64,000 nucleotides of DNA from contig NZ_AP025628.1 of the NCBI RefSeq assembly GCF_025999835.1, positions 2,852,001 through 2,916,000 of the forward strand, written 5' to 3'. Origin of the DNA: Caldinitratiruptor microaerophilus (GTDB lineage: Bacteria; Bacillota; Sulfobacillia; Symbiobacteriales; ZC4RG38). The position numbers and the translations under genes were made by a program. Under the pieces are notes generated by a model, which was not told where the DNA came from, searched no databases, and was given only the letters and a program-made list of their open reading frames with translations. Of the stretch, positions 1 to 64,000 are shown piece after piece (the first letter of the stretch is position 1; every line of letters begins with the position of its first letter).

Positions 1-519
1 CGGGACCGCCGGCCGGCCGAGGCGGACGTAGCACGGACCCGGATGCTCCGCCACGGCGAAGGTGGCGGCGCGGGCTTCCACGGCGTCGGCCGGGACGATC
101 ACGGTCATGTTCGGGATGGCCCGCATGAGCGCGAGGTCCTCGATCATCTGGTGCGAGGCGCCGTCCTCGCCGAGCGTGATGCCGCCGTGGCTCACGCAGA
201 TCTTCACGTTGACGGCCGAGTACCCGATCGCGTTGCGCACCTGGTCGTAGGCCCGGCCGGCGCCGAAGATCGCGAAGGTGCTGGCGAACGGGATCTTCCC
301 CGCCAGCGCCAGCCCGGCGGCGATGCCCATCATGTTCGCCTCGGCGATGCCCACGTTGAAGAAGCGCTCGGGGAAGCGCTCCGCAAACTTGTACGTGTAG
401 GTGGACTTGGAGAGGTCGGCGTCGAGCACGACCACGTCGGGGTTGCGCTCCCCGAGCTCGACGAGGGCCTCCCCGTACGCCTGCCGGGTGGCGATCTTCT
501 TCTGGCTCACGACGCTCAC
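1..519 (-). CDS. Transketolase, C-terminal subunit (partial)
   Basis: This is the pyrimidine-binding and C-terminal half of a split transketolase, which moves two-carbon ketol units in the non-oxidative pentose phosphate pathway with its N-terminal partner next door. Read on the minus strand, the protein begins near [19 protein letters not shown]. It contains the family motifs [27 protein letters not shown] (with the catalytic-type Glu) and [15 protein letters not shown]. The GTG start at 519 overlaps the partner's stop as GTGA, and an AGGAGGT lies about 10 bases upstream, so the two are translationally coupled. The gene is cut by the left window edge after about 173 residues; a whole subunit is usually about 310. 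Confidence 0.95.
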
Positions 520-1379
520 CGTGCACGCACCTCCTGCGGGGACGGCGCAGAAGGCGCGTCCTCCCGGTCGATCTCGCCGTACAGGTCCTCGAGTTCCTCC
601 ACCTTCGGGTACCAGCTGTGGGACTTCACCGTGCCCTCCACGGCGGCGATGCCCCGGCCCTTGCGGGTGCGGGCGACGATGCAGGTCGGCCGCTCCCGGG
701 TGGCCCGGGCCTCGGCCAGCGCGGCGAAGATCTGGCGGTAGTCGTGCCCGTCGATCTCGACCGCATGCCAGCCGAACGCCCGGAACTTGCCGGCAACGGG
801 CGCCGGGTCGTTGATCTCGCTCACGGGCCCGTCGATCTGCAGGCCGTTGTAGTCCACGATCGCGCACAGGTTGTCCAGGCGCCGGTTGCCGGCGAACATC
901 GCCGCCTCCCAGACCTGGCCCTCCTGCAGCTCGCCGTCTCCCAGGAGGGCGTAGACACGGTAGCCCTTGCCGTCGAGCTTCCCGGCCAGCGCCATGCCGA
1001 TCGCCTGGCTCAGGCCCTGACCCAGGGAGCCCGCCGAGATCTCCACCCCGGGCAGCTTGTGCCTCGCCGGGTGGCCCTGCAGCCGGCTGTCGATGCGCCG
1101 GAACGTGTCCAGCTCCTCCGGCGGGAAGTAGCCCCGGCGGGCCAGGAGCGCGTACAGGAGCGGCGATGCGTGCCCCTTGGAGAGGCAGAAGCGGTCCCGG
1201 TCCGGCCAGTCGGGGCGGGACGGGTCGAGCCGCATCTCCCGCCAGTACAGCGCCACCCCGATCTCGACCGCCGACAGCGAGCTGCCCGCATGCCCGGACT
1301 GCGCCCCGGCGACCTGCCGGACGATGTCCTTCCGGATCTGCCGGGCGATCGCCCTCAGTTCCCTGTAGTCTTCCTCCAT
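516..1379 (-). CDS. Transketolase, N-terminal subunit
   Basis: This 287-residue thiamine-diphosphate-binding half of a split transketolase pairs with the C-terminal subunit encoded immediately downstream. Visible motifs are SKGHASP (about residues 67-73), GSLGQGL (117-123), and the ThDP/Mg signature GDGELQEGQ (147-155) followed by the DYNGLQ asparagine near 178. Length is normal for the split form found in many Firmicutes and archaea. Its start lies inside the last 25 bases of the upstream glycosyltransferase gene and its stop overlaps the next start, so it is part of the long minus-strand operon. The cellular role is inferred to be sugar-phosphate supply; nothing shows a special substrate. 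Confidence 0.96.
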
Positions 1380-2176
1380 GGCGGTTCCTCCTGCTGGGCT
1401 GCGTCACCGCCCCCGCCTCCGGGGCCCAGGCCGAGCCGCTCGGCCAGGACCCGAAGCGCGAACCCGATGAGAGGCGGCAAGGAACGGCGATAGCGGCCGA
1501 AGCGGACGATGCGGTAGACCCACTCGAGGTTCAGGCGGATCATCCAGTCGGGGGCACGCCGGGCCTTCCCGGCCCAGAGGTCAATGCCGCCGCCGATGCC
1601 CATCGCCAGCGGCACCGCCAGCTCCGTCAGGTGGCGGGCGAGCCACTTCTCCTGAAGCGGCGCCCCCATGCCCGTCAGGAGCACGTGCGGCCTGGCGGCG
1701 CGGATCGCCGCCACGACTTCCCGGTCCGCCTGCGGTTCGAAGTGGGCCCAGTACCCATCGCGCCGGCCGCAGACCGTGATGTTCGGGTACCGCGCCTGGA
1801 GCCGCCGGGCTGCCTCCGCGACCGTGTCCGGCGTGGAGCCCAGGAGGAACACCCGCGTGCCGGGCGGCGCGCCGGCCAGCACGCCGGCCGCCAGATCCAC
1901 GCCCGCCACCCGCTCCGGCACGGGCCTCCCGAGGAGGCGGGCGGCCAGCACCACGCCGGCGCCGTCCGGGACCACGAGGTCGGCCTGGCGCAGGACCTGC
2001 CGCAGCTCGGGGTCCCTGCGGGCAGCCATCACGATCTCCGCGTTGGGGGTCACGACCAGGTGGGGCGCACCGCTCGCCACGAAGTCCAGACAGCGGCGGA
2101 CGGCTTCGGCCAGGGTGACCCGGTCGACCGCGACCCCCAGGATCACGCTCCGACCCCGGTCGGATGCTTTTTTCAT
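1355..2176 (-). CDS. WecG/TagA/CpsF-family glycosyltransferase
   Basis: This 273-residue GT26-type glycosyltransferase is expected to add N-acetylmannosamine or a similar sugar to an undecaprenyl-linked primer at the inner membrane face, as TagA does for wall teichoic acid linkage units. Family features are [11 protein letters not shown] (about residue 43), [12 protein letters not shown] (about 65-76), [10 protein letters not shown], and the late basic stretch [17 protein letters not shown] chose the ATG at 2176 because GGAGGAG precedes it and it lies one base past the csaB stop. Longer upstream reading is overlap only. A wecB-type 2-epimerase, which would supply UDP-ManNAc, lies at the other end of the window. 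The exact acceptor is unknown. Confidence 0.93.
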
Positions 2177-2177
2177 G

Positions 2178-3332
2178 CTAGCTCCTCCGCCGGACGAAAT
2201 CAAGGGCGAGCCGGGCGGCCTGCATGGCATCGGCTGCCAGTCGCGCCGTGACGGCCCGGAGGCGCCGCCCTTCCACCGCCCGGCCCTTGAGCGCCGCCAG
2301 GCCGGCCTCCACCAGCGCCTGCGGGTCCAGGTCCTGCACGCTGCCCGCCGTCACCGCGCCCACCTGGCGCAGGAAGGCGTCGATCTTCGGGTCATAGGAG
2401 ACGCCCACCGGCGGCACCCCGGCCATGGCGGCGAAGACCAGGGCGTGGTAGCGCATGCCGACGAGGAGGTCGCAGGCGGCCACCGCGTCGAGGGCGTCGC
2501 GGTACGTCCAACCGTCCGCGTGCGGCACGGCGGCGGGCTCGGCCATCGCTTCGGCGACGGCCCGGGCGACCTGGAGGTCGGCGGGGGGCTGCAGGGGAAG
2601 GAAGACCACCGTGCCCCCCGTCCGGCGGGCCAGGCCGTCAAGGGCCTCGGCCAGGCGGTGCCAGCCCGGCTCCCCCCGACCCGGCCAGGGCCGCACCGAT
2701 ACCCCGATGAGCGGCCCGCCGGAGTCGCGGGGCGGCAGCGACACGCCGGCCGCGGCGAGAAGCCGCCGCCCCCGCGCCGGATCGCCGGGCTCGAGGGCCA
2801 GGGCGGCGTCGGCCGCCACGAAGAGGCGGGGGTGGCGCACCCCGAGGCGGTACAGGAACTCGCCCGACTCGGGGTCCCGTACCGTGATGAGCGCCACCCG
2901 GGACGCCACCAGCCGGGTCAGGAGGCGCCCGGGCCAGCGGCGGATCGGCCCGACGCCCTGGGCGTGGAACACGACCGGCCGCCCCCTGAGCATCGCCATC
3001 ACGGCCAGGCCGAGATAGAAGGGGATGGAGCGGAGGCCCGTCACGTCCTGGAGGAGGCTCCCGCCGCCGGCCAGCACGAGGTCGGCCCGGCCCATCTCCT
3101 GCCAGATGCGCCGGATGCGGTTGCGGGAGACGGCCTCGACGCCGTGCACCCGGCGGGTCTCGGCCGCCTTGCCGGAGACCACCACGAACTCGGTCCCCGG
3201 CTCCACCTTCCGGAAGGCGCGGACGATGCCGGCGAGGATCGCCTCGTCGCCGGCGTTGCGGAAACCGTAGTACCCGTAGACCAGGACCCGGGGCGGAGCG
3301 CCGCCGGCCGCCGGCCGCCCCGAGGGGCTCAC
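2178..3332 (-). CDS. csaB: CsaB-like polysaccharide pyruvyl transferase
   Basis: This 384-residue member of the polysaccharide pyruvyl transferase family probably transfers pyruvate from phosphoenolpyruvate to a wall-polymer sugar, the modification that S-layer-homology domains bind. Motifs are YGYYGFRNAGDEAIL near the N-terminus, VLAGGGSLLQDVTG, HAQGVGPI, and VGMRYHALVFAAMAGVPPVGVSYDPK near the C-terminus. The GTG start at 3332 overlaps the DUF5693 gene's stop (GTGA), with a GGGAGGG upstream. A much longer in-frame extension exists but is low-complexity Gly/Ala/Pro/Arg, typical of antisense GC-rich frames. The order DUF5693-csaB-wecG suggests a joint role in secondary cell wall polymer assembly. 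Confidence 0.92.
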   Translation of the reverse strand: MSPSGRPAAGGAPPRVLVYGYYGFRNAGDEAILAGIVRAFRKVEPGTEFVVVSGKAAETRRVHGVEAVSRNRIRRIWQEMGRADLVLAGGGSLLQDVTGLRSIPFYLGLAVMAMLRGRPVVFHAQGVGPIRRWPGRLLTRLVASRVALITVRDPESGEFLYRLGVRHPRLFVAADAALALEPGDPARGRRLLAAAGVSLPPRDSGGPLIGVSVRPWPGRGEPGWHRLAEALDGLARRTGGTVVFLPLQPPADLQVARAVAEAMAEPAAVPHADGWTYRDALDAVAACDLLVGMRYHALVFAAMAGVPPVGVSYDPKIDAFLRQVGAVTAGSVQDLDPQALVEAGLAALKGRAVEGRRLRAVTARLAADAMQAARLALDFVRRRS

Positions 3333-5443
3333 GGGCGACCCTCCCGGCCCAGGGCTCCCTCCACCCACCGCAGCACCAGGGCGGCGAGTCCCGCGGCCGC
3401 CGCCCCGGCGAGCGCCCCCAGCCAGAGGCCGTGCACGGAGCGGACGAGGGACACGAGGAGCGGCGTGCGCAGGTGCGAGAAGGAGTTGACCACGGAGACG
3501 GCGCCGGTCACGGCGGCCAGGACGAACGGCAGCGCCCAGGCCCGCAGCCCCCGGTGCACGAAGACCACCGCCAGGGCCAGGGCCGGGTAGGCGATGGCGA
3601 ACTCCTTGGTGCGCGGGCGCACCACCAGCGCCCGCTCCAGCGCCGACCGCAGGGCCAGCTCCCACTCCGGCACCGGCACCAGCGGGAAGTTACCCGAGCG
3701 CTGGATGTACCAGAAGGCCGCCACCGCGGCGAGGAGCCCGAGGGCCACGTGCCGCCAGCGCACGACGGCGCCCGACCAGCCGGCGATCTCCCGCGCCGCC
3801 GAACGGGCGATCTCGCCGGGCCGGCCGGTGTGGCCGGCCAGCACGTAGCCCAGCGCGACCAGGGCCAGGGGCGCCGCGAAGGCGAGCTTGACCCCGCGGA
3901 AGTAGCGAAACTCGAGGGCGTAGGTGACGTCGCCCAGGAGTCCCGCGACCAGCAGGCCGCCCAGGAGCGCGAAGCCGAACAGGGCCACGAAGGCAACCGC
4001 TCCCTCGCGCAGGAGGTTCACCGGGGCGGCGGGCTTCGCCGGTCCGCCCTCCGGGGCCTGGCCGAGGTCACGGCGCGCCGAGGCGCCCCACCGCGCGAGA
4101 ACCCACAGGCCGCCGAGCGCGGGGAACACGACGGCCGTCGCCAGGGCCAGGGCCTGCGGGCCGGTGACCGGCGCCACGCGGGTGAGCCCCAGGGCGCCAC
4201 CGATCCCGAGCGCCGCGAGCAGGCCCGCGGTGCTCGCGCGCAGCGGCCACAGGAGCGCGAGCGCGTAGAGGCCCGCACCCACCGCGCCCAGCCCCACCAG
4301 GCCCCGCTGCCACCAGGGCGTCCAGAAGGGGGCGATGCGGCCCGGAGCGCCCGGCGGGTAACCGTGCCCGGCGAGGCGGCGAGACAACAGGGAGAAGTAC
4401 TGGAGGTTCGTCTCGACCACGCTCCGCCCGGGCTCCTGCCAGCCCAGGAACGGGCGCAGGTAGAGGATACGGATGTTCCGCTCCTGCACCGAGCGAAGCC
4501 ACTTCTCCACCGTGACCTCCGGCCGGAACTTCTCGATCTCCGCCTGCCCCATGGAGTACACCCGGGCGACGGGATAGCCGGCGGCGCGCGCGACCGCTTC
4601 GGCGCCCTCCTGCGGGGCGAATCCGAGCTGTGAGGCGTGCTCGATCATGCCGATCAACAGGCCGCGGCGCCGCACCTCCTCCGCCACGGCGGCGAGCGCG
4701 TCCGCGCCGCGCCCGTCACGGCGGAAGCCGAGCACCTCGCGCCCCCAGAAGAGGACGGCCCGGGCCTCCGGCGCCAGCCGGTCGAGGTCGGCGAAGACGT
4801 CCCGGACGAGGGCCGGCGTCGCCGCCGGTGCGGGCCGCGGCCGGGGAAACGCCTCGAGGCCGGCGCGGTGGACGAGGTCGAAGTCGGCCGGGTCCCACCC
4901 GGCGCCGTACTGCTCCAGGTCCGCCGGGGAGACGTCCAGCTCGATCACCCCGCTGCCGCCCTCGCCGGGCCCGGGCCGGTGCCAGACGGCCCGCTCCGGC
5001 CCGAGTCGGGCGGCCAGCGCGCGGTGAAGATCGCCGGCGTCGGTGCCGGGAGCCGGGACCACGTACGTGTGGGAGGCGACCAGGCGGCCCTCCCGCGCCA
5101 GCCGGCGCAGGGTGGGGGTGGCCCGGTCGGTCGCCGCGAGCTCCGCCAGGACCTCGGCGCCCGTGAAGACGGCGGCGGCGCCGTTGCGCGCGAGGTCGGG
5201 CACGCTGCGCTCCGGAACCGCCACGGCGGTGACCCCCGCCTGCTTGAGCTGCGCCAGCAGGCGATCGAGCGGGTACCCCTGCTCGGCCGCGAAGTCGCGG
5301 AAGGCCGGCAGGTCCACCGCCAGCATCACGCTGCGCGAGCCCTCCTCGCTCCGGTGCCGCACCACCAGGACCGGCAGGGCCGCCACGAGCGAGACCAGCA
5401 TCAGCGCCCCGCCGAACCGCCGGGCGAAGGCATCCTTACGCAT
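3329..5443 (-). CDS. DUF5693 family polytopic membrane protein (copy 2)
   Basis: This 704-residue membrane protein has one N-terminal membrane segment (after MRKDAFARRFGG), a large outside region of about 350 residues, then about nine to ten hydrophobic helices in the C-terminal half. The outside region contains VDLPAFRDFAAEQGYPLDRLLAQLKQ-type sequence and RNIRILYLRPF, seen in DUF5693 proteins that commonly sit beside csaB in Firmicutes. No catalytic motif is obvious and the function is unknown; membrane steps of wall-polymer synthesis or export are an inference from its neighbours. ATG 5443 has a GAGGGGGG site; an ATG at 5458 overlapping the previous stop is the alternative. It is a diverged paralogue of the gene immediately upstream. 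Confidence 0.9.
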   Translation of the reverse strand: MRKDAFARRFGGALMLVSLVAALPVLVVRHRSEEGSRSVMLAVDLPAFRDFAAEQGYPLDRLLAQLKQAGVTAVAVPERSVPDLARNGAAAVFTGAEVLAELAATDRATPTLRRLAREGRLVASHTYVVPAPGTDAGDLHRALAARLGPERAVWHRPGPGEGGSGVIELDVSPADLEQYGAGWDPADFDLVHRAGLEAFPRPRPAPAATPALVRDVFADLDRLAPEARAVLFWGREVLGFRRDGRGADALAAVAEEVRRRGLLIGMIEHASQLGFAPQEGAEAVARAAGYPVARVYSMGQAEIEKFRPEVTVEKWLRSVQERNIRILYLRPFLGWQEPGRSVVETNLQYFSLLSRRLAGHGYPPGAPGRIAPFWTPWWQRGLVGLGAVGAGLYALALLWPLRASTAGLLAALGIGGALGLTRVAPVTGPQALALATAVVFPALGGLWVLARWGASARRDLGQAPEGGPAKPAAPVNLLREGAVAFVALFGFALLGGLLVAGLLGDVTYALEFRYFRGVKLAFAAPLALVALGYVLAGHTGRPGEIARSAAREIAGWSGAVVRWRHVALGLLAAVAAFWYIQRSGNFPLVPVPEWELALRSALERALVVRPRTKEFAIAYPALALAVVFVHRGLRAWALPFVLAAVTGAVSVVNSFSHLRTPLLVSLVRSVHGLWLGALAGAAAAGLAALVLRWVEGALGREGRP

Positions 5444-5454
5444 CGCTGCCCCCC

Positions 5455-7605
5455 TCATGTCGCCGCCCTCCGGCGGTCCGCCCCTGCCCGCCGGCGCAGG
5501 GCATCCTGCACCGCCAGCCCGGCCGCCGTCCCCAGCACCAGACCCGCTGCCTCCCGCAGGGCCTCGCGCCCGAGCGGCGACCACGGCCCGGCGAGGGCCG
5601 TCGCCAGCGTGCCAGCCGCCAGCCCGCCCAAGGCGACTGCCCAGAGCCCGGGCCGGCTGCGGCCGCGCCGCAAGAGCCACCCCGCCGCGCCCAGCGCCGG
5701 GTAGGCGAGAAGGACCTCCACCGGTCGGGGAGCCCACAGGCCGAACGCGCCCGCCACGCCCGGGGGCGAGGGCACCGGCTCCGGGGTCACCGGCGCCCCG
5801 GGAGCGGTGGGCGGCGGGGCCGTGTCGGCCAGCCGGGCTGCCTCCGCCGAGCGCTGGGCCGTCAGGAGCGCGTCCAGCGCCACCACCCCCGCCAGCGCTA
5901 CCGCTGCGGCGAGCACGAGGAGGGGGCCGGCCCGGACCGGGCGGTCGCCGGCCCGGGCCAGGTCCCGCACCGCCCGCGGTCCCCGCAGCCACGCCCAGTG
6001 CACCAGGTAGAGGATGACCGGCAGGAGCGCGAGCCCGGCCCCGGGGCGGGCGACAGGCTCCGGGAGGCTGCCCGCCAGCGCCCGCGCCGCCAGGCCCCCG
6101 GCGGCGGCGTACGGCACGAGCCGCAGGAGCATCTGCCCGAGGACGATCCGGTCCCCCAGCGGCCCCGGGTCGAACGCCCGGGCGCCCTGGCGCGCGACCA
6201 GGGCCGCGGTCTTCACCTGGGCGTCGAGCCCCAGCGACGCGGCCCCCATCACCCCGAGGGCCGGCCAGGTGACGAGCGGAAGGCGCGCCGCGAGTTCCCG
6301 GGCATCCGGGGGGCCGGCCGCGGCCAGCCAGGTGCCCCACGCCACCACACCGAGGGCCGCCGCGGTCACCGCCGCGTAGGCCGCCACGCCGTGGTCCGGC
6401 CCCGGCGTCCAGAAGCGCAGGAGAAGATGTACGAAGGAGGCCGCGGCCCCCGCCCCGGCCAGCGCCAGGAGGACCCCGCCGGCAGTCCCGGCCGCCCGCG
6501 GGTCTCCCGGCCTCCCGTGGCCCTGCCCGGGGCCCAGCACCCCCGGCCGTAGGCCCGCGCGGGGAAGCGCGGCGCGCAGGGACCGCAGCGCCGCCGTCTG
6601 GCGCGCCAGATCCGCTTCCGGCTCGGCTGACTCGGGCCAGAGGCCGAAGACGAACAGCCGCACCCCGTCCTGGGCCGCCAGCCGCAGCCAGTCCGCGGGG
6701 CCTTCACCGTGCACGGTGCGGTGCGCCCGCACGGCGGAGAGCCCCGGGGTGCCAGCGAGGTCACGCAGCCCGAGCGGCCCGCCGGGAGCCGCGGCGAGCG
6801 TGCCCCCGGGTCCGACCGGCAGCGCGGCGCCCACCGGCACCGCCAGGATCGCGCCGCGGCCGGCCAGGGCCGCGCCGAATTCGACTGCCCGGCCGGGGTA
6901 GCCGGGAACCTCGGCACCCTCCGGGTACACGGGCCGTCCCGGCTCCAGCGCCGATGCGGGCGCGGCCGGGTCGGCCGGGCGCAGCGGGGCGCGGACGAGG
7001 CTCGGGAACGGGTTTCCGACCCCGTAGGCGACCGCCAGGCCGTGGCGCCGGACCAGGTCGGCGTCGGCGGGCAGGTGCCCGAGGGGCATCACGAGGAGCG
7101 CCGACGCCCACGGCCGGTCCGGGTCGCCGATCGGCGCCTGCACGGCCAGGACGGCGAGAGACGGGTCGCCCCGGGCGGCCGTGCGGCGGACGCGCTCCGC
7201 CCCGAGCCGCGCGCGGAGGGCGGACTCGAGCCAGGCCGCCAGCTCCGGATTGTCCCGGACGAAAACGTAGGTCTCGTCCGCCCGGACCTCTTCCGGCGGC
7301 AGCGCGAAGGCGGGGTCGAGCCGTGCTCGCGCCGCGGCCTCCCCGCCGCCGATCACCTGGACGCTCACCCGGAAGGCCGGGGGATAACCGGCCTGGCCCT
7401 GCTGGAGGAGGTCGTACAGGGTCTTCTCCCCCACCAGGGCCGAGGTCGCGCCGGCCTCCCGGAAGCGATCGAGGATCCGCCCCGGGTCGAGGTTCCGGAT
7501 GGCCGCGAAGCGGCGGACCGCCCCCAGGTCGACGGCCAGCTCGACCGCCGGGCCGGGACCGGGCTGCCGTGCCAGCAGGAGGACCGCCGCCACGAGACCG
7601 AGCAT
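5455..7605 (-). CDS. DUF5693 family polytopic membrane protein (copy 1)
   Basis: This protein of about 716 residues shares the plan of the following gene: an N-terminal membrane segment, an outer region beginning AVDLGAVRRFAAIRNLDPGRILDRFREAGA (compare the DLPAFRDFAAEQGY region of its neighbour), then many hydrophobic helices. It is more Ala/Gly/Pro-rich and looks more diverged. No ATG, GTG or TTG lies between the upstream stop (7669) and ATG 7605, yet the reading frame upstream encodes a good basic-hydrophobic leader preceded by AGGGAGG. A CTG start at 7638 is therefore plausible and would add 11 residues. The stop overlaps an ATG of copy 2. Function is unknown. Confidence 0.86.
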   Translation of the reverse strand: MLGLVAAVLLLARQPGPGPAVELAVDLGAVRRFAAIRNLDPGRILDRFREAGATSALVGEKTLYDLLQQGQAGYPPAFRVSVQVIGGGEAAARARLDPAFALPPEEVRADETYVFVRDNPELAAWLESALRARLGAERVRRTAARGDPSLAVLAVQAPIGDPDRPWASALLVMPLGHLPADADLVRRHGLAVAYGVGNPFPSLVRAPLRPADPAAPASALEPGRPVYPEGAEVPGYPGRAVEFGAALAGRGAILAVPVGAALPVGPGGTLAAAPGGPLGLRDLAGTPGLSAVRAHRTVHGEGPADWLRLAAQDGVRLFVFGLWPESAEPEADLARQTAALRSLRAALPRAGLRPGVLGPGQGHGRPGDPRAAGTAGGVLLALAGAGAAASFVHLLLRFWTPGPDHGVAAYAAVTAAALGVVAWGTWLAAAGPPDARELAARLPLVTWPALGVMGAASLGLDAQVKTAALVARQGARAFDPGPLGDRIVLGQMLLRLVPYAAAGGLAARALAGSLPEPVARPGAGLALLPVILYLVHWAWLRGPRAVRDLARAGDRPVRAGPLLVLAAAVALAGVVALDALLTAQRSAEAARLADTAPPPTAPGAPVTPEPVPSPPGVAGAFGLWAPRPVEVLLAYPALGAAGWLLRRGRSRPGLWAVALGGLAAGTLATALAGPWSPLGREALREAAGLVLGTAAGLAVQDALRRRAGADRRRAAT

Positions 7606-7668
7606 TTCCAGGATGACGAGAAAGCGCTTGAGGACCAGCCGCAGCGCCTCCCTGCCGATGGCTCCGTG

Positions 7669-8193
7669 CTACTGCACCGCGAACGCACCGCGGACGAGGA
7701 GGATCGCCGCGGTGGTGGCCACCACGCCACGCCCGTCGGAGCGGGGGACGAGCAGGAGGTGGTTCGCCGCCACGTCCTGCCCGTTGGCCACGTCCCTGCC
7801 CGCCGTGAGGTCGCTCAGGCCGCCCAGGCTCGTGGGCTCCGTCGCCACCTTGACCCGGCCGGTACGCAGGATGATCTCCGTGCCGCCCTCGGCCACCAGC
7901 CGCTGGCCGGGGGCCAGCTGGACGACCTCGAGGGTCGGGGCGGCCGCCGGGACGCCCGGACCGACCGGTGCAGCGCCTGACCCGCCCGCGCCTCCGGAAC
8001 CCAGGCCCTGGAGCGCCCGGGTGACGTACTCCTCGACGAAGCTCCGGGTCACCACGGGGTCGTCCGCCGAGCCCGGCTCCGGCGCGGGCCGGGCCGCAGC
8101 CCGGGCGCGGACGGCGAGAAACCCTGCGGCCGTCACTGCGGCGAGGGCCGCCGCACCTGCGGCGGTAGCCCAGCTGCGTCTCCACCGGCTCAC
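7669..8193 (-). CDS. Membrane-anchored protein of unknown function
   Basis: This 174-residue protein has a short basic N-terminus, one membrane segment (about residues 10-30), an Ala/Pro/Gly linker, then a compact beta-rich region. That region contains VVQLAPGQRLVAEGGTEIILRTG, SLGGLSDLTAGRDVANGQ and ANHLLLVPRSDGRGVVA. I do not assign a named family, although the last region resembles conserved hypothetical proteins that Firmicutes often keep in this location. The GTG start at 8193 has GGAGG with 7-base spacing, 16 bases after prfB, so it is very likely co-transcribed with it. It probably faces the outside of the cell or the forespore space; this is inference. Confidence 0.85.
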   Translation of the reverse strand: MSRWRRSWATAAGAAALAAVTAAGFLAVRARAAARPAPEPGSADDPVVTRSFVEEYVTRALQGLGSGGAGGSGAAPVGPGVPAAAPTLEVVQLAPGQRLVAEGGTEIILRTGRVKVATEPTSLGGLSDLTAGRDVANGQDVAANHLLLVPRSDGRGVVATTAAILLVRGAFAVQ

Positions 8194-8209
8194 CGAATCG
8201 CCTCCGCTG

Positions 8210-9323
8210 CTACCGGACCAGCTCGCCCGCCGCCCGCTTCTGAAGGTAGGCGTAGATGAACCCGTCGATCTCGCCGTCCATGACGGCCTGGATGTTGCCG
8301 ACCTCGTACCCGGTGCGGTGGTCCTTGACGAGCGTGTACGGCTGGAACACGTAAGACCGGATCTGGCTGCCCCACTCGATCTCCATCTTCGGGCCCTTCA
8401 GCTGGCCCAGTTCCCGCTCCATCTGCTCCAGCTTGAGCTGCGCCAGACGGGAGCGGAGCATGCGCATGGCCACCTCGCGGTTCTGGATCTGGGACCGCTC
8501 CTGCTGGCAGGAGACCACGATCCCCGTGGGCAGGTGGGTGATGCGGACCGCCGACTCCGTCTTGTTCACGTGCTGGCCGCCGGCGCCGCTGGAGCGGAAC
8601 GTGTCGATCCGCAGGTCCTCCGGCCGGATCTCGACCTCGCCGTCGTCCTCGACCTCCGGAGTCACTTCCACGGCCGCGAAGCTCGTGTGCCGGCGGGCCG
8701 CCGCGTCGAACGGGGAGATCCGGACGAGGCGGTGCACGCCCATCTCGGGGCGCAGGAAGCCGTAGGCGTGAGGGCCACGGATGGCGACGGTCGCGCTCTT
8801 GAGCCCCGCCTCCTCGCCCGGCAGGGTGTCGAGGATCTCGACCTTGTACCCCCGGGCCTCGGCCCAGCGGGTGTACATCCGGAGGAGCATCTCGGTCCAG
8901 TCCTGCGCCTCCGTGCCGCCCGCGCCGGCGTGCAGGGTCAGGATCGCGTTGTGGTCGTCATAGCGGCCGGTGAGGAGCCGCTCCAGCTCGAACTTGCGGA
9001 CGTCCTCCTCCAGCGCCGACGCTTCCCGGGCGGCCTCCTGGCCGAGTTCCGGGTCCGCGGCCTCCTCGGCCAGCTCCACCATGACCTCCAGGTCCTCCGC
9101 GCGCCGGCTGAGGGCCTCCCAGCGCTCCAGCGGCTCCCGCAGGCTGCCCAGTTCCTTCAGGACCTTCTGCGCCTGCGCCGGGTCATCCCAGAAATCCGGA
9201 CGGGCGCTCCGGGCTTCGAGTTCCCCGATCCGCCGCTGCCGGCCGTCCCAGTCAAAGAGACCCCCTGAGTTCGGCCAGACGGGCCTTGATGCGCTCGGCG
9301 CGGCGGGCGATGTCTTCCAGCAT
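8210..9323 (-). CDS. prfB: Peptide chain release factor 2 (programmed +1 frameshift)
   Basis: RF2 of about 370 residues terminates translation at UGA and UAA. The gene is in two frames. A 23-codon first part beginning MLEDIARRAERIKARL ends at an in-frame TGA (9252-9254), and the rest continues in the +1 frame from DWDGRQRR. The junction AGGGGGTCTCTTTGAC carries the classical internal Shine-Dalgarno and CTT-TGA-C slip site for autoregulation by RF2 level. Later motifs are ISPF (the RF2 SPF codon-recognition tripeptide) and GAGGQHVNKTESAVR (the GGQ hydrolysis loop). ATG 9323 is preferred because RF2 proteins commonly begin MLED; ATG 9338 is possible. In Bacillus prfB follows secA; here about 6 kb separates them. 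Confidence 0.96.
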
Positions 9324-9384
9324 GCACGAGACCCCCATTTCCGCCGCATCGCCCCGCCCGGAGGCGGGGCTGCGCTCGCACCCT

Positions 9385-9414
9385 ATTGTAACATGGGCCG
9401 GACGGGGGTCACAA
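9385..9414 (-). promoter_or_regulatory. Predicted SigA promoter of prfB operon
   Basis: Minus-strand TTGTGA, an 18-base spacer, then TACAAT. Transcription would start near 9378, about 40-55 bases before the candidate prfB starts. All genes down to transketolase follow with short gaps or overlaps, so this may drive the whole operon. Confidence 0.6.
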
Positions 9415-9420
9415 CGCGGC

Positions 9421-9897
9421 CATGACCCGGCCGGCTGCAGGGGCACCGCCGGCGGGCGGCCGCTGCCGGGCAACGCACGAGTCCGTGCGGCGTGGAACGA
9501 CCGCAACCGTACGGCGCCGGCACAAAACGTGAGCCGGCAGTACCGGGAGGGTTGGCACAACCCTTGTGCCGGTGAACCCGGGAAGGCGCATTCCACCGTC
9601 GGGGGATCGGCCGGAATGCCGGAGCCGTGTTCCATAACACAACTTATGTGTCGCCTTGACGGCCGGCAAGCCCCCTTCGCACCCGAACGAGGACACGTTC
9701 TGTGCCACCTACTCCGGGGGTTTGCGGGTCAAATCCTGTACCGGTACCGCCGTTGTCGCCCAAGCGGCCGCGTCCCCGCTACCCGCCAGCGGGTGCCGGA
9801 CACTGCTGGCCGGGCGCCGGTGCCGGCCGGCCGCGCCCGGCGGGGGGCTCAGCCTGGGATGGCATCGGGAGGTACCACACGGAACCCGACGCCCAGA
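9421..9897. other. Non-coding stretch between prfB and cbiM
   Basis: No convincing gene is present in these roughly 480 bases; open frames here have atypical composition and no good ribosome site. Several inverted repeats occur: CCGGGCGC paired with GCGCCCGG at 9810-9840, CCCGCT with AGCGGG near 9775-9792, and a nested CTGGG/TCGGG with CCCGA/CCCAG at 9854-9896, just before the cbiM promoter. I looked for cobalamin and NiCo riboswitch conserved cores and did not find them. A tRNA T-arm-like patch at 9722-9740 has no matching body. Confidence 0.5.
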
Positions 9898-9928
9898 TAG
9901 GAACGACTTGCATTAGGAACGACTTGCA
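9898..9928 (+). repeat. Two 15-bp direct repeats, candidate repressor operator
   Basis: TAGGAACGACTTGCA occurs twice (9898-9912 and 9914-9928), perfectly repeated with a 16-base period. The first copy contains the -35 box and the second fills the spacer of the predicted cbiM promoter, so a bound protein would block polymerase. The obvious candidate regulator is the Fur-family protein at the end of the same operon; that link is inference. Confidence 0.6.
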
Positions 9929-9936
9929 GGTAGAAT
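9908..9936 (+). promoter_or_regulatory. Predicted SigA promoter of cbiM-cbiQ-cbiO-fur operon
   Basis: TTGCAT, a 17-base spacer and TAGAAT. The start point would be near 9943, leaving a leader of about 50 bases before the cbiM GTG, too short for a large riboswitch. It overlaps both direct repeats. Confidence 0.65.
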
Positions 9937-9991
9937 GGGCATCGGCGGGTGACGCGCCGCGAAACCTGATGGTGGCAAAGGAGGGCGCCCG

Positions 9992-10696
9992 GTGACCCAC
10001 CTCGAGATCCCGGACGGTGTGATCCCCTGGCCGTACCTGCTTCTGGGATTCGTGGTGACCGGCCTGATCGTGCTTTGGGCCAGCAGGCAGGTACCGAGGG
10101 CCGAAGCTGCGGCGCGGGTGCCCCGCGTCGCGGCGCTGGCCGCTCTCATGGTCCTCGGCCAGTCGGTCCCGCTGGGCTTCATCCCCTTTCACCTCAACCT
10201 GACCGTGCTGGCGGGCATCCTCCTCGGCCCCGCGCTGGGAGTGCTGGCGGCGGTAACGGTCAACATCGTGCTGGCCCTCATGGGGCATGGCGGCGTGACC
10301 GTGATCGGCCTGAACAGCCTGGTGCTGGTGACGGAGACGGTGCTGGGCAGCGTGGCGTTCACGGGGCTCCGGCGGCGGTTGGCGCCCGGGTTGGCGGCCG
10401 CCGCGGCTGCCGGCGTCACCCTTGCGCTGTCCCTGGCCCTCATCCTCGGTGTGGCACGTCTGGCCGGCGCCCAGCCCTGGCAGGTCATTCACGTGGAAGA
10501 GGCCGGCGAAGAGCACGGGGAGGCAACTCCGGAACCGGCGGCCGGGGAGCCCGGGCAGAGCATCCGGACCTTCCTGGCGGCGACCGTGCCCGTGTTCCTG
10601 ATCGGGGCGGGGATCGAGTCGGCCGTCACCGGGGCCGTGACCGGCTACATCGCCCGGGTGCGGCCGGATCTTCTCGGCCTCCCGGGCCTCCGGTAG
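9992..10696 (+). CDS. cbiM: ECF transporter substrate-binding membrane subunit CbiM (Co/Ni)
   Basis: This 234-residue integral membrane protein is the S component of a group I energy-coupling-factor importer for cobalt or nickel. It has about six hydrophobic helices. IPDGVIPWPYL at the N-terminus, PFHLNLTVLAGILLGP, and ALMGHGGVTVIGLNSLVLVTETVLG are characteristic of CbiM/NikM. The usual N-terminus is Met-His-Ile-Pro-Asp; here it reads MTHLEIPDG, so the His next to IPDG is replaced by Glu while another His sits at position 3. A hydrophilic loop (HVEEAGEEHGEATPEP) precedes the last helices, and no separate CbiN is present. The GTG start is followed 12 bases after its stop by cbiQ. Confidence 0.92.
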   Translation: MTHLEIPDGVIPWPYLLLGFVVTGLIVLWASRQVPRAEAAARVPRVAALAALMVLGQSVPLGFIPFHLNLTVLAGILLGPALGVLAAVTVNIVLALMGHGGVTVIGLNSLVLVTETVLGSVAFTGLRRRLAPGLAAAAAAGVTLALSLALILGVARLAGAQPWQVIHVEEAGEEHGEATPEPAAGEPGQSIRTFLAATVPVFLIGAGIESAVTGAVTGYIARVRPDLLGLPGLR

Positions 10697-10708
10697 GGGG
10701 TAAGCGCG

Positions 10709-11419
10709 GTGCACCACCTCGACTTCCTCGACCGGGCCGCGGCCCTGGGCCACAGCCCCCTGCACCGGGCGTCCGCACTGTCCAAGCTCGTCCTCGTGGC
10801 TGCCGTGATCGGCGCGATGCTCAGCGGGGCGGCGCCTTCCTTTTATGTTGCGGCGATGGCGCTCCTCCTCGGGCTGGTGTGGGTCGCCAGGCTGCCCTTG
10901 AAGGAGTTCCTGGAGCTCCTCGCCTACCCCGTGGTCTTCGCCGGCGTCTTCGCGGTGAGCGGCCTCGTGCCGGCCGGCGAAGCCCGGTGGGTGGTCGTCG
11001 CCCGCTCGGCGACCGTGGCGCTGGCCGTGCTCCTCCTGTTCGCCACGACGTTCTACGGGGACGTCTTCGCCGCGCTGCGCCTGTTCATGCCGGGGGTGCT
11101 GGGAGACGTGCTGCTCCTCACGTACCGGTCGTTCTTCATCCTCGCCCGGGAAGTGCAGCGCACCCTGACGGCGATCCGCCTCAAGGGCGCCGGCCGCGGC
11201 CTCGCCCTGGCCCACCACGTGCGCACCGTGGGCGCCGTGATGGGGCTCGCCGCCGTCCACGCCCTGGAGATGGCCGAGCGCGTGCACCGGATCCTGGCCC
11301 TGCGGGGCTACCGGGGCGTCATCCCGGCCGGGCGGGCCTGGTGGCGGCCCACCCCCGACGACTGGCTGCCGATCCTGGCGGCGGCGGCCGTCGTCGCGCT
11401 GGCGGCCGCCTTGCGGTAA
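10709..11419 (+). CDS. cbiQ: ECF transporter transmembrane coupling subunit CbiQ
   Basis: This 236-residue T component couples the ATPase to the CbiM substrate subunit. It begins with His-rich MHHLDFLDRAAALGHSPLHR, as in many CbiQ proteins, and has about five hydrophobic segments. It carries the T-component coupling motif ERVHRILALRGYRG near residue 200, whose Ala-x-Arg-Gly core docks onto the ATPase. A second conserved cluster TYRSFFILAREVQRTLTAIRLKGA is visible. A GTG start at 10709 fits the 12-base gap after cbiM, and cbiO follows with a strong AAGGAGGG. Confidence 0.93.
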   Translation: MHHLDFLDRAAALGHSPLHRASALSKLVLVAAVIGAMLSGAAPSFYVAAMALLLGLVWVARLPLKEFLELLAYPVVFAGVFAVSGLVPAGEARWVVVARSATVALAVLLLFATTFYGDVFAALRLFMPGVLGDVLLLTYRSFFILAREVQRTLTAIRLKGAGRGLALAHHVRTVGAVMGLAAVHALEMAERVHRILALRGYRGVIPAGRAWWRPTPDDWLPILAAAAVVALAAALR

Positions 11420-11433
11420 GGAGGGAATCCGGC

Positions 11434-12339
11434 GTGACCGACGTGGTCCGCGTCTGCGAACTCCACCACGTGTACCCCGGCGGGGGCGAGGTCACCCTCT
11501 CCGGTCAGGACTTCGTCGTGGGTCCGGGGGAACGGGTGGCCATCCTGGGGCCCAACGGGTCGGGGAAAACGACGCTCCTCCTCCACATGGTCGGCCTCCT
11601 CACCGCGACCTCGTGCCAGCACTGCACGGTGCTGGGGCTGGACCCCAAGCGCGATTTCGGGCAGCTCATCCGGCGGGTGGGGGTGGTGCTGCAGCACGTC
11701 GACGAGCAGATCATCGGCCCCACCGTCTGGGACGACGTCGCCTTCGGCCCCAAGAGCCACGGCCTGCCCCCCGCCGAGGTGCGGGCCCGCGCCGAGGAGG
11801 CGCTCGACCTGGTCGGCATCCGGCACCTCGCCGGCCGGGTCCCGCACTACCTGAGCGGCGGCGAGCGCAAGAAGGTCGCCATCGCAGGAGCGCTGGCGAT
11901 GCGCCCCGAACTCCTCATCCTCGACGAGCCCTTCGACAATCTCGATCCCCGCTCCCGGGCGGACCTCATCGAGATCCTCAACCGTCTCAACCGTGAGCGG
12001 GGCATGGCGCTGGTGGTGACGACGCACGACGTCAACCTGGTGCCCCGCATCGCCGACGTGGTGTACGTGTTCAGCCGCGGCCGGATCCTGGCACGGGGGA
12101 CACCGCTGGAGGTGTTCCGCCGGCCCGAGCTGCTGAGCGAGGCAAACCTCGAGCCGCCCGCGCTGATCCAGCTCTTCGCGGCGCTCGAGCGCCGGGGCGT
12201 GCCCGTGTCGCCCCCGGCGAGCGTCGAGGACGCGGCCGAGCAGATCTGGCGCCTCCTGGGCAGGAGCGGGCAGGGAGATCACAGCGATGGCCCGCCGCCG
12301 GCCTTGCCCCGCGCGCGGGTCGCGGGCCAGGGGGGATAG
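11434..12339 (+). CDS. cbiO: ECF transporter ATP-binding subunit CbiO
   Basis: This 301-residue ABC ATPase energises the Co/Ni importer. Walker A is LGPNGSGKTTLL, the Q-loop region is VGVVLQHVDEQIIGPTVWDDVAFGP, the signature is YLSGGERKKVAIAGAL, Walker B is LLILDEPFDNLDP, and the switch histidine is in TTHDVN. The FGP segment after the Q-loop is typical of ECF ATPases. The GTG at 11434 has AAGGAGGG 8 bases upstream. The C-terminal about 30 residues are disordered and overlap the region just before fur. An upstream in-frame extension is only an alternative frame of cbiM and cbiQ. Confidence 0.96.
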   Translation: MTDVVRVCELHHVYPGGGEVTLSGQDFVVGPGERVAILGPNGSGKTTLLLHMVGLLTATSCQHCTVLGLDPKRDFGQLIRRVGVVLQHVDEQIIGPTVWDDVAFGPKSHGLPPAEVRARAEEALDLVGIRHLAGRVPHYLSGGERKKVAIAGALAMRPELLILDEPFDNLDPRSRADLIEILNRLNRERGMALVVTTHDVNLVPRIADVVYVFSRGRILARGTPLEVFRRPELLSEANLEPPALIQLFAALERRGVPVSPPASVEDAAEQIWRLLGRSGQGDHSDGPPPALPRARVAGQGG

Positions 12340-12343
12340 TTCC

Positions 12344-12811
12344 GTGGAACCCGGGGACCTCGAGCGGCAGGGACTCCGCCTGACCCGCCAGCGGCGGGAG
12401 CTTCTCGAAGTCCTGCGGCGGAGCCCCGGCATGCTGACCGCCGAGGAGCTGCACCGGCGGGTGGCCCAGCGCCAGCCCGCGGTGAGCCTCTCCACCATCT
12501 ACCGCAACCTGGACATCCTCACCGAGGCCGGGCTGGTGTGCAAGGTCGAGATCGGCGACGGGTTCGCCCGGTACGAACTGCGCCGCACCGAGGGCCACCA
12601 CCACCACCTCGTCTGCGTCCGCTGCGGGCGGTCGGAAAGCATCCACTGCCCGGTGACCGGCATCGAGGAGCTCTTTGGCCGCCGGGGGTTCCAGGTGACC
12701 GGCCACCGCTTCGTCGTCTACGGGTACTGTCCGGCCTGCCGGGATTCGGCCGGTACCGGGCCGGCCTCGGACGGGCCTCCCGGTACCCGGGCACCGGACC
12801 GGGACGGCTGA
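12344..12811 (+). CDS. Fur-family metal-responsive repressor
   Basis: This 155-residue winged-helix regulator of the Fur/Zur/Nur family binds operators when loaded with metal. The DNA-binding part runs from LERQGLRLTRQRRELLEVLRRS to VSLSTIYRNLDILTEAGLV. The metal and dimer part has GHHHHLVCVRCGRSESI with the first CxxC and a second CPAC near residue 137, a structural zinc site. The GTG at 12344 is preferred (GGGGGA upstream); a longer ATG at 12287 overlaps cbiO. Being last in the Co/Ni importer operon suggests it senses nickel or cobalt and represses this operon, possibly through the direct repeats at 9898-9928. The metal cannot be told from sequence. Confidence 0.9.
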   Translation: MEPGDLERQGLRLTRQRRELLEVLRRSPGMLTAEELHRRVAQRQPAVSLSTIYRNLDILTEAGLVCKVEIGDGFARYELRRTEGHHHHLVCVRCGRSESIHCPVTGIEELFGRRGFQVTGHRFVVYGYCPACRDSAGTGPASDGPPGTRAPDRDG

Positions 12812-12899
12812 CGGCTCCTGCCACCCGTGCCCTCTCCCGGCACCACGCTTTTCCGCCCGAATAGACTGGAACTGGAAGGCGGAGCGGGAGGGTACGGAA

Positions 12900-13709
12900 A
12901 TGGATGTCGGCTTCATCGGCACCGGCAGCATGGGCAGCCTTCTCATCCGCTCGCTCGTCCGCTACGGCGCGCTCCGCCCCGGCGCGGTGTGGGCGGCCAA
13001 CCGGACCCCGGCCAAGCTCGAGCGCCTGGCGAGCGAGGTCCCGGGCGTCCACCCGGCGCCGGCCCGCGAGGTGGTCCGGCGCTGCCCGCTCGTGTTCCTG
13101 TGCGTCAAGCCGGGCGAGACCGGTGCGGCGCTCGAGGAGGTCGGGGACGACCTCACCCCGGACCACCTCCTCGTGATCCTGAGCAACATGCTCCCCCTCG
13201 AGGCGGTCGAGGCGCGCACCGCCGCCCGGGTCGCCAAGGTGATCCCTTCCCTCGCCCACCAGGTGGGCGGGGGCGTCGCGCTGATCATGTACGGGAACCG
13301 GGTGCGCCCTGCCGACCGGCAGCGCCTGGAGCGGCTCCTCGCCCCCATCGCCCGGCCCCTCGTCATCCGGGAGCACCAGGGCCGGACAGCGGCCGACATC
13401 ACCTCGTGCGGCCCCGCCTTCCTGGCCTGCGTCCTGCAGGCGATGGCCCGGGCCGCTGCCGAGGCCCAGCCCGACCTCCCCCTGCCGGTGGCGGAGGCCC
13501 TGGTCCGCGAGACCGCCCTGGCCACGGCCCGCCTCCTGGCCGAGGACGGCATGACCTTCGACGAGGTGATCGCCCGCATCTCCGTGCCGGGCGGCATCAC
13601 CGCCGAGGCCGTCCGGCTCCTCGCCGAGCAGGTCCCGGCTGCCTGGGAGGCGGTGTTCCGCACGACCCGGGAGGTCGAGGAGGAGAAGCGCCGGCGGCTG
13701 CGGCTGTGA
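12900..13709 (+). CDS. ComER-like / pyrroline-5-carboxylate reductase-family protein
   Basis: This 269-residue NAD(P)-binding protein resembles ProC but is closer to ComER-like relatives of uncertain substrate. The Rossmann motif is GFIGTGSMGSLL at the N-terminus, FLCVKPGE lies near residue 70, and the family helix DEVIARISVPGGITAEAVRLL is near residue 220. KVIPSLAHQVGGGVALI replaces the PNTP-type proline-binding segment of true ProC, which argues against simple proline synthesis. ComER modulates late competence or sporulation signalling in Bacillus; that role here is inference. It follows fur by 88 bases with GGGAGGG before its ATG and may have its own promoter. Confidence 0.85.
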   Translation: MDVGFIGTGSMGSLLIRSLVRYGALRPGAVWAANRTPAKLERLASEVPGVHPAPAREVVRRCPLVFLCVKPGETGAALEEVGDDLTPDHLLVILSNMLPLEAVEARTAARVAKVIPSLAHQVGGGVALIMYGNRVRPADRQRLERLLAPIARPLVIREHQGRTAADITSCGPAFLACVLQAMARAAAEAQPDLPLPVAEALVRETALATARLLAEDGMTFDEVIARISVPGGITAEAVRLLAEQVPAAWEAVFRTTREVEEEKRRRLRL

Positions 13710-13839
13710 AGAAGCCCCGTGCCCGACCGCCCTGGGCGGGAGGACGTGGTACACGGTCCCCGTTTGCGGTAGTGTAGAGGGAGGCGGGGCGGGCCCTGCG
13801 CGGCCCACCTCGCCAGACCGCAGACGAGGAGGCCTCTCC

Positions 13840-14106
13840 ATGCGCATCCGGATCGAGTTCTGCACCGTCTGAAAGTACTTCCCCCGCGCCGCCCGTGTGG
13901 CGGAGGAACTGGTGGGGCGCTTCGGCACCGAGATCGCCGAGATCGCCCTGATCCCCGGCAGCGGCGGGGTCTTCAAGGTGGAGTGCAACGGCACCCTCCT
14001 CTTCTCGAAGAAAGAGGAAGGGAACCGGTTCCCCGAGTACGGCGAGATCTCGGCCCGCATCGCCGAGCGGCGGGGCGAGTGGGAACGGCAGGCGGGCGGG
14101 GCCTAG
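13840..14106 (+). CDS. Probable selenoprotein, SelW/Rdx family (in-frame UGA = Sec)
   Basis: This 88-codon gene reads MRIRIEFCTV-U-KYFPRAARVAEEL, with TGA at 13870-13872 as codon 11, and continues in frame for 77 residues to a TAG. The part after the UGA is a clear Rdx (SelT/SelW/SelH) domain: IPGSGGVFKVECNG and LLFSKKEEGNRFPEYGEI match the GGxFEV and SKKxxGRFP signatures of this thioredoxin-like family. The UGA falls at the second position of the CxxC/CxxU redox motif (Cys8, Sec11). GAGGAGG sits 9 bases upstream of ATG 13840, so translation begins before the UGA. A hairpin follows the UGA within the coding region. The alternative is a Cys-to-stop mutation. A redox role is inferred; its partner is unknown. 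Confidence 0.8.
13879..13908 (+). promoter_or_regulatory. Candidate bacterial SECIS hairpin
   Basis: Just after the in-frame UGA, CCGCC (13889-13893) pairs with GGCGG (13899-13903), leaving a five-base loop CGTGT. Below it TTCC (13879-13882) can pair with GGAA (13905-13908) across an asymmetric internal loop. The loop G lies 22 bases past the UGA, a plausible distance for a SelB-binding element. Such stems arise easily in GC-rich DNA, so this is moderate support only. Confidence 0.45.
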
Positions 14107-14110
14107 CGCC

Positions 14111-14728
14111 ATGGGCTACGCCGCCGTCGTCCTGGCCGCCGGCTCCGCCACCCGGATGGGCCGGCCCAAGCAGCTGGAGCCCGTCGGGGGCCGCCCCCTC
14201 GTGCGCTGGGCGGTGGAGGCGGCGCTCGCCGCCGGCCTGGGCCCGGTCGTGGTCGTCACCGGGGCGGCGGCGGAGGCCGTCGCCGCGGCGGTTGCGGACC
14301 TGCCCGTCCGCACGGTGCACAATCCCGACCACCCGGCCGGCATGGGCAGGTCGGTGGCCGCCGGGGTGGCGGCGCTCGGGCCGGAGGTGCGGGCGGCCGT
14401 CGTCCTGCTGGGCGACCAGCCCCTGGTCCCGCCGGAGCTGCTCGGGGCGCTCGTGCGCGCCCACGACCCGCCCGGGGCGACCATCGTCCGGCCGGGCTAC
14501 CCCTCCGGCCGGCTGGCGCCCCCGGCGCTCTTCGACCGGCGCCACTTCCCCGAGCTGGCCGCCCTCACCGGCGACCGGGGGGCATCGGCGGTGATCGCCC
14601 GTCACCCGGACTGCACCCGGGTGGTCCCCTGGCCCGACGACCTCCCCCTCCTCGACGTGGACACACCCGAGGATCTGGAAACCGTTCGGAGGTACGTGAG
14701 CGACGTTGGATTCACCTCGTCCTGGTGA
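14111..14728 (+). CDS. MocA/MobA-like nucleotidyltransferase
   Basis: This 205-residue NTP-transferase most resembles MocA, which adds CMP to molybdopterin to make the cytosine dinucleotide cofactor of xanthine-dehydrogenase-type enzymes. The signature VLAAGSATRMGRPKQLEPVGGRPL lies at residues 6-29, VLLGDQPLV near residue 100 carries the metal-binding Asp, and LLDVDTPEDLETV lies near the end. It starts 4 bases after the selenoprotein gene, suggesting co-transcription. That pairing fits organisms with selenium-dependent molybdenum hydroxylases, but no such enzyme is in the window. MobA (GMP transfer) or a sugar nucleotidyltransferase are alternatives. Confidence 0.82.
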   Translation: MGYAAVVLAAGSATRMGRPKQLEPVGGRPLVRWAVEAALAAGLGPVVVVTGAAAEAVAAAVADLPVRTVHNPDHPAGMGRSVAAGVAALGPEVRAAVVLLGDQPLVPPELLGALVRAHDPPGATIVRPGYPSGRLAPPALFDRRHFPELAALTGDRGASAVIARHPDCTRVVPWPDDLPLLDVDTPEDLETVRRYVSDVGFTSSW

Positions 14729-14749
14729 AATCAGAAGCGTCGCTGATTT
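14728..14749 (+). terminator. Hairpin after mocA-like gene
   Basis: AAATCAG pairs with CTGATTT across an eight-base loop, overlapping the end of the mocA-like gene. It is AT-rich for this genome and followed by GAAAG, so any terminator function is weak. Confidence 0.35.
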
Positions 14750-15136
14750 GAAAGGGTAGGCTTTGACCTTCGCAGATCTCGGTTCCCCAGCGATGGTGCC
14801 GGGCCAGCTTCAGGTTGGCAGGTCCGTAGCATCCCCGGGCAGATGCGGTCGGCGCGGGTGACGATGGCCATGTGCCGCCCCGTGTCGGGGTCAAGCAGGC
14901 ACAGAATGTATGTACACCGGGCCGTGGTAACCCCGTAACCCCGTATGGACAGGACGCGGACCTAGTAGCGCAGCGTGCGCGGTTGGCCCAACGAAGGCCA
15001 GAGGGTCCCGAAGCAGGCCGGGGACATGCCCCGGCCTGCGCTTTTGCAGGGCTTCGGTGCAGTGCAGCCTGGCTCGAGATGGTAGGGCGATTGCGATAGA
15101 ATTCCAACTGCGGGGCTTTCCCCACCCAGCCCGCCG
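14750..15136. other. Non-coding stretch after mocA
   Basis: About 390 bases with no gene I can support. Short open frames on both strands lack ribosome sites and family resemblance. AACCCCGT is tandemly repeated near 14931-14946. A GCAGGCCGGGG/CCCCGGCCTGC hairpin (15013-15039) ends the stretch from the mocA side. Confidence 0.4.
15013..15046 (+). terminator. Intrinsic terminator
   Basis: A perfect 11-base-pair stem (GCAGGCCGGGG with CCCCGGCCTGC, loop ACATG) is followed on the plus strand by GCTTTTGC. It probably ends transcription from the cbiM-to-mocA direction or of an unrecognised small RNA. Confidence 0.6.
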
Positions 15137-15204
15137 CCCCCTTTCGGCGCGTGGGGCACGCGCCCGGCACAAGCCAGCCTCTGGCTGGTGCCGGAAGGGG
15201 GTGG
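15134..15204 (+). promoter_or_regulatory. Three-helix leader sequestering a ribosome site
   Basis: Three helices nest exactly. P1 pairs CCGCCCCCTT (15134-15143) with AAGGGGGTGG (15195-15204). P2 is GCGCGTG/CACGCGC (15147-15163, GGG loop). P3 is CCGGCAC + GCCAG paired with CTGGC + GTGCCGG (15164-15194) with a 2x2 internal loop. P1 buries the AAGGGGGTGG ribosome site of the 35-codon gene that begins at 15209. This is the layout of a translationally controlled leader; the ligand or partner RNA is unknown. Confidence 0.55.
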
Positions 15205-15208
15205 GACG

Positions 15209-15316
15209 GTGGAACTCAGCCTCACGCTGGCACCGGCAGTTGCGTTGGCCCTCATTGCCCTGGCCAACGCATACCTGCTCACCAGCCGCCGCCGGAAGCC
15301 TTCCAAGAAAGGCTGA
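15209..15316 (+). CDS. Small single-span membrane peptide (35 aa)
   Basis: GTG-started 35-codon frame MELSLTLAPAVALALIALAN followed by AYLLTSRRRKPSKKG. It has one uninterrupted hydrophobic helix (about residues 4-25) and a strongly basic tail RRRKPSKK, the shape of holin-like or type I toxin peptides. A GGGGGTGGG ribosome site lies 4-12 bases upstream but is predicted to be locked in a hairpin. The stop codon TGA is the start of an 11-base-pair hairpin. I cannot name a family. Against it: short frames with hydrophobic content arise by chance in such DNA, although start, stop and flanking RNA structures fit well. Confidence 0.5.
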   Translation: MELSLTLAPAVALALIALANAYLLTSRRRKPSKKG

Positions 15317-15343
15317 GGGGCGCTGACGCCACCAGCGCCCCTC
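15315..15343 (+). terminator. Perfect 11-bp hairpin after small peptide gene
   Basis: GAGGGGCGCTG pairs perfectly with CAGCGCCCCTC across a seven-base loop and overlaps the stop codon of the 35-codon gene. No T-run follows, so it may be a stabilising 3' structure rather than a terminator. Confidence 0.45.
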
Positions 15344-15350
15344 CCCGGTA

Positions 15351-15440
15351 GGTAGGGTATCCACTCGCGTTGGCCGGGCTGCGTGCCCCGGCAGGAGGCC
15401 GCCTCTCACGGCGGTCCTTCTGCTCTGAGGATACTGCCCT
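15351..15440. other. Structured non-coding element of unknown function
   Basis: GTATCC (15357-15362) pairs with GGATAC (15429-15434), closing two inner stems. One is a 13-pair hairpin (GCAGGAGG-CCGCC with GGCGG-CCTTCTGC, 15391-15423, one bulged T). The other is GCCGGG/CCCGGC (15373-15392), which competes with it at its edge. No tRNA, 6S or SRP features are seen. It could be an RNA on either strand or the secA 3' region. Confidence 0.35.
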
Positions 15441-15514
15441 AACCTTGTGCCGTCAATTCCCGCCTGGGTACCGCCTGCGTGCCTGGGTAGCCTGCTCTTC
15501 TGTATAGGCAGCGA

Positions 15515-18355
<2,841 letters not shown>

Positions 18356-18545
18356 CCGGCTCCCACCTTTTTTCCCGCATCCCGGGCGCCGGGCCGGCAC
18401 CCGGCCCCCGGCAAACGGAACCGGGGCGGGAACCCCCGAACGGGCTTCCCGTCTCCCGGTTGCGCCATCGTACAATGTCCGACCACAGGACGGATGGCCC
18501 GATCTCCGGGTTCGCACTCCCGCCGGGCCGCCGTGCGTCCCCGTT

Positions 18546-18574
18546 ATTGTACCATGCGGACCCCGGGGGAACAA
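18546..18574 (-). promoter_or_regulatory. Predicted SigA promoter of secA
   Basis: Minus-strand TTGTTC, 17-base spacer, TACAAT. The leader to the secA ATG would be about 180 bases. The flanking GCCGCGTTGT context resembles the prfB promoter. Confidence 0.55.
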
Positions 18575-18623
18575 CGCGGCCGGACGAGTGGGCCGGGGCA
18601 CCGGCCACCCTGCGGCGTGCCGC

Positions 18624-19052
18624 TCAGATGGCACCCTTCAGCCATACGGACACGACGGTCACCAGGATACCGACGGCGAGGCCCCAGATCTGCCTCGACA
18701 GAGCCCGGATCTCTCCGCGCAGGACGGAGACCTCGGTCTTCAGGTCCGTCCGGACGCCGGAGACCTCGTCCTGGAGCTCCGTACGCACGCCGGAGATCTC
18801 GCTCCTCAGGCCGGACATCTCGGCCTTCAGCTCCGCCCGCTGGCTGGACATCTCGGCCTTCAGCTCCGCCCGCAGGCCGGACATCTCGTCCCTGAGCTCG
18901 GTACGCAGCCCCGCGATGTCGGTCCTCAGCTCCGCGCGCAGAGCCGACAACGCCGCACGAAGTTCCTCCTGGCCGCGATCGAGGCTATCGAGCCGCGCCT
19001 GGATCTGGTCCAGATACCGCTCCTCCCAATTGATTCCAGGCGAATCCGCCAC
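18624..19052 (-). CDS. Hendecad-repeat coiled-coil, tail-anchored protein (paralogue A)
   Basis: This 142-residue protein begins [23 protein letters not shown] after its start residue. It has about six 11-residue repeats of the type [11 protein letters not shown], and ends in one hydrophobic helix [18 protein letters not shown] that would anchor it in the membrane with the coil in the cytoplasm. Eleven-residue periodicity indicates a right-handed or straight coiled coil. It matches the 21029-21349 gene in both ends but has about three more repeats. GTG 19052 is chosen because GGAGGG lies exactly six bases upstream, as in its paralogue. XhlA-like holin-associated proteins have a similar plan; function is unknown. 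Confidence 0.85.
18775..18945. repeat. 33-bp tandem repeats inside coiled-coil gene
   Basis: Units of 33 bases sharing GACATCTCGGCCTTCAGCTC recur several times, encoding the 11-residue hendecads. Near-identity of adjacent units suggests recent slippage or unequal exchange. Paralogue B has fewer units. Confidence 0.7.
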
Positions 19053-19120
19053 CTGCATCCCTCCGCCCCCCGTAGCCGGAGCCGCTATCCCCACCCTGGA
19101 CCGAGGTGCTCGCTTTTACC

Positions 19121-19149
19121 AGATTACACCATTCAGAAGGTGCCGTCAA
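19121..19149 (-). promoter_or_regulatory. SigA promoter of coiled-coil paralogue A
   Basis: TTGACG, exactly 17 bases, TAATCT on the minus strand, within GGTGTAATCTGG. The same arrangement precedes paralogue B. Confidence 0.75.
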
Positions 19150-19213
19150 CGAGTTAGCGGCGATCTTGCGGCGATCTGCGGCGCACCTGGGGCGGCGAGG
19201 ACCCCGATGCCCG

Positions 19214-20338
19214 TTACCGGTACGTCACGCCGGTGGCTCCCCGGACGAGGACGGCCTGCTCGGCCAGCACCCACAGGCCCCCCGCCACCACCGAGTGGCC
19301 GCCGAGGACGACCGGCACCGGCGCCTCGAGCGCGGCCGCCGTGAATTCCCGCACCCAGGGGTCCCCGATCGCTCCGACCCGGCCCAGGTCGGACAGGAAC
19401 CGGTCCTGCTCGCTCACCCGCCGGCCGCCGTGGGCGAAGAAGACCCGGCTGTCGAGGAAGACGGCACCGACCACCTCGCCGAGGAGCTCGAAGAACCGGC
19501 GCGGGCCCAGCTCGGCCAGAGCGGCGGCCAGGAACGAGCGCACCAGGCCCTCCTCCTCCCGGCCGAGGGCCTTCATCCCGCGCTCCTCCGAGAAGATCCG
19601 CACCCGCAGGCGCAGGTACCGGTTCAGGTACTCGACCACCGCGGTCCCGACCCGCCCGATCAGCGCCACCTCCGCCAGGTCCCGCTGCAGCTCGGCCGCG
19701 GCGGCCCGCAGCCGGCTCCGGTCCCAGTCGATCCCCTCCAGGGCCGCCCGCGCCCGGGGCCCCGCCCGGCCCGACTCGGCGAGGATCAGGTAATCGGTCG
19801 GGGTGTCGAGGTCGAAATGCACGGCTGCCGAGTTGGGGATCAGGTGGCGCGTGAGACCGGCCTCGTGGCGCAGGAGATAGCCCAGCAGGTTGTCCCGGGG
19901 CTGCGCCGGGATGCGCCCCAGGGCATCGGCCGGAGCCCAGGCGACGAGGTCGGCCGACTGCGGGTTGTTCACGACGACGCACGGCGCCAGGACGGACAGC
20001 GCCTCGAGGACCCAGCGCCACTCCGCCTCCGAGAGCAGCGGGGCGGCGGCGCCGCTCAGGTAGACCACTCCCTCCGCCCCGCTCCCGGCCACCGCCGCCG
20101 CCAGCTCCCGGTGAAAGTGGAACGAACGCTCCGTCGGATGCACCCGCACGCCCAGGCGCACGGCTTCGGCGGCCAGGTCCGGGAAGTTCGTGGCGAGGAC
20201 GACCTCGGCGAGCCCCCGCAGCCCCACGAGCCGCTCAAGCGTGTCGAGGACGACCGCCCGCCTGAGGCGCGACAACGTGAGCCCCAGGTCCCCCCGGGGC
20301 TCCGTCCCTCCCTCGAAGACTACGGCGACGATTCGCAC
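19214..20338 (-). CDS. Putative nucleotidyltransferase-like protein
   Basis: This 374-residue protein is not confidently recognised. Its first about 200 residues look like an alpha/beta NTP-transferase fold of the MobA/CofC type: start MRIVAVVFEGGTEPRGDLGLTL in place of the usual LAAGxSxRMG, VVYLSGAAAPLLSEAEWRWV, and a closing HFDLDTPTDYLILAES that matches the DxDTPxD segment of such enzymes. The signature glycine-rich loop is degenerate, so catalysis is doubtful. The second half is mostly helical (EEERGM, EEEGLVRSFLAAALAELGPRRFFELLGEVVGAVFLDSRV). It starts 10 bases after hpf and is likely co-transcribed, hinting at a link to dormancy or translation; that is inference. Confidence 0.8.
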   Translation of the reverse strand: MRIVAVVFEGGTEPRGDLGLTLSRLRRAVVLDTLERLVGLRGLAEVVLATNFPDLAAEAVRLGVRVHPTERSFHFHRELAAAVAGSGAEGVVYLSGAAAPLLSEAEWRWVLEALSVLAPCVVVNNPQSADLVAWAPADALGRIPAQPRDNLLGYLLRHEAGLTRHLIPNSAAVHFDLDTPTDYLILAESGRAGPRARAALEGIDWDRSRLRAAAAELQRDLAEVALIGRVGTAVVEYLNRYLRLRVRIFSEERGMKALGREEEGLVRSFLAAALAELGPRRFFELLGEVVGAVFLDSRVFFAHGGRRVSEQDRFLSDLGRVGAIGDPWVREFTAAALEAPVPVVLGGHSVVAGGLWVLAEQAVLVRGATGVTYR

Positions 20339-20347
20339 CGCACGTGC

Positions 20348-20914
20348 CTACCGTTCCGGCTCGATGAGCCCGTAGTTCCCGTCCTTGCGCCGGTACACCA
20401 CGCTGAACCGGTCCGTCTCCGCGTTCGCGAAGACGTAGAAGTCGTGGCCCAGCAGGTTCATCTGCATGATGGCCTCCGCCACCGTCTGCGGCTTCATGGC
20501 GAAGCGCTTCACCCGCACGATGCGGTCCTCGTCGGGCGACGCCCACTCGTCGCCGGCCGCCTCGGCGCCCGCCGGCCCGGCCTCGGCCCCGGCCATCGCG
20601 GCCAGGTCGGCGGACGGCTCCGCCCGCTTGCGGTCCCACCGGGCCTTGTAGCGCTTCACCTGCTTCTCCAGCTTCTCCAGGACCAGGTCGATGGAGGCGT
20701 ACATGCTGTCGGACGCTTCTTCACCCCGGAGCAGGAAACCTTCCTTCACCGGGATGGTGACCTCGACGATGTGCCGGCCGCGCTCGACACTCATCGCGAC
20801 CTTGGCGCCCTGGGGTGCGGTGATGAGCTTGTCGAGCTTGCTCAGCTTCTTCGTCACGTAGTCCCGCAGGGCGGCCGTAACCTCGATGTTCCGGCCGTAC
20901 ACGGCGACGTCCAT
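20348..20914 (-). CDS. hpf: Ribosome hibernation promoting factor, long form
   Basis: This 188-residue long HPF pairs ribosomes into inactive 100S dimers in stationary phase. The N-terminal domain MDVAVYGRNIEVTAALRDYVTKKLSKLDKL binds the 30S decoding region. After a low-complexity Ala/Gly linker (about residues 105-125), the C-terminal dimerisation domain follows: IVRVKRFAMKPQTVAEAIMQMNLLGHDFYVFANAET, ending NYGLIEPER. Length and two-domain plan are normal for Gram-positives. A possible SigH promoter lies just upstream, in line with stationary-phase control in Bacillus. Confidence 0.96.
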   Translation of the reverse strand: MDVAVYGRNIEVTAALRDYVTKKLSKLDKLITAPQGAKVAMSVERGRHIVEVTIPVKEGFLLRGEEASDSMYASIDLVLEKLEKQVKRYKARWDRKRAEPSADLAAMAGAEAGPAGAEAAGDEWASPDEDRIVRVKRFAMKPQTVAEAIMQMNLLGHDFYVFANAETDRFSVVYRRKDGNYGLIEPER

Positions 20915-20982
20915 GCACGCCCCAGCTCCTTTCCCTTCGGGCGGATGGTGCCGCCCAGGGCCGTCGAGCCCCGGGGGAGTTA

Positions 20983-21011
20983 CTATTCACCTTCCCGCCG
21001 GGAACTCCTGC
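20983..21011 (-). promoter_or_regulatory. Candidate SigH promoter of hpf
   Basis: Minus strand GCAGGAGTT, 11 bases, GGTGAATAG, close to the SigH pattern RnAGGAWWW-N11/12-RnnGAATWW. The leader would be about 60 bases. B. subtilis hpf is known to use SigH and SigB. Confidence 0.45.
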
Positions 21012-21028
21012 ATGCCAGGTCGAGTGCG

Positions 21029-21349
21029 TCACGCCAGGTCTTTCAGCCAGACCGAGATCACCGCCAGGACGATCCCGGCGGCCAGGCCCCAGATCTGCCG
21101 GTGCAGTGCTCGCAGCTCCTGCCGCATCTCCGACCGGAATGCGCCGATCTCCCCCTTCACCTCCGCCCGCAGGGCACCGGCGTCCTGCTTCACCTCTGCC
21201 CGCAGGGCACCGATGTCCTGCTTCACCTCCGCCCGCAGCGCGACGACCTCCGCGCGCAGGGCGGCCTGCCCCTGCTCGAGAGACCCCAGGCGGGCCTCGA
21301 TCGCATCGAGATACCGGGCCTCCCAGTTCACGTCCCGGGATTCCGTCAT
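21029..21349 (-). CDS. Hendecad-repeat coiled-coil, tail-anchored protein (paralogue B)
   Basis: This 106-residue protein begins MTESRDVNWEARYLDAIEARL. It has about four 11-residue repeats (ALRAEVKQDIG, ALRAEVKQDAG, ALRAEVKGEIG, AFRSEMRQELR) and ends in the membrane helix IWGLAAGIVLAVISVWLKDLA. N- and C-termini match paralogue A closely, while the repeat number differs. The ATG at 21349 lies six bases after GGAGGG, as in A; the alternative ATG at 21355 would touch the ribosome site. It is monocistronic, upstream of hpf. Function is unknown. Confidence 0.85.
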   Translation of the reverse strand: MTESRDVNWEARYLDAIEARLGSLEQGQAALRAEVVALRAEVKQDIGALRAEVKQDAGALRAEVKGEIGAFRSEMRQELRALHRQIWGLAAGIVLAVISVWLKDLA

Positions 21350-21427
21350 GTGCATCCCTCCGCCCCCCGCCGGCTCCGTCGCCCGGGCCGCCCACTGAAC
21401 GGGTGTCCGTCCACATCGCTGGTTTCC

Positions 21428-21456
21428 AGATTACACCATACACCGACGGGGGTCAA
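21428..21456 (-). promoter_or_regulatory. SigA promoter of coiled-coil paralogue B
   Basis: TTGACC, exactly 17 bases, TAATCT on the minus strand; the block ATGGTGTAATCTGG is shared with the promoter of paralogue A. Confidence 0.75.
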
Positions 21457-21535
21457 GCTGGTCGCGCGGCCGGCGCGCGCGGCCACGCCCGAGCCCACTC
21501 GGGCCGCCGGGCAAGATCGGCCGGGGGCACGGGCC

Positions 21536-22477
21536 CTACCCGGCGATGTCCTTCAGCAGGGGACCGAAGACACGCTTGAGGTCCGCCAGGGTGGCGACCG
21601 CCCACTCCCGGATGCCTGCGAGCGTGGCCTCGTCGGCGTCGATGCTTCCGGCACGGTACGCGGCGATCCGGCACGCCCGCCGCCCTTCGAGCGGCTCCCA
21701 CTCCAGCGGCCGGCCCAACTGCCGCTCCACCTCGTCTCTTCGCGCCCGCAACGCCTCAAATACCCGGGTATTCCACTCCGCATCGCCCCGGTCGATGTAC
21801 ACGTCGGCGCGCACCCGGTCGCCCCACGCGAAGCTGAGACCGTACGACACGCCCGCCACACCCGAGGAGAAAGCGACCCAGCTCTGCGGGAGGGCCGTCC
21901 GGATGCCGGTGAACCCGTGGCGGCGCCGGAGATCGTCGATCACCGCCTGGAAGAACCGCTGGTACCGGGCCCCCCGCTCCGTCGGGGCGGGCCGGGCGGA
22001 CCGGGTTGCCTTCTGCCACTCGTTCGGGAAGGCGACGGGGCGGAACTGCGGCGCCGGCCGGGAGTCGTCGATCCGCAGCACCTCGACGATCACGCCGAAG
22101 AACTCCACGTTTTCGTCCGTCCGCTGGTTCAACCAGTCTAGCGCCTGCCGGTGCTCCTCGCGGATCTCCTCGGCGATCCAGATGACCGTGGCCGCGTCGT
22201 AGCCGGCGGCGTACGTCAGCAACTTCCCCAGGTGGTCGTGATTCGTGACCCCGAACTGGTTCTCGATCACGACCATCCGATTCCGGGACACGTCGCGGGC
22301 CAGGATGTCCGCCGAGAAGCCACCGACCGGTGCCTCCCGCTGCTCGAGCTCAAGCTCCATGCCGAGTACGGCGCCGAGCTCGGACAGGTTCTCCGCCAGC
22401 CAGGGGGTGAAGTCCGCAGCCTCCCCCGGCCACACCTCGCGCGGGTTCACCTTCTTGATGACGCCGAATTCCGGCAC
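21536..22477 (-). CDS. DUF4268 protein with nuclease-like N-terminal domain
   Basis: This 313-residue protein has an N-terminal region SADILARDVSRNRMVVIENQFGVTNHDHLGKLLTYAAGYDA (about residues 55-95), with Asp and Glu-x-Gln spacing like a PD-(D/E)xK nuclease core in which Lys is replaced by Gln. The C-terminal half (FNEWQK-like PNEWQKATR, GVSYGLSFAWGDRVRADVYIDRGDAEWN) matches DUF4268, often found near restriction or other defence genes. Catalysis is not proven. It follows rfbB by six bases on the same strand, so it may simply ride on that operon. A host-defence role is inference only. Confidence 0.8.
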   Translation of the reverse strand: MPEFGVIKKVNPREVWPGEAADFTPWLAENLSELGAVLGMELELEQREAPVGGFSADILARDVSRNRMVVIENQFGVTNHDHLGKLLTYAAGYDAATVIWIAEEIREEHRQALDWLNQRTDENVEFFGVIVEVLRIDDSRPAPQFRPVAFPNEWQKATRSARPAPTERGARYQRFFQAVIDDLRRRHGFTGIRTALPQSWVAFSSGVAGVSYGLSFAWGDRVRADVYIDRGDAEWNTRVFEALRARRDEVERQLGRPLEWEPLEGRRACRIAAYRAGSIDADEATLAGIREWAVATLADLKRVFGPLLKDIAG

Positions 22478-22483
22478 GGCTCC

Positions 22484-23563
22484 TCACTCCCTGCTGGCGA
22501 CCTGACGCCTCTGAAGGGGCTCCCACCACTCCCGGTGGGTCAGGTACCACTCGATCGTCCGCCGGAGCCCCTCCTCGAACCCGTGCCGGGGCTCCCACCC
22601 CAGCTCCCGCCGGATCTTCGTCGTGTCCATCGCATACCGCCGGTCGTGCCCCGGGCGGTCGGGGACGAACCGGATCAGCGACTCCGGCTTGCCCAGCTCC
22701 GCCAGGATCCGCCGGGTGATCTCCAGGTTCGTCCGCTCGTTCCCACCCCCGATGTTGTAGACCTCCCCCGGCCGGCCGTGCAGCAGCACGAGCTCCAGCG
22801 CCGCACAGTGGTCCTCCACGTACAGCCAGTCCCGCACGTTCAGACCGTCCCCGTACACCGGCAGGTACTCGTCCGCCAGCGCCCGGGTGATGAAGAACGG
22901 GATCAGCTTCTCCGGGTACTGGTACGGCCCGTAGTTGTTCGAGCAGCGGGTGATGATCGCCGGCAGCCCGTACGTGTGGTGGTAGGCCCGCACCAGCAAG
23001 TCCGCCCCCGCCTTGCTGGCCGAGTACGGGCTGTTCGGCGCCAGCGGCGTCTCCTCCGTGAAGAGGCCCGTCGGGCCCAGCGACCCGTACACCTCGTCCG
23101 TCGACACCTGGACGAAGAGCAGCCCCGGCCGGCCGCCGTCCGGGGCTGCACCCCGGGCCGCCCGTGGCCCCGCCGGCCCCACCGCCGGGCCGGCCGCCTC
23201 CCGCCGGGCGATCTCCTGCCGCACCGCCTCCAGCAGCACCTGCGTCCCCAGCACGTTGGTGCGCACGAACACCTCCGGCCCGGCGATGCTCCGGTCCACG
23301 TGCGACTCGGCGGCGAAGTGCACCACCGCGTCGGGCGCCTCCTCCGCCAGGAGCGCCCGCACCAGGCCCATGTCGCCGATGTCCCCGTGCACGAACCGGT
23401 ACCCCGGATGGCCCTCCACGTCCCGCAGGTTCGCCGGGTTGCCGGCGTAGGTCAGGAGGTCGAGGTTCACCACCCGCCAGTCCGGGTGACGGTCCAGCAC
23501 GTACCGGATGAAGTTGCTGCCGATGAACCCCGCCCCGCCCGTCACCAGGATGCGCCGCGCCAT
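22484..23563 (-). CDS. rfbB: dTDP-glucose 4,6-dehydratase
   Basis: This 359-residue extended short-chain dehydrogenase converts dTDP-glucose to dTDP-4-keto-6-deoxyglucose. Motifs are VTGGAGFIGSNFIRY (NAD-binding), HFAAESHVDRSI, VSTDEVYGSL and SPYSASKAGADLLV (catalytic Tyr-x-x-x-Lys), followed by RCSNNYGPYQYPEKLIPFFI. A low-complexity Ala/Gly/Pro insertion of about 25 residues sits before the VQVSTDEVYG strand and is unusual for the family. It is followed upstream by rfbC- and rfbA-type genes; rfbD is absent from the window, so the end sugar is uncertain. Confidence 0.95.
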   Translation of the reverse strand: MARRILVTGGAGFIGSNFIRYVLDRHPDWRVVNLDLLTYAGNPANLRDVEGHPGYRFVHGDIGDMGLVRALLAEEAPDAVVHFAAESHVDRSIAGPEVFVRTNVLGTQVLLEAVRQEIARREAAGPAVGPAGPRAARGAAPDGGRPGLLFVQVSTDEVYGSLGPTGLFTEETPLAPNSPYSASKAGADLLVRAYHHTYGLPAIITRCSNNYGPYQYPEKLIPFFITRALADEYLPVYGDGLNVRDWLYVEDHCAALELVLLHGRPGEVYNIGGGNERTNLEITRRILAELGKPESLIRFVPDRPGHDRRYAMDTTKIRRELGWEPRHGFEEGLRRTIEWYLTHREWWEPLQRRQVASRE

Positions 23564-23576
23564 CTGCCCCTCCGCC

Positions 23577-24119
23577 TCACCCGTCCCGCCGCGCCCAGTC
23601 GTACGGGATGTCGTTCTCGTGCGGGTCCACCCGGTACTCGTCGGGGTCGGCGTGGTTGTACGGCTCCGTGGTGACGTTGATGCAGATGGCCTCCGTCTCG
23701 CCGATGCACTTGAAGCCGTGGTACACCAGGGGCGGGATCTGGAGCAGCACCGGGTTGTGCTCGCCCAGGAAGAACTCGTTCACCACGCCCCGCGTGGGCG
23801 AGCCCTCGCGGTCGTCGTAGAGCACGACCTTCATCATGCCCTTGACCACCACGAAGTGGTCCCACTGCTTGCGGTGATAGTGCCAGGCCTTGACCACGCC
23901 GGGGTAGGCCGTGGTCATGTAGACCTGGCCGAACCGGATGAAGATCTCGTCGTCCGCCCGCAGCATCTCCATGAGCCGTCCCCGCTCGTCGGGGATCACC
24001 CGGAGCGGCTTCACCTTCACGCCGTCGATCCGCTCCCGGCTCACGGCGCGGAACTTCCGGGGCTCCACGGGTTTCGGCTCCAACGCTGAACCCTCCACCG
24101 TGACGCGTTCCCGAACCAT
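23577..24119 (-). CDS. dTDP-4-dehydrorhamnose 3,5-epimerase-family protein
   Basis: This 180-residue cupin of the RmlC family should act on a dTDP-4-keto-6-deoxysugar. The core reads DERGRLMEMLRADDEIFIRFGQVYMTTAYPGVVKAWHYHRKQWDHFVVVKGMMKVVLYDD, with the catalytic-type His in WHYH and a conserved VYHGFKCI later. An N-terminal extension of about 30 residues precedes the core. It lies one base past the rfbA stop. The sequence is closer to RmlC-like proteins of thermophiles than to textbook RmlC, so the exact product is uncertain. Confidence 0.85.
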   Translation of the reverse strand: MVRERVTVEGSALEPKPVEPRKFRAVSRERIDGVKVKPLRVIPDERGRLMEMLRADDEIFIRFGQVYMTTAYPGVVKAWHYHRKQWDHFVVVKGMMKVVLYDDREGSPTRGVVNEFFLGEHNPVLLQIPPLVYHGFKCIGETEAICINVTTEPYNHADPDEYRVDPHENDIPYDWARRDG

Positions 24120-24120
24120 C

Positions 24121-25124
24121 CTACACGATCCGGGCCCGGCTCTGGTCCCCCAGGACCAGGCTGATCGCCCGCGGCCGGTCCGGCGCCCGCTCCAGCACCA
24201 CGCCCCGGCCCAGGAGGCTGCCGTCGATCCGCACCCCCACGCGGTCGATCACGCAGCCCTCCAGGATCACGCTGTTCTCCACCTCGCTGCCCCGCACCCT
24301 GCACCGGTCCCCGATCGACGTGAACGGGCCGATGTACGCGTCCTCGATCTCGCACCCCTCGCCGATCACCACGGGTCCCCGCACCACGCTCCGCACCACC
24401 CGGGTTCCCGCGCCGATCCGCACGCGCCCCGACAGCTCCGAAGCGTCGACCTCCCCCTCCACCCGGGGCTCGATCGTGTCCAGCAGCAGCCGGTTCGCCT
24501 CCAGCACGTCCTCCGGCTTGCCCGTGTCCTTCCACCAGCCCTCGACCAGGTGCGGCTCCACCGTGTAGCCCCAGTCCACCAGCTGCTGGATGGCGTCCGT
24601 GATCTCCAGCTCCCCCCGCCAAGAGGGTTTGATGACCCGGACGGCCTCGAAGATGCGGTGGTTGAAGAGGTACACCCCCACCAGGGCGAGGTCGCTCGGC
24701 GGCACCTCCGGCTTCTCCACCAGCCGCACCACCCGGCCGTCCCGGAGCTCGGCCACCCCGAACCGCTGCGCGTCCGGCACCCGGCTGAGGAGGATGAGGG
24801 CGTCGGGCCGGGTCTCCCGGAACCGGCGCACGAAGTCCGCCACGCCGCCCTTCAGCACGTTGTCGCCCAGGAACATGACGAAGGGCTCGCCGGCCATGAA
24901 GTCCTCGGCGATGTGCACGGCATGCGCCAGCCCCCGGGGCGCGTCCTGGCGGAGGTAGGTGACCCGGATGCCCCAGCGGGATCCGTCGCCGACCGCCGCC
25001 ATGACCTCCGGGGCCGTGTCCCCGACGACGATCCGGAAGTCGGTGATGCCGGCCTCCCGCAGCGCTTCGATGGAGTACAAGACGGCCGGCCCCCGGTGCC
25101 GACGCTCAGGATGAGGGCTTTCAC
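24121..25124 (-). pseudogene. rfbA: Glucose-1-phosphate thymidylyltransferase with internal deletion
   Basis: Two frames together encode most of an RfbA-type enzyme (glucose-1-phosphate + dTTP to dTDP-glucose). The GTG at 25124 begins MKALILSVGTGG, the usual start, but the frame then shifts. The rest resumes as PAVLYSIEALREAGITDFRIV in another frame and runs on normally to a left-handed beta-helix tail. Compared with the family, about 20 residues covering TRLRPLT...KQLVPVANK are missing, roughly 61 bases, which removes the catalytic Arg and Lys loop and breaks the frame. Later motifs (FLGDNVLKGG, EKPEVPPSDLALVGVY, WWKDTGKPEDVLEANR) are intact. It is non-functional unless the assembly is wrong here. 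Confidence 0.8.
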
Positions 25125-25288
25125 CGGCAGACCTCCCTCACGAAGTTCGCGATGGCGGCAGGCTCCACCAGCGGCAGGCCGCAGGCCGTGACCTGGCGGA
25201 TATAGCGCCGCGCTTCACTGCCCTTCGCAGGGATGAACAGGCTGACCTCAATGAGCAGATGAACCAGACCGGGAGGGTGACTCCCGGT
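25121..25288 (-). pseudogene. C-terminal fragment of an unrecognised gene
   Basis: An open frame without a clear start encodes LVHLLIEVSLFIPAKGSEAR and RYIRQVTACGLPLVEPAAIANFVREVCR. Its stop overlaps the rfbA GTG as GTGA, the coupling style of real genes in this genome, so it is probably the 3' remnant of a gene that once preceded rfbA. A hairpin ACCGGGAG/CTCCCGGT (25268-25288) lies at its broken end. Confidence 0.4.
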
Positions 25289-25589
25289 TCAAGCGGCTAC
25301 CTGATGGAATAGAACATCCGGATCATTTCTGTCGAAGCGCCCGTGCCACAACTCCGACGGGTTCGTTCGCCCGGCCTGGTGCGGGTCCCTAGTCGGTTGC
25401 TGACGGGGCTGTACCAAAAGATATCTCTGCCATGCCAGCGGCGGTGAAGCCACAACCGGGCGCGGTTTTGGCGAGCTCGGCACAGCGGGGGATGACTACC
25501 ACGGTCCTGGAGCCAAGGAAGGGCCGGTGGTCAGGTACTCGAAGATTTCCCCGACACTCCCCTGCCGCAAACGTGACCCCGGCAACCTG
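25289..25589. other. Decayed DNA between rfbA and the Pse cluster
   Basis: No intact gene. Base composition drops relative to the flanks. A minus-strand frame ending ELWHGRFDRNDPDVLFHQVAA is suggestive of a transposase tail but too short to assign. GGGGCTGTACCAAAAG at 25405-25420 resembles the outer end of some insertion sequences, but no partner repeat was found. Confidence 0.3.
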
Positions 25590-26105
25590 TCATCCCGCAG
25601 GGCACACCCCAGTCAATTCAGCCTCATAGAGACAGGCTACATGGTCTTGGTCGATCAACTGAAAGCCCGCCTTTTCGAAAGCACGACGGGATGGTATATT
25701 CTCTACCTTCACCCTGGCGAACAATCGTTTGTACCCCAAAGTCGCGGCCAATTTCTGTGCTTGTTTCAAAACTGCAGCCCCAACTCCCATACCACGAAAC
25801 CCCGAGGCGATCACAATACTGATCTCGGCCTCACCCTCACCCTTCGCGTCGAACCGCAAACTACCTGCTGGCGCGCTATCGACTTCGATCACGTAGAGTT
25901 GGCGATGGGGAGACCGAAGCGATTGTGTAAACCATCTCTCGTGGATGGACAGCGAAATGGGTTCAGGATGAAACGAGTAGCGGCGCACATCCGGGTCGTT
26001 TCGCCACTCCCAGAAGCGATCGCGATCTTCCGGTCGGGCCGGGCGAAGCCGGCATACGCTGGCCGGCGGGCGAAAAGACTCCGGGCTCACTGGAACATGC
26101 TCCAT
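25590..26105 (-). CDS. pseH: GNAT acetyltransferase, PseH-like
   Basis: This 171-residue GNAT-fold acetyltransferase probably N-acetylates C4 of the UDP-4-amino-sugar in the pseudaminic acid pathway. The acetyl-CoA site is ISIVIASGFRGMGVGAAVLKQAQKLA (about residues 98-122), and the substrate side has RLRPARPEDRDRFWEWRNDPDVRRYSFH. NIPSRRAFEKAGFQ is the usual late GNAT helix. The ATG at 26105 lies inside the last bases of pseI (19-base overlap), so it is the last gene of the pse operon. Assignment rests on context as well as fold, because GNAT substrates are hard to read. Confidence 0.8.
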   Translation of the reverse strand: MEHVPVSPESFRPPASVCRLRPARPEDRDRFWEWRNDPDVRRYSFHPEPISLSIHERWFTQSLRSPHRQLYVIEVDSAPAGSLRFDAKGEGEAEISIVIASGFRGMGVGAAVLKQAQKLAATLGYKRLFARVKVENIPSRRAFEKAGFQLIDQDHVACLYEAELTGVCPAG

Positions 26106-27136
26106 TCCAGTACCTCATCCGCCTCAACGTTGACGGCAAGTCGCCTTCCCACCACTTTGGAGATGTCCCGTGGCGGAATCCCATAGCCGGGGCGCTTCAC
26201 AGTCAACATCTCCCGCGTGAGAACTGTTCCTGCCGGCAGGTCCCTTGCGGCGACCAAGCTCCTCCTGGCAAGACGATGCATCTCAGCCTCTTCAGGGGCC
26301 GGACCTTCTTTGCGACCGTGGCCCAGGGCTTTCTCCACTTGGCGGATTGCGCTAACCATGGCACGGAGTTCGTCCGGTTCCAGGGCAAACGGGTGGTCAG
26401 GCCCTGGTAGTCGGCGATCAAGCGTGAAGTGTTTTTCAATCACTACAGCTCCCAGCGCTGCTGCCGCGGTAGCAACCGCTACACCCTCCGTGTGGTCCGA
26501 GAAGCCTGTCGGCACACCGAACGCCCGCCGCATGGTGACCATGGCCCTCAGGTTGGCAAGATGAGCGGGAGCCGGGTAAAGGGATGCGCACTGCAACAGG
26601 ATGACATTCCCGTTTCCGACCTCACGGCAAGCAGCCAACGCTTCCTCAATCTCGCCATACGTGGCCATGCCGGTGGAGAGGATCATTGGGCGCCCCTTGG
26701 CGGCCGCGTACTGGATTAGAGGAAGGTCTACTAGCTCAAACGATGCAATCTTGAATGCAGGCACTCCCAGGGCATCCAGTTCGTCCACTGCGGCGTAATC
26801 AAACGGTGTTGACAGAAAGTCAATTCCCCGGGTCCGCGCGTACTCTGCCAGCTCGGCTTGCCACTCACGAGGAAGCTCGATCTCCTTGATCAGCTCCCAC
26901 GTCTCCTTGTGACTCACCTTTTCGAGGTACTTAAACCTAGGGGTTTTCTTCGAATACAAGGTCTCCGCGGAGTACGTCTGGAACTTGACGGCATCAGCCC
27001 CCGCCTCCGCGGCCACGTCAATCAGTTTGAACGCGATGCCTTTGTCGCGGTTGTGGTTAGCGCCCGCTTCTGCGATCACATAGCAGTAATCATTTTGTCC
27101 TAAAACCTTATTACCTATCCGAACGGTTGGATTCAC
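26087..27136 (-). CDS. pseI: Pseudaminic acid synthase
   Basis: This 349-residue NeuB-family enzyme condenses phosphoenolpyruvate with 2,4-diacetamido-2,4,6-trideoxy-L-altrose. The TIM-barrel part has YVIAEAGANHNRD, DAVKFQTYSAETLY, GIDFLSTPFD, FKIASFELVDLPLI, PMILSTGMA, and GFSDHTEGVAVATAAAALGAVVIEKHFTLDR. The last 70 residues are the SAF antifreeze-like domain (RRSLVAARDLPAGTVLTREMLTVKRPG). GTG 27136, with GGGGGG upstream, begins two bases past the pseG stop; the longer frame overlaps pseG. Length 349 is typical of PseI. Legionaminic or sialic acid synthases are the alternatives; the neighbours favour Pse. Confidence 0.92.
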   Translation of the reverse strand: MNPTVRIGNKVLGQNDYCYVIAEAGANHNRDKGIAFKLIDVAAEAGADAVKFQTYSAETLYSKKTPRFKYLEKVSHKETWELIKEIELPREWQAELAEYARTRGIDFLSTPFDYAAVDELDALGVPAFKIASFELVDLPLIQYAAAKGRPMILSTGMATYGEIEEALAACREVGNGNVILLQCASLYPAPAHLANLRAMVTMRRAFGVPTGFSDHTEGVAVATAAAALGAVVIEKHFTLDRRLPGPDHPFALEPDELRAMVSAIRQVEKALGHGRKEGPAPEEAEMHRLARRSLVAARDLPAGTVLTREMLTVKRPGYGIPPRDISKVVGRRLAVNVEADEVLEWSMFQ

Positions 27137-27138
27137 TG

Positions 27139-28224
27139 CTATACCCCCCGTGCACCGATATGCCTCTGTAAGATCGAGCTCGCCACACGCAGGGCACCTT
27201 TTCCATCGACCGTTTCTTGGCCTCGTCGCGCCATCGCAGCCCGTGCAGCCCAATCGCTCCGAAGACGGATATACTCCTCGACGACACGCTGCACGGTCCC
27301 ATCTGCACCGGCGGGACCCGCATATACGATGGATCCGAGCGCCACGAATCCCTGTATGTTCGTAGCTTGATTTTCCGCAACTTGCACGACAATGCAAGGG
27401 ACGCCCGCAGCCGCCATCTCGTATAGGGACTGCCCCCCTCCGCTGATCGCCATGTCTGCGCTGGTTAAGAGGGCGGCCAACTCCGCAGGCGAGGGATTCT
27501 CCACGATTTCGATCCGCTGATCACGGTGCAGCATTCTCAGGAATTCACTGGACGACGCAAAGGGCCCTACCACCACGTGAAGCCGTTCGCCGGTACCCAA
27601 GACATGGCGCAGGCCCGACACCAGGCGCGGGAGGAAACCCCAGGGGTCCGTCCCACCCAGTGTCACCACCGAGGACTGCACGCGTGCGCTTGGCACCCTT
27701 CTCGGCAGGCTCCGATAGGGAGAGCCGAGCAACGCATATTCTGGACCTCTCAATACCTGCCGTCCTCGTGGCGCCAGCACTGCAGTCCCGGTGCTGGAGC
27801 TACTGCTCAGAGGGCGGATTTGAAGAACCAGATCCGCTTCCTCCGGTGGCTCGTCCGTGTCATCGATGGCCACCAGGGTTCGAGCCCGGTCTCTTGCCTC
27901 CTTCCAGCGATCGGGGGTCATGCGGTAGGAGTCGACCACCAGAATGTCCCACACAGTGTCGTCATTTCCCCAAAACCCCGTGCCTCGTACGGTCGCTCTC
28001 CCTATCGTCTGTGCTGCATCGGAAGGCTCCGACGCAGGGATGTAGGAAAAGCCTTGATCCGTCACGATCGCCCGGACAAAGGGATCCTCCTCAGTGGCAA
28101 CAGCACAGGTCACACCCCTCTCCATCAGAACGGTCCCCAGAGCCAACGAGCGCCTGAGGTGGCCGAGCCCGAACGACGCCCCTGCATCCGGACGCAGCAA
28201 TGCGCGCAACCCTTTGCGCACCAT
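27139..28224 (-). CDS. pseG: PseG-like UDP-sugar hydrolase
   Basis: This 361-residue GT-B fold hydrolase removes UDP from UDP-2,4-diacetamido-2,4,6-trideoxy-altrose. Motifs are RPDAGASFGLGHLRRSLALG (His of the active site), LVVDSYRMTPD, VTLGGTDPWG, and SADMAISGGGQSLYEMAAAGVPCIVVQVAENQ. It lies between the cytidylyltransferase and synthase genes, overlapping neither. Composition in this gene is less GC-rich than the flanking chromosome, in line with an acquired glycosylation island. Start ATG 28224 or the adjacent GTG 28221. Confidence 0.9.
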   Translation of the reverse strand: MVRKGLRALLRPDAGASFGLGHLRRSLALGTVLMERGVTCAVATEEDPFVRAIVTDQGFSYIPASEPSDAAQTIGRATVRGTGFWGNDDTVWDILVVDSYRMTPDRWKEARDRARTLVAIDDTDEPPEEADLVLQIRPLSSSSSTGTAVLAPRGRQVLRGPEYALLGSPYRSLPRRVPSARVQSSVVTLGGTDPWGFLPRLVSGLRHVLGTGERLHVVVGPFASSSEFLRMLHRDQRIEIVENPSPAELAALLTSADMAISGGGQSLYEMAAAGVPCIVVQVAENQATNIQGFVALGSIVYAGPAGADGTVQRVVEEYIRLRSDWAARAAMARRGQETVDGKGALRVASSILQRHIGARGV

Positions 28225-28299
28225 GAAAAACCACTTCCCGAAACGGGAACCGTGAGCTTCAAGGGGACTCCTGGCCCCGGGCTGCCGTTCAATGGGGTC

Positions 28300-29189
28300 C
28301 TAACGGGTCTTGTCCATCCTCCTTTCTGCCTCGGCCCGCAAGAGCGCTGCTACGCGGTGGAGATCTTGCCGCTCGGCCCAACGGGCCGCCTCGAGACACT
28401 CCTGAGCGAGAGCCCGGTCAGGGTCCCGCTCCGTGATCACGACCTTCTGCGTGACGTGCCGGTTGATGTATGGCAGCCACGGATAACGGTCAAACAACAT
28501 GATCACGTCGACAAGGGAGAAGCGATTCGACCCCAGGGTTTCGTAGACCGCACGGGCCAGCATGTAATCTTCCTCAGTATCCACCGTGATGCGGTATTCG
28601 GGATGATCGAGCGGTGGGGTCGCCACCACGTTATGAAGATGAAACCGCTCGGGGCGTGTCCAGAGGAATGGCGTGACGTGCTCCCGCTCCCAAGGCCGAT
28701 TGGCCTCGGCGGCAGCTGTCTCGAGAGCCTGGCGTGTGAAGACCTCCACGTCAGCCCCGTGAGGAAAGGAACGGGATAACGTATTGGACGTGTAATCGGC
28801 AAGCGAACGCAAGTGCTCCTCGATCAACCGATCCACAACGTCAGGGTCAACAAACGGGCAGTCTCCTGTGATCCGCACAACGTGCTGGGCATCGGCACAC
28901 CGGGCCGCCTCCACGTACCGATCGAGAACGTCCTCTTCGCTCCCGCGAACGCACGGGACTCCGTGATCCAGTGCGAGAGCGGCAATCGGCTCGTCCGCCG
29001 GAGCCCGTGATGTAGCAACCACGATTGCATCGAGGAATGCCGACCTCTGTAGCCGCTGCACGATGTGACTCAATATCGGTTCGCCGAGGAGAGGGAGAAG
29101 CACTTTACCAGGCAAGCGCGTAGACCCCATCCGTGCCTGCACGATGGCGATGATGCGCCTTCGTGGCCCCCCGGGGGGGCGTTCCGTTC

Positions 29190-29193
<4 letters not shown>
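28300..29193 (-). CDS. pseF: SpsF/PseF-like cytidylyltransferase
   Basis: This 297-residue nucleotidyltransferase probably activates pseudaminic acid with CTP. The N-terminal signature is IIAIVQARMGSTRLPGKVLLPLLGEPIL, followed by DEPIAALALDHGVPCVRGSEEDVLDRYVEAAR, VRITGDCPFVDPDVVD and EYRITVDTEEDY. This is the SpsF branch (spore coat polysaccharide) rather than NeuA-type PseF, so the name is by context. A GTG at 29193 overlaps the pseC stop as GTGA and gives RTERPPGGPRRR before the signature. The extra C-terminal about 50 residues are helical. Confidence 0.82.
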
Positions 29194-31507
<2,314 letters not shown>

Positions 31508-31559
31508 ACCGGGGGGCCGCGCGCAGCACACAAGCGGCGGAACGAAGCTCGACACCTCT

Positions 31560-31586
31560 TAATTGCGGGGCCACGCGCGTCGATAA
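31560..31586 (+). promoter_or_regulatory. SigD-type promoter of flagellin gene
   Basis: TAAT, exactly 15 bases, GTCGATAA, against the SigD/FliA consensus TAAA-N15-GCCGATAA. The start point would fall near 31593, giving a leader of about 100 bases. Confidence 0.7.
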
Positions 31587-31657
31587 GTCAGTATGAGGTC
31601 ACCGGATGCCCCTCGAACCGGCCGTCGCGGGGCTTGTCCGGTAGCCGCCAACCGCAC

Positions 31658-31689
31658 GGACGCGGGATGGAACACTTCACGGAGGAGGA
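31658..31689 (+). promoter_or_regulatory. Candidate CsrA-binding sites in flagellin leader
   Basis: Six GGA triplets lie within 32 bases: 31658, 31665, 31669, then GGAGGAGGA (31681-31689), which is also the ribosome site. CsrA binds GGA in RNA and in B. subtilis blocks hag translation in this way. FliW and CsrA are encoded about 8 kb away. Confidence 0.5.
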
Positions 31690-31694
31690 ATAGC

Positions 31695-32531
31695 ATGCGG
31701 ATCCAGAACAACATCAGCGCCCTGTTCGCCCAGAACCGGCTCGCCCAGACGAACGCGGCTCTGGACAAGAACCTGGAGCGCCTCTCGTCGGGCTACCGAA
31801 TCAACCGGGCAGGGGACGACGCCGCCGGGCTGGCGATCTCCGAGAAGATGCGGGGCCAGATCCGGGGCCTGCAGATGGCTCAGAAGAACGCGCTCGATGG
31901 AATCTCGCTGATCCAAACCGCTGAGGGCGCCCTCAACGTGACCCACAGCATCCTCCAGCGCATGCGGGAACTGGCCGTACAGGCAGCCAACGATACCAAC
32001 ACAACGGCAGATCGGACAAAGATTGAGGATGAACTCAGGCAGTTGCAGGCAGAACTCACCCGGATTGCGAATCAGACGGAGTTCAACACGCAAAAGCTGT
32101 TAAACGGTAACTTCAAGAACAAGCTGTTCCACATCGGAGCCAACTCGGGTCAAGCCATCACTCTGAACATCAACACGATGACTGCGACGGCGCTGGGTAT
32201 CACGACCACGAAACTTGACATTGATGCTGGTACGGCCGGCGCCCAGCAGGCCCGGGCGGATGACCTGATCACCACTGTCGAGAACGCCATCAACAAGGTT
32301 TCTACGGAGCGTTCGAGCCTCGGCGCGGTGCAGAACCGCCTCGAGCACACGATCTCCAACCTGCAGACCGCAGCCGAGAACCTGACCGCCGCCGAGTCCC
32401 GCATCCGCGACGTCGACGTGGCGGCGGAGATGGTCCAGTTCACCAAGAACCAGATCCTGCAGCAGGCGGGCACCGCGATGCTGGCCCAGGCCAACCTGCG
32501 GCCGCAGTCCATCCTCCAGCTCCTGCAGTAA
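31695..32531 (+). CDS. hag: Flagellin
   Basis: This 278-residue flagellin is the filament subunit, exported through the flagellar type III pathway. The conserved N-terminal D0/D1 begins MRIQNNISALFAQNRLAQTN and contains LERLSSGYRINRAGDDAAGLAISEKMRGQIRGLQMAQKNA. The C-terminal D1/D0 has AESRIRDVDVAAEMVQFTKNQILQQAGTAMLAQANLRPQSILQLLQ. The variable D2/D3 region is almost absent, so it is a short-type flagellin near the size of B. subtilis Hag. The central TTTKLDIDAGTAG region offers Ser/Thr that Maf enzymes might glycosylate. ATG 31695 has GGAGGAGGAA seven bases upstream. Confidence 0.97.
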   Translation: MRIQNNISALFAQNRLAQTNAALDKNLERLSSGYRINRAGDDAAGLAISEKMRGQIRGLQMAQKNALDGISLIQTAEGALNVTHSILQRMRELAVQAANDTNTTADRTKIEDELRQLQAELTRIANQTEFNTQKLLNGNFKNKLFHIGANSGQAITLNINTMTATALGITTTKLDIDAGTAGAQQARADDLITTVENAINKVSTERSSLGAVQNRLEHTISNLQTAAENLTAAESRIRDVDVAAEMVQFTKNQILQQAGTAMLAQANLRPQSILQLLQ

Positions 32532-32541
32532 GGAGGTGACC

Positions 32542-32578
32542 GTGACGGGGTCGCGCACGGCCGGCGCGACCCCGTCAC
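32542..32578 (+). terminator. 15-bp perfect hairpin between flagellin and flaG
   Basis: GTGACGGGGTCGCGC pairs perfectly with GCGCGACCCCGTCAC across a seven-base loop, starting 10 bases after the flagellin stop. There is no T-run, so it may be partial attenuation or mRNA 3'-end protection, explaining high flagellin over flaG/fliD expression. A strong AAGGAGGTG lies just before it without an obvious gene. Confidence 0.6.
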
Positions 32579-32605
32579 GCACTCTCGATGGGGTGATCTC
32601 GTTCC

Positions 32606-32953
32606 ATGGACATCCGTCGCGTATCCCCGCAGTTACCGCCGCCGCCCTCGGACGCGAGGCCGACGGTGCCGCGGCCGCTGGAAGGGGCGGCCGTCGCCGT
32701 CGAAGGGTCCGTAGCGGCCGAGTCTGAATCCGGGGTTGCTCTGGAAAGCGCGGTCTCCCGCCTCAACGAGACGGCGCGGATCTTTGACCGCACGTTCCGG
32801 TTTCACGTCGATGAGGACTCAGGGCGCATCGTGGTGCGGGTCTTCAACTCGGTGACCGGCGAGCTCATCGGCCAGATCCCTCCCGAAGAAGTGCTGCGCG
32901 TGGCGGCAGGCATCCGCGAGTTCCTGGGGCTCTTGCTCGACCGGTACGCCTAA
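32606..32953 (+). CDS. flaG: FlaG family flagellar protein
   Basis: This 115-residue protein has a disordered Pro/Ala/Glu-rich first half and a FlaG domain FRFHVDEDSGRIVVRVFNSVTGELIGQIPPEEVLRVAAGIREFLGLLLD. FlaG influences filament length or cap function in other bacteria, and its gene usually lies between flagellin and fliD, as here. The ATG at 32606 has a weak GGGGTG ribosome site, consistent with lower expression than flagellin. Confidence 0.92.
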   Translation: MDIRRVSPQLPPPPSDARPTVPRPLEGAAVAVEGSVAAESESGVALESAVSRLNETARIFDRTFRFHVDEDSGRIVVRVFNSVTGELIGQIPPEEVLRVAAGIREFLGLLLDRYA

Positions 32954-32972
32954 TAGAGGGGAGGGGGAGAGC

Positions 32973-34478
32973 ATGAGCCTGCGGATCTCCGGCCTGTACT
33001 CGGGCCTGGACACGGAGACCATGATCTCGGAGCTGATGAAGATCGAACGCCGGCCGCTGGACCTGATGGAACAGCGCCAGCATACCTACGAGCTTCGGCA
33101 GGAGCTCTGGAACGAGATCCAGAGCAGGCTGCTGTCGCTCAAGGGAAAGGTGGACCCCCTCGCCCAGGCCTCCGCCGTCACGCCGGTCAAGGCCACAAGC
33201 ACGGATGAGGGTGTGGTCAGGGTCCAGGTGGCGGACGCCGCTCTGGCTGTAACCGGCACCTACGCCTTCGAGGTGTACCAACTCGCCACCGCCCACCGGG
33301 TGTGGAGCGACGCCAAACCAGGCTGGACGGCAACGTCTACTGGTTCCTTTACGATCTCCGACGGCGTGAACACTGCCACCATCACGGTGAACGCCGGTGC
33401 CACGTTGGCGGACGTTGCCCGGGCAATCAACGGAGCGGTCGACACGACGACGGGGAATCCCTTGCGGATCAAGGCGACCGTCGTCGACAACATCCTCTAC
33501 CTCGAGCATGAACTCACGGGCACAGGTACAGATCGGCAAATCAGTTTCAGCGGCGACCTGACGATTCCCGCGGACCTTGGCCTGACGGTCAGCTCCACGG
33601 ATGGCACGCCCAAGTACCAGGCAGCGAGCCAGGATGCCTACTTCCGCATCAACGGCCTGCCCGACCCCGCGGACCCGTCCAAGCGCTTCTCCAGGAAGAG
33701 CAACACCGGCCTGACGGACGTCATCGCCGGCCTGTCCATCGACCTGGTGAAGGCGGGCGCTCCCGCCACGGCCACGGTCACCGTCGCCAGGGACGTGGAT
33801 GCGGCCGTGGCGACCATCCGCGCGTGGGTCGACGAGTACAACGCCACCCTGGACCTCATCAACACTCGCCTTTCGGAACAGCCGGTCGCAGACGCCGCAA
33901 CGGATACAGACCGGAAGAAGGGACTCTTGCGCGGCGACTTCTTGCTGACCCGCCTCAAGGGGAAGCTCCGGGAAGTGGTCTCCGACCCGGTGACGCGCAG
34001 CCCTGCCACCGCCACGGACCGGCTGGCGGCGATCGGCATCACCACCACGGCCGACGACTTCGGCAAGTCCGGCAAGCTCCAGATCGACGAGACCCGGTTG
34101 CGGGCCGCCCTGGAGTCGAATCCGGCCGACGTGGCCGCCCTGTTCAGCCAGAGCACGGATGTCAACGGCGACGGGAAGGTCACGTCCGACGAGCAAGGGG
34201 CTGCGGTTCGGCTCAGCAGCCTCCTGGACTCCTACACGACCTCCGCCACCCGGTCCGTCAACGGGATCACGGTCAAGACCGGCATCATCCCGGCCCAGCT
34301 GGACGAACTACAGCGGGTGATCGACGACTACGACAGGCGCATGGAAGCCTTCCAGCAGCTCCTGGGCAGGAAAGAAGAGACCCTCCGCCGGCAGTTTCTG
34401 GCGATGGAGACAGCCCTGGCCACACTGCAGAACCAGGCCACGTACCTGGCTCAGCAGCTCGCCAGCCTGACGCGGTGA
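32973..34478 (+). CDS. fliD: Flagellar filament cap protein FliD
   Basis: This 501-residue cap protein guides flagellin assembly at the filament tip. The N-terminal coil begins MSLRISGLYSGLDTETMISELMKIERRPLDLMEQ. The middle holds the beta-rich domains (for example GTYAFEVYQLATAHRV and SGSFTISDGV-like repeats), and the C-terminal coil ends ALATLQNQATYLAQQLASL. A notable DVNGDGKVTSDE near residue 390 matches a full 12-residue EF-hand calcium loop, just after AALFSQ, a position where many FliD proteins have a plain loop. It is 19 bases after flaG with GAGGGGGAGAG. Confidence 0.96.
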   Translation: MSLRISGLYSGLDTETMISELMKIERRPLDLMEQRQHTYELRQELWNEIQSRLLSLKGKVDPLAQASAVTPVKATSTDEGVVRVQVADAALAVTGTYAFEVYQLATAHRVWSDAKPGWTATSTGSFTISDGVNTATITVNAGATLADVARAINGAVDTTTGNPLRIKATVVDNILYLEHELTGTGTDRQISFSGDLTIPADLGLTVSSTDGTPKYQAASQDAYFRINGLPDPADPSKRFSRKSNTGLTDVIAGLSIDLVKAGAPATATVTVARDVDAAVATIRAWVDEYNATLDLINTRLSEQPVADAATDTDRKKGLLRGDFLLTRLKGKLREVVSDPVTRSPATATDRLAAIGITTTADDFGKSGKLQIDETRLRAALESNPADVAALFSQSTDVNGDGKVTSDEQGAAVRLSSLLDSYTTSATRSVNGITVKTGIIPAQLDELQRVIDDYDRRMEAFQQLLGRKEETLRRQFLAMETALATLQNQATYLAQQLASLTR

Positions 34479-34494
34479 AGGGGGGGGGACTGCA

Positions 34495-35043
34495 GTGGTC
34501 GTGACGGTGAACGGCAAGCGGCTCGATGGCCTGCCTGATGATCAGTTGCAGGCCCTGGAGGCGCTTGCAGGGGCTCTTGCCCGGTCGGGCCTTGCGGTGC
34601 ACTCGATCCGGGTGGATGGCGTGCAGGGGCCTGCGACCCTTCAGGACCTCCTGTCGTATCCCCGCCCGATCCGGGAGCTGGCCCTCGAACTCAGCACCCT
34701 CGAGGCGCTCATCGAAGAGGTGCGAGAGACCGCCCGGACCTATCTTCCCCGGCTGCAGGCCGCGCTGGAGTCGTGTGCCCACGACCTCCAGCAGGGCCGG
34801 GAGGCCGCGGCGCTGGCCCGCCTCGTGGAGGCGACGGACGGACTCGAGTGGTACGCCGGCGTGACCGCACCGCTGCGCGCGCTGGCAGAAGGCGGCCATG
34901 TTATGCCGGACGTGCACCGGCAGCTGGTCGATCTCAACGCAGCTCTGCAGAACCAGGACCTGGTCCTCGTGGCGGACATCCTCGCCTATGATCTGGTCCC
35001 CGGGATCCAGCGCTGGCTGGAGTTTCTGTCTTCGCCGGAGTGA
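34495..35043 (+). CDS. Unknown flagellar-cluster protein
   Basis: This 182-residue protein is not recognised. It opens with a short ubiquitin-like start VTVNGKRLDGLPDDQLQALEALAG, then an all-helical body LALELSTLEALIEEVRETARTYLPRLQAALESCAHDLQQGREAAALARLVEATDGLEWYAG and DLNAALQNQDLVLVADILAYDLVPGIQRWLEFL. The helical part resembles small cytoplasmic flagellar chaperones in size and composition. It sits between fliD and the Maf genes on the same strand with gaps of 16 and 9 bases. A role in flagellin or cap handling, or in glycosylation, is inference. Confidence 0.85.
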   Translation: MVVTVNGKRLDGLPDDQLQALEALAGALARSGLAVHSIRVDGVQGPATLQDLLSYPRPIRELALELSTLEALIEEVRETARTYLPRLQAALESCAHDLQQGREAAALARLVEATDGLEWYAGVTAPLRALAEGGHVMPDVHRQLVDLNAALQNQDLVLVADILAYDLVPGIQRWLEFLSSPE

Positions 35044-35052
35044 CGGGCGGTC

Positions 35053-36390
35053 ATGGGGGGCGAGCCTGACCTCGTGGTGGAAGGGTCTGCAGCGGGCCCG
35101 GCGACCGTCCGGGTGGTAACGCCCGACGGCGGATGGTACCTGCACAGCCGCTACGACCCGGTCGCCGCCAGCCGGCAGTGGGCCGCCGGCCTCGGGCTCA
35201 GGTCGAAGAGCGTCCTGGTGGTCTACGGGCTGGGCCTCGGCTACCATGTGGAGGCGCTATGGGAGATCGCTTCCCCCCTCTCGGTTACCGTCCTGGAGCA
35301 GAGTCCGGCCGTCGCCCGGCTGGCCGGACAGCACGGTGTTCTCGAGCGGCTAAGGGCACTGGGTACCACCGTCGTCGTCGAGCCGGACCCTCAGCGGCTG
35401 GCACGGCGGCTAGAAGAAGAAGTCGGGCGATGTCACGCGCTCGACGGCCACCTCGTGGTCCACGAACCGTCGGTGCGCCTCCTGCCGCCTCCGTGCGCGG
35501 GACTGCGGGCCGCCCTGGAGAAGTGGGTTCTGTTCGACAAGACCCGGCGCGCCTCCGCCCCCGCGCTGGCCGCGAACCTGCAGGCGAACGCGACACGGAT
35601 GCAAGAGCTACCCGGGATCGGGCTATTGAAGGGCCTCGGCACCGGCATCCCGGGCTTCCTCGTGGCCGGCGGTCCATCCCTGGACGAGGCCCTGCCGCAC
35701 CTGGGCGGAGCTCTGGAGCGCGGACTGGTCTTGGCGGTCGGAACGGCACTGCGTCCTCTCGCCACGGTGGGCCTTACGCCCCACCTAGCCATCCTGACCG
35801 ATCCCTCGCCCAAACTGGTGCGGCACTTCGAAGGCGTCGAAGATCAGCCGTCGCTCGTCGTCTTCCCCACGGTCCACCCGGCCGTGCTCCAGGCGTACCG
35901 CGGGCCGCTCCTGGCGGCCTTTCAGGCCGGGGTCGAGGAGGCGGAGCGGCTCGCGGCGCTACGGGGCGAGCCCGTGGTGGAATCCGGCGGCTCTGTGTCG
36001 ACGGCGGCCTTCTCGGTGCTGGAACTTCTCGGCTGCGAGCCCATCGTGTTCGTGGGACTCGACCTCGGCTGGCCGGGCGGTCGGACCCACGCCCGCGCGG
36101 CCCCCGGGTTTCGCAGCGGGGTAACGGGTACTCGCCAGGTGCTGTCCAACGCCGGTGAGCCCATCCCCACAACAGCCAACCTCGATGCGTATCGCACGTG
36201 GTTCGAGAACCGCCTGCTCGCCCGCCCGGATCGGACCGTCTTCAACACCGCGCTGCGCGGGGCCCGGATCCGGGGCGCGCCGTTCCGCCCGCTGAGCGAC
36301 CTCCTCGCTTCGCTTCCCCCCTTGCCGGAGGCGACGCGCCAGCGCCTGAAGTACCGCCTGCAGGTGACCGGGCACACGAGGAGTGAATGA
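35053..36390 (+). CDS. Maf-family (DUF115) flagellin glycosyltransferase 1
   Basis: This 445-residue Maf-type protein probably transfers pseudaminic acid from CMP-Pse to flagellin Ser/Thr in the cytoplasm. Visible are an N-terminal region with VLVVYGLGLGYHVEALWEIAS, and the DUF115 core ALAANLQANATRMQELPGIGLLKGLGTGIPGFLVAGGPSLDEALPHL, GLVLAVGTALRPLATVGLTPHLAILTDPS and LLGCEPIVFVGLDLGWPGGRTHA. The paralogue downstream is longer. A complete pse pathway nearby supports the donor sugar. It is shorter than most Maf proteins (about 600-700 residues), lacking the C-terminal helical extension. Confidence 0.88.
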   Translation: MGGEPDLVVEGSAAGPATVRVVTPDGGWYLHSRYDPVAASRQWAAGLGLRSKSVLVVYGLGLGYHVEALWEIASPLSVTVLEQSPAVARLAGQHGVLERLRALGTTVVVEPDPQRLARRLEEEVGRCHALDGHLVVHEPSVRLLPPPCAGLRAALEKWVLFDKTRRASAPALAANLQANATRMQELPGIGLLKGLGTGIPGFLVAGGPSLDEALPHLGGALERGLVLAVGTALRPLATVGLTPHLAILTDPSPKLVRHFEGVEDQPSLVVFPTVHPAVLQAYRGPLLAAFQAGVEEAERLAALRGEPVVESGGSVSTAAFSVLELLGCEPIVFVGLDLGWPGGRTHARAAPGFRSGVTGTRQVLSNAGEPIPTTANLDAYRTWFENRLLARPDRTVFNTALRGARIRGAPFRPLSDLLASLPPLPEATRQRLKYRLQVTGHTRSE

Positions 36391-38263
36391 GTTGTCTCCC
36401 TGGGAAGAGTGGTACCGCGCCAACGTCGACCGTCTGGCCCAAGAAGCCCCCGCGGTGTGGGAGCGAATCGCGCCGCTCCTGGACGGCGCACGGCCTGACG
36501 GGCGGCTGGAGCTCCTGCTGGCCCGGTCCGGGCAGCTCACTGGCCGGATCGGCGTCGCAGGAAGGCCGGTTTACCTCCACAGCTCCGTCGACCCCTCGCT
36601 CGAGGCCGCGCGCTGGGCGGCGGAACAGGGGATCGTCCCGGAGGGCTGCACCGTACTGCTGGGACTCGGCCTGGGCTATCCGGCCCAGGCCCTGCGCGCC
36701 CGCATGACCACCGGTCAGCTCGTGATCCTCGAGCCTTCGCCGGAAGTCCTCTGGGGGGCCCTTCACAACCCGGCGCTGGCGGACCTGCTTGCCGACCCGG
36801 CTGTCCATCTCCTGGCAGGCCCGTGGACGCAGCACACCGCCGCCCGGCTGTGGCAACTCCTCTTCCCGTTTCCGCAGGGGAAGATCCGGGTCGTGGACTT
36901 CCCGGCCCGCTGGCGCGGCGATCCGGACGGGTTCTCCCGGCTGGCGCAGGCCGTGGTCCACACGGTGACCTCCCAGATCGTGAACGCCAACACGCTGCGG
37001 CTCTTCGCGGCGCGGTGGACCGGGAACTTCTTCGCCAACCTGCCCGTGGCTCTAAACCATCCTCCGGCCTCCCGCCTCTTCGGCCAGTTCCACGGGGTTC
37101 CGGCAGTGGTGGTGGCGGCCGGACCTTCTCTCTCAAAGAACGTGGAGGCTCTGCGGGCGGTGCGGGACAACGTCCTCATCGTGGCCGTGGGCACCGCCCT
37201 CAAGCCCCTGCTCAGGGCCGGGGTGCGCCCCCATCTTGTCATCACTGTGGACGGCGCGGAGGCCAACGACGCGCACTTTCGAGACGCCGACGCGGACGGG
37301 GCGTGGCTCCTTTACGACATGACCTGTTTTCCGTCGATCCCGGCGCGGTGGTCCGGCGGCGCCTTCGTCCTCGGCTCAAGCGGCAACCTCGCGAGCTGGG
37401 CGAACAATATCCTCGGGGAACTGGCGACGCCCTACGCCAGCGGTCCCTCGGTGTCGAACTGCGCCCTCGACGTCGTCACCCGCATGGGCTGCGATCCTGT
37501 CCTGTACGTCGGACTCGACCTGGCCTATACGGACGGCCGGTCGCATGCCCGGGGGACCGTCTACGAGTCGATCACGCTCGACGAGATCCGACGCACGCGC
37601 CGGCTGGTGGAGGTCGAGGGCTGGGACGGGCAGCCGGTGTGGACGGATACGAGCCTCCTGGCCATGCTCACATGGTTCGAGCGGCGCCTCGCCACCGGCG
37701 GCCCCCATCCCCTTGTGATCGACGCGACGGAGGGAGGCGCCCGAAAGCCAGGGATGATCGCCATGCCGCTCCGCGCCGCCCTGGAGCAGTATGCCCGGAA
37801 AGCGGTCAACCCAGAAGAAAGGCTTCGCGAACTCGCCGCCACGTGGCAGCCGCGCGGCGCGGACGATGTGCGTCCACTGCTCCGGGCGATGGAAGAGGCG
37901 GAGCGGGCCCTCAAGCGCCTCGTTCGCCAGGCCCTCGTGGGCAGCCGCCTGAGCGCCCGGCTCGAGGGGGCCGTCACGTCGGATGGGGAGGCGGAAGTAC
38001 CGTCTGTGCTCCGGCGCCTGGACCGCGTGGATCGCGGCATCCGGGCGCTCTCGAATGTTCACGGCATCCTGGCCCTGGCGTTTCAACCGGTCGCCGAGTT
38101 CTTGAGTAACGCGGATATCAAGCCTGAGGAAGAGGGATGGGAGGTCCAGACCGCGCGCAAGTCCAGGGTGCTGTACGAGGGTCTGGCCGCCTGTGCCCGG
38201 GACCTCGCCCGCTGGATGGAGGAAAGCCGGCTGGCGATCGCAGACCGCCTCGCCGCCGGCTGA
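36383..38263 (+). CDS. Maf-family (DUF115) flagellin glycosyltransferase 2
   Basis: This 626-residue full-length Maf protein shares with its neighbour EGCTVLLGLGLGYPAQALR, VPAVVVAAGPSLSKNVEALRAV, LIVAVGTALKPLLRAGVRPHLVITVDG and MGCDPVLYVGLDLAYTDGRSHARGT, then adds a long helical C-terminal region of about 170 residues. Two Maf proteins in tandem suggest different acceptors (for example flagellin versus cap) or different donor variants; this is inference. The GTG start at 36383 overlaps the previous stop by eight bases; TTG 36392 is an alternative. Confidence 0.9.
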   Translation: MNELSPWEEWYRANVDRLAQEAPAVWERIAPLLDGARPDGRLELLLARSGQLTGRIGVAGRPVYLHSSVDPSLEAARWAAEQGIVPEGCTVLLGLGLGYPAQALRARMTTGQLVILEPSPEVLWGALHNPALADLLADPAVHLLAGPWTQHTAARLWQLLFPFPQGKIRVVDFPARWRGDPDGFSRLAQAVVHTVTSQIVNANTLRLFAARWTGNFFANLPVALNHPPASRLFGQFHGVPAVVVAAGPSLSKNVEALRAVRDNVLIVAVGTALKPLLRAGVRPHLVITVDGAEANDAHFRDADADGAWLLYDMTCFPSIPARWSGGAFVLGSSGNLASWANNILGELATPYASGPSVSNCALDVVTRMGCDPVLYVGLDLAYTDGRSHARGTVYESITLDEIRRTRRLVEVEGWDGQPVWTDTSLLAMLTWFERRLATGGPHPLVIDATEGGARKPGMIAMPLRAALEQYARKAVNPEERLRELAATWQPRGADDVRPLLRAMEEAERALKRLVRQALVGSRLSARLEGAVTSDGEAEVPSVLRRLDRVDRGIRALSNVHGILALAFQPVAEFLSNADIKPEEEGWEVQTARKSRVLYEGLAACARDLARWMEESRLAIADRLAAG

Positions 38264-38338
38264 AAATTAATGCAGGCAACGAAACGGCTCGGCGCGGAGA
38301 GACTCCCGAATGGCCATCGAGGGGGAGGCATGGTACAC

Positions 38339-38770
38339 GTGAACGACCCGTACGCCCAGTACCGCACGCTATCGGTCTCCACGGCGCCGCAGTCCAAACT
38401 CATCGTCCTCCTGTTCGAGGCGGCCGTGCGCAACCTCCGCCAGGCCGAGGCTGAGATCGCAGCCCGCCACGTGGAGAAAGCGCACCACCACCTCACGCGC
38501 GTGCAGGATATCCTTACCGAACTCATCGGCGCCCTCGACTTCAACGCCGGTGAGATCGCCCGGATCCTTCACGCCACGTACTGGAAGCTGTACCACTTGG
38601 CGGTCGAGGCAGACGTCCGCAAGGATCTGGCCCTGGTTCAGGAGCTCATTGGTCACGTGTCCGAACTGCGCGACGCGTGGCAGCAGGCGGGGGGCGCGGG
38701 GGCCGCGTCTCCGGCGCCCCGGTCGGGAAGCAACGCGCCTTCCAGCGCGAGATCCGGGTTGCACGCATGA
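38339..38770 (+). CDS. fliS: Flagellar export chaperone FliS
   Basis: This 143-residue chaperone keeps flagellin unassembled in the cytoplasm. It begins MNDPYAQYRTLSVSTAPQSKLIVLLFEAAVRNLRQAEAEI, typical of FliS, followed by HLTRVQDILTELIGALDFNAGEIARILHATYWKLYHLAVEADVRKDLALVQELIGHVSELRDAW and a disordered Ser/Ala tail. I chose GTG 38339 since it gives the usual MNxPYxxY start with GGAGG ten bases upstream; ATG 38330 almost touches the ribosome site, and an earlier ATG adds residues foreign to the family. Confidence 0.93.
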   Translation: MNDPYAQYRTLSVSTAPQSKLIVLLFEAAVRNLRQAEAEIAARHVEKAHHHLTRVQDILTELIGALDFNAGEIARILHATYWKLYHLAVEADVRKDLALVQELIGHVSELRDAWQQAGGAGAASPAPRSGSNAPSSARSGLHA

Positions 38771-38855
38771 AGGCCGCGCTCGCAGGCCCGGCACGGAGCT
38801 GCGCCAGCAGCCGGCGTTACTTAGTCTTACTTCCACAGGAGCGAGGCGTTGCACG

Positions 38856-39290
38856 TTGCCACAGCCCGGTCGTGACTGCCCGGAGACGGCTCCGCCCGAA
38901 CTGGCCGCCGCCCTTGACGCCGTCGAGACCTCTACACGGGAGTTGGCGGGCTTCCTCGACTGCCTCGACCCGGCGCGCTGGGCCTTCGCGCCGCCCGAAC
39001 TGCCGGACCGGCTCCTCGAACTGGTAGCCGGCAGGCAGCGAGCCCTGGAGCACCTGGCTGCTGTCCTGGCGGAGCGCTCAGGAACGCTACCCGACGCCGG
39101 ACGGGAAGCGGTTGCGGCCCGCATCCGGGCGATTCAGGACCTCGAGCGCGACGCCCTGGCACGCCTGAAGCACCTGCGCGATCGCACCGGTCTGGCGCTA
39201 CGGGCCCTGCCCCACGAGCAGGCCAGCATCCGCGGCTATGTTCCAGTCAACCCCGCCCGTCTCTCGCCTCACTTCTCACGGAAAGGCTGA
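38856..39290 (+). CDS. FliT-like flagellar chaperone (putative)
   Basis: This putative 144-residue helical protein reads, from the TTG at 38856, LPQPGRDCPETAPPELAAALDAVETSTRELAGFLDC..., with long helices LPDRLLELVAGRQRALEHLAAVLAER and AVAARIRAIQDLERDALARLKHLRDRTGLALRALPHEQASIRGYVP. The ending IRGYVPVNPARLSPHFSRKG resembles the tails of FliT and related chaperones, which end in a Phe-x-x-Lys-Gly-like motif. It is placed right after fliS as in Bacillus. AGGAGCGAGG is nine bases before TTG. The last 22 bases overlap the csrA gene tail to tail. Confidence 0.65.
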   Translation: MPQPGRDCPETAPPELAAALDAVETSTRELAGFLDCLDPARWAFAPPELPDRLLELVAGRQRALEHLAAVLAERSGTLPDAGREAVAARIRAIQDLERDALARLKHLRDRTGLALRALPHEQASIRGYVPVNPARLSPHFSRKG

Positions 39291-39631
39291 GGCTCCGGGC
39301 TCGTGGGGGGTTCCCGGTCCGGCTGGTCGGGCCGCTCATGCCGGAGCCGCGATTCCACGCGGGTTGCCGGCGTGCCTTCACGGGCCCCCAGAAGTGCGAG
39401 CAGTACACCGTGGAGGTCCGGCCCCACTGCGCCGCTGGTCCTGGCGGCCACGGCGTTCTCGGCGCGGACGGCGTCCACCACCTCTGAGCGGAGGACCTTG
39501 ACGTCGGGCGGAGCCGTGATCCCGACGCGCACGACGGCAGAGGCCCCGGCCCCGCGCACCTGCAAGATCCGCACCTCGATCCCTTCACCGATGAGGATGC
39601 TCTCGTCCACGCGCCGTGACAGTACCAGCAC
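39269..39631 (-). CDS. csrA: Carbon storage regulator CsrA with C-terminal extension
   Basis: This 120-residue RNA-binding regulator represses flagellin mRNA translation until FliW binds it. The core MLVLSRRVDESILIGEGIEVRILQVRGAGASAVVRVGITAPPDVKVLRSEVVDAVRAEN is CsrA, with Leu4 and the RNA-binding arginine in VLR conserved; a few extra residues lie in the beta3-beta4 turn. Most CsrA proteins are 60-80 residues; this one has about 55 more, Pro/Arg/Glu-rich and probably disordered, overlapping the fliT-like gene on the other strand. The start is GTG 39631. Confidence 0.9.
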   Translation of the reverse strand: MLVLSRRVDESILIGEGIEVRILQVRGAGASAVVRVGITAPPDVKVLRSEVVDAVRAENAVAARTSGAVGPDLHGVLLALLGAREGTPATRVESRLRHERPDQPDREPPTSPEPQPFREK

Positions 39632-39667
39632 CGGCCCCGACCTCCCTGTCAGGCTTCGGTGTGCCGC

Positions 39668-40114
39668 TTACCTCAGCCCCCCGGGGACCGCCTCCGTGCG
39701 GAAGACCGGGGCGCGAATCGCGTATTCATCCGAGGGCAGGATCACCTGACGTCCAAGGCCCCGGGTTACGTTGAGAACGACCGGCGCCCGGAGGTTGGCC
39801 GTCATCTGACGAAAATCGTCCGGAACAGTCGCAATGACCAGGATAGCCGCATCCGCTTGCGACGGTAGTTCCAGGAGCTCGAGGTCCGACTTGGGGATCA
39901 CGGGTCTGTAATTCGGGAAGAACGGCGCCGGATTCAGCAGCAGGAACTCGAAGCTCGCCCCGGCCCCGTCACTGCCCCGGAGATACCATGCCACTCCTGC
40001 CAGGCCGGCAAAGACCTCTAGCCGGAACTCCCGCAGGTCCGGCAGGCCCACGAGTCCGTGCCGAAATACAAAGTGCTTGACGGTCGGATACGCGGCGGAC
40101 GGCAGCAGTTCCAT
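39668..40114 (-). CDS. fliW: Flagellar assembly factor FliW
   Basis: This 148-residue CsrA antagonist is the sensor of free flagellin. Core: FRHGLVGLPDLREFRLEVF, FEFLLLNPAPFFPNYRPVIP, LELLELPSQADAAILVIATVPDDFRQMTANLRAPVVLN and RQVILPSDEYAIRAPVF, a clear FliW pattern. ATG 40114 has GAGGGTGG upstream and gives the usual length; a start at 40147 would add 11 residues. It is adjacent to csrA on the same strand, as in Bacillus. Confidence 0.94.
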   Translation of the reverse strand: MELLPSAAYPTVKHFVFRHGLVGLPDLREFRLEVFAGLAGVAWYLRGSDGAGASFEFLLLNPAPFFPNYRPVIPKSDLELLELPSQADAAILVIATVPDDFRQMTANLRAPVVLNVTRGLGRQVILPSDEYAIRAPVFRTEAVPGGLR

Positions 40115-40189
40115 GACCCGGAGTCCACCCTCACGCGATGCTTCCATGCGACCGCGGTCGCCGCTGGCTATTGCAGCGAGCGGTAGCGA

Positions 40190-41086
40190 TCACTGCAGAA
40201 AGTCAATCAGAGTTGGGGGGAGGATTCTCGCTCCCATGGCGAGTGCCACCTGGTACGCGCGTTGGATCTGATTGAAGTTGATGATCGTTGCTTCCATGTC
40301 GGTACCGCGCGTCCCTTCCAATTGTCCCTCGACCGTGATTTCCAGATCCTTCATTCTGGCCTCGTTAAGCTCGAGGGTGCGTTGCCTGGCACCGAGTTCT
40401 GCCTGGACACCCAGCAGCCGGTCGAGAATGTTCTCCAGCTGCCCGATTGCCGGTTCCAAATCTGCACTACTGCCGGTGCTGAGAGAATTGGCGATTGCGC
40501 CCAACACAACGAATACGTCGTTAGGGTCTGCAGGGTCACCCCCGATTCGAGAACCTAGAATATTCACTCTCATACGCTGCCCGAACCCGATGTCCCGTTC
40601 GATTGCTTGAGTGTCACCCTTGTACACCACGTTGCCAGAGCCGTCTACCTGAAACGGCGGCACATCTGTGGCAAAGCCGCTGAAGACATACTGACCGTTG
40701 TACGTCGCGTTCCCCACCTGGATGGCGTAGTCGCGGAGCTGCAGGATCTCCTGTCGAATGCTCTCCCGTGACTGGACCGAACTCGTGTCGGAAGCGCCCT
40801 GAATGGTGAGCTCCCGGGCGCGGTGGACAATCTCGATGAGGTCACTCACCGCCTTCTCGCTGGTCGTCATCCACGCCCGGGCATCGCCCATGTTCGTCTG
40901 GTATCGTCTAATGCGCGCGAGGATCTCCTGGTAGTGCATCACACTGGTGGCCTCGGGCGGCCCGTCGGAAGGCCGGTGAAGCCACACGCCGGTGGAGATG
41001 TCGGTCTCCAGCCGGTACATCCGCTCGCGCACTCGGTCCAGGTCGTCCAGCAACCCGCCCGCCATCATCCGGTTGGTGATTCGCAT
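40190..41086 (-). CDS. flgL: Flagellar hook-filament junction protein FlgL
   Basis: This 298-residue HAP3 joins hook and filament. It begins MRITNRMMAGGLLDDLDRVRERMYRLETDISTGVWLHRPSDGPPEATSVMHYQE and ends VEGQLEGTRGTDMEATIINFNQIQRAYQVALAMGARILPPTLIDFLQ, both flagellin-like ends. GNATYNGQYVFSGFATDVPPF is the conserved middle. It follows flgK by 31 bases. Confidence 0.95.
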   Translation of the reverse strand: MRITNRMMAGGLLDDLDRVRERMYRLETDISTGVWLHRPSDGPPEATSVMHYQEILARIRRYQTNMGDARAWMTTSEKAVSDLIEIVHRARELTIQGASDTSSVQSRESIRQEILQLRDYAIQVGNATYNGQYVFSGFATDVPPFQVDGSGNVVYKGDTQAIERDIGFGQRMRVNILGSRIGGDPADPNDVFVVLGAIANSLSTGSSADLEPAIGQLENILDRLLGVQAELGARQRTLELNEARMKDLEITVEGQLEGTRGTDMEATIINFNQIQRAYQVALAMGARILPPTLIDFLQ

Positions 41087-41117
41087 GGATACTCCTTCTC
41101 CTGTAGTCGGTCCCGCT

Positions 41118-42569
41118 TTACCGGCCCACCGCGCCCGTGCCGTTGATCAGCTTGTCCAGCATCTCATCCACGGTAGTGATCAGCCGGGCCGCCGCACCGA
41201 ACGCCTGCTGGTACTGGATCATACGGGCAACTTCCTCGTCCAGCGTCACCCCGCTGGTGGAATCCCGCAGGGTCCGGACCTGCTGCACCTGGATTCGAAG
41301 CGTCTCCTCGACGCTGCGCTCCTTCCGGGCCCGGACGCCCAGGTCGGCTTCCGTGGCCCGGTAGTATTCGCCGACCGTGCTATTGTCAAGGCCGCTGAGA
41401 GCCGCGTCGAACAGGGCAGCCATCTTGCGCGCGTTTTCGCCGTCAGACTCCGTTATGGTAGGACCGCTGGCCGCCGCGGCAATCTGCCACGGATCCGATT
41501 CGATGTCAGGGTCCACGTCAAACAAGTTCCAGTCCAGGGTAAACTCCTCAGGAGGGGAAGCGTTGGGGTCCTTCGGATTTACCCCACGGAAGAAGTCCCC
41601 ACTCTGCGGCCACCCCTGGCTGTGTTGCCAGTTGATCTTGCCCGCGACCACGCTGACTAACGTATCCAATTTGGACGAAAAGTATGGAAGCAAAACATTC
41701 CTGGCCTCAAGCGTGGCGGCCAGTTCTCCACTTGTCAGCGTAATGGCCGAAGAATCCGACGACCACTTCAGCACGTACTGAGCCCCTGTGGCGTCACCCA
41801 CGACCTCATCGACAGGATCGGGCACCGCGGCCGCTCCGTTGACGAGGCGGTGCGTTCCGATGTACACCGTCACCCGACCCGCGGGCGTGAGCTCCCAGCG
41901 GACACCGGCCATGGCGGCCATCTGGTCGAGGAGCAGGTCCCGCTTGTCCTCCAGGTCGTGGGCCGTCTGGCCCTGGGCCTGGACACGGGCGATCTGCTCG
42001 TTGAGCTGGGCCACGTCGTTGGCCATGCGGTTGAGTTCCGTGACATCGGCCTGGATGCGGTCCTCGAGGGACTTGCCGAGGTCCTCCATCTGCTGGTGCA
42101 GTGACTTGGCCACCTGGACCAGCGCCTTGCCGGACTCGATGACCGTCACCCGGGCGTCGTAGGCGCCGGGGCGGTTGGCCAGGTCCTGCAGGGCATCCCA
42201 GAAGCGGTCGAGGTGGGCGCGCAGGTTGTAGTCGCTCGGCTCCTGCCAGACGCCCTCGAGCTGGTCGTAGAAATCGACGAGGGTCTTGGAGTACCCGTAG
42301 TTTGCCGAATGCTTGCGGTACTGGAGGTCCAGGAACATCTCCCGGTAGCGGTTGGTCCGGGCGATGTGGACACCGGTGCCAATCTGCCCGGGCTCGGAGG
42401 CGACGGGATAGTCGAGAGCAGGTGTGGTCTCGAATACAGGCGATTGCCGCGAGTACCCCTCCGTGTGGACGTTGGCGATGTTGTGCCCGGTGATCTCCAG
42501 AGCCCGCTGGTTGGCCCGGAGGCCGCCCAGGCCGATCTCGATCCCGAGCCACGGGGATGGCACCGGCAT
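41118..42569 (-). CDS. flgK: Flagellar hook-associated protein FlgK
   Basis: This 483-residue HAP1 begins WLGIEIGLGGLRANQRALEITGHNIANVHTEGYSRQSP with the rod/hook-family motif, and ends SGVTLDEEVARMIQYQQAFGAAARLITTVDEMLDKLING, the C-terminal hook-type helix. ELNRMANDVAQLNEQIARVQAQGQTAHDLEDKRDLLLDQMA is the typical middle coil. Length is normal to short for the family. Confidence 0.95.
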   Translation of the reverse strand: MPVPSPWLGIEIGLGGLRANQRALEITGHNIANVHTEGYSRQSPVFETTPALDYPVASEPGQIGTGVHIARTNRYREMFLDLQYRKHSANYGYSKTLVDFYDQLEGVWQEPSDYNLRAHLDRFWDALQDLANRPGAYDARVTVIESGKALVQVAKSLHQQMEDLGKSLEDRIQADVTELNRMANDVAQLNEQIARVQAQGQTAHDLEDKRDLLLDQMAAMAGVRWELTPAGRVTVYIGTHRLVNGAAAVPDPVDEVVGDATGAQYVLKWSSDSSAITLTSGELAATLEARNVLLPYFSSKLDTLVSVVAGKINWQHSQGWPQSGDFFRGVNPKDPNASPPEEFTLDWNLFDVDPDIESDPWQIAAAASGPTITESDGENARKMAALFDAALSGLDNSTVGEYYRATEADLGVRARKERSVEETLRIQVQQVRTLRDSTSGVTLDEEVARMIQYQQAFGAAARLITTVDEMLDKLINGTGAVGR

Positions 42570-42611
42570 CCCTCCTAAAGAGCTTTCGGCCGATGGTGGG
42601 GCACCCGCTGT

Positions 42612-43136
42612 CTAGGTACGCCCATCAAGCCGGGGGCGGCGCACAGACGGGCGGACGACCGCCGACCTCCGCCGCCCGTCCGGCGTGTACGTGTCGCCCT
42701 GCGGCGGCGGCCCCTGCAGCAGGCTGAGGGCGAAGTCGACGTACGCCAGGGCGTTCTGGATCAGGTCGTGGTTGAGGCTGTTGCACTTCTGCAACTCCGT
42801 GACGGTGCGGGCGTAGCGGTCCTGGATCGCCTCCAGGGGCTGGCGCAGGTCGGCGCCGGCCTCCTCGACGAGGCGGCGCAGGGTGAGTTCCTGCGGGGGG
42901 ATCCCCAGCGCCCCGGCCAGGGCCTCCTGGAGGTGCTGGCGGCGCTCCTCCGCGCGCGCCAGGCGCCAGATGAGGACCTGCTCGCCCCGGACGAGGACCT
43001 CGAGCTCGTCCGCCCGGCCCGCGACCAGGACGTCGGTCTTCTTGCGCTGGATGGCCAGGAGGTCGTCGAGGATGCTCAGCTGAGCCTCCATCGCCTCCAT
43101 GAGCTCGCGGACGTGGGTGGAGGTCTCCGCCGGCAT
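42612..43136 (-). CDS. flgN: FlgN-like chaperone
   Basis: This 174-residue cytoplasmic chaperone serves FlgK and FlgL. It is a mostly helical protein: STHVRELMEAMEAQLSILDDLLAIQRKKTDVLVAGRADELEVLVRGEQVLIWRLARAEERRQHLQEALA and PLEAIQDRYARTVTELQKCNSLNHDLIQNALAYVDFALSLLQ, as in the FlgN/YvyG family. The tail is basic and disordered. It starts six bases after flgM and precedes flgK, the Bacillus order. Confidence 0.88.
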   Translation of the reverse strand: MPAETSTHVRELMEAMEAQLSILDDLLAIQRKKTDVLVAGRADELEVLVRGEQVLIWRLARAEERRQHLQEALAGALGIPPQELTLRRLVEEAGADLRQPLEAIQDRYARTVTELQKCNSLNHDLIQNALAYVDFALSLLQGPPPQGDTYTPDGRRRSAVVRPSVRRPRLDGRT

Positions 43137-43141
43137 CGCCC

Positions 43142-43435
43142 TCACTCCTGCGGCACGGCCTTGGAACGAAGCAGGTCGGCGGCGACGGCGCGGGCGTCGG
43201 GCCCGTACGTTCCGGCGCCGATCTGCCGGCGGAGGGCCTCCACGCGCTCCTCCCGCACCTCGGGCAGCCGCGCCAGCTGCTCCCGCAGCTTCAGCGCCTC
43301 CTGGGCGCGGGCGGAGAAGCGGACCTGGTCGGCCTGGCCGGTGCGCTCGACCCGGGGGGGCCGGGCCGGCTTCTTGGGCCCCTCGACGCCGCCGGCGGAG
43401 CCGGCGGGCGGGAGGCCGGGGAACTGGATCGGCAC
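43142..43435 (-). CDS. flgM: Anti-sigma-D factor FlgM
   Basis: This 97-residue inhibitor of SigD is exported when the hook is finished. A disordered Pro/Gly N-terminal half precedes the conserved C-terminal helices VRFSARAQEALKLREQLARLPEVREERVEALRRQIGAGTYGPDARAVAADLLRS. The GTG at 43435 lies about 30 bases downstream of a SigD-type promoter, so it is feedback-controlled by its own target. Confidence 0.92.
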   Translation of the reverse strand: MPIQFPGLPPAGSAGGVEGPKKPARPPRVERTGQADQVRFSARAQEALKLREQLARLPEVREERVEALRRQIGAGTYGPDARAVAADLLRSKAVPQE

Positions 43436-43464
43436 GCGACATCCCTGCCCTTCTGCTGATGGAT

Positions 43465-43491
43465 ATATCGGGGGCAGAAGGGCCGGCGTTA
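43465..43491 (-). promoter_or_regulatory. SigD-type promoter of flgM operon
   Basis: Minus strand TAAC, exactly 15 bases, CCCGATAT, against TAAA-N15-GCCGATAT. It would transcribe flgM-flgN-flgK-flgL-fliW-csrA. Confidence 0.65.
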
Positions 43492-43505
43492 ACCCCCTGT
43501 CACAC

Positions 43506-44360
43506 CTACCACACCGGCCGGGGGCTGACCGCGAGGACGGCGACGTCGACCCGGGCGGCGCCGGCCGCCCGGAGCGCGCGGGCGCAGGCGCCGGCGGTGC
43601 CGCCGGTGGTGAGGACGTCGTCGACGAGGAGGACGCGCGCCCCGGCTGGGACCGCCCGCGCGGCGAAGGCGTCGCGCAGGTTCTGCGCCCGGGCCTGCCG
43701 GGAGGAGTGCGCCTGGGACGGCGTGGCCACCGGCCGGCGCAGCCACCCCGGCCGCAGCGGCACGCGCAGGGTGCGCGCCAGCGCGGCCGCCACCTCCTCG
43801 GCCTGGTTGTAGCCCCGTTGCCGGCGGCGGGCAGGGTGGAGCGGCACCGGGACGACGGCGGCGAACCGGGCCCCCGGCCAGCGCGCCGCCACCCGGGCGG
43901 CGAGGGCCCGCCCGAGCGGCGCGGCGAGGCCCGGGCGGCCGTGGTACTTGAGCAGCACGACCGCCCGGTCCAGGGGCGGCCGGTAGAGCCCGAGGGCCGC
44001 CACCTCGGCGAAACCGGTGCCCCCGGCGGCGCAGTCGGGGCACAGGGCCCAGGGTCCGTCGACCGGGCGGCTGCACACCGGGCAGAGGGGAACGCCGTCA
44101 GGGAGGGCCATCCGGGCAAGGCAGCTGGGGCAGATGGGGTCGGGGTCGAGCGGGTCGAGGAAGACGCCGTGGGCGAGGGAGGCCAGCGCCGTGGCGGAGA
44201 GGGACTCCCCGGCCTCCGGGGCGGCAAGGGGACCGCCGCAGAGCGTGCAGGCGGAAGCCGCCGGCCAGAGGAGGCCCGCCAGGCCGGCCCAGAGCAGGCG
44301 GAGGACCCGGGCCGCGCCCGGCCCCGGAGGCACGCGAGGAGGCGAACCTGGCAGCTCCAT
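43506..44360 (-). CDS. comF: ComF family amidophosphoribosyltransferase-like protein
   Basis: This 284-residue protein of the ComFC type is linked to DNA uptake in competent bacteria. N-terminal zinc-finger cysteines are CTLCGG, CPSC, CPVC and CPDC. The PRTase domain has VVPVPLHPARRRQRGYNQAEEVA and the PRPP loop RVLLVDDVLTTGGTAGACA. ATG 44360 is preferred: GAGGTG is eight bases upstream. In Bacillus comF lies before flgM, as here. Confidence 0.93.
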   Translation of the reverse strand: MELPGSPPRVPPGPGAARVLRLLWAGLAGLLWPAASACTLCGGPLAAPEAGESLSATALASLAHGVFLDPLDPDPICPSCLARMALPDGVPLCPVCSRPVDGPWALCPDCAAGGTGFAEVAALGLYRPPLDRAVVLLKYHGRPGLAAPLGRALAARVAARWPGARFAAVVPVPLHPARRRQRGYNQAEEVAAALARTLRVPLRPGWLRRPVATPSQAHSSRQARAQNLRDAFAARAVPAGARVLLVDDVLTTGGTAGACARALRAAGAARVDVAVLAVSPRPVW

Positions 44361-44432
44361 GCGGATACACCTCATTCTGTCAGATTCGCCACCTGACGAC
44401 TGATTCCTTCCCTGGATGTAACTGGTGCGGGA

Positions 44433-44936
44433 TCAAACCGCCGCCTTCTCGTCCCGCTCCGGCGGGCGGCCGCCGACCAGGACGTTGAGGGCGCGCAGGA
44501 GGGGGCGGGCCTCGGTGGCGCGGATGAGGTCGAGCACCACGACCACCCGGCTCTGGCACGCGGAGAGGCCGACCTCGCAGGCCGACTGCCCCGGGTAGTT
44601 CCGGTCGTCGACCCGCAGGAGGCGGAGGCCGCGCAGGTGCCGGGCCAGGCGCTCGGCGATCTGCGGGGTCTGGTCGGTGGAGTCGAAGTCGACCACCACG
44701 ACGTCACATCGCTGCAGCATCCGGCTCGTGCGCACGAGGCCGGCGATCGCCCGCAGGACGCCCTCCACCTGGACCTCCTGGTTGCGCAGCAGCACGAGGA
44801 GGCTGAGCGCGGGCGGGCGTGCCGCCCGCGCCCGCCAGGCGCTGAGCGCCCCCCACAGGCGCCAGAGCAGGACCACCGCCCCGTACGTGGCGAGGGCGAG
44901 CACCAGCCCGTCCAGGACCGCGCCCGGCAGGACCAC
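44433..44936 (-). CDS. Membrane-anchored glycosyltransferase-2-like protein
   Basis: This 167-residue protein has one N-terminal membrane segment (LDGLVLALATYGAVVLLWRLW), then a Rossmann-like half domain LSLLVLLRNQEVQVEGVLRAIAG and CDVVVVDFDSTDQTPQIAERLARHLRGLRLLRVDD. This matches the start of GT2 transferases but stops before the catalytic Asp-x-Asp/acceptor region. It may be a non-catalytic relative. It is located between metK and comF on the minus strand; no operon is clear. Function is unknown. Confidence 0.8.
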   Translation of the reverse strand: MVLPGAVLDGLVLALATYGAVVLLWRLWGALSAWRARAARPPALSLLVLLRNQEVQVEGVLRAIAGLVRTSRMLQRCDVVVVDFDSTDQTPQIAERLARHLRGLRLLRVDDRNYPGQSACEVGLSACQSRVVVVLDLIRATEARPLLRALNVLVGGRPPERDEKAAV

Positions 44937-45030
44937 GGCCGACCACCTCGCGGGAGCGCGACTGCCACCGCCATGCTATGCACGGGGCGGCGGAGGGGGG
45001 CGGGGCGCCGTGGGGGCACGGGCACGAGAA

Positions 45031-45057
45031 GGCCCGGGCCGCGAGAGGGCCCGAGCC
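45031..45057 (-). terminator. Terminator after metK
   Basis: GGCTCGGGCC pairs with GGCCCGGGCC (one G-T pair, loop of seven) about 43 bases past the metK stop; on the minus strand TTCTCG follows. Confidence 0.5.
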
Positions 45058-45099
45058 GTGGAGTTGCCGCTGCGGCAGGGCCGCGGCGCAACCGGGACG

Positions 45100-46326
45100 C
45101 TATGCCCCGACGAGGCCGGCGGCGTGCTTGAGCTCGGCGGCCCGGTCGGTGCGCTCCCAGGCGACGTTCAGGTCCGTCCGCCCGAAGTGCCCGTAAGCGG
45201 CGACCTGCCGGTACTGGGGCCTGCGCAGGTCCAGGTCCCGGATGATGGCCGCCGGCCGGAGGTCGAAGTGGTGCTGGACGAGGCGGGCCAGCTCCTCGTC
45301 GGGCAGCTCGCCGGTGCCGGCGGTGTCGACCATCACGGAGACCGGGCGCGCCACGCCGATCGCGTACGCGAGCTGCACCTCGCACCGCTTCGCCAGCCCG
45401 GCGGCGACGATGTTCTTCGCCACCCAGCGGGCGGCGTAGGCGGCGGAGCGGTCGACCTTCGTGGGGTCCTTGCCGGAGAAGGCGCCGCCCCCGTGGCGGG
45501 CGTACCCGCCGTAGGTGTCGACGATGATCTTCCGGCCCGTCAGGCCGGTGTCGGCGGAAGGGCCGCCCAGGACGAAGCGGCCGGTGGGGTTGATGAGGTA
45601 GCGGGTGCGGTCGTCGAGGAGATCCGGGCTCACCACCGGCCGGATCACGTGCTCGATGATGTCCTTGCGGATCTGCTCCTGCGTGGTGTCGGGGTCGTGC
45701 TGGGCGGAGACCACGATGGTGTCGACCCGCACCGGCCGCCCGTCCTCGTACTCGACGGTGACCTGGGTCTTGCCGTCCGGCCGGAGGTAGGGCAGGGTGC
45801 CGTTCTTGCGGACGGTGGCCAGCCGGCGGGCCAGCCGGTGCGCCAGGGCGATCGGCAGGGGCATGAGCTCGGGGGTCTCGTCCACGGCGAACCCGAACAT
45901 CATGCCCTGGTCGCCGGCGCCCAGCTCCTCCGGCAGGGCGCCGGGCGCGGCCTCCCGGTCCCCGCCTCCCTCTCGGACCTCCAGGGCAGTGTTGACGCCG
46001 ATGGCGATGTCGGGCGACTGCTCGTCGATCGCCGTCACCACGCCGCACGTCGACCCGTCGAAGCCGTACTTCGCCCGGGTGTACCCGATGTCGAGGATGG
46101 TCTCGCGGGCGATGCGGGCGATGTCGACGTAGGCCCGGGTGCTGATCTCTCCGGCCACCACGACCAGGCCCGTGGTCAGAAGGCACTCGCACGCCACCCG
46201 GGCCCCGGGGTCCTGAGCCAGGATCGCGTCCAGGATCGCGTCCGAGATCTGGTCCGCCACCTTGTCCGGGTGCCCCTCGGTCACGGACTCCGAGGTGAAC
46301 AGGTAGCGGCCGCGCGGCTTCGTCAT
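45100..46326 (-). CDS. metK: S-adenosylmethionine synthetase
   Basis: This 408-residue enzyme makes SAM from methionine and ATP. Motifs are [38 protein letters not shown], and the P-loop-like [50 protein letters not shown] is a Gly/Glu-rich insertion before GAGDQG, as found in some Firmicutes. ATG 46326 follows a SAM-I riboswitch and terminator; the longer frame translates that leader and is not real. Confidence 0.97.
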
Positions 46327-46370
46327 GAGGTCGTGCGCCCCCTCCGTCGAGTTTCTGCTCGCCACACAAG

Positions 46371-46396
46371 AAAAAACCCCTTCGGAGCCGAAGAGG
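46371..46396 (-). terminator. Riboswitch-controlled intrinsic terminator
   Basis: CTCTTCGG-CT-CCGAAGGGG followed by TTTTTT on the minus strand, between the SAM aptamer and metK. Part of its left arm can pair with the aptamer's 3' side to form the antiterminator. Confidence 0.85.
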
Positions 46397-46410
46397 TCAG
46401 TCTTCTGGCT

Positions 46411-46549
46411 CCTCTTATCGGCCGGGGCCGGACGCCACGCCGCACCCCGCTGGCGTTGGCACCCTCCCGGACGGGCCACCCTCGGCGCCGGCCGGCGGGT
46501 TGCCGAGACTTCATCGGGCCAGTCCCTCCGTCTCTCTGGATAAGAGGCC
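46411..46549 (-). promoter_or_regulatory. SAM-I (S-box) riboswitch
   Basis: The minus strand shows the S-box core: CTTATCCAGAGAGACGGAGG at the 5' end, GACTGGCCCGATGAAGTC, CTCGGCAACC, then GGTGCCAA and the closing CCGATAAGAGG that pairs with the 5' CCTCTTATC. SAM binding should favour the downstream terminator and turn metK off. Confidence 0.95.
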
Positions 46550-46571
46550 GATCCTATGCGGTTTGGGTGTA

Positions 46572-46600
46572 ATTGTAGCATAACGCCGGACGCGCGTAAA
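46572..46600 (-). promoter_or_regulatory. Predicted SigA promoter of metK
   Basis: Minus strand TTTACG, 17 bases, TACAAT, about 20 bases upstream of the riboswitch. Confidence 0.6.
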
Positions 46601-46605
46601 CGGCC

Positions 46606-47046
46606 CTACGGCCGCACCTCCCCGGGATCGGCCAGGGCGAAGGTGAGCTCGCACTCGGCCGTCACCTGGCCGCCGACCGTCGCCGTGCCGCGTCCCTTCC
46701 CCACCGTGCCGCGCAGCCGGATGATCTCGACCTCCAGCCGCAGGGTGTCCCCCGGGCGGACGGGCCGCCGGAACCGGGCACCGTCGATCCCCGCGAAGAG
46801 CGGCACCTTGTCCCGGAACTCGGGCTGGCTCAGGAGCGCCACGGCGCCGGTCTGCGCGAGCGCCTCGATCTGCAGCACCCCCGGCAGGATCGGGTTGCCG
46901 GGGTAGTGGCCGGGGACCCAGAACTCGTCCGCCCGGACGTGCTTGAGCCCGACCGCCCGGCGGCCGGGCTCGATCTCCACCACCTCGTCGATGAGGAGCA
47001 TGGGCGGACGGTGGGGGATGACTGCCATGATCTCGTCCCGGTTCAC
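46606..47046 (-). CDS. fabZ: 3-hydroxyacyl-ACP dehydratase FabZ
   Basis: This 146-residue hot-dog enzyme dehydrates 3-hydroxyacyl-ACP in fatty acid elongation. [23 protein letters not shown] starts the protein, and the active site [20 protein letters not shown] holds the catalytic His and Glu. The GTG at 47046 overlaps the flgJ-like stop (GTGA), so lipid and flagellar genes are transcribed together, as in some Bacilli. Confidence 0.96.
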
Positions 47047-47462
47047 GGGGGAGAGGACCCCTCCTCTCGATCCTCCGGCGGCGCGGCGGCGCCGTCCGGG
47101 TGCGCTGCGCCGGCGGCGCCGTCCGGGTGCGCTGCGCCGGGGGCGGCCGGCCGGGCCGCGCCGGCGAGCGAGCGGTACAGCACCTCGCCGAGGCCCAGGC
47201 CCTTCCCCGCCGCCAGCGCCCGGGCCAGCTCCCGGTCCATCCAGCTGGCGTACACGCCGTGCACCACCCCGCGGTCCTCGCCGCCGAGCGCCTCGGCGGT
47301 CTCCCGCATCTGGCGCAGGACCGTCTCCAACAGGATGGCCTCGAACTCCCGGGCCGCCGCGCGCAGGGGGTCCTCGCCCGGGCTGGCCGGGATGTCCGGG
47401 GGGAGCGGCGGGGTAGGCCGCCCGACGGGAGCCGGGCCTGCCATGCGCATCGCCTCCCGCAC
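47043..47462 (-). CDS. FlgJ-like rod-binding protein
   Basis: This 139-residue protein matches the N-terminal rod-binding domain of Flg[63 protein letters not shown]. The muramidase domain of proteobacterial FlgJ is absent, as usual in Gram-positives. The C-terminal tail contains a duplicated GAAHPDGAA. It follows the rod genes and precedes fabZ. Confidence 0.85.
47090..47146. repeat. Two 27-bp tandem units in flgJ-like gene
   Basis: A 27-base unit containing GCCGTCCGGGTGCGCTGCGC is directly repeated, encoding the doubled nine-residue GAAHPDGAA in the disordered tail. Confidence 0.75.
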
Positions 47463-47493
47463 AGGGGTGCCGGCCCGGGGGGCCGGTCAGGGG

Positions 47494-48276
47494 CTAGCCG
47501 CGGCGGAGGTTGTTCGCCAGGCCGATCGCCTCGTCGGCAGCCTGGATGGCCTTGGCGTTCAGCTCGTACGCCCGCTGGGCCACGATGAGGTTCACCATCT
47601 CCGTCGCGACCTCGACGTTCGAGCCCTCGAGGAAGCCGGAGAGCACCCGGCCGAGGCCCTCGCTGCCCGGGGTCCCCTCCGTGGGCTGCCCGGAGGCGTC
47701 CGTCTCCTTCAGGAGCGATCCACCCATGGCCAGGAGCCCGGAGGGGTTGGGGAACCGGGCCAGGCCGACCTGGCCGAGTTCCTTGGGATCGGTGTCCCCG
47801 TCCACATAGGCATAGACCGTCCCGTCCGCGGAAACCGACAGGGAGACAGTGTTCTCGGGGACGGAATCAAGAGGGTTTCCCCCGTCGTCGAGCAGCTTGT
47901 AGCCCTCGGCGTTGACGATGTTGCCCTCGGCGTCCACCCGGAAGGACCCGGACCGCGTGTAGAACCGGTTGCCGTCGCCGTCTTCGACCATGAAGAAGCC
48001 GTCGCCCTCGATGGCGAGATCGAGGGGCTGCCCGGTGGGGTTGAGCGGCCCACCGGTGAAGATCCGGGTGGTGGCGACGGGCCGGACGCCGGCGCCGACC
48101 TCGATCCGCGCCCCGGTTGCCCGCGGGTAGAGGGCCTGGTAGAACAGATCGGCGAACTCGGCCCTGCTCTTCTTGAAGCCGGTGGTGTTCACGTTGGCCA
48201 GGTTGTTGGCCACCACGTCGAGCTGGATCTGCTGCGCCAGCATGCCGCCGGCCGCGCTGTACAGGGCTCGGATCAC
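47494..48276 (-). CDS. flgG: Flagellar distal rod protein FlgG / FlhP-type
   Basis: This 260-residue rod/hook-family protein begins MIRALYSAAGGMLAQQIQLDVVANNLANVNTTGFKKSRAEFADLFY and ends GSNVEVATEMVNLIVAQRAYELNAKAIQAADEAIGLANNLRRG. GDGFFMVEDGDGNRFYTRSGSFRVDAEGNIVNAEGYKLLDDGGNP is the typical central block. Order mbl-flhO-flhP in Bacillus supports the FlhP name; FlgG is the general family. Confidence 0.93.
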   Translation of the reverse strand: MIRALYSAAGGMLAQQIQLDVVANNLANVNTTGFKKSRAEFADLFYQALYPRATGARIEVGAGVRPVATTRIFTGGPLNPTGQPLDLAIEGDGFFMVEDGDGNRFYTRSGSFRVDAEGNIVNAEGYKLLDDGGNPLDSVPENTVSLSVSADGTVYAYVDGDTDPKELGQVGLARFPNPSGLLAMGGSLLKETDASGQPTEGTPGSEGLGRVLSGFLEGSNVEVATEMVNLIVAQRAYELNAKAIQAADEAIGLANNLRRG

Positions 48277-48321
48277 GGATCTCGCCTCCGTGGGGAATTC
48301 GGGTCCGCCCGGCCGGGTGCG

Positions 48322-49170
48322 TCACCCGACCCGGCCGACGTCGTTGGCCGCCCGGCCCAGGGCCTCGTCCTGCATCCTCAGCGCCCGCTGGTTCGCCTCG
48401 TAGGCCCGCATGGTGGCGATGAGATCGGCCATCTCGAGGACGGGCTCGACGCCGGAACCCTCGAGGTAGCCCACGAGGAGGGTCCACGGCCGGGCGCCGC
48501 CGGCCGGTGCACCGCCCGCCGGTTCGGACCGGGCCACACGGGCCAGGAGCACGGAGCCTTCACCTTGCGCCCACAGGTTGGCCCCGACCTTGCGGAGGCC
48601 GGGCACCTCCTGGCTGGAGACGATGGCCAGCCGGCCCAGGGCCTCGCCGCCGGCCCGGACGGTGCCGTCGGAGTCGACCTGGATGGCCTCCTCGCCCCCG
48701 GGCCGCCGGCCCGCGCCGGCTCCGCCGGCGGCGACGGGCTGGCCGCTCTCGAGCAGCACCCGGTGGCCGGATGCGGTGACGAGGTAACCCTCGGCGTCCA
48801 GGCGGAAGGCACCGTCTCGCGTGTAGAAGCGCTGTCCCCGGGCGTCCTCCACCGTGAAAAAGCCGTCGCCCTGCAGCGCAAGGTCCAGGGCGCGGCCGGT
48901 GAAGCGCAGGGGGCCGTCGGCAAGGACGGTCACGGTCTCCGGGGTCTGCACGCCCATGCCGAGCCGCCCCACCGGTGCCGGCGGGGCGATCCGGCCGGTG
49001 CCGTCGCGGTCGTCAAGGCGTTGGACGAGGACGTCCGCGAAGGGGCGGGCGCGCACGGCGTCCGGCTTGTAGCCCGTGGTGGCGGCGTTCGCCACGTTGT
49101 TGGTGATCACGTCGAGCCGGCGGGCCTCGGCAATCATTCCGGTCGCCGATGCGTAGATGCCGCGGAGCAA
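48322..49170 (-). CDS. Flagellar rod protein FlgF / FlhO-type
   Basis: This 282-residue rod-family protein is the mate of the next gene. From TTG 49170 it reads MLRGIYASATGMIAEARRLDVITNNVANAATTGYKPDAVRARPF. The centre is LQGDGFFTVEDARGQRFYTRDGAFRLDAEGYLVTASGHRVLLESG, and the end EPVLEMADLIATMRAYEANQRALRMQDEALGRAANDV. GGGGGG seven bases before TTG supports this start; a GTG 36 bases upstream gives a longer, less typical end. Confidence 0.92.
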   Translation of the reverse strand: MLRGIYASATGMIAEARRLDVITNNVANAATTGYKPDAVRARPFADVLVQRLDDRDGTGRIAPPAPVGRLGMGVQTPETVTVLADGPLRFTGRALDLALQGDGFFTVEDARGQRFYTRDGAFRLDAEGYLVTASGHRVLLESGQPVAAGGAGAGRRPGGEEAIQVDSDGTVRAGGEALGRLAIVSSQEVPGLRKVGANLWAQGEGSVLLARVARSEPAGGAPAGGARPWTLLVGYLEGSGVEPVLEMADLIATMRAYEANQRALRMQDEALGRAANDVGRVG

Positions 49171-49395
49171 GCGGGTGCCCCCCAGTGCAAGCGAGCTTTC
49201 CACCACTTACAGTATCGACGGGGATGCGCCCGCCATTAAGGATGTTCGGGCGGGAAACGGCGGCCCGGCCGGCAGTCCGTGATTTGCCGGTCCCCGTGAG
49301 TGCCCAAACTCGACTTGACACGGTGTCGTCGTCGCAAGCTGACAGAGTAGCTTAGTCTGAGGCGTGCCAGAGGGAACCGGAGTTCTGTTCGCCCG

Positions 49396-49425
49396 TTGCC
49401 AAGTAGGGCAAGAAGGTGGTAATGT
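49396..49425 (+). promoter_or_regulatory. Candidate promoter of antitoxin-doc operon
   Basis: TTGCCA, 18 bases, TAATGT. A perfect GCACATGTGC palindrome (49456-49465) lies between it and the antitoxin start and could be the autoregulatory operator. Moderate match only. Confidence 0.35.
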
Positions 49426-49484
49426 TGTCCTGCCGGAAACACGCATACCATCGTGGCACATGTGCGAGGGAGGGTGAGCAGATC

Positions 49485-49655
49485 ATGGCCGAGGTGATGG
49501 AGAGGCTCGAAAGGGTTCAACTCCCTCCCCATGTCCGTGAGCAGCTTGGACTGGACAAGGATTGGCAGCGAAAAGTCCCCCGTGACTTCCTTGAGCGGGT
49601 ATTGAAGACAGCTTCCAAGTATGAACACGTTCTGAGGGAGTTGTCCAAGCGGTAG
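49485..49655 (+). CDS. Small antitoxin partner of Doc-like toxin
   Basis: A 56-residue protein MAEVMERLERVQLPPHVREQ... rich in Glu, Arg and Leu, ending VLKTASKYEHVLRELSKR. It is located one codon from a Doc-type toxin: the stop TAG overlaps the toxin's GTG as TAGTG, the usual antitoxin-first, coupled layout. It is not a recognisable Phd or AbrB fold, so the antitoxin call is by position and size. AGGGAGGG is upstream. Its base composition is lower in GC than the neighbours. Confidence 0.7.
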   Translation: MAEVMERLERVQLPPHVREQLGLDKDWQRKVPRDFLERVLKTASKYEHVLRELSKR

Positions 49656-50167
49656 TGAAAATACGCTACCTTGATCCACTTGAAGTGCTGGTAATCCATT
49701 ACGTTGTAGTGGACCAGCACTTCAGTGATTTATATGATGCCGAAGAGGAACGGGGCGTCAAGAACCCCGGGGCCCTCGTCTCGGCGCTTCATGCGCCCCA
49801 GCATACGTTCGGGGGCGAGGACCTGGTCCCGGACGTGCTTATGAAGGCGGCCGTCCTGATGCGCTCCCTGATCCAGAACCATCCGTTCCATAACGGAAAC
49901 AAGCGGACAGCCGTTATTGCAACGATTTTGTTTCTTGAAGACAACGGCTACGAACTACGGGTTCCGGACAAGAAACTCATCAAGCTGGCAGTTCAAATAG
50001 CGACACCGGACAGCATTCCCGTGCCTCGAATACGGAAGTGGCTCGCAAAGTACACCAAGAAAGTGCACCGGGGTGCGAACAAGACCGCCCCCGTGCGAGC
50101 CGGGTGGGGCGACATAATCCATGAGGTGAAGAGGCTTTTCACCTCTCGCCTGAATAAAGAGTCGTGA
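49655..50167 (+). CDS. Doc/Fic-family toxin
   Basis: This 170-residue Fic-fold protein has the active loop HPFHNGNKRTA (about residues 76-86), matching Doc-type HxFx(D/N)xNKR rather than AMP-adding HPFxxGNGR. Doc phosphorylates EF-Tu and halts translation. DLYDAEEERGVKNPGALVSALHAPQ is the usual Doc N-terminal region. The C-terminal KKVHRGANKTAPVRAGWGD extension is not in short Doc proteins. Codon use and AT content differ from surrounding genes, suggesting horizontal transfer into the mbl-rod gene junction. Confidence 0.88.
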   Translation: MKIRYLDPLEVLVIHYVVVDQHFSDLYDAEEERGVKNPGALVSALHAPQHTFGGEDLVPDVLMKAAVLMRSLIQNHPFHNGNKRTAVIATILFLEDNGYELRVPDKKLIKLAVQIATPDSIPVPRIRKWLAKYTKKVHRGANKTAPVRAGWGDIIHEVKRLFTSRLNKES

Positions 50168-50224
50168 CGGGATCCATGCGGAGCGGGGCATGCGGCCGCA
50201 CACGGGCCGGCGGTGGCCGGCCCG

Positions 50225-51244
50225 TTACAGTACGCGCTTCAGCACCACCAGGTGGTCTTCCATCGTCTCGTACCGCTCCAGGGCGATCCCCGTCCCCTTC
50301 GCGACGCAGGAGGCGGGGTCGTCGGCGACGTGGGCGGGGATGCCCGTCTCCCGGGTGATGAGCTCGTCCAGCCCGTGCAGGAGAGCACCCCCGCCGGTGA
50401 GCACGATGCCGCGCTCGTGGATGTCGGCCGTGAGTTCGGGCGGCGTCTGCTCCAGGACGGTCTTGACCGTCTGCACGATGGCGGTGACGGGTTCCTCGAG
50501 TGCGATGCGGGTCTCCGCCGAGGTGAGCCGGATGGTCTTGGGCAGGCCGGTCATGAGGTCCCGGCCACGGACCTCCATCGCCTCGTTGCGGCTGCCGGAG
50601 GCCGTGGCGATGCTGATCTTGATCTCCTCGGCCGTGCGCTCGCCGATGAGGAGATTGTGCTCTCGCTTCACGTAGCGCATGATGGCTTCGTCGAACTTGT
50701 CGCCGGCGACGCGGATGGACTGGCTCTGCACCACTCCCCCGAGCGACAGGACGGCGACGTCGGTCGTGCCGCCGCCGATGTCGACGACCATGTGCCCGGC
50801 CGGCTTGGTGACGTCGAGCCCGGCGCCGAGGGCCGCGGCGAGCGGCTCCTCGATGAGGGAGGCGTGGCGGGCCCCGACCTCCATCGCGGCCTCGAGGACG
50901 GCCCGCTTCTCGACGGTCGTCACGACGGCGGGGATGCAGATCATCACCCGCGGGCGGGCGAAGAACCGGGGGCCGGTCACCCGGTCGAGAAAGTGCTTGA
51001 GCATCGCCCGCGTCACCTCGTAGTCGGCGATGACCCCGTTCCGCAGCGGCCGCGTCGCGACGATGTTGCCCGGGGTCCGCCCCAGCATCCGCCGGGCCTC
51101 GGCCCCCACGGCCAGGATCTTGCCGCTGTGCCGTTCCAGGGCGACCACCGACGGCTCCCGCAGGACGATGCCCTTTCCCCGGATGTGGATCAGTACCGTG
51201 GCCGTGCCGAGATCGATACCCACGTCCCTGCCAAGGCCGAACAC
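50225..51244 (-). CDS. mbl: MreB-like actin homologue Mbl
   Basis: This 339-residue bacterial actin organises lateral wall synthesis. Phosphate and nucleotide motifs are GIDLGTATVLIHIRGKGIVLREPSVVALE, VVDIGGGTTDVAVLSLGGVV, and IVLTGGGALLHGLDELI. The neighbour spoIIID supports the Mbl rather than the MreB branch, as in Bacillus spoIIID-mbl. Length is normal. Confidence 0.95.
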   Translation of the reverse strand: MFGLGRDVGIDLGTATVLIHIRGKGIVLREPSVVALERHSGKILAVGAEARRMLGRTPGNIVATRPLRNGVIADYEVTRAMLKHFLDRVTGPRFFARPRVMICIPAVVTTVEKRAVLEAAMEVGARHASLIEEPLAAALGAGLDVTKPAGHMVVDIGGGTTDVAVLSLGGVVQSQSIRVAGDKFDEAIMRYVKREHNLLIGERTAEEIKISIATASGSRNEAMEVRGRDLMTGLPKTIRLTSAETRIALEEPVTAIVQTVKTVLEQTPPELTADIHERGIVLTGGGALLHGLDELITRETGIPAHVADDPASCVAKGTGIALERYETMEDHLVVLKRVL

Positions 51245-51395
51245 GAATTCCGCCCCCCGCCCCGCGCAGCCGTGCGTGACGCGCGCCCGCGACGTCCTTC
51301 AGGCTTGATTCGCCGGGGTGGGCGAGATTCCCTGTTCAGGGTCTGGCAAGGCTGGAACACAGCTGCAACAGACGGCCAGGAGGCGATCTTCCGGC

Positions 51396-51644
51396 TCAGC
51401 GCTCGAGGTACTTCTGGCGGGTGGCCTGTCCTCCCCGGATGTGGCGTTCGGCCTTGTTGAAGTCCAGGACCCGCTTCACCTTCGCTGCGAGTTCCGGGTT
51501 GATCCGGGGCAGCCGCTCGGTCACGTCCTTGTGCACGGTGCTCTTCGACACGCCGTAGATCTGGGCGGTCTCGCGCACCGTGTTGCGGGTGCGGAAGATG
51601 TGATTGCCCACGTCAAGGACCCTTTTCCAGATGTAGTCCTTCAC
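51396..51644 (-). CDS. spoIIID: Sporulation transcription factor SpoIIID
   Basis: This 82-residue helix-turn-helix regulator acts in the mother cell after SigE: MKDYIWKRVLDVGNHIFRTRNTVRETAQIYGVSKSTVHKDVTERLPRINPELAAKVKRVLDFNKAERHIRGGQATRQKYL. ETAQIYGVSKSTVHKDV is the HTH, and the KAERHIRGG ending is diagnostic. GTG start. A candidate SigE-type promoter lies about 30 bases upstream. Confidence 0.97.
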   Translation of the reverse strand: MKDYIWKRVLDVGNHIFRTRNTVRETAQIYGVSKSTVHKDVTERLPRINPELAAKVKRVLDFNKAERHIRGGQATRQKYLER

Positions 51645-51675
51645 CTCAGGCCCCCCTCCCGCCCGTGGGCTGCTA

Positions 51676-51706
51676 CATGCCTATTCGGGCGGGAAGGGGA
51701 AGATGC
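51676..51706 (-). promoter_or_regulatory. Candidate SigE-type promoter of spoIIID
   Basis: Minus strand GCATCTT, 14 bases, AATAGGCAT. The same layout (GCATACG-N14-CATAGGCAT) precedes spoIID. SigE consensus is KMATATT-N14-CATACAnT, so the -10 is only a partial match. Confidence 0.4.
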
Positions 51707-51736
51707 AGCGGGCCCGGAGGCCGGGAGAGAGGGGGT

Positions 51737-52633
51737 TCAGCGGGCGCGGAGGACGGTGACGGGGTCGACGGGGCGCCCGTCCCGGCGGGCCTCGAAGTGC
51801 AGGTGCGGGCCCTGGTCGGCTTCCAGGGGCCCGGGGCGGCCGACGTTCCCGATCACCTGCCCGCGCCGCACCGGGTCGCCCCTGCGCACGGCCACGGTCC
51901 CGAGGCCGGCGTAGCGCGTGGTCCTCCCGTCGCCGTGGTCGATCGTGACGGTCATGCCCAGGAGCGGGTCCGCGCCGGTCGAGGCCACGGTGCCGGCCGC
52001 GGCGGCGCGCACCGGGTCGCCCTCGGCGGCCGCCAGGTCGACCCCCGCGTGCAGCCGCCACTCGCCGGCATCCGGCACGAGCGCCCAGCCGAAGGCGGCG
52101 ACGGTCCTCCCCCCGACCGGCAGGTCCAGCGGCGCCCGGTCGACCGGCAAGGGCGGCAGAGCCGCTCGCCCCGCGCCGGGCGCCGCGGCCGGGACGGCCT
52201 CACGCGCGGGCGGCCGGGCCGTCGCGTCCGTCGCGGGCTGCGGGGAGGCACCCGAGGACGCCGGGCGGGGGCCGGAGGATGAGGCCGGGGACGCCGGGAG
52301 CGCTGCGGCGTCCGGCGGGGCGACGGCGCCGGGGGCGCCGGAGAGCCCCGGCAGGGAGAGGCGGACCGAAGCGGGCCGGTCGTACGCCACCAGGGCGGCG
52401 AGCAGCAGCGAGAGGAGCGCGACGGAGCCGATGGCCGAGCGCCGGTCCGCGGGAAGCCGCCGCCAGGCGGCCCGCAGGGTCTCGCCGGTGAAGGCCGCCC
52501 GCATCCGGGCCACGGCGCCGCGGCCCCGGGCGGCCGCCCGGACGACGGCGCGGGCGGTCCGGCCCATCGCCCGCCAGAGGCGGGAGCCGAGGGATCGCAG
52601 CGAATGCAGGGATCGGCGAAGCACCGCGGTCAC
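51737..52633 (-). CDS. M23 (LytM) metallopeptidase, SpoIIQ-like
   Basis: This 298-residue protein has a basic N-terminus (about 65 residues, Arg-rich), one membrane helix (SVALLSLLLAALVAYDRP), a long Pro/Ser/Ala linker, and a C-terminal M23 domain FGWALVPDAGEWRLHAGVDLAAAEGDPVRAAAAGTVAS...GPHLHFEARRDGRPVDP. The HxxxD and HxH zinc ligands are intact, so it could be an active endopeptidase, unlike B. subtilis SpoIIQ. Its place between spoIID and spoIIID suggests a role in engulfment or the feeding channel; this is inference. Confidence 0.88.
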   Translation of the reverse strand: MTAVLRRSLHSLRSLGSRLWRAMGRTARAVVRAAARGRGAVARMRAAFTGETLRAAWRRLPADRRSAIGSVALLSLLLAALVAYDRPASVRLSLPGLSGAPGAVAPPDAAALPASPASSSGPRPASSGASPQPATDATARPPAREAVPAAAPGAGRAALPPLPVDRAPLDLPVGGRTVAAFGWALVPDAGEWRLHAGVDLAAAEGDPVRAAAAGTVASTGADPLLGMTVTIDHGDGRTTRYAGLGTVAVRRGDPVRRGQVIGNVGRPGPLEADQGPHLHFEARRDGRPVDPVTVLRAR

Positions 52634-52704
52634 CTCCGGGCCTAATATGCCCGAAGGTCCCGACGGTTAACCCAGCAATTCCCGCTGCCCGGGCGCGGCT
52701 GCCA

Positions 52705-53682
52705 TCACCCTTCGAAGATCGGTTCCACCTCCGTCCCCGGGTAGTAGTGGGCGAGGATCTCCCGGAACGTCTTCCCGGCCCGCGCCATGCCGTTGGCGCC
52801 CCACTGGCTGAGGCCGACCCCGTGGCCGTAGCCCCGCGTGGTGATCACCACCCTGCCGCGCTCCGTGCGCACGGTGAAGTCGGCCGAGCGGAGCCCCAGG
52901 CGGGTGCGGAACTCGGTGCCGGCCAGGGTCAGGCCGCCCACCCGGACCTGGGCCACCCGCCCGCCGGGCGTGCGGCCGAGAATGACCACGGGTGGGTCGG
53001 ACCCGCCTGCCAGGCGGCGGGGGTCGATCCCGAGGGCGCGGGCGAGGTCAGCGGTGGCGAACGCCACCTCCTCGACGTAGTTCGGGGCATCCTTTCCGTA
53101 AGGGTCGGGCACCGGCCTGAGGTAGGGGACCGGACGTCCCCAGACGGCGGCGGCGTCCTCCGTCATCACGCCCGAGGTGGCGTGGTACACGGCGTCGATC
53201 GGCTGCCCCCGGTAGGTGACGAGAAGGCCGCGGGTGGCACGGGCCTGCTCCTGCAGCCGGGTCCAGTAACGGCGGGCGGCCCAGTAGCCGAGCTTCTGCC
53301 GCAGGGCGTCGAAGTCCGTGTAGGCCTGTCCAGCGCCCGGGGACGCGCAGACGTCGGCCCGGGGCTCGAGGCTGCACCCGCCCCCGCCGAAGCGCCGCAT
53401 GTGCTTGACGGTGTACGTCCGGGCCACCACGAACTGGGCGCGCAGCGCTTCGTCGGCGAAGCGGGGCGGCATCTCGGCGGCCACCACCCCCACGAGGTAC
53501 TCGTCGAGCGGCAGGGTGCGGATCTGGCCGGTGTCAGGGAAGTAGACGGACACGGTGAGCCCGCCCTCCGGGCTTGCCTGCGGCGGGGGCGTGCGGGCCG
53601 TGCACCCCCGGCCCAGGAGCGACGGGAGCACGACCAGCACCAGGGCCGCCAGACCGGCCCAGGTGGTCAAGAGCCTTCGCAC
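52705..53682 (-). CDS. spoIID: Stage II sporulation lytic transglycosylase SpoIID
   Basis: This 325-residue membrane-anchored peptidoglycan hydrolase is needed for engulfment. The N-terminal helix is LLTTWAGLAALVLVVLPSLLG, then VSVYFPDTGQIRTLPLDEYLVGVVAAEMPPRFADEALRAQFVVARTYTV (catalytic Glu in AAEMPP), YHATSGVMTEDAAAVWG and RGYGHGVGLSQWGANGMA. GTG 53682 (AGGGAGGGG seven bases upstream) is preferred to GTG 53703. Confidence 0.95.
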   Translation of the reverse strand: MRRLLTTWAGLAALVLVVLPSLLGRGCTARTPPPQASPEGGLTVSVYFPDTGQIRTLPLDEYLVGVVAAEMPPRFADEALRAQFVVARTYTVKHMRRFGGGGCSLEPRADVCASPGAGQAYTDFDALRQKLGYWAARRYWTRLQEQARATRGLLVTYRGQPIDAVYHATSGVMTEDAAAVWGRPVPYLRPVPDPYGKDAPNYVEEVAFATADLARALGIDPRRLAGGSDPPVVILGRTPGGRVAQVRVGGLTLAGTEFRTRLGLRSADFTVRTERGRVVITTRGYGHGVGLSQWGANGMARAGKTFREILAHYYPGTEVEPIFEG

Positions 53683-53705
53683 GGGGCGCCCCTCCCTGTC
53701 CACTC

Positions 53706-53736
53706 CATGCCTATGGGGAAGGCCAGGAGCGTATGC
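53706..53736 (-). promoter_or_regulatory. Candidate SigE-type promoter of spoIID
   Basis: Minus strand GCATACG, 14 bases, CATAGGCAT, about 25-50 bases before the start codon. It matches the spoIIID element in spacing and in ATAGGCATG. Confidence 0.45.
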
Positions 53737-53835
53737 CCCGGGAGGAGGTTACACGCAGATAGCGAAGTCCCAATCGAACCGTTCTCGCTGGAATCGCATG
53801 TGGTGACGGAAAACTCGGTCGGAAGGTGCCGATCG

Positions 53836-54876
53836 TTGCCTGTACCTGCACTGCTCCTCATTCTGCTGGCTCTTCTGGCGACAGCCCTCGGCCTGGCCGC
53901 TCGCCGGGGCGGGTGGGGAGTGCTCGTCCGCCGGGAGGTCGAGAACCGGCAGGCGCTGGCCGCCGCCCGGGTGCAGGTGCGGGAGGAGGGAAACCGGATG
54001 CTGGACCTCTCGCCGGAGCAGCTGCAGCAGGTCCTGCGCGAGCAGGGGTACTTCCTGGACCGCCTGCAGACCCAGCGCCTCTGGGTCTACCTGCGTCAGG
54101 GCAAGCCCGTGGGCATCCGGGGCGAGCCGGGGATCGGCAAGTCGCTGCTCCCGGAGGCGCTGGCGAAGGGCCTCGGTTTCGGCTTCATCGACATGGCGTG
54201 TCACAGCCACCTGGAAGCGGAGGAGATCGGGATCTCGTGGAACGGGTTCAAGCAGATCGTCGACGCCCAGGCGTACCGGGGCTCGGGGCCGCCCCCCGAC
54301 CTCTACACGCTCGAGTACCTGACCCCGACCCCTCTCCTCCAGAGCCTCCTCGCCGACCGGCCCACGGTCGTGCGCGTCGACGAGGTCGACAAGCTCAACG
54401 AGCACACCACGAACTTCTTCCTGCGCTACCTCGACCGCAAGGAGCTCGTGGTGCACAACATGTCCGGCGGCACCCGGACGCTGCGGGCGTCGGCGCCGCT
54501 CTACATCTTCCTCACCTCGAACGAGTACAAGAAGCTGGACCCGGCCTTCATGCGGCGGACGGTGTGGCTCGACCTCACCTTCCCGGACGAGGGCGTGCTG
54601 GCCGAGATCCTGCGCCACGGGGCGGGGGTCCCGCTGGACTTCGCGGCCCGGGTGGCACGGATCGTCCACCAGGTGCGGCAGCTGAACCTCGAGAAGAAGC
54701 CGTCGATCGCCGAGGCGCTGGAGTGGTGCCGGGCCCTGGTGGACGTCGCCGGCGGCCAGATCACCCCGCAGTCCGTCGACCTCACCATCGGCTTCCTGGC
54801 CAAGTGGCCGGAGGACGTGGCCATGGTGAAGGAGGCGCTTCGCCGGTGGTACGACACCTTTCACAAGGCGGGGTGA
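53836..54876 (+). CDS. MoxR-type AAA+ ATPase
   Basis: This 346-residue AAA+ protein has an N-terminal membrane helix (LPVPALLLILLALLATALGLAA). Walker A GIRGEPGIGKSLLPEALAKGL, Walker B TVVRVDEVDKLNEHT, and a sensor-like FLTSNEYKKLDPAFMRRTVWLDL follow. MoxR ATPases insert metal or remodel proteins with a VWA partner; the VWA gene follows with a GTGA overlap. TTG 53836 has GGAAGGTG six bases upstream. In cox clusters such pairs (CoxD/CoxE) mature CO dehydrogenase, but no such target is nearby, so the client is unknown. Confidence 0.9.
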   Translation: MPVPALLLILLALLATALGLAARRGGWGVLVRREVENRQALAAARVQVREEGNRMLDLSPEQLQQVLREQGYFLDRLQTQRLWVYLRQGKPVGIRGEPGIGKSLLPEALAKGLGFGFIDMACHSHLEAEEIGISWNGFKQIVDAQAYRGSGPPPDLYTLEYLTPTPLLQSLLADRPTVVRVDEVDKLNEHTTNFFLRYLDRKELVVHNMSGGTRTLRASAPLYIFLTSNEYKKLDPAFMRRTVWLDLTFPDEGVLAEILRHGAGVPLDFAARVARIVHQVRQLNLEKKPSIAEALEWCRALVDVAGGQITPQSVDLTIGFLAKWPEDVAMVKEALRRWYDTFHKAG

Positions 54877-56207
54877 TCGCCGCCTGGCCGGGCCGGATCG
54901 CGGCCTCGTGGGCGCGCCTCCGGGAGCTCCTCGCCCTGCTGGCGCTCTACCTCGGCTCGGCCCTCCGCCTCCTCCGCTTCCTCCTGCGGCCCGCCGATCC
55001 GAACAACCTGTTCCTCGTGGCCGCGCCGGGCCGGCCGTCTGCCGGGGCCGCGGCGGCGGACGCGACCGGCCGGACGGCCGGGCCCGGCGGCGGGGAGTCC
55101 CCTCACGCCGACAGCCCGCACGGGGCCGCCCACCGGGCCGTGCCGGGTGAGCGAACCCTGGTGCCCATGAGCGTCGGGACGCGCCGGCGAACCCTCCTCT
55201 GGGCCGGCCCCGGGCATGCGCGTGCGGATCGACCCGCGGCCGCCCCCGGCTCCCGGGCCAGCCCAGGGTCACGGGTCGAGACCGTGGTGCAGGAGGTCAA
55301 CCGCCGGTTCTCGCTGCAGGAGGTGCTGGAGCAGGAGCTCCGCCGCCTGCGGCCGCTCCAGGCGGAGGAGCTGCCGCGGCTCGTCGAGCGCCTGGCCCGC
55401 CGCTGGCTCTCCCCCGGCGAGACGTTCCGCCCGGTCGAGCGGCGCACCCGGCTCGACGTGCAGGAGACGCTGCGCCGCAACATCCCCCGGTACGGTGGAC
55501 ACGTCCTCACCTTCTACTGGGCCCGGCGGGAGCTGCCCGTCCCCCGCCGGGTGCACCCGGCGCGCGTGCTCGTGATCGGGGACGTCAGCCACTCCATGCA
55601 CCGCTACACGTCGGTGGCCCTGTACTTCTTCCACCTGCTCGGGTTCTGGTTCGACGTCGACAGCTACGTCTTCTCCGAGCACGCCACCCGGGCAACGCCC
55701 TTCCTGCGGCGTGCGGGCACGTTCGAGGAGCGCGTGTCGGCCCTCGCCCGGGCGGCGACCTCCTGGAACGCCGGCACCCGCCTCGGCACCTCCCTGGAGG
55801 AGATCCGGGCGCAGGCGACGGTGGACCCGCACACGCACGTGGTGATCGCCACCGACGGCAAGGTGTCCCTGGGGCGCGGCGAGTACGAGAAGATCGAGAC
55901 CCAGATGGCGTGGCTCAGGGCCCGCGCCCGGGAAATCGTGATCATGACGCCCGACCCCGCGCTGGGCGCCCGGGGCCGGGCCTCCCGCGCGGCCACCGGG
56001 CCCCCGCGCGCGGCGCAGGCCCCCCTCCGTGCGGTGGGGAGCCTGCGCTCGGGGCTGATCGAGCTGCCGATCTACGACCTGGGCGAGGTGTGGCAGACCG
56101 TGGTCGGGCGTTACGCCGGCCGGATCTACCACGTCCGCACCGTCCAGGACCTGGTGGACATGTGCGAAGACCTCTACCGGAGCACGGCGGCCCCGGCGGA
56201 GGTGTGA
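54873..56207 (+). CDS. VWA domain protein (CoxE-like)
   Basis: This 444-residue protein has an N-terminal helical stretch AWARLRELLALLALYLGSALRLLRFLLRP, a disordered Ala/Gly/Pro region, a helical block VETVVQEVNRRFSLQEVLEQELRRLRPLQAEELPRLVERLARRWLSPGETF, and a VWA domain. That domain has the MIDAS motif VIGDVSHSMHR (Asp-x-Ser-x-Ser) and VIATDGKVSLG. GTG 54873 overlaps the MoxR stop as GTGA, and the two almost certainly form a complex. Its stop is tail to tail with atpC, 15 bases apart. Confidence 0.88.
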   Translation: MIAAWPGRIAASWARLRELLALLALYLGSALRLLRFLLRPADPNNLFLVAAPGRPSAGAAAADATGRTAGPGGGESPHADSPHGAAHRAVPGERTLVPMSVGTRRRTLLWAGPGHARADRPAAAPGSRASPGSRVETVVQEVNRRFSLQEVLEQELRRLRPLQAEELPRLVERLARRWLSPGETFRPVERRTRLDVQETLRRNIPRYGGHVLTFYWARRELPVPRRVHPARVLVIGDVSHSMHRYTSVALYFFHLLGFWFDVDSYVFSEHATRATPFLRRAGTFEERVSALARAATSWNAGTRLGTSLEEIRAQATVDPHTHVVIATDGKVSLGRGEYEKIETQMAWLRARAREIVIMTPDPALGARGRASRAATGPPRAAQAPLRAVGSLRSGLIELPIYDLGEVWQTVVGRYAGRIYHVRTVQDLVDMCEDLYRSTAAPAEV

Positions 56208-56222
56208 GGCCGTGGCGGGCGC

Positions 56223-56648
56223 CTACTCGCCCCGCCGCACGCCGGCCTCCTCGGCCACCCGCAGGCGCACGAGCGCCCGCTGCAGGGCCGCCCGCGCCCG
56301 GGCCTCGTCGATGTCGGCGCCGCGCTGGCGGAGCCGGGCTTCGGCGCGCTCCCGGGCCGCCTTCGCCCGGAGGACGTCGATCTCGTCCGCCTGCTCGGCG
56401 GCCTCCGCCAGCACGGTCACCTTCTGCCCGGTGACCTCGGCGAAGCCGCCGGCGACGGCGACGGGCTCGTACCGGCCGCTGGCGGTCCGGTACTTCAGCA
56501 CGCCGATGCGGAGCGCCGCCACCATCGGGGCGTGGCGGGGCAGGATGCCCATCGACCCGTCCACCACGGGCAGCACCACCGCGCCCGTCTCGACCTGGCG
56601 CAGCACGGTGCGCTCGGGGGTGATGACCGTCAGCTGGAGCGCCGCCAT
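56223..56648 (-). CDS. atpC: ATP synthase epsilon subunit
   Basis: This 141-residue F1 epsilon subunit couples rotation and can inhibit ATPase. N-terminal beta domain LQLTVITPERTVLRQVETGAVVLPVVDGSMGILPRHAPMVAALRIG, then the helical hairpin EAAEQADEIDVLRAKAARERAEARLRQRGADIDEARARAALQRALVRLRV. It is the last gene of the operon, with a 3-base gap from atpD. Confidence 0.95.
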   Translation of the reverse strand: MAALQLTVITPERTVLRQVETGAVVLPVVDGSMGILPRHAPMVAALRIGVLKYRTASGRYEPVAVAGGFAEVTGQKVTVLAEAAEQADEIDVLRAKAARERAEARLRQRGADIDEARARAALQRALVRLRVAEEAGVRRGE

Positions 56649-56651
56649 GCG

Positions 56652-58097
<1,446 letters not shown>

Positions 58098-58973
58098 CTA
58101 CTTGAGCGCCTCCGCGCCACCCACGATCTCGGCGATCTCCTTGGTGATGGCCGCCTGCCGCGCCCGGTTGTACTGCAGCGTGAGGCGCGCGATGAGCTCC
58201 GTGGCGTTGTCCGTCGCGTTGCCCATCGCCGTCATCCGGGCGCCGTGCTCCGAGGCCTTGGCCTCCAGGAGCGTCTGGAAGAACACGGTCTCCACGTAGC
58301 GGGGCACCAGCTGGCCCAGGACGTGCTCGGCGTTCGGCTCGTAGAAGTACTCGACGGCGGCCTGCTCGTGGTCCCCCGGCGGCTGGGCGCCGGGCGGGGT
58401 CACCGGCAGGAGCACGATCTCCCGCGGCCGCTGCTGCACCGCGTTGATGAACTCGGTGTAGATGATGCGGACCTCGTCGACCTCGCCCTTCAGGTAGAGG
58501 TCGATCAGCTCTCGCACCATCTCCTGCGCCAGCGGCCAGCGCGCCTCCTCGCCGATGCCGACCCACTCCCGGATCGGCTTCAGGCCGCGCTTCGTGAAAA
58601 AGTCCCGGCCCTTGCGGCCGATGGTCACCAGCCGCACCGGCCGCACCTCCGCACGCAGGGCCGCCTGCGCCGCGCGCAGGACGTTCACGTTGTACGAGCC
58701 CGCCAGGCCCCGGTCCGCGGTGATCACCACGTAGGCCACCTGGGGGCTCGGGGATTCCCGGCGGGTGAGGAGCGGGTTCTGAGCCCCGGCTCCCGCCGCG
58801 ACCAGGTGCTGCAGCAGGCGGGCCAGCTCCCGGGCGTACGGCCGGGCCGCCAGGGCCCGCTCCTGGGCCCGGCGGAGCTTGGCCGCCGCCACGAGCTTCA
58901 TCGCCCGGGTGATCTTGCGGGTCGCCTCCACGGCCCGGCGTCGCCGGAGGATGGCCTTCTTGTTCTCCGCCAC
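58098..58973 (-). CDS. atpG: ATP synthase gamma subunit
   Basis: This 291-residue central stalk has the N-terminal helix LRRRRAVEATRKITRAMKLVAAAKLRRAQERALAARPYARELARLL and the C-terminal helix GARMTAMGNATDNATELIARLTLQYNRARQAAITKEIAEIVGGAEAL, which enter the catalytic head. It lies between atpA and atpD as usual. Confidence 0.97.
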   Translation of the reverse strand: MAENKKAILRRRRAVEATRKITRAMKLVAAAKLRRAQERALAARPYARELARLLQHLVAAGAGAQNPLLTRRESPSPQVAYVVITADRGLAGSYNVNVLRAAQAALRAEVRPVRLVTIGRKGRDFFTKRGLKPIREWVGIGEEARWPLAQEMVRELIDLYLKGEVDEVRIIYTEFINAVQQRPREIVLLPVTPPGAQPPGDHEQAAVEYFYEPNAEHVLGQLVPRYVETVFFQTLLEAKASEHGARMTAMGNATDNATELIARLTLQYNRARQAAITKEIAEIVGGAEALK

Positions 58974-58986
58974 CGCTCACTACCCC

Positions 58987-60531
<1,545 letters not shown>

Positions 60532-60582
60532 GCTCTACCTCACCCCTGTCTTCCCGCTTGGGGCGATCACGGATCGGGGCGG

Positions 60583-61137
60583 TCACGACGGCGGGGCGCC
60601 GGCCCGGGCGAGCCGCTCCCGCATCCGGGCCAGCCGGGTGCGGACGGAGCCGTCGTAGAGCACGTCGCCCACGCGGACCACGAGCCCGCCCATGAGCTCC
60701 GGCTCGACCCGGACCCGGAACCGGACCTGCTTGCCCAGCCTCCGGCCCAGGCGGTCCTCCAGGGCGCCCAGGACGTCGGCGGTCGGGGGCACGGCGGACC
60801 GCACCTCGACCTCCACCCGGCCAAGGGCCTCGTCCGCCAGTCGCTCGTACTCGCCGCGGATGGCCTCCAGCCAGCGCTCCCGGCGCCGGGTGACCAGGAC
60901 AGAAAGGAAGTTCCGGACCAGGGCGGGGGCCTCGGCTGCCAGCACCTCTTCGACCAGCGACCGCTTCACCCGCGCCGAAACCTCCTGGTGCTCCCACAGA
61001 GCCCGGAGGTCCCGTCGCTCCGCCAGGGTCTGGAGAACCCGGTCCAGCGCCTCGCCGACCTCCTCCACCTGCCCGGCTTCCCGAGCCAGGTCGAAGAGGG
61101 CCCGGGCGTATCGCCTCGCCAGGGAGGCACCCAGCAT
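60583..61137 (-). CDS. atpH: ATP synthase delta subunit
   Basis: This 184-residue stator subunit joins F1 to b. LARRYARALFDLAREAGQVEEVGEALDRVLQTLAERRDLRALWEHQEVSARVKRSLVEEVL begins it, and the family ending is MGGLVVRVGDVLYDGSVRTRLARMRERL. ATG 61137 overlaps the atpF stop by one base (TGATG). A longer frame upstream reads through atpF in another phase. Confidence 0.96.
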   Translation of the reverse strand: MLGASLARRYARALFDLAREAGQVEEVGEALDRVLQTLAERRDLRALWEHQEVSARVKRSLVEEVLAAEAPALVRNFLSVLVTRRRERWLEAIRGEYERLADEALGRVEVEVRSAVPPTADVLGALEDRLGRRLGKQVRFRVRVEPELMGGLVVRVGDVLYDGSVRTRLARMRERLARAGAPPS

Positions 61138-61697
61138 CAGTTCTTCCCTACCTCTTCCACGAACTTCTGGGCCAGCCGGGTGTGATCCTCGTCGGTGAGG
61201 GAGCGCTCGATGACCCGGCCCGCCACCGCCACGGCGAGCGAGGCGACCTCGGCGCGGAGCTCGGCCAGGGCCCGCTCCTTCTCGACCTGGATGGCCTCCT
61301 GTGCCCGGCTCAGTTCCGCCGCCGCCTTCTCCCGCGCCTCGTTCAGGATCCGGTCGGCCTCGGCCTGAGCCCCCCGGGTGGCCTCGGCGATGATCGCCTG
61401 GGCCTGCCGCTGGGCGCCCTGTACCTGCTCGGCGAACTCGTGCCGCAGCCGCTCGGCCTCCGCCCGGTCGGCCGCGGCACGCTTGAGGTTGTTCTCGATT
61501 TCCTGTTCGCGGTCGGCGACGACCTTCAGCAGGGGCTTGTACAGATATTTGTTCAGCAGCCAGAGAAGGACGAGGAAGTTGACGACGGTCCAGATCAGGT
61601 GGTTCAGCTGAGGAAACGGGTTCAGCCCGCCTGCTCCGTGGCCGGCCTCGGCCGCGGTCTCCGCGGCGAGCGTGAACAGGAAGTCTGCGGGAGCCAA
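61137..61697 (-). CDS. atpF: ATP synthase b subunit
   Basis: This 186-residue membrane stator starts ADFLFTLAAETAAEAGHGAGG after its initiator, followed by membrane helix LIWTVVNFLVLLWLLNKYLYKPLLKVVADRE and a long charged coil (EQEIENNLKRAAADRAEAERLRHEFAEQVQGAQRQAQAIIAEA). TTG 61697 is preferred: AGGGGGGG sits eight bases before it. An upstream ATG at 61754 would include the atpE-atpF gap. Confidence 0.92.
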   Translation of the reverse strand: MAPADFLFTLAAETAAEAGHGAGGLNPFPQLNHLIWTVVNFLVLLWLLNKYLYKPLLKVVADREQEIENNLKRAAADRAEAERLRHEFAEQVQGAQRQAQAIIAEATRGAQAEADRILNEAREKAAAELSRAQEAIQVEKERALAELRAEVASLAVAVAGRVIERSLTDEDHTRLAQKFVEEVGKN

Positions 61698-61769
61698 AGG
61701 TGGTTCCCCCCCTCTCCAGTCGGGGGCGACCAGGGAGAGTCCCGGTCGCCCCACCCCCGGACACGAAGA

Positions 61770-62006
61770 CTAGGCCGCGGGAATGCGCAGCCAGAGCAGG
61801 ATCCCCACGAGCAGGCCGTAGATGGCGACGGCCTCCATGAGGGCGAGGGCGATGATCAGGGCCCCCCGGACGTCACCTGCGGCCTCCGGCTGCCGCCAGA
61901 TCGCATCCATGGCGGCCGCGGTCGCCTTGCCCTGGGCAAAGGTCGCACCGAGGGCCGCGAGGGCGATGGAGAGGGCAGCTGCGAACGCAATCCAGGCTCC
62001 GACCAT
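61770..62006 (-). CDS. atpE: ATP synthase c subunit
   Basis: This 78-residue proteolipid has two membrane helices and the ion-binding Glu in ALIIALALMEAVAIYGLLVGILLW. The first-helix glycine motif is degenerate: GATFAQGKAT where most have GxGxGxG. Gln at the position of Na+-type c subunits and the Tyr five residues after Glu are present, but the Ser/Thr after Glu is Ala, so proton coupling is more likely. The polar loop is AIWRQPEAAGDVRG. Confidence 0.95.
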   Translation of the reverse strand: MVGAWIAFAAALSIALAALGATFAQGKATAAAMDAIWRQPEAAGDVRGALIIALALMEAVAIYGLLVGILLWLRIPAA

Positions 62007-62127
62007 CTTGTTTCATGTACCTCCTCATGATGGCTTGGGGCACGCGGGCTTCTCGCCCTTGATGCTTCACGTCCTCCCGGGGAAGGGCCGGGGCCTTCCT
62101 AGAGGGGGAGGAAATCCGGACACGCGG

Positions 62128-62925
62128 TCAGTGGGCGGCGGCCGCGTGGGCCTCGTGGGCGCCGTGGCCGTGGTCGCCGTGCGCCAGGTGCGCCCTGGCC
62201 TCGATGACGCCGCCGATGTAGATGGCGGTGAGCGTGGTGAACACCACCGCCTGGATCGCCCCGAAGAGCAGGCTCAGGCCCATGATCGGGATCGGGGCGA
62301 GGTAGGGCGCCAGGGTCGAGATGATGAGGAGGAGGACCTCCTCGGCGAAGATGTTGCCGAAGAGTCGGAGGCTCAGCGAGAAGGGACGCACGAACTCCTC
62401 GAGGATGCGGAGCGGGCCCATCAGGATGGCCAGGGGGCCCTGGTGCAGCTCCAGGACGTGCGTGATCCAGCCGCCGAAGCCGAGCTCGCGGATCGAGATC
62501 ACCTGGACGGCGATCATCACCACGACGCCCAGGCCGGCGGTGGTGCCCCACTTGCCGGTGGGCGGGTAGAAGGACCACGTCTGCCCGGCCGTGGGGATGA
62601 GGCCCGAGTAGTTGCTGAGCAAGATGAACAAGAAGAAGGTGGCCAGGAGCGGCAGGTACTTGCGGGCCTCCTTGCGGCCTCCGATAAACCCGGCGAGCCA
62701 GCCCTCCAGGAAGTCCAGCGCGTACTCGAAGAAGCCCTGGATCCGGGTGCGCGGGACGGGGCGGATCGCCCGGTTCACGAGGACGGCCAGGAGCACCAGC
62801 ACGCCCATGACCAGCCACTCGCCGACCACCAGGTTGTCGATCCCCAGGGCGGGAACCAACATGTGCGGTTCGTGAAACTCGATCGCCGGACCTGCGGCCT
62901 CCCCCAGGGTCCAGAGTCCGGTCAA
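62128..62925 (-). CDS. atpB: ATP synthase a subunit
   Basis: This 265-residue membrane stator forms the proton half-channels. About six helices; the essential arginine lies in EFVRPFSLSLRLFGNIFAEEVLLLII, and LFGAIQAVVFTTLTAIYIGGVIEA is the last helix. The His-rich tail HLAHGDHGHGAHEAHAAAAH is unusual. The start overlaps the atpI-type gene stop by four bases. Confidence 0.96.
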   Translation of the reverse strand: MTGLWTLGEAAGPAIEFHEPHMLVPALGIDNLVVGEWLVMGVLVLLAVLVNRAIRPVPRTRIQGFFEYALDFLEGWLAGFIGGRKEARKYLPLLATFFLFILLSNYSGLIPTAGQTWSFYPPTGKWGTTAGLGVVVMIAVQVISIRELGFGGWITHVLELHQGPLAILMGPLRILEEFVRPFSLSLRLFGNIFAEEVLLLIISTLAPYLAPIPIMGLSLLFGAIQAVVFTTLTAIYIGGVIEARAHLAHGDHGHGAHEAHAAAAH

Positions 62926-63209
62926 TCAAACCTCCCCCCTTTCCGCGTGTAGACGATAAAAAGAGAAATCTTCACTGCGACCGTGAGGCTGAGTGCGGCA
63001 GCGATCAGGCCGGACGCGCTGCGGGTCAGCACCCAGAACAGAACCAGCAGCAGGATGTCAAAGACGTACCGCGCAAAGAACATGCCGCCCAGTATCCGGA
63101 CCGGCTCCTTCCCGGCCCGGCGGACGCGGTCCATCGCCCGGAACAGGAGGGCGTTCTCCAGGAAGCCGGCTGCTGCCCCGAATGTGATGCCGAGAACAAC
63201 TCCTAGCAC
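62922..63209 (-). CDS. atpI: ATP synthase subunit I-like protein
   Basis: This 95-residue protein has about four membrane segments: VLGVVLGITFGAAAGFLENALLFRAMDRVRRAGKEPVRILGGMFFARYVFDILLLVLFWVLTRSASGLIAAALSLTVAVKISLFIVYTRKGG. The AtpI family may assist c-ring assembly or Mg2+ uptake. GTG 63209 with AGGGGGA upstream follows atpZ; the longer frame is the upstream gene in another phase. Confidence 0.85.
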   Translation of the reverse strand: MLGVVLGITFGAAAGFLENALLFRAMDRVRRAGKEPVRILGGMFFARYVFDILLLVLFWVLTRSASGLIAAALSLTVAVKISLFIVYTRKGGRFD

Positions 63210-63222
63210 GAAAGAAGTCCCC

Positions 63223-63513
63223 CTAGCGGGGTCCCTCTTCGGGACCACCCCGGGAGGGCTCCCTGGCCTTCGCCCTCCTCTCCCGCTCCGCGCGCTCCAG
63301 GCGGGCAAGCCCGCGGAAGAGGCTCTGGAAGGATACGGCCAGCGCGAGCAGCACGCCGGTCAGGCCAAACCAGGGGACTTCGGCTCCCCGGGCCCGATCC
63401 ACCCAGTACCCGCCGCCCCCCAGGAGAACCACCGCTGCCAGGAGCATGTAGCCGAAATCGGCCGCCAGGCTGAGGTACGGGGACCAGTTGGAGCGTCGGG
63501 GGCGTTCGGGCAA
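63223..63513 (-). CDS. atpZ: AtpZ/AtpI-family membrane protein
   Basis: This 96-residue protein has two membrane helices LAADFGYMLLAAVVLLGGGGYWVDRARG and WFGLTGVLLALAVSFQSLFRGLARL, matching AtpZ, which often heads ATP synthase operons and is linked to Mg2+/Ca2+ transport with AtpI. TTG 63513, with GGAGG nine bases upstream, is preferred because the predicted transcript starts near 63554, after the alternative ATG at 63555. Confidence 0.87.
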   Translation of the reverse strand: MPERPRRSNWSPYLSLAADFGYMLLAAVVLLGGGGYWVDRARGAEVPWFGLTGVLLALAVSFQSLFRGLARLERAERERRAKAREPSRGGPEEGPR

Positions 63514-63560
63514 CGGCTCGGGCCTCCTTCGTGCCAGCGGGCCGCCGACTCCCAACGGGC

Positions 63561-63589
63561 ATTATACAACCCTGGCCATCGTTACACAA
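63561..63589 (-). promoter_or_regulatory. SigA promoter of the ATP synthase operon
   Basis: Minus strand TTGTGT, exactly 17 bases, TATAAT (perfect -10). It fixes the atpZ start downstream of 63554. Confidence 0.8.
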
Positions 63590-63712
63590 CGGGAATGGAC
63601 CCTAAGAGAAATTCCAACATGGAAACCACATGATTCCCGTCCGGGTGGGCCGTTCACGCCGCCACCCCGCCCGGGCGGGCGCCGGGCTTGCCCTCCCCGG
63701 CCGGGCCGGCGG

Positions 63713-64000
63713 TCACGGCGCGAACTCGGACGGAAGCGCCGGAGCCAGGCCGAAGTGGTGGGCCAGGATGCCGGCGATGCGCTCGGAAGCCCGCCCGTCC
63801 CCGAACGGGTTGCGGGCCCGTGCCATGGCCGCGTAGGCCTCCGCGTCCGAGAGAAGCCGGTGCGCGTGGGCGTAGACGGCCTCGCGGCTCGTGCCCGCCA
63901 GCACCACGGTGCCCGCCGCCACCGCCTCGGGCCGCTCCGTGGTGTCCCGCATGAGCACCAGAGGCCGGCCGAAGACGGGGGTCTCCTCCTGCAGGCCGCC
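63713..64000 (-). CDS. wecB: UDP-GlcNAc 2-epimerase (partial, 3' end)
   Basis: The last about 95 residues of a WecB/MnaA-type epimerase, which interconverts UDP-GlcNAc and UDP-ManNAc for wall polymer synthesis. GGLQEETPVFGRPLVLMRDTTERPEAVAAGTVVLAGTSREAVYAHAHRLL is the strongly conserved late segment (RDTTERPEA), ending NPFGDGRASERIAGIL. The start lies beyond the right edge. It would feed the TagA-like transferase at 1355-2176. Confidence 0.93.
   Translation of the reverse strand, partial: GGLQEETPVFGRPLVLMRDTTERPEAVAAGTVVLAGTSREAVYAHAHRLLSDAEAYAAMARARNPFGDGRASERIAGILAHHFGLAPALPSEFAP

Follow-up and report, generated by a model that had tools for sequence, protein, structure and literature searches.

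In the 64,000-nucleotide window of Caldinitratiruptor microaerophilus DNA that was analyzed here, a TGA codon lies in frame within a small Rdx-type coding sequence, at the place of an active-site cysteine. The question raised by this locus is whether the TGA ends translation, is read as an ordinary amino acid, or is decoded as selenocysteine (Sec). From sequence comparison we infer that the gene encodes a SelW-like selenoprotein in which UGA codon 11 is decoded as Sec, with a probability of approximately 0.96.

The Rdx reading frame across the TGA codon

The features of the gene on which the argument rests are as follows.

13827 to 13833, + strand: probable ribosome binding site, within GACGAGGAGG
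13840 to 14106, + strand: selW-like gene, 88 aa when TGA is translated as U, with Rdx PF10262 and TIGR02174 matches
13861 to 13872, + strand: active-site motif C-T-V-U (C8-T-V-U11), with the predicted Sec codon TGA at 13870-13872

The ATG at 13840 is preceded by GACGAGGAGG, and the probable ribosome binding site was read directly from the purine-rich GAGGAGG upstream of it. Ten codons (MRIRIEFCTV) were found on the 5' side of the TGA, and on its 3' side the frame stays open for another 77, down to a TAG at 14104-14106; the product translated with TGA as U starts MRIRIEFCTVUKYFPRAARVAEELVGRFG. The TGA occupies the second position of the CxxC/CxxU motif near the N-terminus, as is characteristic of the family. 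This arrangement agreed letter for letter with the original prediction, which had described an ATG with GAGGAGG, 10 codons, TGA and 77 Rdx codons, and had placed the TGA at the second Cys of CxxC. Its claim that gene calling from the GTG at 13897 would miss the active site was also confirmed, as the ORF finder yielded solely a 69-aa ORF from that GTG in this frame, without the CxxU site. The gene is corrected here; standard calling would truncate it before the active site.

When the TGA was treated as a residue, Pfam Rdx PF10262 matched residues 2-75 (E 8.7e-24, 84 bits versus a cut-off of 22.6) and TIGR02174 CXXU_selWTH matched with 58.3 bits versus a cut-off of 34.2, placing the product in the SelW/Rdx family by domain-wide model matches. 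The NF041051 score was slightly under its cut-off. The nearest solved chains by sequence are the Rdx structures 2OJL, 3DEX and 2FA8 (E 2e-16 to 2e-11), which share a common fold family with it. SelW-like proteins with CXXU are presumed to be thiol redox proteins (PMC1088965). By analogy with the family, the C. microaerophilus protein probably has a redox role as well, in which C8-x-x-U11 would form a selenol/thiol pair of the Rdx thioredoxin-like fold and probably carry out thiol-disulphide redox work.

Conservation of the TGA and the predicted SECIS hairpin

If the TGA were a real stop, the locus would be either a decayed Cys-type Rdx gene or a gene for a functional protein that starts at GTG 13897 and lacks the active site, and the presence of the 69-aa ORF is in line with the latter. 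The homologues argue against both. SelW-like matches were found in 6/8 Symbiobacteriales genomes, this genome included, and every homologue of the order that covers the codon 11 site has TGA at the identical codon; one more copy, in genome G006, is truncated and does not reach it. Scanning GTDB genomes yielded 71 loci, comprising 45 with TGA, 25 with Cys and 1 truncated, counts that are biased by the scan patterns and are not frequencies. The original prediction had proposed aligning homologues at codon 11, and that alignment gave TGA (in 49 homologues besides this one) or Cys (in 25) and never another residue, so that the in-frame TGA is aligned with Sec or Cys throughout. The codons 5' of the TGA are conserved too. 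Compared with a family mate (L030), the differences 3' of the TGA by codon position were 11, 14 and 27; third positions differ most, which indicates that selection acts at the protein level on this part of the gene. Degenerate DNA patterns, whether of only the motif or of CxxU plus loop, were non-discriminating (1 match versus 1.03 expected). Homologues conserve the codons on both sides of an in-register TGA, and the frame across it is therefore not a chance one. Tandem selW-like pairs were seen in two Symbiobacteriales genomes (L023/L026 and L025/L027 in G003 and G004), with TGA in both copies.

When the Sec column was left out of the alignment and a maximum-likelihood tree was computed, the 50 TGA forms and the 25 Cys forms, from more than 10 phyla, fell on opposite sides of one branch (SH-aLRT 99); the alignment is short and few other forks were resolved. 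The genomic Cys forms of the Rdx family are set apart from the Sec forms by a separate branch. The nearest rows to the C. microaerophilus protein were from two genomes of its own family, ZC4RG38, with 59-61% identity.

An RNA element of the kind expected of a bacterial selenoprotein gene is predicted just downstream of the TGA.

13889 to 13903, + strand: predicted bacterial SECIS apical hairpin, CCGCC-CGUGU-GGCGG, from covariation in 50 Sec forms and synonymous shuffles

The conserved loop G is position 13895, and the distance from the UGA to the loop is 21 nt. In an ungapped alignment of the 50 Sec forms at the UGA (numbered with the U of UGA as 0), positions +19 to +23 pair with +29 to +33 in a 5-bp stem. 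The loop of 5 nt is mostly NGKNU (K = G or U) and its G is invariant (50/50), and the stem shows compensatory changes, for example C-G, T-A and G-C at +20/+32. Pairing was found in 236/245 cells, with all five pairs present in 40/49 distinct sequences. When synonymous codons were exchanged among sequences with the same residue in 2000 trials, the mean was 218 (sd 1.9, max 225) and 0/2000 reached 236, which shows selection on the hairpin over and above that on the protein. In the Cys forms, only 46/120 cells pair at these positions and no stem is complete. The bacterial SECIS model calls for a G at loop position 1 or 2, a loop 16-37 nt from the UGA, a stem of at least 4 bp and an MFE of -7.5 or lower (PMC13188914). 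The hairpin here has a CGUGU loop 21 nt from the UGA, 5 bp and -8.8 kcal/mol locally, although globally this sequence has a more stable fold. The covarying hairpin of the Sec forms therefore fits a bacterial SECIS.

Folding of the sequence by itself favored competing hairpins, at -18.1 versus -11.7 kcal/mol for the conserved hairpin over 46 nt and at -9.6 versus -8.8 kcal/mol locally, and the conserved hairpin was dominant only when the fold was limited to its own stem. Single-sequence folding of the region gave a z of -1.9 for the window's sequence and -0.7 to 0.8 for relatives. Because this support is mixed, the SECIS assignment is based on the comparison among homologues. A ribosome paused at the UGA and covering part of the competing arm, together with SelB binding, could shift the fold to the conserved hairpin.

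Sec machinery and other readings of the UGA

C. microaerophilus JCM16183 is a nitrate-reducing thermophile related to Symbiobacterium and was sequenced by PacBio (PMC9933637); its genome consists of one contig of 3,599,694 bp. A lack of Sec machinery in this genome would have refuted the original prediction, but selA, selB, selC and selD are all present, as in bacteria that make selenoproteins. The genes selA (595 bits), selB (376 bits) and two copies of selD (377 and 362 bits) scored above their cut-offs. A tRNA-Sec gene with a UCA anticodon lies at 2027628-2027722 of the genome contig (70 bits; called SeC by ARAGORN), approximately 12 kb from selD-selA. One selD adjoins selA and the other is flanked by a LysR regulator on one side and a two-component system on the other. 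A candidate second selB (locus L004, 202 bits) was below the cut-off with a 413-aa frame, and is presumably EF-Tu. Further genes with an in-frame TGA are, in genome contig coordinates:

2013538 to 2014461, - strand: selD, with TGA at the known catalytic Sec/Cys position
1648211 to 1649131, + strand: selD, with TGA at the same catalytic position
1572348 to 1573112, - strand: formate-dehydrogenase-like gene, with TGA in HARIUHSSTV
2301506 to 2302258, - strand: formate-dehydrogenase-like gene, with TGA in HARIUHSSTV

The contexts of the two SelD codons are SKAGUGCKIG and SPGSGUACKIG, and both formate-dehydrogenase-like genes are probable further selenoproteins. Counting these four and the SelW-like gene, the organism probably makes at least five selenoproteins. 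The SECIS-like hairpin and the full Sec machinery also speak against a real stop, which we regard as very improbable.

A different reading would have the UGA translated as another residue, for instance Cys, inserted by a tRNA that reads UGA, or Trp, through near-cognate readthrough. The genome does hold a tRNA-Cys gene that resembles tRNA-Sec, outside the window on the - strand at 347405-347495 of the genome contig (L014:1501-1591). It scored 58 bits against the tRNA-Sec family, has a long variable arm, U73 and an encoded CCA, and resembles the published selC*-type tRNA-Cys, of which forms with a UCA anticodon are known in other bacteria (PMC7609411). However, the anticodon of the C. microaerophilus tRNA is GCA, which reads UGU/UGC; it was considered as a second selC and proved to be a tRNA-Cys. 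Moreover, only one cysS and one selB scored above their cut-offs in the genome, which gave no sign of an additional system for charging or delivery, and the genome has a tRNA-Sec whose anticodon is UCA. Insertion of another residue is accordingly rated as extremely improbable. No match to this tRNA-Cys was found in the other seven Symbiobacteriales genomes, and a second tRNA-Cys-like match was noted at 1129359 of the genome contig. An error in a Cys codon is about as improbable: one base separates TGA from TGC/TGT, and yet the PacBio sequencing (PMC9933637) and the same TGA in independently sequenced relatives make such an error very unlikely, and the protein groups with the Sec forms in the tree and not with the Cys subfamily.

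Decoding as Sec remains the preferred reading, in which UGA codon 11 would be translated by tRNA-Sec(UCA) and SelB with the help of the SECIS hairpin 21 nt downstream.

Genomic neighborhood and comparison with known SelW-like selenoproteins

The genes around selW on the + strand, and one further element of the window, are listed below.

9992 to 12811, + strand: Co/Ni uptake genes CbiM and CbiQ, an apparent ABC ATPase, then a Fur-family regulator; the group immediately precedes the ComER-selW pair
12900 to 13709, + strand: ComER/ProC-like gene upstream of the selW-like gene (PRK07680 ComER, 205 bits, below the cut-off of 278)
14111 to 14728, + strand: MocA/MobA-like nucleotidyltransferase (PF12804, E 5.6e-39; TIGR03310, 131.6 bits, below cut-off)
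46412 to 46546, - strand: SAM riboswitch (74.8 bits)

The MocA-like gene begins 4 bp downstream of the selW-like gene and is possibly co-transcribed with it; a scan of 13600-14900 for sigma-70 promoters found none. The synteny comparison did not find a MocA-like gene beside SelW in relatives. The original prediction had seen in the Co/Ni uptake genes and the MocA-like gene a link to Mo/Se enzymes. That link is weak, and the lack of conservation of the MocA-like gene beside SelW means that it is not supported through this neighbor, although candidates for Mo-dependent selenoproteins are present elsewhere in the genome. The ComER/ProC-like gene, which is 58% identical in both family mates, is the sole conserved neighbor, within the family. 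The neighborhood is unlikely to determine a specific redox partner, be it ComER/ProC-like or MocA-like, for the SelW-like selenoprotein of this lineage; if it did, bacterial SelW would gain a concrete role in physiology.

The literature search found no paper naming this gene in C. microaerophilus. A SelW-like selenoprotein of Symbiobacterium thermophilum was listed in 2006 (Zhang et al., PMC1794560). It belongs to the same order and family of proteins, and has CxxU, TGA at the same codon and a SECIS-like hairpin. It differs in being approximately 49% identical to the C. microaerophilus protein and in an N-terminus that is 2-3 residues longer, and no ComER gene was found beside it. No selenoprotein family was more abundant in the Sargasso Sea set than the SelW-like one; its proteins and other bacterial SelW-like selenoproteins are alike in CXXU and in a SECIS with an apical-loop G, and differ in organism only (PMC1088965). 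Since the family is known in bacteria and has had a listed member in S. thermophilum since 2006, the C. microaerophilus gene adds a member and not a new kind. It leaves the known mechanism unchanged, and it extends the known Symbiobacteriales selenoproteome to a microaerophilic, cultured thermophile from a hot spring.
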